This document shows positions 1 through 47,475 of a DNA stretch of 47,475 nt, in pieces (position 1 is the first letter of the stretch; the number at the start of each line of letters is the position of its first letter). The stretch spans positions 1-47,475 of the forward strand of contig JAAYYI010000125.1 in NCBI GenBank assembly GCA_012515445.1. Reading direction: 5' to 3'. The DNA comes from Candidatus Bathyarchaeota archaeon. Lineage in GTDB: Archaea > Thermoproteota > Bathyarchaeia > Bathyarchaeales > Bathycorpusculaceae. The notes beneath the pieces were generated by a model, which searched no databases, was not told where the DNA came from, and saw only the letters and a program-made list of their open reading frames with translations. The position numbers were made by a program, and so were the translations under genes.

Positions 1-289
1 AAAAAACCACCAAAAAGACAAGAAAACCATCGTATACAACTTAAAAGACAACCCAAAACAAAAAACCAACCTTTTCCACAACCCAAAACTGGGATAGTAC
101 ACTACAGAGAAAACCACACCCACAAAACAAAAAAGCCCAACTACAAACAACACAATTTTTTGATCTACTGTTAAATAAGGGGGGTCTAGAAAAAAATCAC
201 AGTTGACTCGCGATTGTTATGTGTTTCTCAACCACAAACCGTCAAATAGCCCAGATTAACCCAACTCAACCTATGACAGACTCCATCGT
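1..289. other. Non-coding stretch, C/A-rich then mixed
   Basis: The first 170 bases are strongly rich in C and A on the + strand and poor in G. A reading frame is open from base 1 to a TAA at 172-174, but it has no start in the window, and its Lys/Gln/Pro-rich translation is what G-poor sequence gives by chance. It could be the tail of a gene outside the window, but I do not call one. A dispersed repeat copy follows at 174-210, and then 80 bases with nothing recognisable. Confidence 0.5.
174..210 (-). repeat. Dispersed 3'-end-like element, copy A
   Basis: Read on the minus strand this copy has GTCAACTGTGA, a T run, CTAGA, then CCCCCC and TTATT. It aligns closely with copies at 4559-4598 (+) and 31683-31716 (-). 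In the other two copies the T-rich orientation lies directly at the 3' end of a gene. Here the nearest upstream minus-strand gene is the sensor kinase ending at 553, with a decayed gene in between. A transcription terminator is the simplest role; this is inferred from position. Confidence 0.6.
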
Positions 290-564
290 ATTTATTCAAT
301 CAGTGGTTGCGAGGGCAAAAACGCCATAGACCCCTCTATTCACACCCTGCAGGTCGACGAGGACACGATTATTTTGGATAAAGGCTTCATGTCAACGCCG
401 CATGACAGATTGCAAACTCAAGAAATCCGCCTGCAAACTGCTCTAGAAAAGCTATCTAAAGTAAACCTAAACCAACTACAATTCTGATGTCGCATGCACA
501 TTTAGATCACATAGGTTTGCTACCTCACATCTTCTACGCTTTATCGGATGTGTTATTTGCCTAG
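290..564 (+). pseudogene. Decayed metallo-beta-lactamase-fold hydrolase remnant
   Basis: Frame from 290 reads a short strand segment ending in the residues LQVDEDTIILDKGF, which resembles the N-terminal beta-strands of metallo-beta-lactamase proteins ('xxILLDxG'). It then runs through a helix-like stretch to a TGA at 485-487. Shifting frame at about 481 gives ILMSHAHLDHIGLLPHI, which carries the HxHxDH metal-binding motif (HAHLDH) of this superfamily, and stops at TAG 562-564. The spacing between the two segments is right for the family, as in beta-CASP-like archaeal enzymes. There is no start codon, one frameshift, and the rest of the enzyme (normally 250-450 residues) is missing. It overlaps the 3' end of the convergent sensor kinase. 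I read it as a truncated, dead gene; the subfamily is uncertain. Confidence 0.6.
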
Positions 565-2343
565 ATTTGAATGCAAATGGTAATCAGGCATAGATATGAC
601 AAATTTTACGCCTAAACCTGGCGCACCTTCCTCTGTAATATCCCAGCCGTACGCTTCAACGATCTTTTTAACAAGCATCAAACCCAAACCCGATCCGTTA
701 CCGGTTGTGAATCCTTCAGAAAACATACGTGGCTTGTTAGCTTCGGGAATTCCCACGCCGTCATCTTGATAGATTAGCTTTATAGCGTCTTGTTCTTTAA
801 GGTAGTAAAGATGTATCTTGCTGGTCTTTTGTCCGTGTTTAACCGAGTTATCTATCAGGTTGTAGAAGATTTGTCTTAATAGCGAATCAGCGATTACTTT
901 AAAACCGTTACATTCATTAAAGATTTGTAGTTCTGGAAGGTTTGTTTGTAGAGCTACTGCCTGTTTAAAGAAATCACCGACGTTAATCTCCGAAGGTTGC
1001 TCAACACCGATTTTTTCATAGTAGCTGCTAAATTCAAACAGTTTATTCGAAGCTTCCACAGCGTTTTCAATGCTTGTAAAAAGTTTTACCAGTGTAGGGG
1101 AGTCACCGATAATCTTGTCACCGATAATCCTCCTCAATAAATACGTATTCGAAAGGATAATTGAGAGTTTATTCTTAACATCATGCCTTGTTAAGCTGCC
1201 GACAACCCGAATTTTCTCATTCGCAGCTGCAACTTCTTCATCGGCTTCTTTTTGGCCTGTAATGTCACGTGCCATACCGAAAATTATGTTTTTCTTCGGG
1301 TAAGGAAATGAATTCCAAGAGAGCCATCGTACACTGCCATCTTTGCAGATGTACCGATTCTCGAACTGGAAAACTTTTTGGCCATCAATTAGGGTTGCTC
1401 TTGCATTAGCTGTGGCTGCTTGGTCATCTGGGTGCACAAACTCAATCCATGGCTTGGATAGAAGCTCTTTGTTACTCCACCCAAGGATTTTTGACCATGC
1501 GGGATTCAGCACCTTGAAGTAACCGTCAAAGCCAGCCATACATATCATATCAAGTGAATTCTTAAAAATCAAGTCGATTTGTTGTAGTTTTTCTTGAGTT
1601 CTTTTACGTTCGGTAATATCTCGTTCGACTGAGAGAATGTGTGTCTTATTACCTATCTTTACGGCTTGTAAGGCAACTTCAGCCTCAAAGAAGGAGCCAT
1701 CTTTGCGTTGATGAATAACTTCAAAGACATCTACGTTACCGGTTGAAGTTATTTCGCGCATTTTCTTGGTTTTTAGCTCAATTTGTTTATTTATTATGCT
1801 TATAGGTTTCCCAATCAATTCCTCTCGGGAGTAGCCATGAACATTCAAAGCTGCTGTGTTGGCATCACAAATTATGGGAATACCTACTTTAGGTAATTCA
1901 AAAACAAGAATATAATCGCCGGCTTGCTCGAAGAGTGAGCGATATCTTCCTTCACTCTCCTTGAGAGTTTCTTCAGTTTTTTTCTGTTGAGTTATGTCAC
2001 GAATAATCATGATTGTTTTTTCTAATCCATCAGCATCAAGAAAAATAGTGGAGGTAACTTCACCTTCAAAAGAAGAGCCATCTTTTCGTTTAAGAGTTAA
2101 TTCCCCACGAGCTTTACCCATTTTTTTGCGCTCGTTTAATAATGAAACGCATTTTTCATCGACAACAACGAGATCGGCTCTCTTCGAATTCAGAAGTTCA
2201 TCCTCGGATTCGCCAAACATTCCGCAAGCCGCAGGATTAGCTGCGAGTAGTGTTCCATTCGGTTTAGTTAATAATACTGCATCAAAACTATTCTCATACA
2301 GGGAGCGGAATGGATTATCCCAACGTGCTTTATCAGCGGCCAT
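553..2343 (-). CDS. PAS-domain sensor histidine kinase
   Basis: This is a cytosolic-type sensor kinase of about 596 residues. Three PAS domains follow in order: near residues 15-120 (FRSLYENSFDAVLL), 130-250 (YRSLFEQAGDYILV) and 255-375 (IDLIFKNSLDMICM). A dimerisation helix with the phospho-acceptor His follows in RHDVKNKL. A C-terminal HATPase domain has N box NLIDNSVKHG, G1 DDGVGIP and G2 GSGLGL. No transmembrane segment is seen, so the signal is probably intracellular (redox, ligand or light). I chose the ATG at 2343 because GGTGG lies just upstream. An ATG at 2391 or the longer frame to 2505 would add poorly conserved residues and run into the cooC-like gene. No response regulator is nearby, so the target is unknown. 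Confidence 0.85.
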   Translation of the reverse strand: MAADKARWDNPFRSLYENSFDAVLLTKPNGTLLAANPAACGMFGESEDELLNSKRADLVVVDEKCVSLLNERKKMGKARGELTLKRKDGSSFEGEVTSTIFLDADGLEKTIMIIRDITQQKKTEETLKESEGRYRSLFEQAGDYILVFELPKVGIPIICDANTAALNVHGYSREELIGKPISIINKQIELKTKKMREITSTGNVDVFEVIHQRKDGSFFEAEVALQAVKIGNKTHILSVERDITERKRTQEKLQQIDLIFKNSLDMICMAGFDGYFKVLNPAWSKILGWSNKELLSKPWIEFVHPDDQAATANARATLIDGQKVFQFENRYICKDGSVRWLSWNSFPYPKKNIIFGMARDITGQKEADEEVAAANEKIRVVGSLTRHDVKNKLSIILSNTYLLRRIIGDKIIGDSPTLVKLFTSIENAVEASNKLFEFSSYYEKIGVEQPSEINVGDFFKQAVALQTNLPELQIFNECNGFKVIADSLLRQIFYNLIDNSVKHGQKTSKIHLYYLKEQDAIKLIYQDDGVGIPEANKPRMFSEGFTTGNGSGLGLMLVKKIVEAYGWDITEEGAPGLGVKFVISMPDYHLHSNLGK

Positions 2344-2461
2344 AAGGTCCACCCAGTCTATTGCTCCCTTGCATGAGTATAAAGAAACCATACTCAGTTT
2401 CTGAATAAAAATCTTGTTTATCAAAAGCAAACAAAAATGTTGAGAGATAAAAAAGAATAGT

Positions 2462-3247
2462 TTACTTTGTGTTAAACTTCTGTATGAGCAATTCGCAGAT
2501 TCCATCGATGGCTTTGACTGCTTCTATGTCTTTGTTTTTTAGCGGTGTCTCGCCTGCCATATCGGCTTCAATAATTTTCTGATCCCACGGCACAGTCGCT
2601 AAAAGCTCCATGCCGTTCTGCTTAGCGAAGGATGATATAGCCTCTTTCTGTGCATCATTCATTACACGGTTGCCGATTAAGAAGAGATTCTCCATACCTG
2701 CAGCAGCCGCCATCTCATGGATATGCTTAGCGATCTCCAGCGACTTCAAGTTGGAATCCGCCACTATGAGCAATGCATCCATTTGGCGTGCTGTTCCCCG
2801 CCCAATATGCTCTACTCCTGCTTCCAAGTCCATTACAACTGCCTCATTCGTTTCCACATAGAGGTGCCGAAGCAAAGCGCGGATGACTGCGGTTGGAGCA
2901 CACATACAGCCTGCACCCATCGAGTGAACCGTGCCCATAACGATTAAGTCGGGGCCGAGCGGTGTTGGAATAGCGTACTGCTCTATGATGTCGTCTACTT
3001 TGAAGTTCAGGTTGTAGATGTGTGAGTAGCCGCTGTCGGTTTTGGATTCAACCAGCTGCTTATTCTCAGAAATAGGCATTATTTTGCGTGTTTCCTCAGC
3101 GGTTAACCCCAAAGTTAAGCCCATGTTGGGGGATGAATCGGCGTCGATAGCAATGGTTTTAAGTTGACGCGCATAGAAACCCATGGCTAAACCGCCTGCG
3201 ATCAAGGTTTTACCTACTCCACCTTTACCTGCAACAGCTATTTTCAT
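2462..3247 (-). CDS. cooC: CooC-like nickel-insertion ATPase (MinD/ParA family)
   Basis: This is a soluble P-loop ATPase of 261 residues. The N-terminus has the deviant Walker A AGKGGVGKT, then DADSSPN (switch I). GAGCMCAP carries the CxC pair that binds nickel at the CooC dimer interface, and MDLEAGVEH is the Walker B/switch II region. CooC proteins load nickel into carbon monoxide dehydrogenase and CODH/acetyl-CoA synthase, so the host probably has a Wood-Ljungdahl pathway; no CODH gene is in this window. The ATG at 3247 has GTGAT five bases upstream. A GTG three codons earlier is possible but would overlap that ribosome site. The neighbours are a ZIP transporter and a NikR regulator, which supports a nickel role. 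Confidence 0.85.
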   Translation of the reverse strand: MKIAVAGKGGVGKTLIAGGLAMGFYARQLKTIAIDADSSPNMGLTLGLTAEETRKIMPISENKQLVESKTDSGYSHIYNLNFKVDDIIEQYAIPTPLGPDLIVMGTVHSMGAGCMCAPTAVIRALLRHLYVETNEAVVMDLEAGVEHIGRGTARQMDALLIVADSNLKSLEIAKHIHEMAAAAGMENLFLIGNRVMNDAQKEAISSFAKQNGMELLATVPWDQKIIEADMAGETPLKNKDIEAVKAIDGICELLIQKFNTK

Positions 3248-3322
3248 AAGTATCACTAATGCTAAAAGTTGGGTTTTGCGAATTAATTTAGATTTCCGTG
3301 GCTTTTTCGGTGGATTGATATG

Positions 3323-4069
3323 TTACTCCAGAAGTAGTAGTAGCACCATCGGAACAATGCCTGCTACGAGCGATAGCAACTGCAATGCTGATTTCTTTAA
3401 TTCAGGGGTATCTTTTCGGAGCTCCGGAATCAAGTCTGAGCCGGCAATGTACACGAAGTTGCCAGCAGCAAAAGGCACAAGCAACAAATTGGCGCCTTCA
3501 ACCAGTGAACCCAGCGCAAGTGCAATCAATACGCCGATAACCGAAGTTAGTGCCGTTAGGAAGTTGAACATCAGTGCTTTCTTTTTGTGGATGCCGCCGT
3601 AGATTAGGACGCTGAAGTCGCCTAGTTCCTGTGGTATTTCGTGGAAGATTATTGCTATTGTGGTGGCTACTCCTAGTGGGATGCTTACGAGGTAGCTGCC
3701 GCCGATGATTAAGCCGTCGATTAGGTTGTGTATGCTGTCTCCGAAGAGGTTCATGTATGCGAAGCTGTGAGGGTGCTCTTTTGAGGTGGGTACGTGGCAG
3801 TGGCGCCATTGCAGGAAGCGTTCTACAGCGAAGGATACGAGGATTCCGCCGATTAGGACAAGCGCGGTTTCTGTCGCGAAGCCTGTTTCTATCATTTCGG
3901 GCATGAGGTGCAGAAAGACGTCGCCGAGTAGTCCTCCAACTGCGAAGCTTACGAGGTAAGTGAAAGTTTTTTTGAGTTTTGATTCGCTGATCCATATGAA
4001 TAGAATTCCGATGAGGCTTATGGCGCTTACGAGCAGTACGCTTGCAAGTGAGAGTATCCAGCTTAGCAT
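3323..4069 (-). CDS. ZIP-family divalent metal transporter
   Basis: This is an integral membrane protein of 248 residues with about eight predicted membrane segments. It has the two ZIP signature helices, HNLIDG (TM4) and HEIPQELGD (TM5), whose His, Asn, Asp and Glu residues form the binuclear metal site. A short His-containing loop (WRHCHVP...KEHPHS) lies between TM3 and TM4. ZIP proteins move Zn, Fe, Mn or other divalent cations into the cytosol. The gene is divergent from a NikR-type regulator, and an inverted repeat overlaps its probable TATA region at about 4097-4106. The neighbour on the other side is cooC-like. Nickel is therefore a likely substrate, but that is inference; zinc is the family default. 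Confidence 0.88.
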   Translation of the reverse strand: MLSWILSLASVLLVSAISLIGILFIWISESKLKKTFTYLVSFAVGGLLGDVFLHLMPEMIETGFATETALVLIGGILVSFAVERFLQWRHCHVPTSKEHPHSFAYMNLFGDSIHNLIDGLIIGGSYLVSIPLGVATTIAIIFHEIPQELGDFSVLIYGGIHKKKALMFNFLTALTSVIGVLIALALGSLVEGANLLLVPFAAGNFVYIAGSDLIPELRKDTPELKKSALQLLSLVAGIVPMVLLLLLE

Positions 4070-4098
4070 GTTTATTCGAGCGTGTTAACGCAGAGCAG

Positions 4099-4160
4099 TT
4101 ATTAAAAGCTAGCGAATTTCTTAATAAAACCTTATATCCAAAAGATGGCACTCTTAATAA
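4099..4160. promoter_or_regulatory. Candidate NikR operator between ZIP gene and nikR
   Basis: TTATTAA (4099-4105) and TTAATAA (4121-4127) form a perfect inverted repeat with a 15-base spacer. The 29-base span is like the two-half-site layout of NikR operators. A third TTAATAA lies at 4154-4160. On the minus strand the repeat overlaps the ZIP gene's TATA-like TTTTAATAA, about 30 bases before its ATG. On the plus strand it lies just upstream of the nikR TATA element (about 4131-4139). Binding by NikR is inferred. Confidence 0.55.
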
Positions 4161-4168
4161 GAACCTGT

Positions 4169-4549
4169 ATGAGCATAGTCAGCCTATCAATCCCAAAACC
4201 GCTACTGGAAAAAGTCGACAGCTACCTAAAAGAGCAAGGCTACGCAAACCGCTCCGAAGTCCTACGCCAAGCACTCCGCAGCTACATATCCGAAGCCAAA
4301 CGACTAGACGAACTCAAAGGCACAGTCGCAGCCACAATAACTATCATCTACCAGAAGGGCGCAAGCACAAGAGACGACAGCCAACACCACAGCAGCAACG
4401 TCGTGTTAACCTTCCTGCACACCCACATAGAGGAAGGCTACTGCATCGAAGTCATCATAGCAAAAGGCGAAGCACACCTCATGAAGGCGTTTATTGAGTC
4501 GCTGCGAGCCAACAAGCAGGTGTCTGAAGTTAAAGTAACCATATTATAA
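4169..4549 (+). CDS. nikR: NikR-type nickel-responsive regulator (ribbon-helix-helix)
   Basis: This DNA-binding repressor has 126 residues. An N-terminal CopG-type ribbon-helix-helix (SIVSLSIPKPLLEKVDSYL, residues 2-45) is followed by an ACT-like metal-binding domain. His73, His84, His86 and Cys92 reproduce the spacing of the four nickel ligands of E. coli NikR (His76, His87, His89, Cys95), so nickel sensing is well supported. The ATG at 4169 is preferred over 4145: the protein then starts directly at the first beta-strand, and the TATA-like CTTATATCC is about 30 bases upstream, which suggests a near-leaderless transcript. It is divergent from the ZIP gene and probably represses both when nickel is sufficient. 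Confidence 0.9.
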   Translation: MSIVSLSIPKPLLEKVDSYLKEQGYANRSEVLRQALRSYISEAKRLDELKGTVAATITIIYQKGASTRDDSQHHSSNVVLTFLHTHIEEGYCIEVIIAKGEAHLMKAFIESLRANKQVSEVKVTIL

Positions 4550-4558
4550 ACAAGCGAT

Positions 4559-4598
4559 AGGTCAACTGCGATTTTTCTCTATACCCCTCTTATTTTAA
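4559..4598 (+). repeat. Dispersed 3'-end-like element, copy B
   Basis: It begins ten bases after the nikR stop codon and reads GTCAACTGCGATTTTTCTCT, then ATACCCC, then TCTTATTTT. It shares this order with the copies at 174-210 (-) and 31683-31716 (-). The T5 and T4 runs in the sense direction fit an archaeal transcription terminator for nikR. Confidence 0.6.
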
Positions 4599-4939
4599 GC
4601 GGATATGATTCTGTCGGCGAAAACTAGACTAGACCTACCAGTCTCAAAAGCACATCCCCTCCCTACCTAACGAAAAACCATACCCTAGGATACCTCTCAC
4701 ATGGTTCGAGATTCGTCTACTATAAGGTATAACGGTTAGCGGCGCTGTTGAACACTGCTTAACGCCTCATGAAGTGCTTGGAGCGCATGCCAGCTTTGCG
4801 ATAGATGTCACAGTCAATTTCTGTTCAAAAATTCTCACAATCCGCACTAAACCCATTATGTAGCGTTCGTTAACTTGGCATTAAGTAACCTACCAACCAC
4901 TAACTCTGTTTTAACGATAATTTACAGAATAGAATTTGT
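4599..4939. other. Intergenic region, no gene seen
   Basis: This is mixed sequence without a convincing frame on either strand. On the minus strand 4651-4676 has a G-rich stretch (GGGAGGGGAT, then GAGACTGGTAGG) loosely resembling the repeats at 12231-12256 and 31438-31470. Nothing else is recognised before the tRNA. Confidence 0.4.
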
Positions 4940-5027
4940 TGGTGCGGAGGGTGGGATTTGAACCCACGAACCCCTGCGGGATAAGAGCCTCAGTCTTACG
5001 CCTTTGGCCATGCTGGGCGACCTCCGC
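4940..5027 (-). tRNA. tRNA-Leu (anticodon GAG)
   Basis: Read on the minus strand, the acceptor stem is GCGGAGG/CCTCCGC. The D arm contains GCCCAGCATGGCCAAAGGC and the anticodon stem is TAAGA/TCTTA around loop CTGAGGC, giving anticodon GAG. A long variable arm (CCCGCAGGGG) marks it as class II, and the T arm is GTGGG-TTCAAAT-CCCAC. The CCA tail is encoded (4940-4942) after discriminator A. No intron is present. It reads CUC/CUU leucine codons. Confidence 0.96.
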
Positions 5028-5107
5028 GCACGTGTAGCGGAAATATAGGACAAGGGCACATTTAAAGCCTTTACCGTAAAAAACGTGGGGAAAGACGAAA
5101 GAGCGCC

Positions 5108-5701
5108 TTAAGTGCCATTGCGGCTGAGTAGGAAATAGCCGTATTCTGCTAGCAGGTTGGGGAGCAAGCGGATTTTTCGGTTATTGGATTTATAGAAGAC
5201 GGCGTTGTTGGCGATGTTCTTGTTTTTGGTGTAGTCTTTGAAGTCGTTTAGGCTTAGGAAGTGCAGGTTGGGTGTGTCGTACCACTGGTAGGGCAGTGAG
5301 GGCGTGACTGGGACTCGGCCGCGGAAGAAGATGCTGGCGCGGGCTTTGTAGTGGGCAAAGTTTGGGATGCCGACGATGACTTTTTTGCCTACGCGGAGCG
5401 CCTCCTGTAGGACGAAGTCGGGTTTTTTCACCTGCTGGAGCGTCTGGTTTAGGATAACGTAGTCGAATGATTTGTCACGGTACTCAGAAAGCCCCGTGTC
5501 GATGTCCTGCTGGTAGACGCTTAAGCCTGCGTTGATACATCGGACTATGGCGTCTTCGTTTAGTTCGATGCCCTGCGCACGCACCTGTTTCGTCCGGGTG
5601 AGGTAAGCTAATAGTTCTCCGTCGCCGCAACCCAAATCCAGCACTGAAGCGCCCTGCGTTATCCAATCTGCAATGCCTTTATTGCCAACTTTATTTGCCA
5701 T
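5108..5701 (-). CDS. metW: MetW-like SAM-dependent methyltransferase
   Basis: This cytosolic Rossmann methyltransferase has 197 residues. VLDLGCGDGELLAYL is motif I, and IELNEDAIVRC carries the acidic residue that binds the SAM ribose. FDYVILNQTLQQVKKPDFVL and the C-terminal HFLSLNDFKDY stretch are typical of MetW. MetW is normally encoded next to metX and is needed with it for homoserine O-acetylation in many bacteria. Here its ATG lies one base after the metX stop, with GGAGG of the metX end as ribosome site. It is therefore the last gene of a met17-metX-metW operon. Methyl transfer by MetW has not been clearly established for the family. Confidence 0.9.
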   Translation of the reverse strand: MANKVGNKGIADWITQGASVLDLGCGDGELLAYLTRTKQVRAQGIELNEDAIVRCINAGLSVYQQDIDTGLSEYRDKSFDYVILNQTLQQVKKPDFVLQEALRVGKKVIVGIPNFAHYKARASIFFRGRVPVTPSLPYQWYDTPNLHFLSLNDFKDYTKNKNIANNAVFYKSNNRKIRLLPNLLAEYGYFLLSRNGT

Positions 5702-5702
5702 G

Positions 5703-6788
5703 TTATGAGCCTCCGTTGCTTAGGCTTCGAAGGAAGCTGCTAATGAGTCGTCCTTCTTGTTCTGTTTCGACAAGGAAAGAGTCGTGGCCGTAGGTGGCGT
5801 TTATTTCGCAGTAGCTTGCATCGACGCCTGATAGCTTGCAGGCTTTCACTATCTCCTGCGACTGGGAGGCGGGGTAGAGCCAGTCTGATTTGAAAGCGAT
5901 AACTAGCACTTTCGCTTTGAGACCGCTAAAGATGCTTCCGAGGCTGTGTCCGTTTAAGAGGTTGAAGTAGTCGATGGCTTTGGTTATGTAGAGATAGCTG
6001 TTTGCGTCGAAGCGTTTGACGAAGCTGTCGCCTCTGTGGTGGAGGTAGCCTTCGACTTCGAAGTCTGCGCCGAACTTGGGGGCGCAGTCGGCTCTGAATC
6101 TGCGTCCGAACTTCTCAGCCATTGAGGTGTCGCTCATGTAGGTTATGTGGCCGATCATTCTGGCTATTGCTAAGCCTTTGGCTGGGCCGGCTGAGTCGTA
6201 GTAGTTGCCGTTTTGCCAGTCGGGGTCAGCCATTATTGCTTGGCGTCCGACTTCATTAAATGCGATCTGCTGCGGCGTATGCTTGAGTGTCGTTGCAATC
6301 GGAATAGCCGAACGGATACGGTTTTGGTAAGCAGCCATCCACTGCAGCACCTGCATGCCGCCCATTGAGCCGCCGACGATTGAAAGCAACCGCTCGATGC
6401 CAAGGTGGTCGATTAGGTGGCGCTGCGCATTAACCATGTCACCGATGGTCACTATTGGAAAATCGGTTCCATAGGGCTTCCCAGTTTTAGGGTTAGTTGA
6501 GGATGGACCTATGGAGCCTTGGCAGCCGCCGACGACGTTACTGCAAATGACAAAGTACTTGTCTGTGTCGATGCCTTTGCCGCCTCCGACGATGCCGTTC
6601 CACCAGCCGCCTTCGCCTGAGACATGCGCGTCGCCGCTAAACGCATGCGCTATCAGTATCGCGTTGGATTTTTCGGCGTTTAGCGTGCCGTAGGTCTCAT
6701 ATGCAAGCGTGACAGGTGATAGTTTTTCGCCTGACTCCAACGTTAGCTCGCTGAAGGTGAACTGATGGGTTTCTTTATTTGAGATTAG
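5703..6788 (-). CDS. metX: Homoserine O-acetyltransferase (alpha/beta hydrolase)
   Basis: MetX acylates homoserine to start methionine synthesis; the product goes to the sulfhydrylase encoded upstream. The alpha/beta-hydrolase nucleophile Ser is in GGSMGG, Asp is in SDWLYP and His in [23 protein letters not shown] and GRQAIM are family blocks. The first canonical start in frame is a TTG at 6740, which would remove the first conserved strand ([14 protein letters not shown]). That strand is encoded upstream in frame, after a GGAGG at 6797-6801. No ATG, GTG or TTG lies between; CTA at 6786-6788 sits eight bases after GGAGG, and ATC follows it. I extend to 6788 as a likely unusual start. A sequence error is the alternative. 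Acetyl- versus succinyl-donor use cannot be read from sequence here. Confidence 0.85.
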
Positions 6789-6820
6789 TCTTGTTTCCTC
6801 CTGACAAAAAATAAAGGGGT

Positions 6821-8116
6821 TTATTGCTGTGAGGCTTTTAGCGCCTGATCTAAGTCTGCGATTATGTCCTCTGCATCTTCTATACCGATGGATAATCGGA
6901 TGAAGTCAGCTGTTACGCCTGTTGCTTTCTGCTCTTGCTCTGTTAGCTGCTGATGTGTTGTCGAAGCTGGGTGGATAATTAGGCTCTTAGCATCACCAAT
7001 GTTCGCAAGGTGCGAGAACAGCTTGACGTTTCGGATTACTTTTTTACCTGCTTCCAAGCCGCCTTTGACGCCGAAACCAACTAATCCACCGTATTGGCCC
7101 TGCAGGTACTTCTCGGCTGTTTTGTGGTTGGGGTTGCTTGGCAGGCCCGGATATGTTACCCAGTTGACGAGCGGGTGGCTGCTTAGGTACTCTGCGACTT
7201 TCTGTGCGTTTTCGCTGTGTTTGCGTTGGCGAAGCGGTAGGGTTTCTAGTCCCTGTATGAATAGCCAAGCGTTAAATGGACTCAGCGTGGGCCCGACGTC
7301 TCGCCCAAGCTGGACGCGTGCTTTGAAGACTAACGCTACGTTGCCCAAACCGGGGAAGTTGCCGAATGCCTCCCAGTATTTGACTCCATGGTAGGCTGGG
7401 TCTGGTTCTGTGAATTCTGGGAATTTGCCGTTATTCCAGTTGAATTTGCCGCTGTCAACGATGGCGCCGCCTAAGCTTGAGCCGTTTCCGGCGACGTATT
7501 TGGTTGCGGAGAGGACGACTATGTCTGCGCCATACTCGATGGGTGCAACTATGCCGACGCCCACAGTGTTATCCACGACAAATGGAATACCTGCGTCGTG
7601 CGCTATTGCAGCTAAGGCTTCGAAGTCGGGTACATCCAGTTTGGGGTTGCCGATGGTTTCAGCGTATACCGCGCGGGTTTTGCCGGTTATGGCTTTTTTG
7701 AATTCTTCTGGCTTTTGTGAGTCAACGAATTTTACTGTTCTTCCCAGTTTAGGGAAGGTGTAGTGGAACAGTTCGTAGGTACCGCCGTAGAGGTTGTTTG
7801 CCGCTACGATTTCGTCGCCGACCTGTGTTAATGTTAAGAGTGCGAGTGAGATAGCTGCTTGGCCAGAGGCGACTGCGAGTGCGCCTGTGCCGCCTTCGAT
7901 TGCTGCAATGCGGCGTTCAAAAACGTCGGTAGTCGGGTTCATTAAGCGAGTGTAAATGTTGCCGAGTTCTTTTAAGCCAAACAGGTTCGCTGCGTGCTCG
8001 GGGCTTTTGAATACGTATGAGGCTGTTTGGTAGATTGGGACAGAGCGGGCGCCGGTTGCTGGGTCAGGTGATTCTTGGCCGGCGTGTACGGCGATTGTCG
8101 CTAATTTTTTTGGCAT
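6821..8116 (-). CDS. metY: O-acetylhomoserine sulfhydrylase (PLP enzyme)
   Basis: This fold-type I PLP enzyme has 431 residues, the usual length for MET17/MetY, which condenses O-acetylhomoserine with sulfide to homocysteine. The N-terminus has [20 protein letters not shown]. Next come [22 protein letters not shown]-type residues, [10 protein letters not shown] for phosphate binding, DNTVGVG with the pyridine-nitrogen Asp, and [15 protein letters not shown] with the PLP lysine. The enzyme works in the cytosol with MetX. The ATG has AAAGGAG upstream. A palindrome at 8160-8173 overlaps its TATA region and is shared with cysK and the XRE-CBS gene. Cystathionine gamma-synthase is less likely given the length and the large insertion. 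Confidence 0.92.
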
Positions 8117-8159
8117 TTATGGTTGTGCTCCTTTTGATTTTTATTCAAACAAGCATTCG

Positions 8160-8173
8160 ATAACGGCGTTATA
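8160..8173 (-). promoter_or_regulatory. Predicted Cys/Met operator overlapping the metY TATA box
   Basis: On the minus strand it reads TATAACGCCGTTAT, a TAAC-N3-GTTA palindrome. It lies 45-57 bases before the metY ATG, so TBP binding here would give a leader of about 30 bases with the AAAGGAG site. The same motif precedes cysK and the regulator gene. Confidence 0.6.
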
Positions 8174-8278
8174 ACCGTTCTTGATTGTAATATTCCAAAA
8201 AGAATAGCATCCATCAAAAACTTTCAAATAGGAATATCGAAAGATCGAAAAATCAGAAAACAATAGGGGACCAAATTA

Positions 8279-9328
8279 CTAGGGAGTGTGGTTCTCTGTC
8301 TTGTAATTCTGCTCCGGCTGTGCAATAGTAATCTTCGTACCCGGCGCCACAGGACCAGTAACCCAAACGTTACCGCCGATAACCGAGTTGTCACCGACAA
8401 CCGTCTCCGCACCCAGCAGCGTTGCGCCCGAGTAGATAACCACGTTGTTGCCGATGGTTGGGTGACGTTTGCGGCCTTTAATGATGTTACCCTTCTCGTC
8501 CTTAGGGAAGCTAAGCGCGCCCAAAGTGACTCCCTGATATAGTTTAACGTTGTCGCCGATTTCCGCGGTTTCGCCGATGACGACACCTGTGCCGTGGTCT
8601 ATGAAGAAGTTTTTGCCGATTTTTGCGCCCGGATGAATGTCTATGCCTGTTAATGCATGCATGTGCTCGCTCATTATGCGGGGAATAAGCGGCACGCCTG
8701 CAACATAGAGCTCATGCGCCAAGCGGTAGGTGGTTATGGCGAGTATGCATGGGTAGCTGAGGATGACTTCGTCGGTGCTGACTGCTGCGGGGTCGCCCTC
8801 GTATGCTGCCTGAACGTCGCCGCTGAGAGTAGTTCTGATTTCTGGAAGCTTCTCTAGCAGTTCACGCACAACTATATGAGCACGTTTCTCGCAGATATCC
8901 TCGGGGCATTCGCTTATTTTTCTGCAGATGTACTTTAGGCTCTTAGCAGTTTCCTCGGTAAGCCTACTATAGATCGAGTTTAGTTTGCTGCCTAAATTGA
9001 ATCCTATGTTTGCTTTTGTAAGTTCAGAATCTCCCAAATATCCTGGGAATAGAACTGCGAATAGGTCTTCTAGGACGTCTATGACGACTTTTTTAGAGGG
9101 TAAGTCGCGGCCTTCAAGGTGGTTCATGCCGCCGTATTTCTCGTAGCTGACCAGCATGTCATCTACTAGCTGCGGTATTCCTTTTAGAACCCAGTCTTGC
9201 TCGACGTTGTGGTTGTTGCGCATAAGTGTGTCTAGCATGCGGTCTGGATTCCAGCAATCAATGTCCTTGTTTTTTTCTAGGCATTCTTTGCAGTTTTTTG
9301 GGCGAGACTGGTTTGCTTTAGTCGTCAT
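8279..9328 (-). CDS. cysE: Serine O-acetyltransferase
   Basis: The enzyme makes O-acetylserine for cysteine synthesis. It has 349 residues, with a long alpha-helical N-terminal part and a C-terminal left-handed beta-helix of hexapeptide repeats. [37 protein letters not shown] is the diagnostic block, split here only by reading: the catalytic His is in FIDHGTG and the CoA-binding repeats follow. The N-terminus has a Cys cluster ([15 protein letters not shown]). The length is closer to the plant/SrpH-like serine acetyltransferases than to the 270-residue E. coli enzyme. It lies 73 bases after cysK on the same strand and may be cotranscribed. A TATA-like CTTATATTA at about 9362-9371 could also serve it. 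The ATG has AAAGGGAC upstream. Confidence 0.9.
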
Positions 9329-9401
9329 GTCCGGGTCCCTTTCCCAAAGTATTGTTGGGGGGTAATATAAGAGAAGCGTAATAAAACAATTAAAAAGGAG
9401 T

Positions 9402-10346
9402 TTAGATTGTCGGCGGCGGTGTTGGCTCGGTAAACAGTACTGTGCTTAGGTAGCGTTCCCCAGTGTCAGGCAGTATAACAACGATCACTTTGCCCTTGTT
9501 CTCCGGTCGCTTGGCAACCTGTAGTGCTGCATAGGTTGCGGCGCCTGCAGAGATACCCACAAGCAAACCCTCCTGTTTCGCCAGTTCCCTTGCGGTTTTA
9601 AGCGCATCATCGTCTGTAACTTGAATGACTTCGTCAACTACACCCATTTGAAGAATATCCGGCTTGAATCCTGCACCGATACCCTGAATCTTGTGTGGAC
9701 CCTTCTTTCCACCGCTCAGTACCGGCGAAGCTGCGGGCTCAACTGCTACAGCTCTGAAAGAGGGCTTTTTGGATTTAATGTATGCTGAGACGCCGGTTAT
9801 TGTTCCGCCTGTTCCGACACCTGCAACGAGTATGTCAACTGTGCCGTCGGTGTCTTCCCAGATTTCCGGTCCGGTGGTTTCACGGTGGACTTTTGGGTTT
9901 GCGAGGTTTTTGAATTGCTGGGGCATGAAGCTGCCGGGGGTGGCTGCTATGAGTTGTTCAGCTTTTTTGATTGCGCCGCCCATGCCGTCTGGTCCGGGGG
10001 TGAGGACTAGTTGTGCGCCGTATGCTTTGAGTAGGTTGCGGCGCTCTACGCTCATGGTTTCTGGCATTGTTAGGATTAGTTTGTAGCCTTTTACGGCTAC
10101 TGCCATGGCTAGTCCTATGCCGGTGTTGCCTGATGTGGGTTCGATGAGTGTTGCTCCGGGTTTTAGGATGCCTTGTTTTTCGGCTTCTTCTATCATGGCT
10201 TTGCAGATGCGGTCTTTAACTGATCCGCCTGGGTTTTTGGATTCGAGTTTGCCTATGACTGTGGCGTTTGTGCCTTCAGTTAGTTTGTTTAAGCGTATTA
10301 GTGGTGTTTTTCCGATTGTTTCTAGTACATTGTTGTTTATTTTCAT
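9402..10346 (-). CDS. cysK: Cysteine synthase (O-acetylserine sulfhydrylase)
   Basis: This PLP fold-type II enzyme has 314 residues and makes cysteine from O-acetylserine and sulfide. [11 protein letters not shown] holds the PLP lysine, [12 protein letters not shown] is the substrate loop, [10 protein letters not shown] binds the PLP phosphate and KIQGIGAGF is the C-terminal family block. The ATG at 10346 starts directly at [16 protein letters not shown]; the longer frame to 10367 would add seven unrelated residues and run through the operator. The TATAAC of the palindrome at 10361-10374 is about 28 bases upstream, so the transcript may be nearly leaderless. cysE follows on the same strand, so acetylation and sulfhydrylation are coupled. 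Confidence 0.94.
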
Positions 10347-10360
10347 GTAAACCACTTTCC

Positions 10361-10374
10361 ATAACACCGTTATA
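10361..10374 (-). promoter_or_regulatory. Predicted Cys/Met operator overlapping the cysK TATA box
   Basis: On the minus strand it reads TATAACGGTGTTAT. It is exactly 15 bases before the cysK ATG, the same spacing as the copy before the XRE-CBS gene. This position would block TBP binding. Confidence 0.62.
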
Positions 10375-10466
10375 ATTAGTTGCTTAAAGCCTTATTGGTG
10401 CCCCAATAACAGAAAATCAAGAAGCACCAAACAACACATAAGGAAAACAAACTAAAAAATAATCGC

Positions 10467-11021
10467 TTAGAGAATCCTCAGCAAATCCGCCTTCGTAATA
10501 ATACCAATAACAACGCCTTTCTTAGAAACCAAAACAGCAGAATAATTCTGCAAAAGACTCGTAATCAACGACAAAGGCGCATCATCATTAATCTGAGGAA
10601 AAGCCTCCTCCATAATTCTCTCTGTGGGTTGCCTAGAAATCTCCTCCAAATCCTTGCCATCCAAAATAAGGCGAAGAATCGCTTTCTCCGACACACTGCC
10701 CACGGATTGTTTACCATCAAAGACAGGTATCTGGGAGTAACCGTGGTCCTTCATGATTTTTACTACTTCAGAGATAGGTTGGCTTCTCTGGACGCTTACT
10801 ACGTCGGTGTGTACTAGTTTTTCTGCTTGGACTTTTGATTTGAATTCTAGTCGTTCGAGGACGTCGAAGATTGTTTTTACTTTGGTGTAGGATGAGTCTA
10901 TGGTTCCGGCTTCTAGTTTGGCGATTAGGGATTGGCTTACGCCCGCGGCTTTGGCGAGTTCTGACTGTTTTAGGCCTAGTTGTCTTCTTCGTTTGCCTAT
11001 GTCCTCTAATGTGGGAAACAT
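10467..11021 (-). CDS. XRE-HTH / CBS-pair transcriptional regulator
   Basis: The protein has 184 residues in two parts. Residues 5-60 are an XRE helix-turn-helix (RRRQLGLKQSELAKAAGVSQ, then SLIAKLEAGTIDSSYTKV). Residues 65-184 are two CBS motifs (VVSVQRSQPISEVVKIMKDH and PLSLITSLLQNYSAVLVSKK). CBS pairs commonly bind adenosyl ligands such as SAM, AMP or ATP. The gene adjoins the cys/met genes, and its own promoter carries the same TAAC-N3-GTTA palindrome as cysK and metY. I infer that it represses these units, possibly with SAM as ligand. The ATG at 11021 is 15 bases after the palindrome. No experimental evidence for the ligand is visible. Confidence 0.88.
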   Translation of the reverse strand: MFPTLEDIGKRRRQLGLKQSELAKAAGVSQSLIAKLEAGTIDSSYTKVKTIFDVLERLEFKSKVQAEKLVHTDVVSVQRSQPISEVVKIMKDHGYSQIPVFDGKQSVGSVSEKAILRLILDGKDLEEISRQPTERIMEEAFPQINDDAPLSLITSLLQNYSAVLVSKKGVVIGIITKADLLRIL

Positions 11022-11036
11022 AACCCAAATGTTAGT

Positions 11037-11049
11037 TAACGCTGTTATA
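11037..11049 (-). promoter_or_regulatory. Predicted Cys/Met operator before the XRE-CBS gene
   Basis: On the minus strand it reads TATAACAGCGTTA, 15 bases before the ATG. It would allow autoregulation. A weaker relative, TAAGCGTGTTATA, is at 11134-11146 before the divergent HTH gene. Confidence 0.6.
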
Positions 11050-11163
11050 TATTCTTTTAGGAATAGACTGCGTTAAACCGCAAAAAGACAAAAACGCAAA
11101 AAACAGCTGCAGATTCAAAACGACTTATAAGTATAAGCGTGTTATAGTGGAAACGATGTACCA

Positions 11164-11523
11164 ATGGATCCACAATGCGAAATAATCGGCAAATACGTCC
11201 TACCTATATTCCGTTCAATGCTAGCAAAAGAACTCGTACAGAACTACAAACTCTCACAAACCGAAGCAGCCAAAAAACTCGGAACCACCCAAGCAGCAGT
11301 CAGCCAGTACCTTAGCTCAAAACGCGCCTACAAAGGCTATAAACATGTAGAGCAGTATCTCCCAAAAATCCAGGCGATGGCGTCAGAGACCGCCCGAAAG
11401 TTAGCCAATAAAGAGATCGAAGCAGACGAAATAACACCTGACTTCTGCAGCCTTTGCGTTACCTTCTGCGTTAGGAAGGAACATGAAGTGCCTGAATCCG
11501 AGAAACCGGATTATTACATTTAG
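11164..11523 (+). CDS. COG2522-type HTH regulator with C-terminal Cys cluster
   Basis: This is an archaeal transcription regulator of 119 residues. Residues 20-60 form a helix-turn-helix (LVQNYKLSQTEAAKKLGTTQ, then AAVSQYLSSKRA). The C-terminus has FCSLCVTFC, a CxxCxxxC cluster, with one more Cys at position 5. Such a cluster could bind an Fe-S centre or zinc; which one cannot be read from the sequence. The gene is divergent from the XRE-CBS gene across 142 bases. Its promoter region contains TTATA at 11142-11146 and a degenerate version of the Cys/Met palindrome. A role in sulfur or redox control is plausible from context only. Confidence 0.8.
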   Translation: MDPQCEIIGKYVLPIFRSMLAKELVQNYKLSQTEAAKKLGTTQAAVSQYLSSKRAYKGYKHVEQYLPKIQAMASETARKLANKEIEADEITPDFCSLCVTFCVRKEHEVPESEKPDYYI

Positions 11524-11559
11524 CGCCTTTCATTTTTCGCTGGCTTAAGCGTGCTTTGG

Positions 11560-12123
11560 TTAAGTTGGTTTATTGGATGCTAGCTGACTGATTTCTAGAT
11601 AAATTTCATTCCAGCTGTAAACCCGCTTAGTAAGATTCTTCACGTTTAAGGATTGGTTATATGGGTGATCGTAAACCAGCACTGTTTTAACTCTAGATGA
11701 CCACTCAAGCGCTTCCTCAAGTGAATCCTCAACGATCACATCTAACCCTTCAATGTTAGCCTGATACTTTTTACCCATCTCAAGCAGATGCAGTTCATCG
11801 TATGGTACGCCATTGTCTTTTAGCCATGTCTGCGTCAGTTCCCTTAGAGGCGCATATCTGCCTGTTAAGAGGTAGATGCTGTGGCCTTCTCTGCTTAGCC
11901 GCTCAAGGGTTTCTTTAGCCTCAGGATAAATCGGCAGGTCCTTGTACAGGATGTCGGTTATAAGCCGAGCTTCCTCGGCGCGGGTTATTCCTAAAACGAC
12001 GCTTAAGCTGAAGCTAGTAATGTCTTTTTCCGTGAGTGTTAAGCCGTATGCTTGTTTGATTGTTTGAAGTAGTACGTCGGTAAAGTTGGCGATTACGCCA
12101 TCGATGTCAAAGCCCAGTTTCAT
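11560..12123 (-). CDS. HAD-family 5'(3')-nucleotidase-like phosphatase
   Basis: This is a soluble HAD hydrolase of 187 residues. GFDIDGVIANF is motif I with both catalytic Asp residues. YLLTGRYAP is motif II with Thr, the Lys of motif III lies in MGKKYQ, and VIVEDSLEEALEW is motif IV. The layout matches the NT5C/YorS group of deoxyribonucleotidase-like enzymes, so dephosphorylation of a nucleotide or a small phosphate ester is likely, but the substrate is unknown. I chose the ATG at 12123 because the protein then opens with MKLGFDIDG; a TTG at 12153 is the longer option. It stands alone on its strand. Confidence 0.8.
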   Translation of the reverse strand: MKLGFDIDGVIANFTDVLLQTIKQAYGLTLTEKDITSFSLSVVLGITRAEEARLITDILYKDLPIYPEAKETLERLSREGHSIYLLTGRYAPLRELTQTWLKDNGVPYDELHLLEMGKKYQANIEGLDVIVEDSLEEALEWSSRVKTVLVYDHPYNQSLNVKNLTKRVYSWNEIYLEISQLASNKPT

Positions 12124-12230
12124 CCAGAGGTTGCTTCCTGTCTTATCTATCAAGTTATACCATCTACAACGCTTATCGGTAAAAGTGTTCCTAAAGGAAC
12201 CAACACTTTAGCGAGATAAACCAGCCTACT

Positions 12231-12256
12231 CCTACCTCTCAGTGACCTCCCCCTCC
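12231..12256 (-). repeat. G-rich dispersed repeat, copy in leader region
   Basis: On the minus strand it reads AAGGGAGGGGGAGGTCACT, then GAGAGGTAGG. It matches 31438-31470 (+) apart from two 2-base gaps. The role is unknown; the core resembles a ribosome-binding sequence, but no start codon follows. Confidence 0.55.
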
Positions 12257-12326
12257 CTTCCTGAAGCAGCTTGTATATGTGGATAGACGCTGATGCCTTG
12301 ACTATATTCCAACTATTAGCTTCGGG

Positions 12327-12345
12327 TTAGTCAAGAAAGCTTGAC
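12327..12345 (+). promoter_or_regulatory. TTAGTCAAG palindromic element upstream of a beta-helix gene
   Basis: TTAGTCAAG (12327-12335) overlaps the inverted repeat GTCAAG-AAAG-CTTGAC (12330-12345). The 12-mer TTAGTCAAGAAA recurs upstream of the other beta-helix surface gene at 28894-28905. The start codon is 52 bases downstream. Confidence 0.45.
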
Positions 12346-12396
12346 GAAAACACCTATAATCCATCAACTAATAACACCAAAAAAGGAATGGCACTT

Positions 12397-13344
12397 ATGG
12401 TGAGTAAACGAATAAAATTAACGTTTATTCTAATATTGCTTTCAGCATTAACTATAATAGCTATTCCAGCGAAGTCACAGACAACTGGCAATATAATAAT
12501 CGGCTCTGATGGCTCTGTTACAGGAACAACAGCCATTACTCAAAACAGCAGCACCTATACTTTAACCGAAAACACTACTGGAAAAATTACAGTCGAGAAA
12601 AGCAACATTGTTATCGATGGAGCAGGATACGCCATCAATGGGGCAGGAATAGACTTTCCCACATCGTCTGCTCGAGAAGAACTAATTTATAATGTCACAA
12701 TCCGCAACCTGATAATCAGCACTGGAAGAATATTCGCAAACGGCGGCGGATATCACACATTCTATAACAATTACATATATGGACTCGAGCTATGGGGGAC
12801 GGAGTACAACAACATCACCCATTGCACCATAGCAAGTATTAATCTGAATTACGGAGGAAGTCATAGCACCATAACTGAAAATAACATAATAAACGGTTTA
12901 ACAGCTTTCTTGGCTTCTAACGTAACAGTAGATAGAAACTATTGGAGATTTTATCTAACAAGATATCCCAATGCAACGGAAATAGGAAATACAGGAATAG
13001 GCAACCAACCCTATGTGTTAGAATCAAGCACGCCTGTTATCAGTCCGGATTATCATCCGCTGATGAAGCCCATATCAATTCCGTTGACAGGTTCAATTAC
13101 TGAATTTCCAACATCAACGCCTGCTCCGACAGACAATCCCAGTTCAATAGGGACACCTACTCCCGCAAGAACGCCCAGTCCAACATCTGCGGCTTCAGCT
13201 ACTTCAAGCCCCATAGAGACGCCAAGCTCAACACCATATACAATAGAGTCTCCGTTCCCGCCATTAGTAGCGGTCTTAGCGGTAATTATTGCATTAACAG
13301 CCGCTGTGTTGATAGCAAGAAAACGAAAAATACAGAGAAAATGA
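12397..13344 (+). CDS. Anchored surface protein with right-handed beta-helix
   Basis: This protein of 315 residues probably sits on the cell surface. An N-terminal signal segment (LTFILILLSALTIIAIPA) is followed by a beta-helix-like region with repeated short strands and Asn turns (NIVIDGAGYAINGAG, NVTIRNLIIS), as in NosD/pectate-lyase-fold proteins. Residues about 235-280 are a Thr/Ser/Pro-rich stalk (TPAPTDNPSS, TPARTPSPT), and the end is a membrane helix with a basic tail (IARKRKIQRK). Many NxT/S sites suggest N-glycosylation. Start: ATG 12397 has AAGGA nine bases upstream; ATG 12388 is too close to it. A larger relative lies at 28951-30717. Ligand and partner are unknown. Confidence 0.85.
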   Translation: MVSKRIKLTFILILLSALTIIAIPAKSQTTGNIIIGSDGSVTGTTAITQNSSTYTLTENTTGKITVEKSNIVIDGAGYAINGAGIDFPTSSAREELIYNVTIRNLIISTGRIFANGGGYHTFYNNYIYGLELWGTEYNNITHCTIASINLNYGGSHSTITENNIINGLTAFLASNVTVDRNYWRFYLTRYPNATEIGNTGIGNQPYVLESSTPVISPDYHPLMKPISIPLTGSITEFPTSTPAPTDNPSSIGTPTPARTPSPTSAASATSSPIETPSSTPYTIESPFPPLVAVLAVIIALTAAVLIARKRKIQRK

Positions 13345-13448
13345 AGCACACCCTTTCACAGCCACTAGCTTAATTTTCCATCTGTAGCGTTGACAACATA
13401 ATTTTTTTAAAATAACTGAAGTAAATTAAAAAAAAGATACGAGTTGCC

Positions 13449-13892
13449 CTATAGCAGGCGGAAGTTCTCTTTAACCGTAGTCAACACAACATGCGTGTTG
13501 GTACGCTCAATGTAGGGTAAAGCAAGCATCTTCTTCGTAAACGCGCCAAGGTCTTCACGGTTCTTGAATTTAGCGATTATAACAGCGTCAGTTAAGCCAG
13601 TTACGTCATAGACGCCGCAAACGTTTGGAATCTTTGCGATCTCGTTTTCTGTCTCGACTAGGCGGCCTTTGGAAACGGTGATTTCGGTAACTACAGTCAG
13701 CTGGTAGCCTAGTTTCTCGTGGTCGAGTATAACTGAGTAGCCTTTGATTAGGCCATCTTCCTCCATCTTTTTTATTCTGGACAGAACTGTACCGACTGAT
13801 ACGCCGACGTTTTTGGCGATTTGGCGGCTTGAGAATCTAGCGTCCTCTAGGAGACCTTGGAGAATCTTTACATCGGTGTCGTTTAATTCCAT
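13449..13892 (-). CDS. Lrp/AsnC-family transcriptional regulator
   Basis: The protein has 147 residues. The N-terminal winged HTH is MELNDTDVKILQGLLEDARF followed by SSRQIAKNVGVSVGTVLSRI. The C-terminal RAM/ACT-like effector domain has TEITVSKGRLVETENEI and VYDVTGLTDAVIIAKF, the usual dimerisation and ligand fold. Members sense amino acids and form octamers. The ATG at 13892 gives the standard N-terminus and has AGGAAA upstream; a TTG at 13919 would add a non-conserved tail. It is divergent from guaA across 209 bases, but control of guaA is only a possibility. The ligand is not predictable from sequence. Confidence 0.92.
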   Translation of the reverse strand: MELNDTDVKILQGLLEDARFSSRQIAKNVGVSVGTVLSRIKKMEEDGLIKGYSVILDHEKLGYQLTVVTEITVSKGRLVETENEIAKIPNVCGVYDVTGLTDAVIIAKFKNREDLGAFTKKMLALPYIERTNTHVVLTTVKENFRLL

Positions 13893-14101
13893 GCTAATGT
13901 TTCCTGCACGTTCTTTCAATATATGCCTGTTTTATAAAACATGCTTCTCATAATCACTCGGGTTAGTTTATAAAAGTTTAGTTTTTTCACGCGAACTCAA
14001 CACAGGTTTTTAGAACAACAATACATATGCGTATTGGTTTTCTGCCAAAAAAAGAGAGCAATCTTAAATTAACCCCAAAACGCCATAGTCCCTGAGCCAA
14101 C

Positions 14102-15652
14102 ATGCCAGCCAAATACGACACCATACTAGTCTTAGACTTCGGCGGACAATACTGCCACTTGATCGGAAGACGAATCAGAGAACACGGTGTCTACTCAGAA
14201 ATCGTGCCACATGACATTTCACCAGAAGAAGTCAAAGCGCTAAATGGGAAATTCAACGTTAAAGGTCTAATCTTCTCAGGTGGACCATCAAGCGTATACG
14301 AGCCAAACGCACCCAAACTCCACCCACGCATCCTAGAAGTCAACCTGCCCATACTCGGATTATGCTACGGCCACCAGCTCCTCGCCCAAATAGTCAACGG
14401 CAAAGTTGAACCAGCCACATGCAAAGAATATGGCATCGCTCAAGTAGCCATCGACAAACCAGTCGGTATATTAGAAGGCTTAAGCGAGAAAGAGCAGGTC
14501 TGGATGAGCCACGGCGACACTGTCATGGCTCCGCCGCCGGAATTCGAAGCGCTCGCACACACAGATAACTGCCCAGTAGCAGCCTTCCGGCATAAGTCTA
14601 AACCAATCTACGGCTTGCAATGGCACCCCGAAGTCATCCACACCGAACACGGCATGCGGATGCTGCAGAACTTTATTTTCCAAGTTTGTAAAGCTCAAGC
14701 TAACTGGCAGATGGAAGACCTGATTGGCAAAATGGTGAAGGAACTCCAAACGGAAACATCTGGCGCCCGAGCCATCATTGGATTAAGCGGCGGCATAGAT
14801 TCAAGCGTCGCCACAGCACTCGCAGCAAAAGCATTAGGCGAAAAATTAACCGCGGTATACGTTGACCACGGATTTATGCGTGAAGGCGAAACAGAATCAA
14901 TCCGTGAAACCTTCGAAAAATTCGACATAAACTTCATCGTCGCAGACGCCCACGAACGCTTCTACTCCAAACTATACGGCGTAACAGAACCCGAAACTAA
15001 ACGTAAGATCATGGGTGAAGAATTCATCCGTGTATTCGAGGAAATCGCAGCACAATCAGGCGCCGAGTACCTGATACAGGGAACAATCTATCCCGACCGC
15101 ATCGAATCTGGAGCAAGCAAGAATAGCGATAAAATCAAGAGCCACCACAACGTCGCAGGCTTACCAGAGAAGATAAAATTCAAAAAAATCCTTGAACCAC
15201 TCCGAGACCTATACAAGGATGAAGTACGTAAAGTAGCACGCATGCTTGAACTACCAAAGGAACTAGTTAACAGACAACCTTTCCCGGGACCTGGCTTGGC
15301 AGTACGCATCATCGGACCACTCACCGAAGAGAAAATCAGAATCGCCAAGCAGTCAGACAAGATCATCCGTGAAGAGATCAGTAAATGCGACTTCGCTGAC
15401 GGCTTATGGCAGTACTTCTCGGTGGTTACCGACACTAAAGCTACGGGCGTCAAAGGAGATGCAAGAGCATACGGCTACGTTGTTGCGGTACGTGCTATGG
15501 AAAGCAGGGAGGCAATGACCGCCAGCTTTGCCAAGATACCTTACCCTGTGCTTGAGCATATTTCAACAAGGATAACTAACGAGGTTCCGCAGGTTACCAG
15601 AGTAGTGTATGATATTACTCATAAACCGCCAGCAACTATCGAATGGGAATAA
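14102..15652 (+). CDS. guaA: GMP synthase (glutamine-hydrolysing), fused form
   Basis: This is the last step of GMP synthesis, amination of XMP with ATP and glutamine. It is one chain of 516 residues. The N-terminal class I glutamine amidotransferase carries the nucleophile in LGLCYGHQ and the His/Glu pair in QWHPEVIHTEHG. The ATP-pyrophosphatase domain has the P-loop GLSGGIDSSVA at about residue 225, and the C-terminal dimerisation domain has RQPFPGPGLAVR and ends THKPPATIEWE. Many euryarchaea split this enzyme into two genes, so the fused bacterial-like form is worth noting. It stands alone; the downstream sequence is T-rich (TTGTTTTTTAAAAG). Confidence 0.97.
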   Translation: MPAKYDTILVLDFGGQYCHLIGRRIREHGVYSEIVPHDISPEEVKALNGKFNVKGLIFSGGPSSVYEPNAPKLHPRILEVNLPILGLCYGHQLLAQIVNGKVEPATCKEYGIAQVAIDKPVGILEGLSEKEQVWMSHGDTVMAPPPEFEALAHTDNCPVAAFRHKSKPIYGLQWHPEVIHTEHGMRMLQNFIFQVCKAQANWQMEDLIGKMVKELQTETSGARAIIGLSGGIDSSVATALAAKALGEKLTAVYVDHGFMREGETESIRETFEKFDINFIVADAHERFYSKLYGVTEPETKRKIMGEEFIRVFEEIAAQSGAEYLIQGTIYPDRIESGASKNSDKIKSHHNVAGLPEKIKFKKILEPLRDLYKDEVRKVARMLELPKELVNRQPFPGPGLAVRIIGPLTEEKIRIAKQSDKIIREEISKCDFADGLWQYFSVVTDTKATGVKGDARAYGYVVAVRAMESREAMTASFAKIPYPVLEHISTRITNEVPQVTRVVYDITHKPPATIEWE

Positions 15653-15840
15653 ACCCATTTCCTTTTCACTCTAGAGATCAATTGTTTTTTAAAAGCTTAG
15701 TATAGAGGCATCCGTGATAAGGCGTTTCAGTTAAATCTGCACTCTGTGAAACAAGCATAAAACAACTAGAACGGTAGAATAGAAAAGTAAATTTTGAAAC
15801 AAAAGAAAGGGAAGAGACTATTGGTCTCTTATTGTCTTTT
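15653..15840. terminator. 3' region with hairpin after the first PQQ-propeller gene
   Basis: AAGAGAC (15812-15818), a five-base loop and GTCTCTT (15824-15830) form a perfect 7-bp hairpin. It lies ten bases beyond the stop of the minus-strand gene at 15841 and is followed by CCCTTTCTTTTG on that strand. The other PQQ-propeller gene has an equivalent hairpin with the same arms at 37398-37417. Confidence 0.55.
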
Positions 15841-18366
15841 TTATGGCTTCTTTGATACGAGCAGTGCTAGTACTGCACCGACAACAATTATGGCGATTAT
15901 AACGCCAACGATTGCTGGGATGAAGTATAAGTCAGCTGCTGACTGTGGAGTGTCTGTTGGTGCTGGTGTTGATGCTGCTTCGTCTACTGCAAATGATGTT
16001 TCAGCGATTGATCCGAAGTATCCTGCTGAACCTGCGAATTGGGCTAAGACTGTGTATTTGCCGCTGATGTCTGGGCACCATTGGAAGCTGTAGTAGCCGT
16101 TTGCGTCGCTTGTTGCTGTGCCGATTGTTCTGTAGTTGCCGTTTGCATCGATGACGGAGATTGCTACTGGGACACCTGTTGCTGCTGGTTGCTCGAATTG
16201 TTTGTAGACATAGAGCATCCATGCACTCATGCTTTCATCTGAGACTGCTGCGACACCGTTGGGGAAGCGTAGGTTCATTTCGGTTGTTTTTAGGCCTGGT
16301 GAATTGTCCATGACTGTGCCTTCAATGATGATGCTGCCGCCTTGGGTTGTAACCTTTGGACCGACTGTGACTGTTGTTTGTGATGGGCCTTTTCCGATTG
16401 CGTAGACGCGTTGGTCGTATGTATCCATGGTTGCGATGATGCTGTCACCGATGACACCGTTACCACCCCAACGAGTGTTACGGAACATGCCGTCGACACG
16501 CCAGATTTCTGCGCCGTTAGAAGCGTTAACACAGACTTGTGGTGCGCCTCTTGGCAGTGGGTTTTCTGCTGAGTGCTCTAATGTACCGAGGTAGATTTTA
16601 CCGTCAGCAATCAGAGTAATCCAGCCCCACCAATTCTGGCCAGTAACTGGCTCGCCATAAGCATCGGTCATGTTGTAGGTCCATACAGTGTCACCTGTAG
16701 CTAAGTCGTAGGCATATAGGATACCGCCGACACCTACTGAGAATAGTTTATCGTAGGCATAGTACCAGGTGTGTTCTGCGTTGCCCCAACCGTATGCGTC
16801 AAGGTATATTTCAGAGTCAGTTGACCATAGGTAGTCTCCTGTTTCAACGCTGAAGCCGTAGTGGGTTGTTATTTCTTTTGACCATAAGCCAATAACGCCG
16901 CCGTCTACGTTGTTTGATGCGCCGACGTAGTGTATGGTGTTTGAGCCTTCAAGCCATTCTGAGGGGGCATTCCACCATTTGTCGTAGATTGTTGAGATTG
17001 ACTGTGGTGATGATACGTTTGCTGTGAGTGTTGGTGTTATGTTGTTGAGTGGTAGTGCCCATACGCGTACTTTTGTTTGGTTGAAGAATATTGATACAAC
17101 TCTGTCTTCATAGACTTTTAGAATCGGTGCGAAGAATGATGTGCTTGCTGTCAATCCTTTTGGAATTGTAACGTTCCATGAGTAGCATTTTGGTGTTGAT
17201 GCATCGAATGTTTTTCCTTGTACTTGGCTGCCCCAGCTACCGTATGATGATGTGCCGATTGCTGAGTTCTGTAGACCTGCTAAAGTTGAGTTCCATAGTG
17301 CCATCCAGCCTGCTTGGTAGTTGGTTACGTAGACGAGAATTTCACCGTTTTTACCGTAAGTTCTGACACCTGATGGTACGTTGTTGAAGGTGAAGCACCA
17401 TTTACCGTCGAATGGATCCCAGGCAATGTATGAGGAACCTGAGGTTGAGTATACGTAGGTGAATACACCGTCGTAGTTGAAGCTGTCGAACCATAGTACT
17501 TGGCCGAATGCTACGGAAGTGTTGTTCTTTGTCCAGAGCTCTTCACCAGTGTGTAGGTTTACTGCGTGGATAACGTTTGGAAGTGCTTGATCATACTGGT
17601 TGTAGTATAGGACACCGTTGAGTACAATAGAGTTCGGAAATTTGCCTTCATATGCATCGCCGGTTTCAGATGCTGCTGGAATTCCGTCACCCAATAAACC
17701 GCCTGCTAAACCGCCAGTGGTCAGTTGATTAGCCCATAGAACGTGTGCTGTTTCTGGTGCATCGTCATTGTAGAGTGCAAGAGAGTTGTCTGGTCTTGCT
17801 ACCCAGTTGCCTGAAACACTGTACCATTCTCTGAGCTGTGGGTCGATTGGGCGACTCCAGTACTCAGTCGGTAATGAGTGACCTGGGTAAGCTTTTGATG
17901 CTTCTTCAGTTACTAGGAATGTGCTTGTTGCTGTGCTTGCGAGCATAACTGTGCCTTTAAGGATCATTGCGCCTCTTTCAATTGCCATAGTGTTAACTGG
18001 CATTTCCTGCTGTGGGAAGTTTGTCTTTAAGGTGTATGTGCCGACTTGGTTTGGTGTGTATAATGTGTATGTTGAACCAGTTGAGTCAGTGGTGAATGGA
18101 CCAAGAGTTTGTTTTGTTCCGTCTGGCGCAGTAACCTCGATTGTTATGCCTGTCCAGCCGTAGGCTTGTGATGCTAAAGCTTCAGTGATACCGCATTTGA
18201 GAAGCGTTTGTTCCCCAATACCGAGTATGTTAGGGATGGCGTCGGAAATCGCGTATGTTTTCATTGTTGTAGCAGCGCTTGCGCCGAAATTCAAGGGAAT
18301 TGCTGTAACTACTGATATCGCAAAGACGACTAATAGCGCCATTGCTAACTTTTGTGTAGTTTTCAC
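15841..18366 (-). CDS. Anchored surface protein with PQQ-type beta-propeller
   Basis: The protein has 841 residues. The signal segment is LAMALLVVFAISVVTAIPL. An Ig-like segment at about 35-135 precedes a PQQ/BamB-like propeller at about 190-670. Its blades contain repeated 'G.LYAYDLATGDTVW', 'VYAIGKG' and 'VNLHTGEELW' type motifs. A second Ig-like domain has GNYRTIGTATSDANGYYSFQW, and the protein ends in a membrane helix and VSKKP. No dehydrogenase active-site set is evident, so a structural or binding role on the cell surface is more likely than a quinoprotein enzyme. The start is GTG at 18366 with AAGGAG upstream. A paralogue lies at 37423-40140. Substrate or partner unknown. Confidence 0.85.
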   Translation of the reverse strand: MKTTQKLAMALLVVFAISVVTAIPLNFGASAATTMKTYAISDAIPNILGIGEQTLLKCGITEALASQAYGWTGITIEVTAPDGTKQTLGPFTTDSTGSTYTLYTPNQVGTYTLKTNFPQQEMPVNTMAIERGAMILKGTVMLASTATSTFLVTEEASKAYPGHSLPTEYWSRPIDPQLREWYSVSGNWVARPDNSLALYNDDAPETAHVLWANQLTTGGLAGGLLGDGIPAASETGDAYEGKFPNSIVLNGVLYYNQYDQALPNVIHAVNLHTGEELWTKNNTSVAFGQVLWFDSFNYDGVFTYVYSTSGSSYIAWDPFDGKWCFTFNNVPSGVRTYGKNGEILVYVTNYQAGWMALWNSTLAGLQNSAIGTSSYGSWGSQVQGKTFDASTPKCYSWNVTIPKGLTASTSFFAPILKVYEDRVVSIFFNQTKVRVWALPLNNITPTLTANVSSPQSISTIYDKWWNAPSEWLEGSNTIHYVGASNNVDGGVIGLWSKEITTHYGFSVETGDYLWSTDSEIYLDAYGWGNAEHTWYYAYDKLFSVGVGGILYAYDLATGDTVWTYNMTDAYGEPVTGQNWWGWITLIADGKIYLGTLEHSAENPLPRGAPQVCVNASNGAEIWRVDGMFRNTRWGGNGVIGDSIIATMDTYDQRVYAIGKGPSQTTVTVGPKVTTQGGSIIIEGTVMDNSPGLKTTEMNLRFPNGVAAVSDESMSAWMLYVYKQFEQPAATGVPVAISVIDANGNYRTIGTATSDANGYYSFQWCPDISGKYTVLAQFAGSAGYFGSIAETSFAVDEAASTPAPTDTPQSAADLYFIPAIVGVIIAIIVVGAVLALLVSKKP

Positions 18367-18581
18367 TATCTTTTTCTCCTTACAATATTTTTGTATAAGA
18401 CTGGCTAGATTTGCAGAAATAGCCAGCCTTACCCAATCTAAAGAGCGCCATTTACATATAAATATTTAGCAAAAAAAGGCTTTCAAACGCTAAACCCAGC
18501 AATTACGCAACAGAATAGTTACTAAAAGTTCAATGTAAAAAACCCATAAAAAAGCACAAGATATTGAAAAAAATCCACTGC

Positions 18582-18881
18582 CTAAAAAACATAGGTTTCT
18601 TGGACAGTAACCAACCCGTCATCGCCCACAATCATCTTAAGCGCGGGCAACAAAGGCTCCAGATGCTCCTGTAAATCAACAACCTCAATAATCAGAGGCA
18701 TATTCACAGTAACGCCCTCTAGATGAAGCGTTGATTTGCCACGCTTACCAAAACCATCCACGCCTGTCCAGATTGTTGCACCTGAAACTTTCCCTTTGAT
18801 AAGGCAATCCATGATTAGGGACTGAAGCCGTTTGCCGCCGACTTCGTCGTTCTTCTTTATGCGAATTATTAACTGCCACAT
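18582..18881 (-). CDS. DUF190 protein linked to fluoride exporter
   Basis: This small soluble protein of 99 residues has the DUF190 pattern: LIMDCLIKGKVSGATIWTGV, then DGFGKRGKSTLH, then PLIIEVVDLQEHLEPLLPAL. The fold is ferredoxin-like and related to PII/CutA trimers. DUF190 genes very often sit beside crcB, as here, and are thought to help or regulate the fluoride channel; a direct mechanism is not established. The ATG at 18881 lies ten bases after the crcB stop; a TTG at 18893 would overlap that stop. It is expected to be controlled by the riboswitch upstream of crcB. Confidence 0.88.
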   Translation of the reverse strand: MWQLIIRIKKNDEVGGKRLQSLIMDCLIKGKVSGATIWTGVDGFGKRGKSTLHLEGVTVNMPLIIEVVDLQEHLEPLLPALKMIVGDDGLVTVQETYVF

Positions 18882-18889
18882 TTTCTGCT

Positions 18890-19279
18890 TCAACTAATAA
18901 AACGCTCCATTAACACATTACCTAATGCTCTGCCGCCTATCACTGCTCCAAGCGAGAGCCCCACGTTTGCCAGAATGTTTAGCGCCATCAACACGTATTG
19001 GTTGCTCTCCAGCAGGTTAGTGGTTTCCAACGCAAACGACGACATAGTTGTAAAGGAGCCGCAGAAACCTACAGCGGCAAACAACGCATACTCTTGATTC
19101 AGGTTCAACCCAAGTGAGAGGACGGAGAATAGCCCTAAAATGAAGCTACCCACCGCATTGACTGCTAAGACGTTAACGGGCAAACCATACAGGGTTGCGG
19201 GTGACTCCACCATCTTGTATCGGAGGAAAGCTCCAGCAACCGCGCCTAACGCTAAGAGAGCAAACCCTATCCACTTCAA
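18890..19279 (-). CDS. crcB: CrcB/Fluc fluoride channel
   Basis: This is a four-helix membrane protein of 129 residues that dimerises in opposite orientation to export fluoride. The motifs are GAVAGAFLRYKMV in TM1, PVNVLAVNAVGSFILGLFS with the pore Asn in TM2, and GFCGSFTTMSSFALE with the Phe-box and central sodium-site region in TM3. The best start is TTG at 19279: GGAGGT (19287-19292) is seven bases upstream, and the protein then opens KWIGFALLALGAVAG. The frame's earlier TTG at 19294 overlaps the ribosome site. A fluoride riboswitch lies just upstream, and DUF190 follows. Confidence 0.95.
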   Translation of the reverse strand: MKWIGFALLALGAVAGAFLRYKMVESPATLYGLPVNVLAVNAVGSFILGLFSVLSLGLNLNQEYALFAAVGFCGSFTTMSSFALETTNLLESNQYVLMALNILANVGLSLGAVIGGRALGNVLMERFIS

Positions 19280-19298
19280 ACAGTATACCTCCAATTTT

Positions 19299-19368
19299 CC
19301 CGGTAGGCATTATCAGCATCCGGTTAGGCTGCGGTTTAGGCGGGAAGCCACGGCTAATGCCATAGCCA
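19299..19368 (-). ncRNA. Fluoride (crcB) riboswitch
   Basis: On the minus strand the sequence starts GGCTATGGCATTAGCC, followed by AAACCGC and then GATGCTGATAATGCCTACC. GGC/GCC forms the first stem. GGCATT pairs with AATGCC in the way the crcB consensus ATGG...CTGATRNNCCTACC requires. It ends seven bases before the GGAGGT of crcB. Fluoride binding would free that ribosome site or affect transcription; in archaea the mechanism is less studied. Confidence 0.88.
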
Positions 19369-19565
19369 CTTTTTGAGAGTGCCGTAGAATATTAAAAGCT
19401 TATTAAAAAGACGGTGTTGCAGCGACTTGTAGAAAGCCCGCAACTAATCTGCAACCCATCAGCGACGCTGAACCAAAAACAGCTGTTTCTGCAAAAAGCT
19501 ATGGAAGATGAAGTAGCAGCGTGGCATTCTCTTCTTCAAAAGCAAAGAGAAATAAAAAGGAAGGT

Positions 19566-20450
19566 TTAGATTTGGACGCCGTTAGCTGGGTCCGCAATAA
19601 CCTTCTTGAACTCAACCATAAGCTTCTTTGTAACTGGACCTGGCTTGCCTGATCCGATAACACGCTTGTTGGCTTCGCGGATTGGAACTACTTCCATGGC
19701 GGTGCCAGTAAAGAAGGCCTCATCAGCGGTGAAAAGCATGTATGCGGTTAGGTTGGTTACGGTGACTTTTATTTTGAGTTTATCGCATAGTTTTAGGACT
19801 GCGTCGGAGGTGATGCCTTCAAGTGCGCCCGTACTGCTTGGAGGTGTCAGGATTTCGCCATTTTTGACGATGAAGATGTTTTCGCCGACTCCTTCTGCTA
19901 TGTAACCGTTTTGTTCAAGGCATATGGCTTCGTCTGCGCCTGCTGCGTTAGCTTCTAGTTTTCCCATGATGCTGTTCAGGTAATTGAGTGATTTGACTTC
20001 GCTTGTAGTTCCGTCCACTGGGTTCCTTCTAACCCAAGTGATCAGTGCTGTAACGCCGGTTTCTGAAGCGTTACCTGCCTTAATGTTAATTGTATCGGCA
20101 ATTATGATAACTGTGGCTTTAGGACATTTACGGGGGTCCAAGCCTAAATCGCCTGTTCCTCTAGAGACAACCAAGCGAATGTAGCTGTCCTTCATGTTAT
20201 TCTTACGTAAGGTTTCAACTACGGCTTGCACCATTTCCTCCTTAGACATGGGGATGTTTAGCATTATAGCGTGTGCGCCACGGTACAGGCGGTCAATGTG
20301 CTCTTTGAGTTTGAACACAACACCGTTGTATGCACGGATTCCCTCGAACACGCCGTCGCCGTATAGGAAACCGTGGTCATAGACGGAGATTTTTGCTTCT
20401 GACTTTGGATAGTACTTGCCGTCTATGTAGATTTGCAGTTCGTTGGTCAT
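19566..20450 (-). CDS. ilvE: Branched-chain amino acid aminotransferase
   Basis: This fold-type IV PLP enzyme has 294 residues and interconverts branched-chain keto acids and amino acids using glutamate. VYDHGFLYGDGVFEGIRAY is the N-terminal family block. The PLP lysine is in VKSLNYLNSIMGKLEA, and EAICLEQNGYIAEGVGENIF and TADEAFFTGTAMEVVPI complete the signature. The ATG at 20450 has AAGGAATC upstream; the frame to 20489 would add an unsupported tail. No other ilv or leu genes are adjacent. D-amino acid transaminase or aminodeoxychorismate lyase are related, but the SLNYLN and TGTAMEV blocks favour IlvE. Confidence 0.94.
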   Translation of the reverse strand: MTNELQIYIDGKYYPKSEAKISVYDHGFLYGDGVFEGIRAYNGVVFKLKEHIDRLYRGAHAIMLNIPMSKEEMVQAVVETLRKNNMKDSYIRLVVSRGTGDLGLDPRKCPKATVIIIADTINIKAGNASETGVTALITWVRRNPVDGTTSEVKSLNYLNSIMGKLEANAAGADEAICLEQNGYIAEGVGENIFIVKNGEILTPPSSTGALEGITSDAVLKLCDKLKIKVTVTNLTAYMLFTADEAFFTGTAMEVVPIREANKRVIGSGKPGPVTKKLMVEFKKVIADPANGVQI

Positions 20451-20611
20451 TTGTTGATTCCTTCTTGATAGCCTTTCCATATTGTCCAATTCGTTGATAT
20501 AGGTTATCCCTGTGATACATACGAATCCTATATGCCATATTTATTAATCTTTAACCCGTCAAACCGCCTGGAAAAAAAGCGAAGAACCGATTATCTAAAA
20601 TAAAAATAAGG

Positions 20612-20630
20612 TCGGGTAAAAAAACCCCGA
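20612..20630 (-). terminator. Hairpin with T7 run after thrS
   Basis: TCGGG (20612-20616) and CCCGA (20626-20630) flank a loop containing a run of seven T on the minus strand. It lies five bases past the thrS stop codon. The T run fits archaeal termination, and the stem may help. Confidence 0.5.
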
Positions 20631-20634
20631 GCGT

Positions 20635-22539
20635 TTAACCGTGGAATACAGGGCGCTTGGACAGATACATCGGAAGCGGCAACGGCTTAAACGGTTTACC
20701 AGCAATCTTTGCCTGAACCGCCGCGATGAGTTGCTCAGCGGTCATAGCTTCCTGTTTACCCTTCAATTCACGAATACGAACGGAGAGTGTGCCTGACTCG
20801 ATCTCTTTCTCGCCTACCACGATAATGTATGGTATCCATTCCTGTTCTGCTTCACGGATTTTCTTCTGCAGTGTAGCTGAAGAGTCGTCGATGTCCACTC
20901 GGATACATTTGGCGGAGATTTGCTGGGCTATTGCTTCAACCTTGTCGAGGAATTTGTCGCTAATGGGGATCAAGCGGACCTGAGTTGGCGAGAGCCATAG
21001 TGGAAGCATCGGCGAGTTGCCCTTCATCTGTTCACGGTAAGCCTTCTCGAGCAGCGCGTAGATGTCTCGTTCCAGTGCGCCGCTGGGGCTACAGTGCAAA
21101 ATAAGCGGGTACTGTTTTTCGCCTTTCTCGTCAACATACTGTATACCGTAGCGCTTAGCGTTTTCAACGTCAATCTGGTCTGTTGAAAGCGCGGCTGCTT
21201 TGTCCTGGTTGTCCACAAAGTTAAGGTCCCACTTCAACGCGAAGTAGAAGAACCGTTCATTCCATACCTCCGCGAGTATAGGTTTACCGAATTTCGCAAC
21301 TATACTAGCGATGAATTCCTTGTTTTCTGCGTAGAAATCTTTAGTGAAGCGCATGGCGATTTCATAGTCGTCTTTTACTAAGCCGATGTCGTCTAGGACG
21401 CTTATGCAGAGATCGAAGCGGATATTGAATTCCTTCTTTGCCTGCTCAAGGTCAACGCAGAATGCGTGGCAGTCAGGCATAGTGAACGCGCGTAGACGCT
21501 TTAAACCGACGACTTCGCCGCTTTTCTCGCGTCTGAAGCTATAGCGTGTGAGTTCGTAGAGTTTAACTGGCATCTGTTTGTAGCTGAATTGTGCGTCGTG
21601 TGCCATTAGGAACTGGCCGAAGCATGCTGCAAATCGCAGGAAGAGTTCTTTGTCTTCTGATTTGAGTACATACTGGCGCGCTGGGAACCTGTTAAGGTAA
21701 CTGCTTAAACTCGGGTGGTGGAAGTCGTACATGATTGGGGTTTCAACTTCCATGCCGCCGTATTGTGCGACGCGTTGGCTAACGTAGCTTTCGAGCAGTG
21801 ACTTTATCATGCGGCCTTTGGGGTACCATCTGACGTTGCCTGGGTCGCTGCCTGGTTCGTAGTCAGCGATTTCTAGGCGCTTCATGAGTGGAACGTGGGG
21901 CGGCATCTGTGTTACTGCGCGGGTTTTCTTGATTTCGTACTGGCTGAATTTCTGTAGGTTGCTCTTTCCTTTGAACTTGTACTCTTCAATGGGTACAAGT
22001 GAGCCATCGGTTTGCAGGATGTGCCAGTAGGATTTCATGGTGTCTTCTGCTTTAAGCGCGGCTGAAACTGGCTCCTCTTCTTTCTTTGCTTCGCAAGGTG
22101 CGCCTTCTTGGGGGGCGGCGGCTGCGGCTTGTGGAGCGTAGCTTCTCGCCTGCTCAGCGAGCGGGTGGCCTTTGATGGATATTGTGAATTGCTTGTTCCA
22201 GCCGAATGGTGCACGGAAGGTATCTATGCCCTTCTCTTTGGCGTATGCCTCCATATCTTTGATTATGGCGAGTGCCTGGCTGGGCTGGGATAGGTTGCTG
22301 CTCAGGTGAGCGAATGGGTAAATAAGGATTCTGTTGGCTTTAATTTTGCCGAGAAACGCTCGGGCATCGTTGATGGCTTTCTGAGCCATTGCAGCGTTGT
22401 CGCCTTCTTCGATGGCGGTGAATAAAACTACAACTTCGTCTACTTTTGTCTCCTCTTTAGCTGCATCTTCGGCTATGTTGATTTCTTTTTCTACGGGTTT
22501 GTAGACTATGTAGTTAGAGTGTAATTGTAAAATGCGCAT
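20635..22539 (-). CDS. thrS: Threonyl-tRNA synthetase, archaeal type
   Basis: This class II synthetase has 634 residues. The N-terminal 145 residues (MRILQLHSNYIVYKPVEKEI...) are the archaeal D-aminoacyl-tRNA-deacylase-like editing domain rather than the bacterial TGS/SAD pair. The catalytic core follows: GRMIKSLLESYV, motif 2 at YSFRREKSGEVVGLKRLRAF, the zinc-ligand Cys of that core in RFAACFGQF, and motif 3 at LILHCSPSGALERDIYALLE. The anticodon-binding domain (LPLWLSPTQVRLIPIS) ends the protein. The ATG has GGGAGG upstream. A small zinc-type gene lies 18 bases upstream on the same strand. It charges tRNA-Thr in the cytosol. Confidence 0.97.
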   Translation of the reverse strand: MRILQLHSNYIVYKPVEKEINIAEDAAKEETKVDEVVVLFTAIEEGDNAAMAQKAINDARAFLGKIKANRILIYPFAHLSSNLSQPSQALAIIKDMEAYAKEKGIDTFRAPFGWNKQFTISIKGHPLAEQARSYAPQAAAAAPQEGAPCEAKKEEEPVSAALKAEDTMKSYWHILQTDGSLVPIEEYKFKGKSNLQKFSQYEIKKTRAVTQMPPHVPLMKRLEIADYEPGSDPGNVRWYPKGRMIKSLLESYVSQRVAQYGGMEVETPIMYDFHHPSLSSYLNRFPARQYVLKSEDKELFLRFAACFGQFLMAHDAQFSYKQMPVKLYELTRYSFRREKSGEVVGLKRLRAFTMPDCHAFCVDLEQAKKEFNIRFDLCISVLDDIGLVKDDYEIAMRFTKDFYAENKEFIASIVAKFGKPILAEVWNERFFYFALKWDLNFVDNQDKAAALSTDQIDVENAKRYGIQYVDEKGEKQYPLILHCSPSGALERDIYALLEKAYREQMKGNSPMLPLWLSPTQVRLIPISDKFLDKVEAIAQQISAKCIRVDIDDSSATLQKKIREAEQEWIPYIIVVGEKEIESGTLSVRIRELKGKQEAMTAEQLIAAVQAKIAGKPFKPLPLPMYLSKRPVFHG

Positions 22540-22557
22540 GTGCTTGTTTCCTCCCTT

Positions 22558-22779
22558 CTAGCCGAAGCGCCACTTGTCAAGGGTCTTGTCTTTTTTAGTT
22601 TTCTTTTTGAAGTCTTTATAGTGTTCCTTACAGATGTATGCGCGTTTGTCTGCAGAGCTAACATTTAGCCCTGCCGCTTTACATTTATCAGCGTTAAGTG
22701 ACCGGGCTGCTTCCATGTTACAGCCGTTGACGCTGCATTTTTCGCCTTTTTCGATACGACCCAAACAAGTCACGTCCAT
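22558..22779 (-). CDS. Small cysteine-rich zinc-binding-type protein
   Basis: The protein has 73 residues, five Cys and one His. It has CSVNGC (C-x4-C), a Cys at about 33, and YICKEHY (C-x2-H) near residue 50, followed by a lysine-rich tail KKKTKKDKTLDKWRFG. This spacing fits a small zinc finger of treble-clef type that may contact nucleic acid. I do not recognise a named family. It sits between the PfkB kinase (27 bases) and thrS (18 bases) on the same strand, so it is probably cotranscribed with thrS. No clear ribosome site precedes its ATG. Confidence 0.72.
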   Translation of the reverse strand: MDVTCLGRIEKGEKCSVNGCNMEAARSLNADKCKAAGLNVSSADKRAYICKEHYKDFKKKTKKDKTLDKWRFG

Positions 22780-22805
22780 GTATCCGTTTATTATCCGTAT
22801 ATTCT

Positions 22806-23735
22806 CTATTGCTTAAGTTCTTTTTCATACAGTACATTGGCTCTCCGATAAATCTCTTCTTTCTTACCGAAGTAAGTTGGCCCAATTGACTCAACTATCA
22901 GAGACGCAGCTGCAGAACCGACGGCGCCGCACCAGAGGGACTCTTTGCCTTTGAGGTACTCGGTTAAGAAGGCGCCTATGAAGACGTCTCCTGCGCCTGT
23001 GGGGTCTACTAGAACTTCGGAGGGGAAAGCGGGCACATTGTTCTGTAAGCCTTCAACGGAGAGCACTGCATCTTTTGCGCCGTTGGTTACGATGACAGTT
23101 TCGACGCCTACATCATGTACTGCGCGTATTGCGGCTTTGAGTTCTGACTCGCCGGTTAATGCGTAGATTTCGTCTTTTGAGGACTTGTAGATGTTTATGA
23201 GGCTGAATATGTCGTTGTCTACTTCAGCGGCGTTCTCATACACGTTGCCTTGAGCGCCGAAGCTTCGTGTTAATCCCTGAGGATCCAGCGAGAGCACTTC
23301 GCAGTGTTTTTTGAGTTCACAGGCGACTTCGATGGGGATCTCGTTTGCTATGGGTCCAAGATGCACGGCTTTGGCGTATAAATCACGGGGGATATCCTGT
23401 AATGTGAGGGTGTGTCCCTTGGTTTTTAGCTTAAGTGTTCTGTCGCTGAAGTTTTTGGTGTATGTTAATTCGAATCCTGTTGTGTCTTCGTCGGGGTGGC
23501 GGGTTACTGCTGCCACGTTGACGTCTTCCTGCTCTAACCACCAGAGGTACGCTTGGGGAAAATGTTCTCCGACTCTCGAGATTATTTGGGTTTTTGCATC
23601 CAGATTTTTTGCGGCGAGCGAAGTGTAGGTGACTGCGCCTCCAAGTATTATGAATGGCGCTGTTCTTGTGGGCAGGTTTAGGGTGTCAATTGAGAAGTGT
23701 CCTACAACTGCTAAGTCGGGGTATGCTGTCGCCAT
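22806..23735 (-). CDS. PfkB-family carbohydrate or nucleoside kinase
   Basis: This is a ribokinase-fold kinase of 309 residues. The N-terminus is DLAVVGHFSIDTLNLPTRT, followed by ILGGAVTYTSLAAKNLDA, the substrate-binding GG motif. VLVDPTGAGDVFIGAFLTEYL is PfkB signature 2 with the catalytic Asp and the anion hole GAGD. It phosphorylates a sugar or nucleoside-like substrate with ATP; the specificity cannot be read here. The ATG at 23735 has GAAGAGAG upstream and TATA-like TCTATATAGG about 30 bases upstream. It heads the set PfkB, zinc protein, thrS. Confidence 0.88.
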   Translation of the reverse strand: MATAYPDLAVVGHFSIDTLNLPTRTAPFIILGGAVTYTSLAAKNLDAKTQIISRVGEHFPQAYLWWLEQEDVNVAAVTRHPDEDTTGFELTYTKNFSDRTLKLKTKGHTLTLQDIPRDLYAKAVHLGPIANEIPIEVACELKKHCEVLSLDPQGLTRSFGAQGNVYENAAEVDNDIFSLINIYKSSKDEIYALTGESELKAAIRAVHDVGVETVIVTNGAKDAVLSVEGLQNNVPAFPSEVLVDPTGAGDVFIGAFLTEYLKGKESLWCGAVGSAAASLIVESIGPTYFGKKEEIYRRANVLYEKELKQ

Positions 23736-24139
23736 CTCTCTTCAGTTGTGAAGTACCTTCTTGTCCTATATAGAATTAGCCTACATGAGAAAATGGGTTT
23801 TTTGGGGGCTTGGTTTGCTGGGACCCGGCTGGAATTAAGGAGAAAAGGAACACACATAAAACTGCTATTTGAAGTATGCCAGAGTCTTTTCAGCCCATTT
23901 CCCACTAGGTGGGTAGCCCTTGTGTTTACTTTGCTTTATGGGCTAATAATAGTATGTTGCAACGCTTTGTTGTGACAAATGGTTGCATTCGAGGTTTTGC
24001 CTGAATAGTGCAATTTAATGGCAAAGATGAAAAGGGCAAGTTGTTGGCAGGCCTTATCAGTGGTGGAGGTTTCTACAAGCAAGCCTAATTAAAACAGCGG
24101 TAATCTACTGAAAGATCGATTATTAAAAATAAGGTAGGT
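23736..24139. other. Intergenic region, promoter only
   Basis: The PfkB promoter (TCTATATAGG on the minus strand, about 23763-23775) lies at the left edge. The rest has a CCCAC-TAG-GTGGG hairpin at about 23910 and TTTGT-TGTG-ACAAA at about 23965. A 75-codon plus-strand frame exists but lacks a ribosome site and recognisable protein features. I see no gene. Confidence 0.4.
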
Positions 24140-25384
24140 TTAACCGTAGCCTACGTGACTGTGGCGTTCCTTCTTATCAGATTTCTTCATGAATTCTTCC
24201 ATAGCGTCAAACGCCTGCTCCAGCTCCTCAATCGGCGGCAGAAACACTATTCTGACGTGGTCTTTTCCGTAGACTGGGTCGAATCCTGAGCCGTTGACGA
24301 TTAAGACGCCTGTTTCTTTGAGGAGCTGTATAACGAATTCCATGTCGCTGTGCCAGCGTTTACCGGTGGCGATGTCCTCGATTTTGGGGAAGATGTAGAA
24401 TGCACCCTCAGGTTTAGTGGTTGAGACGCCTTCGATTTCGTTTAGGCGCTTGTACGCGTAATCTCGGCGGGCTTTCAGTTTCTCCACGATGCCTTTAACA
24501 AAGCCCTGAGGCCCGTTGAGTGCTGCTGCGCCCGCGATTTGGACCGGCGTGTTTGCGCAGAGGCGAATGCGGCACTGCTTCTCGATGCCCATTCGGAGGT
24601 CATCTAGGATTTTTCCTTGACCTTTGAAGTACATGTAGCCGAGTCTCCAGCCAGTCATCTGGTAGACTTTGGAGAAGCCGTTGAGTCCTATTACGGGCAC
24701 ATCGTTGGTGAGTGCCGCGGTGCTAATGAATTTTTTCTCATAGGTGAGTTGATCGTAAATTTCATCCGAGATGAGGGGGAGGTTGTATTCGCCTGCAATG
24801 TTTATTATTTCTTTTAATTGTTTTTCGCTATAGACCGCGCCTGTGGGATTGTTTGGGTTAGTGATAACTATGGCTTTGGTTTTCTCTGATACTTTTTTGC
24901 GAAGGTCGTCGATGTTGGGTACCCAGCCTTCTTTCTCGATTGTTTCGTAAGCGACTGGGGTGCCTTCGAAGAATTTTGTGTAGGCGATGTATGGGCTATA
25001 AGTTGGCCCAGGAAAGAGTATTTCGTCGCCTTTCTCTACGATGGCGGCCATCAGCATCTCGATGCCCTCTGAGATGCCTTCGGTGATGATTACTTTGTCG
25101 GCGGATATGTCGACGTTGTTAACTCTCTTCTCCTTGCGTGCGATGGCTTCGCGTAGTTCTGGTCTGCCTTCGCTTGGGGAGTAGTAGTTGTTGTCTTCTT
25201 CGATGGCTTTGCAGAGGGCGGCTTTGACGTATGTTGGAGTTTTGTAGTCGAATGCGGCGGGGTCGCCGATGTTTAGGTAATAGATTTTGCGTCCATTCTT
25301 GATTAGGTCTTGTGTGTGGACGATGACGTCGCGTATGGCATACTCTATGTTGCTCGCGCGTTTTGTTGCGTTTATCGTTGTCAA
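24140..25384 (-). CDS. Class I aminotransferase (alanine/aspartate type)
   Basis: This fold-type I PLP aminotransferase has 414 residues. YYSPSEGRPELREAIARKE is an N-terminal block. ITNPNNPTGAVYSEKQL and LISDEIYDQLTYE carry the Asn, Asp and Tyr that bind PLP, and LNGFSKVYQMTGWRLGYMYF has the PLP lysine. HVRIVFLPPIEEL holds the carboxylate-binding Arg. It resembles archaeal AlaT/AspC-like enzymes that make alanine or aspartate from glutamate; the preferred keto acid is not decidable. The start is TTG at 25384, with GGTAAGGG just upstream. It is a single gene with no obvious operon partners. Confidence 0.92.
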   Translation of the reverse strand: MTTINATKRASNIEYAIRDVIVHTQDLIKNGRKIYYLNIGDPAAFDYKTPTYVKAALCKAIEEDNNYYSPSEGRPELREAIARKEKRVNNVDISADKVIITEGISEGIEMLMAAIVEKGDEILFPGPTYSPYIAYTKFFEGTPVAYETIEKEGWVPNIDDLRKKVSEKTKAIVITNPNNPTGAVYSEKQLKEIINIAGEYNLPLISDEIYDQLTYEKKFISTAALTNDVPVIGLNGFSKVYQMTGWRLGYMYFKGQGKILDDLRMGIEKQCRIRLCANTPVQIAGAAALNGPQGFVKGIVEKLKARRDYAYKRLNEIEGVSTTKPEGAFYIFPKIEDIATGKRWHSDMEFVIQLLKETGVLIVNGSGFDPVYGKDHVRIVFLPPIEELEQAFDAMEEFMKKSDKKERHSHVGYG

Positions 25385-25514
25385 GTGCCCTTACCTGTGT
25401 CCAGAAGAGGTATCTAGCCCAAAAAATAAACATTCCCCAAGGAAAACGCGCTTAAAACAGGCGCCTGTCTGGTGTTTGGGGTTGTATTAGAAAAGAGGGG
25501 GTAAACTAAGCGTT

Positions 25515-25973
25515 TCAGGATTTATTTCGTTTTTCGCGCGTTCTCTTGCTTAGCAGCATACCTTCGGCTAGGAATAGCACCATTGCTATCGCTGTTGGCG
25601 AAATCAAATAAAAGAGGTACATGTTGACAGGTTGACCCTGAACGAGCAACGGTAAAGCAAGCAAAGCTATTTCCATGATTAGGATGCCCAGAAAGAAGAA
25701 GGAGTAGAAGATAAGCCGCGGCACAAGAGTCCTTCCGACCCAGAGGTGCCCGCTTACGTTCACTTTCTCTTTAGCGACGTATTCTCCATATTCGGTTCTT
25801 GCCAGTAGTCCTAGGCCTTCGAGTTTCTGCAGGTGCCAGTGAGCGACGCTTGGGCTGGTTAAGCCGGTGGCGCGCATGACTTCACGCGGTCCGACTGGTT
25901 TGCCCTCTTAGATGGCGTAGACGTACACGTTGAGTGTGTTGCCCTCTAGGTTCTCGGCGGTGTTGCTGGTCAC
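25515..25973 (-). pseudogene. Winged-helix membrane regulator broken by an in-frame stop
   Basis: The frame starts with GTG at 25973, overlapping the TGA of the upstream secreted-protein gene (GTGA), so the two were translationally coupled. It reads TSNTAENLEGNTLNVYVYAI, then TAA at 25908-25910, then EGKPVGPREVMRATGLTSPS and on through a winged helix (SVAHWHLQKLEGLGLLARTE) to two membrane helices and a basic tail KRTREKRNKS. Archaeal proteins of this kind have exactly this layout, with the sequence running unbroken through the stop position. A change of one base (for example TAT to TAA) explains it. Re-initiation at the ATG at 25877 would make a 120-residue protein lacking the first helix of the winged helix. 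Sequence error is possible. Confidence 0.7.
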
Positions 25974-27172
25974 GGTTCTGTCCGCGGTACAACGTTTACT
26001 TCTAATCGCGAGTTGCCCTGCTGGAAGACTTGGTTGTCGGCTAAGATGGCGTTGTATAGGTATCCGCCGCTAGTCTGCTGCAACTGCAGCTGCTTGATTT
26101 GGGTGGTTGTTGAAACGGTGTTTAGGAATGTACCGTTGATTGGCCTGTTGATTATGTAGTTTGAGGCTGAAGCGTAAAGAGTGATGCTGCCAGATTCGAG
26201 CGCTGCAAGGCTGCCGGGTTGCTGAACGTTGTTGAGGCGGATTAGTCGCGATTCGTGCGGTGCAAAGGTGCTGTTGAAGGGTTGGCTTGCCCAGTCCCAC
26301 GGGAACCAGTAATATGATCCTCCGACTCCCCAGTCACCCCAAGTTGGCAAGGCTACTACTGGGCCGACGGTTGAGTTCATGTTATGGTATGGTTGCTCGC
26401 CGAGTGAAAGTACCTGATTTACAAGCATGTTAGATGCGGTTATCATGGGTTTTGTGTGGTCAACTGTTACTTTGCCAGTCACGTCCACCCAAGCGCCGTT
26501 GATGTACATCATTGTAACCAGTGGGTTGCCTTCTGAATCGTAGTATTCTGCTATTGGGACGCCTTCGAACCATATGCCAGCGTCGTTTGCGTTTGCAGGT
26601 AACTCTGGGATGGTGCCGTTGATTGAGTGGTCTGCGCTGTAGGCTGCTACGTTGTCCGGTGTTAGAGGCCCAGATGAAATGCCGCTGTACAAGGATGCTT
26701 GCGTAATTCTATAGAGGCAAAGTGGGTATGGCACTATAGTTTGTGTTCCGTTGATTTCATCGTAAAAGTTGGGTATCCATGTTGTGTTTACCCAGTCGCC
26801 GTCGAGGTAGACGCCGTTGACGACGCCGCCGAAGTGTTTGAAGGCGCCTGCCCGTCCGTTGTCGTATATTGTTCCGCCTAGTATTGAGTCGTGTACTGTG
26901 ACTTCTTGTGCGGCTGCAAATGTGATGTCGTAGAGTGTTGTGGGTGTATCTGCCGTGTTGGTGACGTTTAGGACAACATCATAGTAGATGTTTGCATTAG
27001 TGGTTTGGTTGAATTCTGCGTAGACTACCTCTATGCTGAACTTCGCTTTAGGTCCCTCTATAACCTGAGGGTAAAGCTGACTGTTGGGAACGATTAGCAT
27101 TGGCGCTGCGTAAGCGATGCCGAAGCCGAGTGCTAACACCGCGATTAAAACGATTGACAGTGATTTTTTCAT
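25970..27172 (-). CDS. Secreted protein of unknown family
   Basis: This secreted protein has 400 residues. It has a clear signal peptide (KKSLSIVLIAVLALGFGIAYA) and no C-terminal anchor. The body is rich in beta-type segments, Asn-Xaa-Thr/Ser sites (NQTT, NVTN, NMNSTV, NSTF, NGTF) and Trp/Tyr/Gly clusters (WGDWGVGGSYYWFPWDW). An early segment (FSIEVVYAEFNQTTNANIYYDVVLNVTNTADT) looks like an Ig-like or CARDB-like strand set. I do not recognise the family. It ends in a GTGA overlap with the broken winged-helix membrane gene, a pairing suggesting that the regulator once responded to this extracellular product. Promoter: TTTTTATAAG at about 27290-27299 on the minus strand. Confidence 0.75.
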   Translation of the reverse strand: MKKSLSIVLIAVLALGFGIAYAAPMLIVPNSQLYPQVIEGPKAKFSIEVVYAEFNQTTNANIYYDVVLNVTNTADTPTTLYDITFAAAQEVTVHDSILGGTIYDNGRAGAFKHFGGVVNGVYLDGDWVNTTWIPNFYDEINGTQTIVPYPLCLYRITQASLYSGISSGPLTPDNVAAYSADHSINGTIPELPANANDAGIWFEGVPIAEYYDSEGNPLVTMMYINGAWVDVTGKVTVDHTKPMITASNMLVNQVLSLGEQPYHNMNSTVGPVVALPTWGDWGVGGSYYWFPWDWASQPFNSTFAPHESRLIRLNNVQQPGSLAALESGSITLYASASNYIINRPINGTFLNTVSTTTQIKQLQLQQTSGGYLYNAILADNQVFQQGNSRLEVNVVPRTEP

Positions 27173-27300
27173 TTTTTCACCTACAGGCTCATACTTTGGA
27201 ACCGCTCTTAGCTCTATTCGCCGAACAGGTCCGTTCTAGCGCCCGAACAGCACTCCAGAATGGGCACTACTAGTAGGGTAAAGGGGAGCTTATAAAAACC
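27173..27300 (-). promoter_or_regulatory. Promoter and long leader of the secreted-protein gene
   Basis: A TATA element GGTTTTTATAAGC lies at about 27288-27300, roughly 118 bases before the ATG, so the leader would be about 90 bases. On the plus strand CCGAACAG occurs at 27221-27228 and 27243-27250 (22 bases apart, two helical turns), with GAAC-AGGTCC-GTTC inverted between them. These could be protein-binding half-sites. Confidence 0.4.
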
Positions 27301-27332
27301 GCTGAAGTCCAAGGAAAACAAAAAATAAGAAA

Positions 27333-27350
27333 AAGAGCAGGTCTGCTCTT
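27333..27350 (-). terminator. Perfect hairpin overlapping the proS stop codon
   Basis: AAGAGCA (27333-27339), loop GGTC, TGCTCTT (27344-27350). The 3' arm in plus-strand terms overlaps the proS stop at 27349-27351. A T-rich tract (TTTTTCTTATTTTTTG) follows on the minus strand, which fits termination. Confidence 0.55.
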
Positions 27351-28791
27351 AGTAGGATCTTGCGAAGTACACTACTTCTTTAGCTTCTTTGCCGCAGTAG
27401 ACGCAGCCCGTATGTGCTTCTTCCTTCTGGAAGGGTCTTATGCGGATTGTTGCGCCGGTTTCTTCTTTGATTTTTGCTTCGCATTCGGGGCTGTTGCACC
27501 ATGCTGCCTTGATGAAGCCGCCTTTGCCTTCAACTACCTGCTTGAATTCGTCATAGGTAGCGACGAGGGTGGTTTTGTCGGCGAGGATCGCTCGGGCTTT
27601 CTCAAGCATGCTGTCCTGAATGTCCCCTAGCAGCTTCTCGGCGGTGGCGATTATGTCCTCGTTTTTAACAAACGCCTTCTGGCCGTTATCGCGGCGTACC
27701 ATGACGCATTGTCCGTTCTTGATGTCACGGGGGCCGATTTCGATACGCAATGGGACGCCTTTGAGTTCCCACTGGTTGAATTTCCACCCCGGAGTGTACT
27801 CGGTCCGGTCATCAAGCGTGACGCTGATGCATTTAGCGCGTAGGGAATCTTGGATTTCTTTAGTTTTAGCTGCAATAGCTTCCGCCTCAAGGCCCTTGAA
27901 TGGGATCGGGACAATTACTACTTGGATCGGCGCGACTTTAGGCGGCATGATTAAACCTTTGTCGTCCCCATGCACCATGATCATGGCTCCGATGAGGCGC
28001 GTGGTGATACCCCAGCTTGTCTGCCAGACGTAGTGGTCCTGTTTGTCTTCCCCGATGTATTTGACGTCGAAGACTTTGGCGAAGTGCTGGCCTAAATTGT
28101 GGCTTGTGCCCATCTGGAGTGCTTTGCCGTCGGGCATGATTGATTCGAGTGCTGTGGTGTAGTTTGCACCTGCGAATTTTTCGCTGTCACTCTTAGTGCC
28201 CAAAACTACTGGGATGGCGAGGTAGTTTTCGACGACGTCTTTGTACATGTTTAGCGCCCACATGACTTCGGCATCGGCTTCTTCTGCTGTTGCGTGGGCT
28301 GTGTGGCCTTCTTGCCAGAGGAACTCGCGTGTGCGCAGAAACAGCCTTGTCGCTTTGGTTTCCCAGCGGACGATGTTGCACCACTGGTTAATTTTAAGTG
28401 GTAGGTCTCGCCAGCTGCGGATCCATTTGGCGTACATACTGTACATGATGGTTTCGCTGGTAGGTCTGACGGCGAGTTTTTCTTCGAGTGGGGTGTCGCC
28501 GCCCATGGTGATCCATGCTACTTCTGGAGTGAAACCTGCAAAGTGCTCAGCCTCGCTTTTCAGGAAGGCTTCCGGGATGAACATTGGGAAGTAGGCGTTT
28601 CTGTGGCCTGTTGCTTTGATTTTTTGGTTTACGATTTCCTGGATTTTTTCCCAAACGGCGTAGGCGTCTGGGCGGATGATCATGCAGCCCTTTACGGGGG
28701 CGTAATCTGCCAGTTCAGCTTTCAGGACTACTTGAACGTACCATTCGCTGAAGTCTTGGCATTTCTTAACTGTAACACCGGTATCGGACAT
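27349..28791 (-). CDS. proS: Prolyl-tRNA synthetase, archaeal/eukaryal type
   Basis: This class II synthetase has 480 residues, the length of the archaeal form without the bacterial editing insertion. The catalytic core includes VKGCMIIRPDAYAVWEKIQE. RPTSETIMYSMY and WCNIVRWETKATRLFLRTRE form the ATP and motif 2 region, EGHTAHATAEEAD carries the HxxH-like block, and WQTSWGITTRLIGAMIMVHG is motif 3. The anticodon-binding domain follows (PIQVVIVPIPF), then a C-terminal zinc domain (WCNSPECEAKIKE, CVYCGKE) ending in the typical Tyr (ARSY). The ATG at 28791 faces the beta-helix gene, so the 159-base space holds both promoters. Confidence 0.97.
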   Translation of the reverse strand: MSDTGVTVKKCQDFSEWYVQVVLKAELADYAPVKGCMIIRPDAYAVWEKIQEIVNQKIKATGHRNAYFPMFIPEAFLKSEAEHFAGFTPEVAWITMGGDTPLEEKLAVRPTSETIMYSMYAKWIRSWRDLPLKINQWCNIVRWETKATRLFLRTREFLWQEGHTAHATAEEADAEVMWALNMYKDVVENYLAIPVVLGTKSDSEKFAGANYTTALESIMPDGKALQMGTSHNLGQHFAKVFDVKYIGEDKQDHYVWQTSWGITTRLIGAMIMVHGDDKGLIMPPKVAPIQVVIVPIPFKGLEAEAIAAKTKEIQDSLRAKCISVTLDDRTEYTPGWKFNQWELKGVPLRIEIGPRDIKNGQCVMVRRDNGQKAFVKNEDIIATAEKLLGDIQDSMLEKARAILADKTTLVATYDEFKQVVEGKGGFIKAAWCNSPECEAKIKEETGATIRIRPFQKEEAHTGCVYCGKEAKEVVYFARSY

Positions 28792-28869
28792 GGCTATTCG
28801 CTTCTTTGCAGTTTTATGCGTCTTGTTGCATATAAAACCCTAACTGGACTAATTACCGAAAAGGCAGGT

Positions 28870-28905
28870 TTAGTCAAGGAAGATGGACTAAGCTTAGTCA
28901 AGAAA
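28870..28905 (+). promoter_or_regulatory. Double TTAGTCAAG element upstream of a beta-helix gene
   Basis: TTAGTCAAG occurs at 28870-28878 and 28894-28902. Between them is the perfect 14-base palindrome GACTAAGCTTAGTC (28886-28899). The 12-mer TTAGTCAAGAAA is identical to 12327-12338, upstream of the other beta-helix gene. The ATG is 45 bases downstream. Confidence 0.5.
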
Positions 28906-28950
28906 CATGTACAAGAACGCTTTAATTCCAATCAAAACTCTTGGACAAGT

Positions 28951-30717
28951 ATGAAGCGCACAACCGGCTTTGGAGTTTTCCTGATACTATTACTCACTGG
29001 AATAGTTATTACATTGAATGAAGCGAGTGTTGTTTCGGCTACTGGTGTTATTGGAATACTCGACCATGACACCATTTGGACCCAAGCTGGAGGCCCCTAC
29101 ACTTTAACTGGTCCATTAGCGGTAAACGCCGGGGTAACCCTGACGATTCAAGCGGGAACAGTTGTTAACATCAACAGTTACTACATACAAGTAAATGGCA
29201 CCCTAACCGCGATTGGAACAGGCACTAACAAGGTTCAGTTCAGTGGCGGAGAAATTAATTTTAAACCTGTAAGCAACGGCTGGAATCAGCAATCAGACAG
29301 TGGAAGCCAATTCCAACATGCCACCTTTCAATCAACTAAGCTTACCAGTAGTGTACCGCTAAAGGTTGTTCACTGCGAGTCTAATGCCGAAATCTCAATT
29401 GGTGGGAACTCCCTGATTACCGACAGTGCCCTCTTGAAATTGACGGTTGCTGGTACCTGCACAATACAGCGAAATACCATGAGCGGCACCGCCGAGATAA
29501 CGGGTAATACACAGTCAACAGTATCTGATAACACAATCACCGCTGTAGCCAATACGCCAGCCCTGAAAATCACGGGAGGTGCAAGCACAATTACAAACAA
29601 CAAATTAACTGGCGGCGGGATCATAACCGTTCCCCCGTTTAGAGGGGAAACCATCGTTTACGCAATTGAAATCTATCAGGGCACAGCCCAAATTGCAGGC
29701 AACAACATCGTTGGTGGTGTCCTAGCAGGCAGTTCTACGACCATTTCAAACAATGTTGTTAGTAGCAGTATCCAAATTAGTGATGGGTCGCCAAAAATCT
29801 CGGGGAACAGCTTTAGTGGATATGGTGGAGTGAACGTTGGTTACTCGAAAAATTCACCTGTAGAGGCACCAATTATTCTCAACAACACAGTCAGTTACAT
29901 TTCGATATTTGCAGGGTCAGTTCAGATACAAGCTAACACCCTTCGCGGCACAGGGCTAAACTTAGGCATTGGCTTCAACCAAGAATACCAAAACGGCAAC
30001 TCTTTAGTCGCTAACAATTACGTTTACAACTGCTGCTATGGCCTCGCCTGCTGGAGCGAAGGCGGAAACCCAACAGTGAGTTTCCAGAGAAATTACGTTG
30101 TTGACTGCGAGTACGGCATGACTTTAACCGGCGGCCAAATCTCAATACTGAACAATACGATTCGAAACAGCGTTTTCGGTATTTATCTCGGCGATAAAGC
30201 GGCAGTATCAAAGATCGCATATAACAATATTGAGAATAACAGCCTACGCGGCAACCTCTACATCGAAAACATTACAGCACCGATAGATGCAGCTAACAAT
30301 TGGTGGGGATCAACCGATGAAGCCGCGATTGGACAGACAATCCATGACTACAAATTCGACTTTAACTTAGCAAAAGTTACATACGTGCCTTTCTTAACTG
30401 CAATGAACACCCAAGCTATACCCGACCAGACAGCGACGTTACTTGTAACTCAACCGACAACAAACCCAACCGATGCGGCAACACCAACAGAGCAGCCAGT
30501 TTCCAACCCGACTGCAACCCCTTCAGGTCAACCAAATACAACCTCACAGCCAACCCAACTCCCGACATCAACTGTTCCATCCGAGGGCAAGATAGAAGAT
30601 GGTTTGTCTTTGACTGGACTTGTTATTGCTATCTTAGTTATAGCGGTCGCAATTCTTGCTGCAGCAGTGGCCGTGTTATGGCGTAGATTACCTTCAAAGC
30701 CATCTATTGGCGCTTGA
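28951..30717 (+). CDS. Anchored surface protein with right-handed beta-helix
   Basis: This surface protein has 588 residues from the ATG at 28951, which opens a signal segment (KRTTGFGVFLILLLTGIVIT). The frame continues upstream to 28543, but that part overlaps proS and has no signal logic. After an N-terminal domain (LTGPLAVNAGVTLTIQAGTV), a beta-helix of NosD/polymorphic-outer-membrane type runs from about 60 to 490, with repeated 'NNxVxN', 'ISNNVVSSSIQIS' and 'ILNNTIRNSVFGIYLG' turns. A Thr/Pro/Gln-rich stalk (about 500-555) and a membrane helix with RRLPSKPS end it. Many N-glycosylation sites. It shares an upstream element and overall layout with 12397-13344. Polysaccharide binding or an S-layer role is possible; enzymatic activity is not evident. 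Confidence 0.87.
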   Translation: MKRTTGFGVFLILLLTGIVITLNEASVVSATGVIGILDHDTIWTQAGGPYTLTGPLAVNAGVTLTIQAGTVVNINSYYIQVNGTLTAIGTGTNKVQFSGGEINFKPVSNGWNQQSDSGSQFQHATFQSTKLTSSVPLKVVHCESNAEISIGGNSLITDSALLKLTVAGTCTIQRNTMSGTAEITGNTQSTVSDNTITAVANTPALKITGGASTITNNKLTGGGIITVPPFRGETIVYAIEIYQGTAQIAGNNIVGGVLAGSSTTISNNVVSSSIQISDGSPKISGNSFSGYGGVNVGYSKNSPVEAPIILNNTVSYISIFAGSVQIQANTLRGTGLNLGIGFNQEYQNGNSLVANNYVYNCCYGLACWSEGGNPTVSFQRNYVVDCEYGMTLTGGQISILNNTIRNSVFGIYLGDKAAVSKIAYNNIENNSLRGNLYIENITAPIDAANNWWGSTDEAAIGQTIHDYKFDFNLAKVTYVPFLTAMNTQAIPDQTATLLVTQPTTNPTDAATPTEQPVSNPTATPSGQPNTTSQPTQLPTSTVPSEGKIEDGLSLTGLVIAILVIAVAILAAAVAVLWRRLPSKPSIGA

Positions 30718-30741
30718 CATAAGTAAAAAGCATAAACGCAA

Positions 30742-30771
30742 GTTATACTTTTGTATAACCAGTGGTTATAC
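30742..30771 (+). promoter_or_regulatory. Predicted vapBC operator
   Basis: GTTATAC-TTTT-GTATAAC (30742-30759) is a perfect inverted repeat, and GTTATAC recurs at 30765-30771. TATAACC lies about 27-33 bases before the vapB ATG, so the operator covers the TATA box. Autorepression by the AbrB-fold antitoxin is the expected use. Confidence 0.6.
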
Positions 30772-30786
30772 TTGATTCGTGAAGTA

Positions 30787-31038
30787 ATGAAAGTCGGTCC
30801 CAAAGGCCAAGTCGTCATCCCCCGCGCCATCCGCAAAGCGCTCAAGATCGAGCCGGGCATGAAGGTGACGATTACGCTTGAGGATAACAAGGCGGTGCTG
30901 GAGAAGCCAGCGTTCGACGCAGTAGCTGTCTTTGAAAGAGCAGCTAAATCGATAAACTATAACGGACCCATCGACCCGCATGCAGCCTACGATGAGGAAC
31001 TGGAAGAGAGAAGTCGCCGTGCTATATCTCGACGCTAA
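30787..31038 (+). CDS. vapB: AbrB/MazE-fold antitoxin (VapB)
   Basis: The antitoxin has 83 residues. MKVGPKGQVVIPRAIRKALK, followed by IEPGMKVTITLEDNKAVLE, is the swapped-hairpin AbrB DNA-binding domain. The C-terminal part (ERAAKSINYNGPIDPHAAYD...) is the tail that blocks the toxin. It binds VapC and, as a complex, represses its own promoter. The ATG at 30787 gives the standard N-terminus about 27-30 bases after a TATA box; a TTG at 30772 is the alternative start. The stop overlaps the vapC start by about 20 bases, so the pair is translationally coupled. Confidence 0.9.
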   Translation: MKVGPKGQVVIPRAIRKALKIEPGMKVTITLEDNKAVLEKPAFDAVAVFERAAKSINYNGPIDPHAAYDEELEERSRRAISRR

Positions 31039-31417
31039 CGTGTTTGTTTTCGCAGCCGTAAATACTGAGGACCTCGGCGACAAGGCCCGATCTATAATTA
31101 GAAGAATCCAGTTGGGCGAAGAAACAGCTGTTACTTCAGCATTAACTTGGGATGAGGTTTTCTGGGCTGTTAAGAAGCACAATATGGAGCTGGCTTTTGA
31201 GGTTTGTGAGGCTATGATGAATCTACCGAATCTGGAGATCATTTCGGCGGATAAGGAGCTGGCGCTGTCAGCTCTGCGGTTGATGCGGGATTGTCACTTG
31301 GCACCAAGGGATGCTCTTCATGCAGCGACTGCGATTGCATGCGATGTCGATTTTGTGGTTACTTCAGATGAGCATTTCAGCAGGGTTAAAGAGTTAAAAG
31401 TTAAAGGCCTCGAATAA
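31019..31417 (+). CDS. vapC: PIN-domain toxin (VapC)
   Basis: This PIN-domain endoribonuclease has 132 residues. The acidic active site is complete: Asp in LYLDANVF, Glu in TWDEVFWAV, Asp in APRDALHAATA and Asp in VTSDEHF. VapC toxins cut tRNA or rRNA until bound by VapB. I chose GTG at 31019, inside the end of vapB, because the protein then starts directly at the first PIN strand (VLYLDANVF) and GGAAGAGAG precedes it. An ATG at 30992 would add nine residues. Copies of two dispersed repeats lie downstream. Confidence 0.9.
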   Translation: MLYLDANVFVFAAVNTEDLGDKARSIIRRIQLGEETAVTSALTWDEVFWAVKKHNMELAFEVCEAMMNLPNLEIISADKELALSALRLMRDCHLAPRDALHAATAIACDVDFVVTSDEHFSRVKELKVKGLE

Positions 31418-31437
31418 GCCCAGTTTTGCCCTTTAAG

Positions 31438-31475
31438 TAAGGGAGGGGGAGGTCACTCTGAGAGGGGTAGGTCCC
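31438..31475 (+). repeat. G-rich dispersed repeat, copy after vapC
   Basis: The sequence is TAAGGGAGGGGGAGGTCACT, then CTGAGAGGGGTAGG, then TCCCTAC. It matches 12231-12256 (-) with two 2-base gaps, and more weakly 4651-4676 (-). It lies 20 bases past the vapC stop. Confidence 0.55.
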
Positions 31476-31682
31476 TACTTTAGGTTCTTTTTATAAGGGG
31501 AGGAGGTAGCTGCAAAGCAACAGAAGCCTACGGTATACAAAAGCATCAACCAAACACAGTCGCCTCAGAAACAGTTGCAGACAGAACCAACAAAGAATCC
31601 AGCAAACGCATACTCTGCCAAGCAATCCATCAACAACCCTGCAAATGGCAAAGCCCAAACTCAGCAGTTGTCGAGCCTATAT
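31476..31682 (+). other. C/A-rich intergenic stretch behind a promoter-like sequence
   Basis: CTTTTTATAAGGGG at about 31488-31501 looks like a BRE/TATA promoter on the plus strand. It is followed by 170 bases poor in G and rich in C and A. A frame is open through it to a TAA at about 31681 but has no ATG, GTG or TTG, so I do not call a protein. It could be a non-coding transcript. The stretch runs directly into dispersed element copy C. Confidence 0.35.
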
Positions 31683-31716
31683 AATATGGGGGGTTAGAGA
31701 AAAATCGCACGTTAGC
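31683..31716 (-). repeat. Dispersed 3'-end-like element, copy C
   Basis: On the minus strand it reads GTGCTAACGTGCGATTTTTC, then TCTAACCCCCC, then ATATTATA. It starts on the stop codon of the minus-strand dehydrogenase gene (stop at 31712-31714). It aligns with 4559-4598 and 174-210. The T5 run directly after the stop fits a terminator. Confidence 0.62.
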
Positions 31717-32620
31717 ACTTATCGATGTCTGGGCGTGTTTTTCCCCTGCTCTGCGGCAAGATGAGGTTTTTGTAGCCTGTCAGGTCCTTCTGTAGCTTCT
31801 CGGCTCTTGCGGCGACTTTTTCTGCTTCCGCCTTGATCTCGGGATTCTTCATTTCCTCTTTACGCTTCTCATTGGACTCCAATATGAAGCGCAGCATATC
31901 GGAATCGTAGCTTTTCAGTAGCAGTTCCGTGTTGGGGATTAAGCAGTGTCCTCCAATGAAGCCAGGGAACATGATTGGGCGATCCAGCCGCTGCCGATGT
32001 GTATCCTCCAAGAAGTCAACTGTGCCGTTGAAGTCTGCGCCGTTTGCACGTGCAATTCGATGCATTTCCTGGAAGCATGCGATCATCCAAGCACGATATG
32101 TGGTTTCGAAGATTTTACCTAGTTCGGTTTCGCGGCAGCTTTTAAGAACCTTAACCTGTAATCCAAGTTTCTCAAAATGAGCTTTGGCAAGTTCGCCTGC
32201 TTCAGGTGTTGCTCCGCCAACATATTTTGGCCAACGCTTCATCTCCCAAACCATATGCTCCGGAGTAATATGAACACCACGAGCGGGGGAATGGACAACT
32301 TTGCACTGGCACCTGTCAGCTACCTTTAGGGTGGTTCCCGGTGGAACTGTGCTGTTAATTATCACTAGCTTCGGCTTGTACTTCTCAAAGTAACCCGCAA
32401 CTATCAAGGCGAACTTGTCTGGATTACCGCATGGCACACTAACCTGCAGAACATCTGCTTCAGCAGGGATTTTGCCCATGTCCTGATCAAGCTCACGCAT
32501 CTTTGCTTCGTCAAGGTCGACTCCGTAAACGCTGAAAGCCTCCTTCTTTTCGCCATAAAGCGTGAATAACGTGTGGCCGATTTCGCCTAAGCCGACAAGC
32601 AGTACAGTTTCCTTAGCCAA
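31712..32620 (-). CDS. Short nucleotide-sugar (NDP-HexNAc) dehydrogenase-like protein
   Basis: The protein has 302 residues with a Rossmann N-terminus (TVLLVGLGEIGHTLF, VYGVDLDE) and IINSTVPPGTT. FIGGHCLIPN matches the GIGGHCIPVDP active-site block of the WecC/WbpA group of 4-electron nucleotide-sugar dehydrogenases, with the catalytic Cys kept and the Val-Asp-Pro part changed. It is about 120 residues shorter than these enzymes, lacking a clear C-terminal sugar-nucleotide domain, and ends in a coiled Lys/Glu-rich tail. Activity is therefore uncertain. The start is TTG at 32620, since GGAGG sits seven bases upstream; the TTG at 32635 overlaps it. It is divergent from an acyltransferase gene of the same theme. 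Confidence 0.72.
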   Translation of the reverse strand: MAKETVLLVGLGEIGHTLFTLYGEKKEAFSVYGVDLDEAKMRELDQDMGKIPAEADVLQVSVPCGNPDKFALIVAGYFEKYKPKLVIINSTVPPGTTLKVADRCQCKVVHSPARGVHITPEHMVWEMKRWPKYVGGATPEAGELAKAHFEKLGLQVKVLKSCRETELGKIFETTYRAWMIACFQEMHRIARANGADFNGTVDFLEDTHRQRLDRPIMFPGFIGGHCLIPNTELLLKSYDSDMLRFILESNEKRKEEMKNPEIKAEAEKVAARAEKLQKDLTGYKNLILPQSRGKTRPDIDKC

Positions 32621-32694
32621 AGCATATGCCTCCAAAGTGCTTAGGTCAAAGTTAATGTTAAACTATTTAAAGTTGGAGCACAGAACTTGAGCCT

Positions 32695-33204
32695 ATGCAG
32701 ACCTCAAAGCGTGGAGTTGGCATCGTTCAGGGCGCAAACGTTCAGATAGGCGAAGGATGCGCAGTCTGGAACTATGTAGTAATCGGCGATAACACAAAAA
32801 TCGGCGAAGGCACCATAGTCGGCAGCTTCGTTGACCTCGGCAAAGACGTCACCATAGGCAAAAACTGCAACATACAAGCACATGTCACCATCTCAAACGG
32901 CTGCGTGCTAGGCGACAACGTCTTCATCGCCCCAAACAGCAGCCTCCTAAACGACAAGTACCCAAAAAGCCCATTCATGACTCCGCCCACCATCAAAGAC
33001 GGAGCAGCAATCGGCGGAGGAGTAACCATCCTACCCAACGTCACCGTCGGCGAGAAAGCAGTTGTCGGCGGAGGAAGTGTAGTCACCAAAGATGTCCCAC
33101 CCCAAACAGTAGTTGCTGGCTGCCCCGCAAAGAAGGTTATGACGCTAGCACAGTTCGAGAAGAAACGCGAAGCGTTCCTAGCAGAAAAACAGAAAGGTCA
33201 CTAA
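32695..33204 (+). CDS. Hexapeptide N-acyltransferase (WbpD/WlbB-like)
   Basis: This left-handed beta-helix acyltransferase has 169 residues. Repeats such as IGEGCAVWNYVVIGDNTKIG, GKDVTIGKNCNIQAHVTISN and IGGGVTILPNVTVGEKAVVG are visible. VFIAPNSSLLNDKYPKSP, with its His-free Asn/Asp loop, and VVAGCPAKKV near the end are typical of acetyltransferases acting on UDP-3-amino-GlcNAcA-type sugars. It would acetylate an amino sugar nucleotide in the cytosol. Two bases later a DUF354 gene starts, and a nucleotide-sugar dehydrogenase-like gene lies divergently upstream, which supports a surface or N-glycan sugar pathway. Confidence 0.88.
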   Translation: MQTSKRGVGIVQGANVQIGEGCAVWNYVVIGDNTKIGEGTIVGSFVDLGKDVTIGKNCNIQAHVTISNGCVLGDNVFIAPNSSLLNDKYPKSPFMTPPTIKDGAAIGGGVTILPNVTVGEKAVVGGGSVVTKDVPPQTVVAGCPAKKVMTLAQFEKKREAFLAEKQKGH

Positions 33205-33206
33205 AC

Positions 33207-34187
33207 ATGCGAGTATGGTATGACGCCTGCACTGGCAAGCACACCAGATACGGCTCAGCCATTGGCAAAGAAATCCGCAAAAGAGGCCACACCTACATTT
33301 TCACCACGCGTGAGCATCCTGACACGTTGCCGCTGATGAAGGTGCTTGGCGAAAAACCGCTCGTAATCGGCAAATACAACCCCGGCACACTCGCATCCCG
33401 TTTGAAGGAAAGCGCAGAACGCGTCATAGAATTCTCCAACCTCTTCGAAAAAAACAAGCCCGACGCCGCAATAGCGCATCAATCCGTCGAGTTATGTCGG
33501 ACAGCGTTTGGTTTAGGCATCCCAATCATCCTAACAGCCGACACACCCCACGCACTCGCAGTAAACAGACTAACAATTCCATTTGCACATACAGTAGTTG
33601 TGTCGGAAGCGCTACCGAAGAGCTTCACTAAAACCTACTGTGCACAGCATGTTGTGCCGTTTAAGGGCGTTGACGAAGTCGCATGGATACAGGGCTTCAA
33701 ACCCACCAGAATGCCCACACTCAAAAAACCGCTTATTGTGCTCCGCCAAATCGAGAATAAAGCAGCCTACGCTAAAGGCCAAGCCGACAACGCCAAAACC
33801 TTAGCGGAAAAACTTGGCGAGCTCGGAAACGTCCACCTTTTAGAGCGCTACAACGGCGGAGCAGAAGCCCACATGCAAAAGGCAGCGTTTGAGGATTCAG
33901 CTAGCCTCGTCGCTAACGCCGACCTAGTGGTGAGCTACGGTGGAACAATAAGCCGCGAAGCAGCCCTGCAGGGTGTCCCAAGCATAGCAATCGGCGACAT
34001 GGCAGACACCTACGTGAACACTTACCTCGCCAAAAAGGATTTCCCGCTATTCATCACAACCGAGGACAAGGTTTTGGGTTTGGCGAAGAAGTATCTGGGC
34101 AAACACTTCGATGTGACTGCAAAACTCGCTGATCTCAAGAATCCTGTAAAGGTTATCGCTGACCTCGTTGAGGGTTTGAAATCTTAG
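33207..34187 (+). CDS. DUF354 protein (GT-B fold, epimerase-like)
   Basis: The protein has 326 residues. The N-terminus (MRVWYDACTGKHTRYGSAIG, then KEIRKRGHTYIFTTREHPDT) and the C-terminal VSYGGTISREAALQGVPSIA carry the DUF354 pattern. The fold is GT-B, as in UDP-GlcNAc 2-epimerases and glycosyltransferases; the reaction of DUF354 is not established. The ATG has AAAGGTCAC upstream and follows the acyltransferase stop by two bases, so the two are one operon. Its last four bases overlap the end of the convergent SAM hydrolase gene. Likely role: sugar nucleotide or glycan assembly. Confidence 0.82.
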   Translation: MRVWYDACTGKHTRYGSAIGKEIRKRGHTYIFTTREHPDTLPLMKVLGEKPLVIGKYNPGTLASRLKESAERVIEFSNLFEKNKPDAAIAHQSVELCRTAFGLGIPIILTADTPHALAVNRLTIPFAHTVVVSEALPKSFTKTYCAQHVVPFKGVDEVAWIQGFKPTRMPTLKKPLIVLRQIENKAAYAKGQADNAKTLAEKLGELGNVHLLERYNGGAEAHMQKAAFEDSASLVANADLVVSYGGTISREAALQGVPSIAIGDMADTYVNTYLAKKDFPLFITTEDKVLGLAKKYLGKHFDVTAKLADLKNPVKVIADLVEGLKS

Positions 34188-34957
34188 GAAATAACTGCTT
34201 CTATTCTATCGCCTGCGTTCACTCGGTACTTCTCCGAGAAGCTACCCTGATTAAGCGCTAATTCTAGAAATCCGTGGCTGCCGACCAGCGCCAACGGTTC
34301 CTGCGACTTGGCATTCCAATATGTTTCGGAACAGGGCAGCTGAAGCGAGATATGGTGTAGGTTAACCTTAACCGTTTTAGCCTCAGCAACTTCAGCTTTG
34401 CCGATATTGGTGATTACGTTACCGAAGCCATCCACATGCAGCACCTCACCGGAGATGGAACCGTTTTTGCGCTCAACATTGGCGAATTTGGGCGTGACTG
34501 GATCGGTGATTTCTACGCCGAACTCCTTTGGCTTTACGCCTTTATCGAGGTGTGCTGCGACTGGAGCAAAAATGTCTCTGCCATGGAAAGTGCTTGACAC
34601 CTCTTGAAGCATATACTTTGGATCTATTAACCCGTAGATGTGGCTGACTCCCTGCACCTTTGCGGCAAGCATCAATACGCCGTTGTCTGGCCCAACAAAA
34701 AAAGCCTGCTTCGTCTGCACAACTATAGCTCTTCGGTTGGTTCCAACACCTGGATCAACCACAACCACATGCACAGTACCCTTCGCAAAGTACGGAGCAG
34801 CAGAACCCAAGATGAAGGCAGCCATGCGCACGTTGTACTTGTCGATCTGGTGGCTTACGTCAACGATTCTTGCGGCTGGTTTTATGGAGTAGATCACGCC
34901 CTTCATCTCCGCAACGTATGGATCCTTTAAGCCGAAGTCGGTTGTTAGGGTAATCAT
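34184..34957 (-). CDS. SAM hydrolase / halogenase-fold protein (DUF62)
   Basis: The enzyme has 257 residues. MITLTTDFGLKDPYVAEMKG is the N-terminal signature with the Asp that contacts SAM ribose. VVVDPGVGTNRRAIVVQT, FVGPDNGVL and the C-terminal barrel (GEVLHVDGFGNVITNI) complete the family pattern. Archaeal members hydrolyse SAM to adenosine and methionine; the halogenases are a small branch. The first domain is Rossmann-like and the second a small beta-barrel; a trimer is expected. The ATG lies four bases after the MoaD/ThiS gene stop, on the same strand. Overlaps the DUF354 end by four bases. Confidence 0.92.
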   Translation of the reverse strand: MITLTTDFGLKDPYVAEMKGVIYSIKPAARIVDVSHQIDKYNVRMAAFILGSAAPYFAKGTVHVVVVDPGVGTNRRAIVVQTKQAFFVGPDNGVLMLAAKVQGVSHIYGLIDPKYMLQEVSSTFHGRDIFAPVAAHLDKGVKPKEFGVEITDPVTPKFANVERKNGSISGEVLHVDGFGNVITNIGKAEVAEAKTVKVNLHHISLQLPCSETYWNAKSQEPLALVGSHGFLELALNQGSFSEKYRVNAGDRIEAVIS

Positions 34958-34961
34958 CTCT

Positions 34962-35246
34962 TTAGCCGCCGTGGACTACTGGAACAAAGACGACTTCGTC
35001 GCCGTCAGAGACTTTTGTTTCGTAGCCTGCTAAAACGCTGATTTCGACGCCGTTTACTAGCACCAGCGAGTTGCTGCGTGAATCGTTAAGGTCACTGTCG
35101 CTGAAGGTGTGTTTTAGCGCTGGAAACTGCTCGCTTAATACCTCAACTACGCTTTTTACGGATGCACCCTCTTGGATGTTTAGAGTTAAGCTGGTTTTTC
35201 CAGAGAGGGTGCGCAGTGCGCCAACGAATTTGATTGTTAGAGTCAC
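34962..35246 (-). CDS. MoaD/ThiS-like beta-grasp sulfur carrier
   Basis: The protein has 94 residues and a ubiquitin-like fold: MTLTIKFVGALRTLSGKTSL starts the first hairpin, and the C-terminus is VFVPVVHGG. The terminal Gly-Gly is adenylated and thiocarboxylated by an E1-like enzyme, as in MoaD, ThiS and archaeal SAMPs. Which role applies (molybdopterin, tRNA thiolation or protein tagging) cannot be told. The start is GTG at 35246 with GTGATC upstream. It is cotranscribed with the SAM hydrolase gene. No moaE or thiG lies in the window. Confidence 0.88.
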   Translation of the reverse strand: MTLTIKFVGALRTLSGKTSLTLNIQEGASVKSVVEVLSEQFPALKHTFSDSDLNDSRSNSLVLVNGVEISVLAGYETKVSDGDEVVFVPVVHGG

Positions 35247-35295
35247 CAGTAGATCACACTAAGATATGGAATAGAAGGGTTTGATTAAAAATGTT

Positions 35296-35676
35296 TTAGC
35301 TAAAAGTATCGAATTTTTCCTGCGTCAGAGTCTCCACGATGTCAGTGGCGATGTCCACGATGGAATCAGCCTGCTTCATCATGACGTCACCGTTCACTTC
35401 CTCTACTTGAGAGAGCTGCTGAACGATGGTTTCGACTTCCATTAAGAAACGCAGAACTGAATCGTTCGATGCTGGGTTCTTTGCAACTTCTTCGCGGATA
35501 AGTATCTCGATAAAGGCTGGTTCACCAAGGCTGTAGTAGATGGCGTTTCTTGCCTTGCGTATGGCTTCCACAACAAGACTTGGAGCCATGTAAGGGATTT
35601 TTCGTGCAGCTTCCAACTCGGCTTTTGCTTCACGAAGGTACCTTAGCGCCCAACCTTTACGGTACATATCCATCAT
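35296..35676 (-). CDS. Helical protein of unknown function next to eS17
   Basis: This is an acidic, almost fully helical protein of 126 residues. WALRYLREAKAELEAARKIP, then YMAPSLVVEAIRKARNAIYY, look like a helical hairpin with weak likeness to HEPN domains, but the catalytic RxxxxxH of HEPN is absent. The C-terminal half (VETIVQQLSQVEEVNGDVMM) is a predicted helix pair. Archaeal homologues of this kind do occur beside ribosomal genes, but I do not recognise a named family. It starts 16 bases after eS17 on the same strand, so it is probably cotranscribed. A tandem ATG-ATG at 35671-35676 gives the start. Confidence 0.75.
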   Translation of the reverse strand: MMDMYRKGWALRYLREAKAELEAARKIPYMAPSLVVEAIRKARNAIYYSLGEPAFIEILIREEVAKNPASNDSVLRFLMEVETIVQQLSQVEEVNGDVMMKQADSIVDIATDIVETLTQEKFDTFS

Positions 35677-35692
35677 GCAAAGGTTACCTGTT

Positions 35693-35929
35693 TTACTCGG
35701 CGATTTCGTCTTCTTCGATGTCAGTGTCCATTTCAGAGTTGGCTTGAGCTAATGCTTTTGTGCGTGTGATGTAGCCTGCTACTTTGTTGCGTACGCGTGT
35801 GGTTGTGCCCTGTGTGACTTCGTCCACTGTGCGTTTGTTTTCGTCGAAGTTTGTGTTGAATTTGTCGGGGAAGCGAGTCATTAGTTCTTTGCCAAGATGC
35901 TTTATCTGCTCAGTCTTTACTTTTCCCAG
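35693..35929 (-). CDS. rps17e: 30S ribosomal protein eS17, with apparent CTG start
   Basis: The protein is archaeal S17e of 78 residues. In frame it reads GKVKTEQIKHLGKELMTRFP, then DKFNTNFDENKRTVDEVTQG and KVAGYITRTKALAQ, matching the usual start MGKVRT. The codon at the conserved Met is CTG (35927-35929), eight bases after a perfect GGAGG (35938-35942). The first ATG in frame is at 35881, which would delete 16 conserved residues. No ATG, GTG or TTG precedes it. An acidic C-terminal tail (DTDIEEDEIAE) is longer than in most archaeal eS17. A helical-protein gene follows by 16 bases. It is part of the small subunit. Confidence 0.88.
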   Translation of the reverse strand: MGKVKTEQIKHLGKELMTRFPDKFNTNFDENKRTVDEVTQGTTTRVRNKVAGYITRTKALAQANSEMDTDIEEDEIAE

Positions 35930-36067
35930 GTTAATTTCCTCCGGTTATATTGGGTTAGTTTTCTCCTACGTTTAAAAGCGTAGAAGCAACCTTCAATAGA
36001 AGATAGGCGTAATTTAAGCTTACGCCTCAAAGCACCTGATTTAGCAGCTGACTAGCTACGATGACAG

Positions 36068-36844
36068 CTATTTAGGCAGTTTTATACCGAAGAAATCTTC
36101 AAAGTTTTTAGCTATCTGATCCGCGGCTTCCTCAACCTGCATTTTCTTGAGTTCCGCAATCGCCTCTACAACGTTACGTATGTATGATGGCTTGGTTAAT
36201 TGACCGTTGTAAGGTTTTTTGTAATAAATAACTGGACCATCGGTTTCCGTCATGATGTTTGTTATAGGCGCTTTATCGACGACTTCGCGGATGCCTGCGG
36301 AGTAAGTGACTGGCGGGCCTTCGGTTATGTAGTAGCCGTTGTCTATGGCTTTGACGAGTGCAGTCAGGGGGTAACTGAACCAGTGTAGCAGTACCTTTTT
36401 GACTCGGTATGATGGGAGCATATCGACGATTTTGTCGGTGGTGCCTCTTGAGTGGATGATTACTGGCAGGTCAAGTTGCTCGGCTAAGTGAAGCATTTTG
36501 TCAAATACGTCTGTTTGCTTATCCCAGATTGTTTCGTACTTGTTGTCAAGGCCAATTTCGCCTATGGCTTTCACGCTGTCTTTATGTGCCAAGATAAAAT
36601 CGATGGTCTCTTGAACTTCGTTTTCACCGATGGTGTTGACATTCCACGGGTGTATTCCCAGCGCAGGATACACTATGTTAGGGTACTTTTCAGCGAGGGC
36701 AATGTCGTTTTGGCACGTTTTTAGGTTCGTTGCATTAGTTACCAAGGCGACTACGCCTGCATTTTTTGCATCCTCGATTAACTCGTCGATGTGGCCCTCG
36801 TATTCCTGTTCTGATAAATGTACGTGAGCGTCTATTAGCCGCAT
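36068..36844 (-). CDS. TatD-family metal-dependent hydrolase
   Basis: This TIM-barrel hydrolase has 258 residues. MRLIDAHVHLSEQEYEGHID carries the HxH metal motif, AIGEIGLDN has the metal Glu, VIIHSRGTTDK and VLLHWFSY have further His ligands, and NIMTETDGPVIYYK holds the Asp-like block of TatD. Family members are 3'-5' exonucleases or D-amino acid deacylases acting on DNA repair or turnover; substrate here is open. The DGPV block is TETDGPVI rather than the usual TDSPYL, which is unusual. The ATG at 36844 faces the histone gene. Confidence 0.88.
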   Translation of the reverse strand: MRLIDAHVHLSEQEYEGHIDELIEDAKNAGVVALVTNATNLKTCQNDIALAEKYPNIVYPALGIHPWNVNTIGENEVQETIDFILAHKDSVKAIGEIGLDNKYETIWDKQTDVFDKMLHLAEQLDLPVIIHSRGTTDKIVDMLPSYRVKKVLLHWFSYPLTALVKAIDNGYYITEGPPVTYSAGIREVVDKAPITNIMTETDGPVIYYKKPYNGQLTKPSYIRNVVEAIAELKKMQVEEAADQIAKNFEDFFGIKLPK

Positions 36845-36994
36845 ATTCTCAGCGCTATATTCTGTGGTGATGCTATAAAAATTTTCTTTAAGCCTTTAAC
36901 GGCAAGTTCAGGGTTGAGGTTATTTTAGCGCAAAAAATGATAACAAAGGTTAAATACAGCCTTAAATAGAAAAAGAAGCTAAAGAGATGTCGAT

Positions 36995-37216
36995 ATGACT
37001 GAATTAGAAATAGCTGTAGCTCCCATGCACAGATTATGTAAGAAAGCAGGCGCTGACCGTGTAAGCGAAGCAGCAGCCAAAGAACTTGCAAAGGCACTGG
37101 AAGAGATCGGCGTAAAAATCGCTAAAGAAGCACTTGACTTTGCGATGCATGCGGGTAGAAAAACCATTAAAGCAGAAGATATTGAGATCGCCGCTAAGAA
37201 AGTCATGGGAAAGTAA
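36995..37216 (+). CDS. Archaeal histone
   Basis: This is a single histone-fold protein of 73 residues. It has [20 protein letters not shown], the loop-1 region [40 protein letters not shown] (with Arg and Thr for DNA contact) and [14 protein letters not shown]. It forms dimers and stacked hypernucleosomes that wrap DNA. The gene has a TATA-like TTAAATA at about 36962 and a long 3' T-rich region. It sits alone; the TatD gene is divergent. A Cys at position 15 is uncommon in this family. Confidence 0.95.
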
Positions 37217-37227
37217 CAAGTTAACAG

Positions 37228-37275
37228 GTTAATGGGTCTCTTTTCCCCATTCTTCTTTTTTGTTTTTGCCAGAAA
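37228..37275 (+). terminator. Hairpin and T tract after the histone gene
   Basis: AATGGG, TCTCTTTTC and CCCATT form a hairpin at about 37231-37250. CTTCTTTTTTGTTTTTG follows. This is a typical strong archaeal terminator for the histone gene. Confidence 0.6.
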
Positions 37276-37397
37276 ACCAATTTGCCTTACGACATTTTTT
37301 AGGGGTTTCTGTTGCTCTCAAGTTACCCCCGCCCCTTATAAAAAGGCGGTAACAGTGGGCCAGAGTTTTGTTGGCGGTTAGAATAAAAAAAGAAAAG

Positions 37398-37417
37398 AAG
37401 AGACTGGTTTGTCTCTT
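37398..37417 (-). terminator. Hairpin after the second PQQ-propeller gene
   Basis: AAGAGAC (37398-37404), loop TGGTTT and GTCTCTT (37411-37417) lie five bases beyond the gene stop. The 7-bp arms are identical to those at 15812-15830, after the paralogous gene. The minus strand then has TTCTTTTCTTTTTTTATTC. Confidence 0.55.
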
Positions 37418-37422
37418 TTTGT

Positions 37423-40140
37423 TTATGGGCGTTTTCTTATTGCAAGCAGTAGAACCGCGCCGACGATTGCAACTACGATTATAATTGCGATGCCGACTCC
37501 GATGATCGTTGTTGTGTTGTCGACTGTCTGCGCTGTAACGGTTGGAGCTACTGTTGCTGGCTCTGCAGCGTAGAATGATGTTTCAGCTGTTGTTGGCCAG
37601 TACGAGTTGGTGCCTGCGAAGGTTGCGTAGAGTACGTAGTCGCCTGAAATGTCTGGTGTCCAAGTAAAGCCGAATGTTCCGCCTGGGGTGCTGGTTGTGC
37701 TGCCGATCGTTCTATAGTTACCGTTTGAGTCAACTACATAGAACATGATTGGAACACCTGTCGTGTCAGTTGGCGCTGGTTGATCCTGGTAGACGTGCTC
37801 CATGAATTTACTTTGGCTTGCATCTGAAACGCATGGTACGCCGTTGGGGAAGTTCTTAGCTACTTCGGATTGTGTTACGCCAGCTGAAATGTCGGTTATG
37901 GTGCCTGTTATGCGTATTGGGGTAGCTGTGGTTACTCCAAGGCTTGGGGCATCAACTGTTATTCTGGTTGGTCCTTTGCTGAAGGCGTAAATTTGGTTGT
38001 CGTATGCGTTTAGCGATAGTAGGACGCCATTTGCGATTGCTACTGAGCGGATGTAAGCGCCGAGTTCGCTCCAGACTAGTGAGCCGTCGGTCATGTTGAC
38101 TGCTATTAGTTGTCCTCCGTGGAACAGCGGCGGGTTGTATTCATGGCCGATTGCTAGGTACGCGACTTCCGGTGTATAGGCCTGTGAACTGAATACCCAT
38201 AGAGGCCATGTGCCGTATGGTGTTTCGATTCCTGAAGGCCCGATTAATTCAGTTGTATTGGTGTACCACTCTTCTATGCCTGTCTTACCATCGTATGACC
38301 ATATGTCTCCACCTAAGCCGAATAGTAGCAGTTTACCGTTTACTGGTGCGGCTTTGAAGCCAAACGAGTCATAGACGTTTGTTGTACCTGAGGGCGTTTC
38401 GAGTGTTGAAGTCCATGCTTTCACTCCAGTGCGTATGTTGAAGGCGTCAATTTTGTTGTTAACCACGTTGACTATTACTCTGTTTCCGTCGACGTTGCAG
38501 CTGGTTGTTCTTGTGAATGGTAGTAGTGATTGGAAGCCATCTGCGTATGTGATGTTCTTGCACATCAAGACATCACCTGTTGTGTCATCCATGCTGGCTA
38601 CTACTAGCCATCCGGTTGTTTCGTCTCCTCCGCCTTGCATGTGAGCATAGCCGCCCGTGAGTATTACTGCGTCGCCACCTAATGGGTTAATTGAGTCCAT
38701 AGCAAGTGCTGGGCTGATTGTTTTGCCGTTGATTTCGGTTGGTACCGGTTTAGCCCACATTACACCAAGACCGAAGTCGATTGCGGTGTTCTGTGATGGA
38801 GACCATCCCCATGCGTTGCCGAGTGCCTGTGAGAAGTTAAAGCAGCATAGAACAGGTTTTCCTGGAGCAATAGTAACGGTTCCCGTCATTGGTGCAGCGC
38901 CGAAGGATGCGGCTGGGCCGTAAGTTCTCATAGTGCCGGCAGTGCTGTTAAGGTAGTAGCCTATCAAGTTTCCAAAGCCGTCTTCTTTTATTGTCATCGA
39001 TGAAGCGTTGACGATGCTTAGGACATATTGCCCTGTTTCAGCAGAGTATAGGTTGTATGCGGGTTTTGCGGATGGACCGAACATTCCCATTTCTGTGCCT
39101 GTGCTCTGGATTATTTTTCCGCCTGTTTCTGCCGCTGGGAGGTTGCCTGTTGTCCAGATGTATGGGCCTATTACGCCGTACATGTTGGGGGTCTTCCATT
39201 GTGTTGTCATTCCGCATCGAAGCACTGAGGTTGTATTGAGTTTCCAGAGGGTTTCGCCTGTGTAGAGGTCAGTGCAGACTATGCCGTTTGAGTAGCCTGT
39301 GGTTTCTGGGTAGTATGTCGAGTACATTTTACCGTTCATTATGACCGGTGCATATTGAGGCCAGTACTGTCTTGTTGACCAGTAGCTTCCTGAGTCTTCA
39401 GTTCCACCAGCGCTACCGCCGACGACACCACCTGCTCCCCAGGTCTTAGTCCAGAGGATGTGCCCAGAGGTTACGGATGGAGTGTAGGGGTTGCATAAGC
39501 TGCTGACGTTGTATGCGCCTGTTGAGGCAAATGTGATGCTGCCGAGTCCAAGCCAGGGACCCATAATCTTGTACCAGTTCTGAACGTTCTGTGCAGAGAC
39601 GGGTGTTTCCCAGTAACTTACTGGTAATGGAGTTAATGGGTAGCCGGTTTGGACTATAGGTTCTTCTTGCACTACAAGGGTAAAGACATCACTTTGGCTT
39701 GGGTCTTCAATGAGTCCAGCGTTACTTGGAGGTCCTCCTCCGAATCCTGCGCTGCCTTTGGTGACTTGTCCACCGTAGAACATTTGGAATTTCCATTCGC
39801 CCACTTTGTCAGGGACGAAATTAAAGAAGGTTCCACCGGTCGTGTCACCTGTGTATGGACCCATCGTTCGCACGTAACCTGTTGGGTCAGTGATTTTAAC
39901 TGTCATGTTTGATGGCCCGTTGCTGTCATATTGTGGTGTTGCGAGATAGAAGTTTACGCTGACTGTCTGTCCGACGCCAATTGGGTTTGGCGCTACGTTG
40001 ATGTTTGCATAAGTTGCAATATGTGTGCCAGGCGGCAAAGTTACCTGACCGATGGCCAAAGGTATTGCTATTAGGGATACTGCAATAGATATTATCAGAA
40101 TTGCAGTAATACCTATCGAAGTTCTTTTTAATGGTTTCAT
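37423..40140 (-). CDS. Anchored surface protein with PQQ-type beta-propeller (paralogue)
   Basis: The protein has 905 residues and the same order of parts as 15841-18366. The signal segment is TAILIISIAVSLIAIPLAIG. An Ig-like domain at about 30-145 (NIVAPNPIGVGQTVSVNFYL-like) comes first. The propeller runs from about 165 to 750, with blades 'GLYTGETLWKLN', 'LIAVNMTDGSLVW' and 'VLLSLNAYDNQIYAF'. A second Ig-like domain has NYRTIGSTTSTPGGTFGFTW, and a membrane helix and AIRKRP end it. It is probably exported and anchored, with no clear quinoprotein active site. The ATG has AAGGAG upstream. Function unknown; the duplication suggests a family of cell-surface propellers in this genome. Confidence 0.85.
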   Translation of the reverse strand: MKPLKRTSIGITAILIISIAVSLIAIPLAIGQVTLPPGTHIATYANINVAPNPIGVGQTVSVNFYLATPQYDSNGPSNMTVKITDPTGYVRTMGPYTGDTTGGTFFNFVPDKVGEWKFQMFYGGQVTKGSAGFGGGPPSNAGLIEDPSQSDVFTLVVQEEPIVQTGYPLTPLPVSYWETPVSAQNVQNWYKIMGPWLGLGSITFASTGAYNVSSLCNPYTPSVTSGHILWTKTWGAGGVVGGSAGGTEDSGSYWSTRQYWPQYAPVIMNGKMYSTYYPETTGYSNGIVCTDLYTGETLWKLNTTSVLRCGMTTQWKTPNMYGVIGPYIWTTGNLPAAETGGKIIQSTGTEMGMFGPSAKPAYNLYSAETGQYVLSIVNASSMTIKEDGFGNLIGYYLNSTAGTMRTYGPAASFGAAPMTGTVTIAPGKPVLCCFNFSQALGNAWGWSPSQNTAIDFGLGVMWAKPVPTEINGKTISPALAMDSINPLGGDAVILTGGYAHMQGGGDETTGWLVVASMDDTTGDVLMCKNITYADGFQSLLPFTRTTSCNVDGNRVIVNVVNNKIDAFNIRTGVKAWTSTLETPSGTTNVYDSFGFKAAPVNGKLLLFGLGGDIWSYDGKTGIEEWYTNTTELIGPSGIETPYGTWPLWVFSSQAYTPEVAYLAIGHEYNPPLFHGGQLIAVNMTDGSLVWSELGAYIRSVAIANGVLLSLNAYDNQIYAFSKGPTRITVDAPSLGVTTATPIRITGTITDISAGVTQSEVAKNFPNGVPCVSDASQSKFMEHVYQDQPAPTDTTGVPIMFYVVDSNGNYRTIGSTTSTPGGTFGFTWTPDISGDYVLYATFAGTNSYWPTTAETSFYAAEPATVAPTVTAQTVDNTTTIIGVGIAIIIVVAIVGAVLLLAIRKRP

Positions 40141-40465
40141 TTTCTGTTCTCCTTATTGACAATAGCCGTTTCAGCCCACTTGGTATTTATAATTTATTAA
40201 AACTGATTCTAAAGATGCATTTTTTTCAATTGATTGAATGATTATTAATTCGGTTTATTGCATACGCTAGGTTAAAGGTTCCTAATTGTTTTAAAAAAGA
40301 TTAACTAAAAACGGTTGAACCGTAATTTATCCTTAAGAGGTAAACATGAAGTTAATTGAATAAAAATGAATGGTACAGTAATTTGGCCTAAATAGTAAAA
40401 GAATAAACTAAAAGAAAAGAAGTATTGGTTAATTATTTGATTCTACACGAGTCGCTTAACTTGTT
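40141..40465. other. AT-rich intergenic region, no gene seen
   Basis: The segment between the PQQ-propeller start and the alba stop is strongly AT-rich. TTTATAATTTATTAAAAC near 40184-40202 and ATAAATTAT on the minus strand look like promoter material for the propeller gene. No frame with a start and ribosome site was seen. Confidence 0.4.
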
Positions 40466-40756
40466 TTAAGCTTTCTTGGTGAGAGTTATTTCCATCGTGG
40501 AAACCATTCTGGACTTGTTCTCGCCCTCACGAGGTGGCATCTCGGCAGTGCCAATTGCGATTTTGCTGACTTTAAGGTCTTTGATGAAGCGGTTTCTTGC
40601 GATTTCGGCTACGTCAACTGCTGTGGTGATTGCTTGGCCTCTGGCTTTGAGGGTGATTTCTTTTAGGTTGCCTGAGGAGAGGCTTGTGATGATTGCCAAT
40701 ACATAGCTCATTGGGGGTTTGTTTCCGACGAAGATAACGTCTGCATTTTCTGTCAT
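40466..40756 (-). CDS. albA: Alba DNA/RNA-binding protein
   Basis: This chromatin protein has 96 residues. ADVIFVGNKPPMSYVLAIIT, followed by LSSGNLKEITLKARGQAITT, is the Alba signature; the GNKP loop carries the Lys that Sir2-like enzymes deacetylate in Sulfolobus. The C-terminus is VSTMEITLTKKA. It dimerises and binds DNA and RNA without sequence preference, together with the histone found 3.5 kb away. The ATG has AAGGAG upstream. Having both a histone and Alba is common in mesophilic and TACK archaea. Confidence 0.95.
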   Translation of the reverse strand: MTENADVIFVGNKPPMSYVLAIITSLSSGNLKEITLKARGQAITTAVDVAEIARNRFIKDLKVSKIAIGTAEMPPREGENKSRMVSTMEITLTKKA

Positions 40757-40958
40757 ACTATTCTTACTCCTTATGTGTCTTTGTGTAACGTTGCTGTCTT
40801 GCGCTCTGTTGCGCTCAGAACGTCACTGCCCAATATTAGAAGTTCTACCTAATAAGTCCATTGAAAGAACACCCTTATCCTGTTACCGAGCATTGAATAG
40901 GAAAGGCTTTTCTACAGCCACCCCGATATTGGCTACAAACCGCCGAGACGCATAAGCT

Positions 40959-41588
40959 GTGCTCACCCAATTCAAGAAAAAAATCCAAGAAATGCTCCAA
41001 ACCGAAGCAAAAATCGCTCACAAACTAGGACTTACACCCAACAGCATAAGCGTGATCGGCTTCATACTCGCAATCGCGTCCGCAGTCAGCTACGCCTTGA
41101 CTTCTACGGATTCACTTTGGCTGCCGTTATTAGCGGTTTTCTTTATGCTGGCTTCCGGCTTCTGCGACACAATGGACGGCATAGTAGCGCGCACCTTTAA
41201 GCAGACTTCAGCTTTCGGCGGATTCTTCGATTCAGTACTGGACCGCTTCGCTGATGGAGCTTCATATGCGGGCATAATCGTTGCCGGTTTGTGTGCTGCT
41301 GCATTTGGCGGCTACTGGGGCACCATAACTGCGTTAACTGCGTTACTTGCGTCAATGCTGGTCAGCTATACACGTGCAAGAGCTGAGGTTATAGGCGTGA
41401 AAATGGAGTCGGTCGGTATCGCGGAACGTGCGGAGCGTATGCTGATTCTGGCGGCTGCAAGCATAATCGGTTACTTCTATTTGCCTGCTCTAGGATACGG
41501 AGTAGCATTGATCGCCGTGTTATCGATTGTAACGGTTCTACAAAGAGTCTGGCACGTTTATAGGGAATTAAAGAAAAATAAGCAGTAA
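40959..41588 (+). CDS. CDP-alcohol phosphatidyltransferase (archaetidylinositol-P synthase type)
   Basis: This membrane enzyme has 209 residues and about five membrane helices. The motif DTMDGIVARTFKQTSAFGGF followed by FDSVLDRFADG matches D-x2-D-G-x2-A-R-x8-G-x3-D-x3-D, where Asp residues bind two metals. It joins CDP-archaeol with inositol phosphate or a related alcohol to make polar membrane lipids. The N-terminal helix (TEAKIAHKLGLTPNSISVIG) is typical of archaeal members. The start is GTG at 40959. The gene converges on eS26 with only seven bases between stops, inside a palindromic hairpin. Confidence 0.88.
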   Translation: MLTQFKKKIQEMLQTEAKIAHKLGLTPNSISVIGFILAIASAVSYALTSTDSLWLPLLAVFFMLASGFCDTMDGIVARTFKQTSAFGGFFDSVLDRFADGASYAGIIVAGLCAAAFGGYWGTITALTALLASMLVSYTRARAEVIGVKMESVGIAERAERMLILAAASIIGYFYLPALGYGVALIAVLSIVTVLQRVWHVYRELKKNKQ

Positions 41589-41598
41589 AAACTGCTTA
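41579..41598. terminator. Perfect palindromic hairpin shared by convergent gene ends
   Basis: TAAGCAGT (41579-41586), loop AAAA, ACTGCTTA (41591-41598). It contains the stop codons of the plus-strand lipid synthase (41586-41588) and the minus-strand eS26 (41596-41598). It may limit read-through in both directions. Confidence 0.55.
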
Positions 41599-41889
41599 GA
41601 ATCTGCGTTTGTAACCGCGTGAGTGGCGTTCGTTTTCGGCTCGGACCTTAACGATGCCGCGGTGAACTGCACATGAAATGCAGTAATACTTTGTATCTAC
41701 CCAAGAAGCTAAGAAAGTGCCTTTTTGCCTGAGTTCTTTAGCTAACTGTGGCTCAACAAAGGATACTCTGCGAGTGGAGCGTTTCGCCTTGTCCCGTGGC
41801 ACCATCGCACCGCAATTTACACACTGTACAAGGGTACTGCTTCCTTTGCCGCCTTTGGCTCTTCCTCGGCTTTTTCGCTTACTGGGCAT
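41596..41889 (-). CDS. rps26e: 30S ribosomal protein eS26
   Basis: The protein has 97 residues. MPSKRKSRGRAKGGKGSSTL is the basic N-terminus. CVNCGAMVPRDKAKRSTRR and YYCISCAVHRGIVKV hold the CxxC pairs that bind zinc, followed by a basic Arg-rich end. eS26 is present mainly in TACK archaea and eukaryotes, so it is a useful taxonomic marker for this window. It sits at the mRNA exit channel. The ATG is at 41889. It shares its 3' hairpin with the convergent lipid synthase gene. Confidence 0.95.
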   Translation of the reverse strand: MPSKRKSRGRAKGGKGSSTLVQCVNCGAMVPRDKAKRSTRRVSFVEPQLAKELRQKGTFLASWVDTKYYCISCAVHRGIVKVRAENERHSRGYKRRF

Positions 41890-41940
41890 TGATTTTGAAC
41901 TCCTTATTTCCTTTTTTAACCATTATTTGAATTATCTTTC

Positions 41941-42825
41941 TTATATATCTGCTCTTAACTTTAAGAGAGAAGCGACGTTTGCTTTCGGATTTATCTGGGG
42001 AACAATTTTGCCCTCAGTTGATGTCATCAACGTCGTTATCCCCGGACCATGCCCAGCAGAATGGCAGTTTGTATGGACAACCACCCCAACTGAGACTGCA
42101 CCCTGACGGTAAATTCTGCCGAACGAGTGATCCGCATCAGTAATAGCTACTATGTCGCCCAGTCTAAGATTCTGCAAACCGTACTTGCTAACAGTTGCTT
42201 GGTCGAAGAGCTGAATATCATAATCACCGGTCGCGACGCTGTTGTTGCCTAAACCCGAACCCATAATCGCCGCTGGTACAAGGTGCGTGACTGGAACGTT
42301 GAGTTTATCGCCACCTGGTAGAGGACTCCAAGCCTCAAGAAGCGAAGGGTCAGTGTTGAAGACTTTAATTTGTGGGTAATCTAGCAGCTTCAAACCAACC
42401 CCGTATGCTTTGATGAGTATTTTGTCGCCGATGAGCAGCTTCTCCATGGTGACCGCTGAAAAATCAGCCAGTACATGTTCCACGCCGCCGTGTTTGCCCG
42501 TGACTACGCCTTTGTCGCCTTTAGCTTCACCTGAAACTACGACGGCTTGGTTGCCGATACAGCTCAACGCGTTGAAAGCTGTGTTTGGCCCCCGACCAGA
42601 GGCTGGGTCGATTTCGCGGTTTTCTATGCTGACACCGGGTTCCGCGTGGTCTGCTTCCCACCCGACGGCATAGTCGCCGACTCGAAGATTATAGGTGATG
42701 CCGCCGACGCCTGGCAACACAAACGGTGTGCCGTCTGCTGAGATTTTGTATAGCTGGCGGAAGCTGGGGCTAACTATTTCGCCGGTAACCGAGATTTTGA
42801 TGAGTTTGTCAGCGTTTGTTTTCAG
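41941..42825 (-). CDS. DUF4438 protein with apparent non-canonical start
   Basis: The protein has about 294 residues. LPGVGGITYNLRVGDYAVGW, KGDKGVVTGKHGGVEHVLAD and SVGVVVHTNCHSAGHGPGIT are conserved DUF4438 blocks; the Cys and His near the end (HTNCHSAGHG) look functional. No enzymatic role is known for this family. The first canonical start in frame is GTG at 42720, but coding sequence clearly continues upstream (NADKLIKISVTGEIVSPSFR...) to a TGA near 42843. Within that stretch CTG at 42823-42825 has AGAGG nine bases before it; ATT at 42829-42831 is the other candidate. I extend to 42825. Sequence error remains possible. Confidence 0.8.
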   Translation of the reverse strand: MKTNADKLIKISVTGEIVSPSFRQLYKISADGTPFVLPGVGGITYNLRVGDYAVGWEADHAEPGVSIENREIDPASGRGPNTAFNALSCIGNQAVVVSGEAKGDKGVVTGKHGGVEHVLADFSAVTMEKLLIGDKILIKAYGVGLKLLDYPQIKVFNTDPSLLEAWSPLPGGDKLNVPVTHLVPAAIMGSGLGNNSVATGDYDIQLFDQATVSKYGLQNLRLGDIVAITDADHSFGRIYRQGAVSVGVVVHTNCHSAGHGPGITTLMTSTEGKIVPQINPKANVASLLKLRADI

Positions 42826-42977
42826 TAAAATGTTCCTCTGCCCTCAAGGGGATATTCTAGGGCAGCCATATAAAGTTAGATATGGCGACGTACCCCTCTA
42901 AGCAACTCTTAAATCATGCGTTTCTTTTAATTGTTCCCGTAGAAGCAAGCCTATCTGAATTGTCTGAGGTAACTTTC

Positions 42978-43556
42978 ATGTCTGAAATCGGTTTAAGAAC
43001 AAAAATGCTGGTACGCGACATAATGAGCAGCCCTGTCGTCACAATAGACGAGGATGAAGCAACCAACCGTGCAGCAGCCAACATGGATATGAAGGAGTTA
43101 GGCGCCGTCATCGTCCAGAACAAAGCTGGAAAATCAATCGGCATCATCACCGAACGCGACCTAGTAAAACGTGTAGTCGCCAAAAACCTCAAACCGGACA
43201 CTGTTAAAGCAAAAGAAATCATGACTACACCACTCGTCACAATCGAGCCGGAAGCCACCATAACCGACGCTGCACGAAGAATGACGCGGCTTGACATCAG
43301 AAGACTTGGAGTAGTATACAAGGGTAGCCTAGTTGGAATCGTCTCAAGCAAAGACGTCTTAGGCGTCATGCCGGAACTGCTTGAGATCTATCAGGAGCGC
43401 TCAAGAATAGAGGGCGCCAGCCTAGAAGACGAAACCGAAGAAGCACCGCTTTCAGGCTACTGCGACCGATGCAACACCTACTCAGATACGCTTAAAGAGC
43501 GCAACGGACAGAACATCTGCGAAGAATGCAGAGTAGAACTTGAAACGGAAAAGTAG
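42978..43556 (+). CDS. CBS-pair protein with C-terminal zinc ribbon
   Basis: This soluble protein has 192 residues. Two CBS motifs (MSSPVVTIDEDEATNRAAAN and MTTPLVTIEPEATITDAARR) form a Bateman module, where adenosyl nucleotides usually bind. The C-terminal region YCDRCNTYSDTLKERNGQNI, then CEECRVELE, is a C-x2-C...C-x2-C zinc ribbon. Proteins of this kind are common and poorly studied in archaea. The ATG at 42978 has GAGGT upstream; the frame to 42882 would add an unrelated tail. It stands between a DUF4438 gene and a small membrane ORF, with no obvious pathway link. Confidence 0.88.
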   Translation: MSEIGLRTKMLVRDIMSSPVVTIDEDEATNRAAANMDMKELGAVIVQNKAGKSIGIITERDLVKRVVAKNLKPDTVKAKEIMTTPLVTIEPEATITDAARRMTRLDIRRLGVVYKGSLVGIVSSKDVLGVMPELLEIYQERSRIEGASLEDETEEAPLSGYCDRCNTYSDTLKERNGQNICEECRVELETEK

Positions 43557-43565
43557 CGCTCTATC

Positions 43566-43796
43566 TTATTTTTCCTTAAAAGAACCTAACTTCTTTTGCG
43601 TAACATCTACGCCGTACCTCAGCAAGCTCTTTACTGCGCCCAGTCTCTTTCGGGGGATGACCGCTATACTGCAGGTTAAACCGTAAACTGACAGCAGCAC
43701 TTTTGCCAGAAAACCGGACCCAGAGTAAACCACCGGACGCAGAACCAGCAGAAACAGCCAAGCAAACCAATCAACAGAGCGAATTAAACTCATCAC
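43566..43796 (-). CDS. Possible small membrane protein
   Basis: A 76-codon frame starts with GTG-ATG and reads SLIRSVDWFAWLFLLVLRPV, then a second hydrophobic segment (GFLAKVLLSVYGLTCSIAVI), then a basic tail PRKRLGAVKSLLRYGVDVTQ. It could be one or two membrane helices with positive residues inside. The codon use is like neighbouring genes, but there is no clear ribosome site, and I recognise no family. It is convergent with the CBS-zinc-ribbon gene by ten bases. The ORF may also be chance. Confidence 0.4.
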   Translation of the reverse strand: MMSLIRSVDWFAWLFLLVLRPVVYSGSGFLAKVLLSVYGLTCSIAVIPRKRLGAVKSLLRYGVDVTQKKLGSFKEK

Positions 43797-43902
43797 TTCG
43801 GTTCCAATACATATCGGCTAATTATTGATGTTTCAGCAGAGATATAGTTTGTTCCCTGACGGATGAAGCTTTATTTAACAAATCCTCAGCTACACTATAG
43901 AC

Positions 43903-45264
43903 GTGAATACAGTGATTGTTGATTCTGTCCTCACCAACGCTAAAGCCTACCTTAAAGAAAGAGGCCAAATCGTCGACTGCTGCATAGCTATCGAAGAAGG
44001 TAAAATCTGCAAAATCGGCAGGGAACCACAGATGCCTCAGGCAGACACAAAAATCGACCTGCATAACCTGCTTGTTTTGCCGGGGCTGATCGACGAGCAT
44101 GTGCACCTACGAGACGAGGATAGAGCGTACAAAGAAGACTTCTCATCAGGCACAGCGGCTGCGGCGGCAGGCGGATTCACCACCGTACTGGACATGCCCA
44201 ACAACGACCCAGTAACAATGAGCAAAAGACGACTGCAGAACCGCATAGGATTAGCGCAGAGGCGGCTGCTTGTTAATGTTGGTTTCTACTCTGAACTCCC
44301 CAAAACCCTGATGGAAATAAAAGAAATCGCCGAGGCAGGCGCAGTCGCATTCAAACTGTTCCTAAATGGTCAAGTAGGCGGAGTAAACATCAACGACGAC
44401 GCAGCCCTTGTAGAAGCGTTAAAGGCAGCCGCCGACGCTGATCGGCTGGTGGCTGTACATGCAGAAGACAACACCATGATCGCCGCAAACGAGGAGAAAC
44501 TCAAGAGAGCTAAACGTGTTGCGCCAATCGAGTATCTGCGTGCGCATACTGAAGAGGTTGAGCTTCACGCCGTCCAGCGGCTCCTAAAACTAACCCAAGA
44601 CACGGGTGTTCAACTGCACTTTTTGCATATCTCTACTGCAGCTGCCATAGAGGCAATCGCGGCTGCCAAGAAAGAAGAGCAGAAAGTCACCTACGAAGTA
44701 ACACCCAACCACCTGATGCTAACAAGCGGCGAAGTCGACAGATATGGGGGCTTGGCGATTATGGCTCCGCCCCTGCGTGACCGTATGCAGGCGGATGCGC
44801 TCTGGAAAGGCATAGAAGATGGCACAGTTGATACGTTAGGCTCTGACCATGCGCCCCATACGTTTGAGGAGAAACGGGCGAGCAGTGTATGGGAAATCAA
44901 ACCCGGCATTCCAGGCTTAGAAGTCACCCTGCCGCTGATGATCACGATGCTTCGCAAGAACAAGTTAACAATAAATCAATTAGTCGCGCTTTTAGCGGAG
45001 AAGCCGGCGGAAATCTACGGCTTAACCGACCGCGGCCAACTCAAAGTAGGGTCAAACGCCGATTTAACCATAGTCGACTACAACCGCTCATTCAAGATTG
45101 ACCCAGTCAAGTTTAAATCCAAAGCCAAATTCTCGCCCTACAGCGGCTGGGAAGTCTACGGTAAACCCGCCAAAACAATAGTCAATGGCACATTGGTCTA
45201 CGACGAAGGCGACATCGTTGCCAAGGGCGGTGTGGGCGCAATCGTGCGGGGAGGTAGCGTGTGA
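43903..45264 (+). CDS. pyrC: Dihydroorotase (amidohydrolase)
   Basis: The enzyme has 453 residues and closes carbamoyl-aspartate to dihydroorotate in pyrimidine synthesis. LIDEHVHLRDEDRAYKEDFS has the HxH metal motif and the substrate Arg. AVAFKLFLNG has the carbamylated metal-bridging Lys, with further His ligands in AVHAEDNTM and LHFLHIST, and LGSDHAPHTFEEK has the catalytic Asp. It is the long type I form, like the dihydroorotase part of CAD. The start is GTG at 43903 with a TATA-like ACTATAG close by, which suggests a short leader. The end overlaps the Mut7-C gene by four bases, so the two are coupled. Allantoinase is a less likely alternative. Confidence 0.92.
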   Translation: MNTVIVDSVLTNAKAYLKERGQIVDCCIAIEEGKICKIGREPQMPQADTKIDLHNLLVLPGLIDEHVHLRDEDRAYKEDFSSGTAAAAAGGFTTVLDMPNNDPVTMSKRRLQNRIGLAQRRLLVNVGFYSELPKTLMEIKEIAEAGAVAFKLFLNGQVGGVNINDDAALVEALKAAADADRLVAVHAEDNTMIAANEEKLKRAKRVAPIEYLRAHTEEVELHAVQRLLKLTQDTGVQLHFLHISTAAAIEAIAAAKKEEQKVTYEVTPNHLMLTSGEVDRYGGLAIMAPPLRDRMQADALWKGIEDGTVDTLGSDHAPHTFEEKRASSVWEIKPGIPGLEVTLPLMITMLRKNKLTINQLVALLAEKPAEIYGLTDRGQLKVGSNADLTIVDYNRSFKIDPVKFKSKAKFSPYSGWEVYGKPAKTIVNGTLVYDEGDIVAKGGVGAIVRGGSV

Positions 45265-45731
45265 AGTTCCTAGCGGATGGGATGCTGGGAAAACTTGCGC
45301 GTTGGCTTCGGATGCTTGGACAGGACGTACTGTATAACACACGACTTGGCGATAATGAGCTGCTGGGTTTGGCGAAGGCTGAGGGTCGCGTGCTGCTTAC
45401 AAGGGATTTTGAGCTTTACAGGCGGGCGATCGGAAGAGGCTTAGAGTGCTTCTACGTGGATGGCAAACAGGAGTCAGACCAGCTCTCGGGTGTCGCAAAG
45501 CGGTATGGTTTGGAATTAGAGATTGATATGGATAAGTCGCATTGCCCGCTCTGCAACACTAAACTTGAATCAGCTCAAAAAGAACAGCTAAAAGATAAGC
45601 TTGAGCCGAATACCTACCGTTATTACGACAGGTTCTGGCGGTGCCCCAACTGCGGACAGGTATATTGGCAGGGTGCACACTGGAAACAGATCAGCAACAC
45701 GCTAACCCAAGCCCAAGAAAACAAACGGTGA
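45261..45731 (+). CDS. Mut7-C (PIN-like) RNase-domain protein with zinc ribbon
   Basis: The protein has 156 residues. The N-terminal Mut7-C domain reads MKFLADGMLGKLARWLRMLG, then QDVLYNTRLGDNELLGLAKA and VLLTRDFELYRRAIGRG; Asp residues in ADGM, GDNE and TRDF are the PIN-like active site. The C-terminal region has CPLCNTKLE and CPNCGQVYW, a zinc ribbon that may contact RNA. RNA cleavage is expected from the fold but not shown for this archaeal branch. The GTG start overlaps the dihydroorotase stop (GTGTGA), so it is translated together with it. Confidence 0.9.
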   Translation: MKFLADGMLGKLARWLRMLGQDVLYNTRLGDNELLGLAKAEGRVLLTRDFELYRRAIGRGLECFYVDGKQESDQLSGVAKRYGLELEIDMDKSHCPLCNTKLESAQKEQLKDKLEPNTYRYYDRFWRCPNCGQVYWQGAHWKQISNTLTQAQENKR

Positions 45732-45734
45732 CTG

Positions 45735-46159
45735 CTACTGCGTCTTGGGTATAAGCGGCTTAAAGGAGCGAACACCAACAAATCGGGGAACCAGCCGGCA
45801 GTAATCTTCGTACTGTTTGCCATATTGTTCACTTAACCAAGGCTCCTCACTAAAAGGAATAACCAAGAACAAGAAGATAGCAAACAACCCAGAGGTTAAA
45901 GCCATCCATGAAGCCGTACGAAAAAAAATCCCCGAAAAGAGGATTATGAGCGAAAATCTAATACGCCAATTAGAGGCACCCCAAACATGACAATAGTGAA
46001 CAGTGTCCAGCTAATCCACTGCTGCCACGCATCCTTTTTAGGCGGCCAAATTCGCGACCTAGGATACAAGACGCTGATAACTATAACCAAAAGCAGCAGG
46101 AAGTCGGCAGTAAGGATCAGTCCTAGGAGCGCTGAGAGTATAGTTCTGAATTGGCGCTT
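45735..46159 (-). pseudogene. Broken isoprenylcysteine-methyltransferase-like membrane gene
   Basis: The first frame reads KRQFRTILSALLGLILTADF, then a membrane stretch and YPRSRIWPPKKDAWQQWISW, reaching TAA at 45944-45946. Shifting frame near 45930 gives SWMALTSGLFAIFLFLVIPF, then SEEPWLSEQYGKQYEDYCRL and VPRFVGVRSF to TAG at 45735-45737. The EEPWL...YGxxYxxYCxxVPR end is the hallmark of the ICMT/PEMT family. The middle, with the GPYRYVRHP SAM-binding region (about 70-80 residues), is missing, and no ATG starts the first part. It is therefore a deletion plus frameshift rather than a sequencing slip alone. It lies convergent to the Mut7-C gene. Confidence 0.78.
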
Positions 46160-46322
46160 TTAATGTAAATAATTTTTGGATATAAAACAAGCCATTGGCG
46201 ACGAAATCGCAAAGACTATATGGTTGCGTATGGCGCGTAAATCGTTTCAGAGAACTGTTTCAGTTTTGTTTCAGCCAACATCCAAACCACACAGAACCCA
46301 ATATAGTGTTGAGGAACAAAAA
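46160..46322 (+). promoter_or_regulatory. Promoter and leader of the Gly/Tyr/Cys-rich gene
   Basis: GGATATAAAAC at about 46178-46188 is a TATA element, so the leader would be about 110 bases. GTTTCAG occurs three times at 46244-46250, 46257-46263 and 46268-46274 (spacing 13 and 11). The repeats may be regulator half-sites or RNA elements; the role is unknown. Confidence 0.4.
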
Positions 46323-46712
46323 ATGAACACAAAACTAATCCTTGCAGTAATCGGAGTCGCCCTTATCGCTACGGCTCTAATAGGCGTCTCGGCAGCTCAG
46401 TACATCGGCGCCCAAAACAGAACATACACAACCCAAACCCAGCCGGTACCCCCATGCGCAGACCCATCTGGAACAGTACCCCAGTACTGCATAAACGCAA
46501 CCACCGGCGAACCCAACTGCTACACTAACAGCACCTACGCAGGCTACTGCTGGAACAACACAGGCACAGCCAACGGCTACGGCCAAGGCACAGGCTGCTA
46601 CGGCTACGGATACGGCTATGGCTGCGGAGCACAAACCCAGAACCAATACGGCTATGGCTACGGCGCAGGCATGATGGGCCAAACCGGCTACGGACGCGGA
46701 CACTGTCGCTAA
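46323..46712 (+). CDS. Small secreted Gly/Tyr/Cys-rich protein
   Basis: The protein has 129 residues from the ATG at 46323, which has GAGGAAC upstream. The frame is open to 46176 but that part is not needed. The signal segment is LILAVIGVALIATALIGVSA. The mature part has Thr/Pro/Asn, eight Cys (CADPSGTVPQYC, NCYTNSTYAGYC, GCYGYGYGYGCG, RGHCR) and a Tyr-Gly tract (YGYGYGYG, YGYGYGAGMMG). Disulfide-linked or metal-binding surface material is possible; no known family is recognised. It is convergent with cbiM, 23 bases apart. The Tyr/Gly repeats make a self-assembling or adhesive role conceivable. Confidence 0.75.
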   Translation: MNTKLILAVIGVALIATALIGVSAAQYIGAQNRTYTTQTQPVPPCADPSGTVPQYCINATTGEPNCYTNSTYAGYCWNNTGTANGYGQGTGCYGYGYGYGCGAQTQNQYGYGYGAGMMGQTGYGRGHCR

Positions 46713-46735
46713 ACTTCAGTCAATCTCTTCTTTTT

Positions 46736-47416
46736 TTATTTGCCAGAGTTTTTATCGCTGTTTTTTTGTCCGCACATTTCCAAGCCAAACAGTTTTACCC
46801 CGCCCAGCTTGGATAAGGCAACCACCAAAGCTGAGGACACAAGCCCTTCAATGAGTCCAGTCGGCACATACCAGAAGAGCATAGATGGAACCGTAAGCCC
46901 GACTCCGCCAAGGTTGCCGACAAGCGGAAACATGCCAATCTGGACACCGACAGCTAGGGCGGTGCCTACGTTTGCGGCGAAGGCTGCGATGAACATGCCG
47001 ACGGCCAGCTTCTTGGTTGAGTAGCCTCTGGACAGGGCAAGCTTTACTATGAAGAAGGATAATGCTCCGATTATTGCCATGTTGAATGTGTTGGCGCCGA
47101 AGCTGGTTAAGCCGCCGTCGCCGATGGCTGCCTGTATACCCAGCGTCATAGTCATGCTAATCATAGCCGCCCATGGACCAAGAACCATTGTAACTGCGGT
47201 TCCACCCATAAAATGCCAAGTGCTACCGCCGCCCGCCACTGGGAACTCTACCATCTGGATAACGAGCAGCAGTGCACTCATGACGGCGATTAAGGGGATA
47301 AAGTAGCGTGGATGCCGATTCTTAACTTGCCACCATGCAACCGCTAAAATGCAGGTAGAAACGGCAAACATGGCGATGCACGCGGTTGGGTCTAGGATTC
47401 CGTCTGGAATATGCAA
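46736..47416 (-). CDS. cbiM: CbiM-type ECF nickel/cobalt transporter subunit
   Basis: This membrane protein has 226 residues and is the substrate-binding component of a Ni/Co energy-coupling-factor transporter. HIPDGILDPTACIAMF follows the start; further blocks are EFPVAGGGSTWHFMGGTAVT (with the His that ligates metal), GANTFNMAIIGALSFF and about six membrane helices. The TTG at 47416 directly precedes HIPDG, so the mature end is Met-His-Ile-Pro-Asp-Gly. CbiM needs this N-terminal Met-His for metal binding, so the longer frame to 47461 is not the true start. AGAGGGA lies upstream inside a hairpin. Partners CbiQ and CbiO would lie outside the window. Nickel fits the nikR/cooC theme. Confidence 0.9.
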   Translation of the reverse strand: MHIPDGILDPTACIAMFAVSTCILAVAWWQVKNRHPRYFIPLIAVMSALLLVIQMVEFPVAGGGSTWHFMGGTAVTMVLGPWAAMISMTMTLGIQAAIGDGGLTSFGANTFNMAIIGALSFFIVKLALSRGYSTKKLAVGMFIAAFAANVGTALAVGVQIGMFPLVGNLGGVGLTVPSMLFWYVPTGLIEGLVSSALVVALSKLGGVKLFGLEMCGQKNSDKNSGK

Positions 47417-47471
47417 GCTAGCTGTTCCCTCTCTCGACTGCAAGAGAGTGGGGCTAGCCACATTTATGTTT
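47417..47471 (-). promoter_or_regulatory. Leader hairpin covering the cbiM ribosome site
   Basis: GCTAGC at 47417-47422 and at 47453-47458, and CTCTCT (47429-47434) with AGAGAG (47443-47448), form a nested hairpin directly before the cbiM TTG. Its 3' side contains AGAGGGA, the likely ribosome site. A TATA-like ACATAAATG lies at about 47462-47470. Control of translation, perhaps by metal or RNA folding, is inferred. Confidence 0.45.
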
Positions 47472-47475
47472 TAAC

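Follow-up and report, generated by a model that had tools for sequence, protein, structure and literature searches.

MetJ, the SAM-dependent methionine repressor of gammaproteobacteria, is a ribbon-helix-helix protein that acts at tandem MET boxes; CysB and CymR regulate sulfur assimilation in bacteria, and in SAM riboswitches SAM controls methionine and SAM genes. To our knowledge, the control of methionine, SAM and cysteine synthesis in archaea is poorly described. Here, we analyze a locus in a 47,475-nt stretch of a Bathyarchaeia genome (the window), where two palindromic motifs, M1 (TATAAC-N3-GTTA; fuller form TATAAC-N3-GTTATA) and M2 (TATTCC-N4-RGAATA), accompany two small putative regulators, XRE-CBS and HTH119. 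The likeness to MetJ is that predicted M2 sites lie at a met gene (metY), at the SAM synthetase gene (metK) and at the regulator's own gene, and SAM would be the likely signal for XRE-CBS too. The differences are in the protein (an XRE helix-turn-helix with a CBS pair; neither domain matches nor the structure model gave a ribbon-helix-helix fold), in the operator and in the archaeal host. Paired CBS domains also occur in Bateman-module sensors such as MJ0100 and the regulatory domain of human cystathionine beta-synthase; in XRE-CBS, however, the pair is fused to a DNA-binding helix-turn-helix, and its ligand is putative. The M1 gene set is of the CysB/CymR kind (cysH, sulfite reductase, cysK, substrate-binding proteins, permeases), whereas HTH119 is an XRE-type protein that matches only HTH_3 in Pfam (24.5 bits, cut-off 23). 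The likeness to SAM riboswitches would be in the proposed control of methionine and SAM genes by SAM; however, a tRNA was the only match of Rfam models at window positions 4500-14000, which rules out a known riboswitch in the Cys/Met leaders. Searches of the open-access literature (subscription papers lie mostly outside that scope) turned up no description of these regulators or motifs, and nothing was found there under COG2522 and COG3620.

The features of the window used below are as follows:

5108..5701, minus strand: metW (TIGR02081, 231.1 bits)
5703..6740, minus strand: metX, homoserine O-acetyltransferase (PRK00175, 493.9 bits with 5703-6800)
6821..8116, minus strand: metY, O-acetylhomoserine/O-acetylserine sulfhydrylase (TIGR01326, 642.9 bits)
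8161..8173, minus strand: M1 at the metY promoter, TATAACNNNGTTA
8191..8206, no strand assigned: M2 palindrome upstream of metY
8279..9328, minus strand: serine acetyltransferase, cysE/EpsC type (NF041874, 156.1 bits, cut-off 150)
9402..10346, minus strand: cysK (TIGR01139, 465 bits)
10362..10374, minus strand: M1 at the cysK-cysE promoter, TATAACNNNGTTA
10467..11021, minus strand: XRE-CBS regulator gene, 184 aa, HTH_3 and two CBS domains
11037..11049, minus strand: M1 at the XRE-CBS promoter, TATAACNNNGTTA
11050..11065, no strand assigned: M2 palindrome at the XRE-CBS promoter, TATTCCTAAAAGAATA on the minus strand
11132..11146, plus strand: M1-like degenerate site before HTH119, TATAAGCGTGTTATA
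11164..11523, plus strand: HTH119, 119-aa XRE-type protein with three conserved cysteines, divergent to XRE-CBS, candidate M1 owner

The M2 palindromes, the HTH119 gene and the degenerate M1 copy before it were absent from the initial annotation. The profile matches bear out the gene names cysK, serine acetyltransferase, metY, metX and metW. For the serine acetyltransferase, only the EpsC-type model reached its cut-off, and TIGR01172 stayed below; the true start of metX is probably somewhat upstream of the annotated one, as homology extends to about 6800. The XRE and CBS domains were likewise recovered (HTH_3, 38.0 bits, cut-off 23; two CBS stretches, E 3.3e-18), and so were the three minus-strand M1 sites. 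The distance of 15 bases to the ATG, measured from the 11-base palindrome, holds for cysK and for XRE-CBS (11022-11036); at metY, 44 bases separate the palindrome from the ATG.

The pattern TAACNNNGTTA occurs six times in the window, compared to 0.82 expected, and none of 100 shuffles reached six. Three of these matches are the promoters listed above; the others are inside ORFs and were therefore dropped as operators, one at 840-850 in an ORF at 553-2505 (PAS/kinase-like by eye) and two, which overlap each other at 41326-41345, in an ORF for a CDP-alcohol phosphatidyltransferase. The 2.44-Mb genome contains seven exact copies of TATAACNNNGTTA, versus three of a control pattern; three are at this locus, and none of the four elsewhere precedes an obvious sulfur gene. 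Across loci taken from stretches chosen mostly for holding XRE-CBS, M1 was found at all 23 of 23 metY loci and at 12 of 15 loci of cysK-type genes, which upholds the proposed link of M1 to Cys/Met genes as a site conserved there. The window shuffles, the genome counts and this conservation rule out a chance origin of M1. By its position, M1 is plausibly the TATA box of these promoters. In relatives, M1 heads mostly sulfur genes: cysH, sulfite reductase, cysK, tusA and dsrE-type genes, and also substrate-binding proteins and permeases/transporters; pooled over four genomes (G050, G086, G087, G088), the targets are cysH, a sulfite/nitrite-reductase-type gene, cysK, cystathionine beta-synthase, tusA and dsrE-like genes. 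The original suggestion of a self-contained regulon is not supported, since M1 in relatives precedes genes elsewhere in the genome and, in the window's own genome, metK carries another M2 site.

The initial annotation assigned M1 to XRE-CBS, and one protein would then run the whole Cys/Met regulon. The occurrence of M1 at all three promoters here, including that of XRE-CBS itself, and the adjacency of XRE-CBS to M1-bearing genes in the window's family (f1) fit this assignment; the scan for co-occurrence, however, points to HTH119. The 91 genomes with HTH119 (E ≤ 1e-17) have 743 M1 matches versus 202 control matches, and the 165 genomes without it have 206 versus 229. Among 58 M1-rich genomes, 49 carry HTH119 (odds ratio 20) and 34 carry XRE-CBS (odds ratio 2.5). 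It should be noted that these counts, as well as those for M2, do not represent independent events because the genomes are related. Four families (f10, f27, f21 and f15) dissociate M1 from XRE-CBS. For example, f10 and f27 have XRE-CBS in 43 of 48 genomes and no M1 excess (29 matches, 41 control); in f10, HTH119 was not found, M1 is not enriched and M2 is present. Conversely, no XRE-CBS orthologue occurs in f21 (weaker, paralogue-level matches are all that four of its seven genomes show), yet M1 is found 74 times versus 7 for the control. M1 lies within 150 nt upstream of XRE-CBS at 18 of 29 f1 loci and at none of 67 others, and among the loci compared, a start-proximal M1 at the XRE-CBS promoter is confined to the window's genome and G106. 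The site that is conserved before XRE-CBS genes is instead M2 (within one mismatch in 78 of 96, see below). On these grounds, the binding of M1 by XRE-CBS was rejected, and we regard it as very improbable; the membership of XRE-CBS in the Cys/Met circuit stands.

The ownership of M1 by HTH119 is suggested by its own upstream region as well. In a sample of 69 genes from 125 genomes with a match, 40 of the regions being hand-chosen and including four with M1 already seen nearby (G030, G031, G035, G043), an M1-like site within one mismatch precedes 54 homologues; in 46 of these it is 13-18 nt from the start, the usual sign of autoregulation. Three of nine f15 loci have no such site, and in f1 the left half of the site is without its C in 19 of 20 loci, the second copy in G089 being intact. 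The latter degeneracy would suit a third regulator that owns M1 and also controls HTH119, M2 still belonging to XRE-CBS. The same can be said of the nine of 58 M1-rich genomes with no HTH119 at E ≤ 1e-17 and of the fact that HTH119 was the only helix-turn-helix candidate besides XRE-CBS compared with M1. The M1 excess in f25 with weak HTH119 matches only also goes against the HTH119 link. Nevertheless, M1 excess follows HTH119 across 256 genomes, and together with the start-proximal sites this makes a third regulator unlikely. Searches with HTH119 gave no match among PDB sequences at E ≤ 1, and its model (weak, pLDDT 69.4) gave no Foldseek match at E ≤ 0.001.

For M2, XRE-CBS orthologues were defined by a score of at least 130 bits, found in 106 genomes; 98 were taken as loci (without G000, G005, G045, G050, G052, G075, G139 and G240), of which L048 and L067 had less than 60 nt upstream, leaving 96 in Bathyarchaeia, with the paralogues L254 and L255 set apart. 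Within 150 nt upstream, M2 is perfect at 55 and within one mismatch at 78 of the 96 loci (shuffle means 0.03 and 0.2), and in 76 of the 78 it lies 23-35 nt before the start. In f10, M2 is present at 18 of 18 loci and is doubled in 7 of 11 genomes searched; within one mismatch, it is missing upstream of all 12 orthologues in f11, f15 and f25, and at 6 of 23 in f27. In archaea outside Bathyarchaeia, M2 is perfect at 11 and within one mismatch at 15 of 23 loci (shuffle means 0 and 0.07); these 23 were retained from 80, without Bathyarchaeota records, without L401, L423 and L454, whose contigs match class genomes in length, and without L445 and L468, which had too little upstream sequence.

A further predicted target of M2 is the SAM synthetase gene. 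The window's genome has three perfect M2 sites, at XRE-CBS, metY and metK. In the 200 nt that precede the archaeal SAM synthetase gene, the core M2 was found for 15 of 22 genomes (shuffle mean 0.03) and is missing for the other seven; in a stricter set it is present in 9 of 15, leaving out the previously seen G009 and G015 as well as G023 and G025-G028, where SAM synthetase is divergent from XRE-CBS (G027, one of these five, was also previously seen). Among genomes without an XRE-CBS match, M2 precedes SAM synthetase in 1 of 14; this control had 17 matches, L487, L489 and L490 at contig edges being left out, and in six of the 14 a weaker paralogue resembling XRE-CBS lies next to the SAM synthetase gene. 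SAM synthetase adjoins XRE-CBS in f11, f12 and f13, and at 11 of 27 loci of another set. Against the link of M2 to XRE-CBS, G035 has M2 at SAM synthetase though XRE-CBS was not detected. In f1, 19 of 24 metK loci in XRE-CBS-bearing genomes are without M2 within one mismatch, and M2 is also found before genes with no clear SAM link (HMG-CoA reductase, a membrane protein).

The metY promoter combines both motifs, and in the window their centres are 32.5 bp apart, about three helical turns. This spacing was found in 29 of 35 M1-M2 pairs, 22 of them at metY and seven elsewhere. Archaeal activators are known to bind upstream of the TATA element, which is where M2 of metY sits relative to M1/TATA, and M2 is kept at metY even where the gene is separated from XRE-CBS (the window, G050). 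XRE-CBS may therefore be an activator at metY, with HTH119 on the TATA box as the repressor, instead of both being repressors. At the XRE-CBS gene, however, M2 is about where BRE and TATA are expected, which suits repression, and we consider an activator possible but doubtful.

The proposed link of XRE-CBS to SAM is strengthened by M2 at SAM synthetase genes; the fold does not single out SAM. The structure model (pLDDT 86.9) matches CBS-pair structures, and the usual Thr and Asp of the adenosine site in the second CBS domain are T176 and D179; across 30 sequences, G173 and D179 are invariant and T176 nearly so. Conservation of these residues makes the pair a candidate for adenosyl-ligand binding. 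Among the close folds are CBS proteins that bind AMP, ADP or c-di-AMP, and the pair may accordingly sense energy charge (AMP/ADP/ATP) or a cyclic dinucleotide; the same list includes the SAM-bound regulatory domain of human cystathionine beta-synthase, and the comparison did not tell SAM apart from nucleotides. With SAM synthetase and methionine genes as predicted targets, nucleotide sensing appears somewhat unlikely.

We consider it probable that two regulators, each with an operator of its own, govern the locus, XRE-CBS through M2 and HTH119 through M1. At the level of genome sequence, this reading draws on both motifs with their conservation, positions and spacing, on the neighbouring genes and on regulator co-occurrence; from these we infer binding by XRE-CBS and HTH119, the sign of regulation, the ligands and cooperation of the two proteins. 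In the model, (i) a dimer of XRE-CBS would bind M2 on the BRE/TATA region of the XRE-CBS gene or next to it, causing autorepression, and would bind the M2 copies upstream of metYXW and in front of the SAM synthetase gene as well; the CBS pair of the protein would most likely sense SAM or another adenosyl compound related to it, plentiful SAM would turn down both SAM synthetase and the synthesis of methionine, and XRE-CBS would correspond in function to MetJ; (ii) HTH119 would bind M1 over TATA boxes and, as long as enough reduced sulfur is available, possibly sensed through its three cysteines, C5, C95 and C98, repress genes for cysteine synthesis and sulfur acquisition, which are cysK-cysE in the window and, in relatives, cysH, sulfite reductase, tusA, dsrE-like genes and transporters; (iii) metYXW, with both sites 32.5 bp apart, would therefore read both signals.

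Whether XRE-CBS with TATTCC-N4-GGAATA is an ancient archaeal regulator of SAM synthesis is, in our judgment, evenly balanced. It would be spread across much of the archaea, Methanocellales, several small-genome lineages and Bathyarchaeia among them, would have stayed with its function when a bacterial-type enzyme replaced the archaeal SAM synthetase, and in Bathyarchaeia would share a composite operator, rigid in its 32.5-bp spacing, with an unrelated helix-turn-helix regulator that bears cysteines. The analysis defines two operators, singles out two small proteins of 119 and 184 residues as candidates and supplies target promoters; therefore, the question is testable by simple binding assays. 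M1 and M2 can serve to mark SAM and sulfur regulons in archaea that are uncultured, and, if the proposal is true, one promoter of Bathyarchaeia would read both SAM and sulfur status.

The initial annotation had placed the palindrome TATAAC-N3-GTTA (M1) at three minus-strand promoters, and the motif is present at all of these places. The 15-base gap from the end of the palindrome to the ATG was likewise confirmed for cysK and XRE-CBS; with this spacing, the transcripts of both genes are probably leaderless, provided that the TATA box sits on M1. The features, including a second palindrome (M2, TATTCC-N4-RGAATA) that the initial annotation overlooked, are the following:

10467-11021, minus strand: XRE-CBS, 184-aa regulator with an HTH and a CBS pair
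11164-11523, plus strand, divergent from XRE-CBS: HTH119, 119-aa HTH protein
Minus strand: cysK-cysE
Minus strand: metY-metX-metW
8161-8173, minus strand: M1 at metY
10362-10374, minus strand: M1 at cysK
11037-11049, minus strand: M1 at XRE-CBS
8191-8206: M2 upstream of metY
11050-11065: M2 at the XRE-CBS promoter

The pattern TAACNNNGTTA has six matches in the window (0.82 expected), and exact TATAACNNNGTTA occurs seven times in the source genome (2.44 Mb in 127 contigs), three of them in the window. The four other exact sites are followed by an ECF transporter component or by nothing recognizable as a sulfur gene; at L002:964-1513, M1 lies 5 nt ahead of what may be the start of the S component of an ECF riboflavin-type transporter. 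At 41326-41345, the tandem repeat TAACTGCGTTAACTGCGTTA yields two M1 matches inside the coding sequence of a CDP-alcohol phosphatidyltransferase ORF. Conservation of M1 at cys/met genes was also found, at 23/23 metY and 12/15 cysK-type loci; upstream of cysE (0/9 loci) and metX (1/23) its lack is expected, because these genes are internal to transcription units. It should be noted that metX and metW (5108-6800) lie directly 3' of metY in these archaea, and that the acetylhomoserine route looks bacterial.

The initial annotation tentatively took XRE-CBS to be the protein that binds M1, and here the co-occurrence of motif and regulators points to HTH119 instead. We counted M1 on both strands of 256 genomes, using the reversed pattern as control and a cut-off of E<=1e-17 for HTH119. 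The 91 genomes with HTH119 contain 743 M1 versus 202 control matches, compared to 206 versus 229 in the 165 genomes without it. Among the 58 genomes with an M1 excess of at least 4, HTH119 is present in 49 (odds ratio 20) and XRE-CBS in 34 (odds ratio 2.5), although such counts are not independent because the genomes are related. Family f10 has XRE-CBS in 19/21 genomes, no HTH119 was found in these 21, and M1 is at 1 versus 6 control matches; in f27 (XRE-CBS in 24/27) the numbers are 28 versus 35. Family f21, with no XRE-CBS orthologue, has 74 versus 7, f15 has 114 versus 33, and f25, where HTH119 matches are weak only, has 32 versus 3. HTH119 homologues (E<=1e-12) occur in 125 of the 256 class genomes, and TATAACNNNGTTATA (<=1 mismatch, <=100 nt upstream) precedes 54/69 HTH119 genes, 13-18 nt ahead of the start in 46 of the 54 (two sets of shuffled upstream regions gave 0.1 of 30 and 0.02 of 40). 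The core TAAC-N3-GTTA is intact in 14/14 f4 and 6/9 f15 loci; in f1, the family of the window, the C of the left half is gone in 19/20 loci, though in G089 a second copy is intact.

Upstream of XRE-CBS itself (<=150 nt), M1 is found in 18/29 cases in f1, where it mostly belongs to the divergent metY, and in 0/67 in other families. We detected M2 in the sequences upstream of XRE-CBS orthologues. For 96 Bathyarchaeia orthologues with sufficient upstream sequence (150 nt searched, dinucleotide shuffles as control), a perfect M2 is present in 55 (shuffles 0.03) and M2 with <=1 mismatch in 78 (shuffles 0.2), placed 23-35 nt 5' of the start in 76 of the 78. By family, the latter counts are f1 29/29, f4 9/9, f10 18/18, f12 2/2, f13 2/2, f26 1/1 and f27 17/23, with none in f11 (0/2), f15 (0/7) and f25 (0/3). 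Two M2 copies, 25-28 bp apart, occur in 7/11 f10 genomes searched.

Other M2 sites suggest a link of the motif to SAM synthesis. In the source genome, TATTCCNNNNRGAATA has three sites (control 0): at XRE-CBS, at metY, and in the interval that separates metK (bacterial-type SAM synthetase) from a RidA-family gene. In f10 genomes, M2 precedes the archaeal-type SAM synthetase, a rhodanese similar to 3-mercaptopyruvate sulfurtransferase (L257, L258, L265, L294; family assigned by test for L265 only) and an unnamed membrane protein of about 470-610 aa (L261, L295, L296, L300; family test on L261 only). In two f12 genomes (L267, L293), M2 lies 42 nt 5' of an HMG-CoA reductase-type gene, an unexpected target (family test on L267), and the remaining sites have no clear target gene. 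The archaeal SAM synthetase was found in 22/32 genomes, and the M2 core lies <=200 nt upstream in 15/22 (shuffle mean 0.03, maximum 1). Three of these 15 (G009, G015, G027) were already known from the M2 site scan, and in G023 and G025-G028 the gene and XRE-CBS are divergently arranged, where in G025-G028 a single M2 may serve both genes; once G009, G015, G023 and G025-G028 are removed, the count is 9/15. The 44 control genomes, which lack an XRE-CBS match, yielded 17 SAM synthetase matches; the upstream sequence was usable for 14 of them, and the core is present in one of the 14 (G035), whose family otherwise has XRE-CBS. For the bacterial-type metK in f1, M2 (<=1 mismatch) occurs at 5/24 loci with XRE-CBS in the genome versus 0/6 without; the low fraction counts against a uniform regulon. 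An XRE-CBS paralogue with a short N-terminus neighbours the archaeal SAM synthetase in eight genomes (L378, L379, L476, L477, L479, L480, L481, L486). No M2 was found at these eight loci, and several carry ATATAT-rich sequence and a conserved ATAAC-N5-GTTAT beside the start; the paralogue may represent another regulator of SAM genes that uses a different operator.

The analysis of the XRE-CBS family covered 80 loci, out of 464 relatives found, 23 of the 80 with a full upstream region in records from outside Bathyarchaeia, whose taxa are metagenome-bin titles and may be wrong. Among the matches listed, M2 is perfect in 11 of the 23 and has <=1 mismatch in 15 (shuffle means 0 and 0.07): Culexmicrobium, Methanocellales, 3/4 Micrarchaeota, Aenigmatarchaeota, Pacearchaeota, Nanohalarchaeota, Diapherotrites, a Thermoproteota and a Thaumarchaeota. 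It is missing (>1 mismatch), among the 23 listed, in a Micrarchaeota, Altiarchaeales, Heimdallarchaeota, Nitrososphaerota, Sysuiplasma, a Euryarchaeota, Methylarchaceae and Methanoplasma. M2 is unusually near the assumed start in L437 (9 nt) and L439 (1 nt). At 11/27 loci among the matches listed, the stretch around XRE-CBS also contains a SAM synthetase gene, of archaeal or bacterial type, which in L436 and L459 is not directly adjacent.

The predicted XRE-CBS structure (HTH and CBS pair) has good confidence (pLDDT 86.9, pTM 0.62). Its Foldseek neighbours are ST2348, the SAM-bound regulatory domain of human cystathionine beta-synthase, AcuB and DarB. The fold by itself does not discriminate between ligands. 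In the second CBS domain, the residues typical of an adenosine site are retained: G173 and D179 are invariant and T176 nearly so. HTH119 has conserved cysteines (C5 and C95 in 69/69 homologues, C98 in 67/69); its model is poor (pLDDT 69.4) and gave no significant structural match. A further CBS-pair protein is encoded at 42882-43556; its C-terminus is rich in cysteines, and no HTH match was obtained.

The two motifs also occur together. M1-M2 pairs within about 80 bp were found in 35 distinct contexts, 29 of them exactly 32.5 bp centre to centre. Of these, 22 are at metY (mostly homologous promoters), including that of G050, far from XRE-CBS; the other seven are at promoters in G086, G087 and G088, including NMT1-type/PBP-type substrate-binding protein and OsmC genes. 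Wherever the downstream gene was identified, M1 is gene-proximal and M2 is the outer site. As 32.5 bp is about three helical turns, XRE-CBS and HTH119 may meet on one DNA face at the composite site.

In relatives (G050, G086, G087, G088), genes downstream of M1 encode APS/PAPS reductase, a nitrite/sulfite reductase-type protein, cysK- and cysM-type enzymes, cystathionine beta-synthase, TusA, DsrE-like proteins, OsmC, a ThiI-like protein, metY, HTH119 itself, NMT1-type and other substrate-binding proteins, and permeases. Some ORFs 3' of M1 have no family or sulfur link (L190, L187, L176:2071-2856, L177:4272-4736), and for certain sites no ORF lies close enough downstream. Judged from gene content, the set looks like a regulon of cysteine and sulfur-acquisition genes.

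In the model that we propose, XRE-CBS probably responds to SAM and, via predicted M2 binding, would repress SAM synthetase and methionine synthesis as well as its own gene. HTH119 probably responds to reduced sulfur or redox state and, via predicted M1 binding over the TATA box, would repress cysteine and sulfur genes. The metYXW unit would read both signals; M2 at metY lies upstream of the TATA box and could alternatively serve activation. M1 at the XRE-CBS promoter, seen in the window and one close relative (G106), would tie the two regulators together in the window. Searches of the open-access literature returned nothing describing the two regulators or the two motifs. The proteins, the operators and the archaeal setting appear to be new, and the kind of system, one metabolite-sensing HTH regulator for Met/SAM genes and another for sulfur genes, is already known from bacteria.
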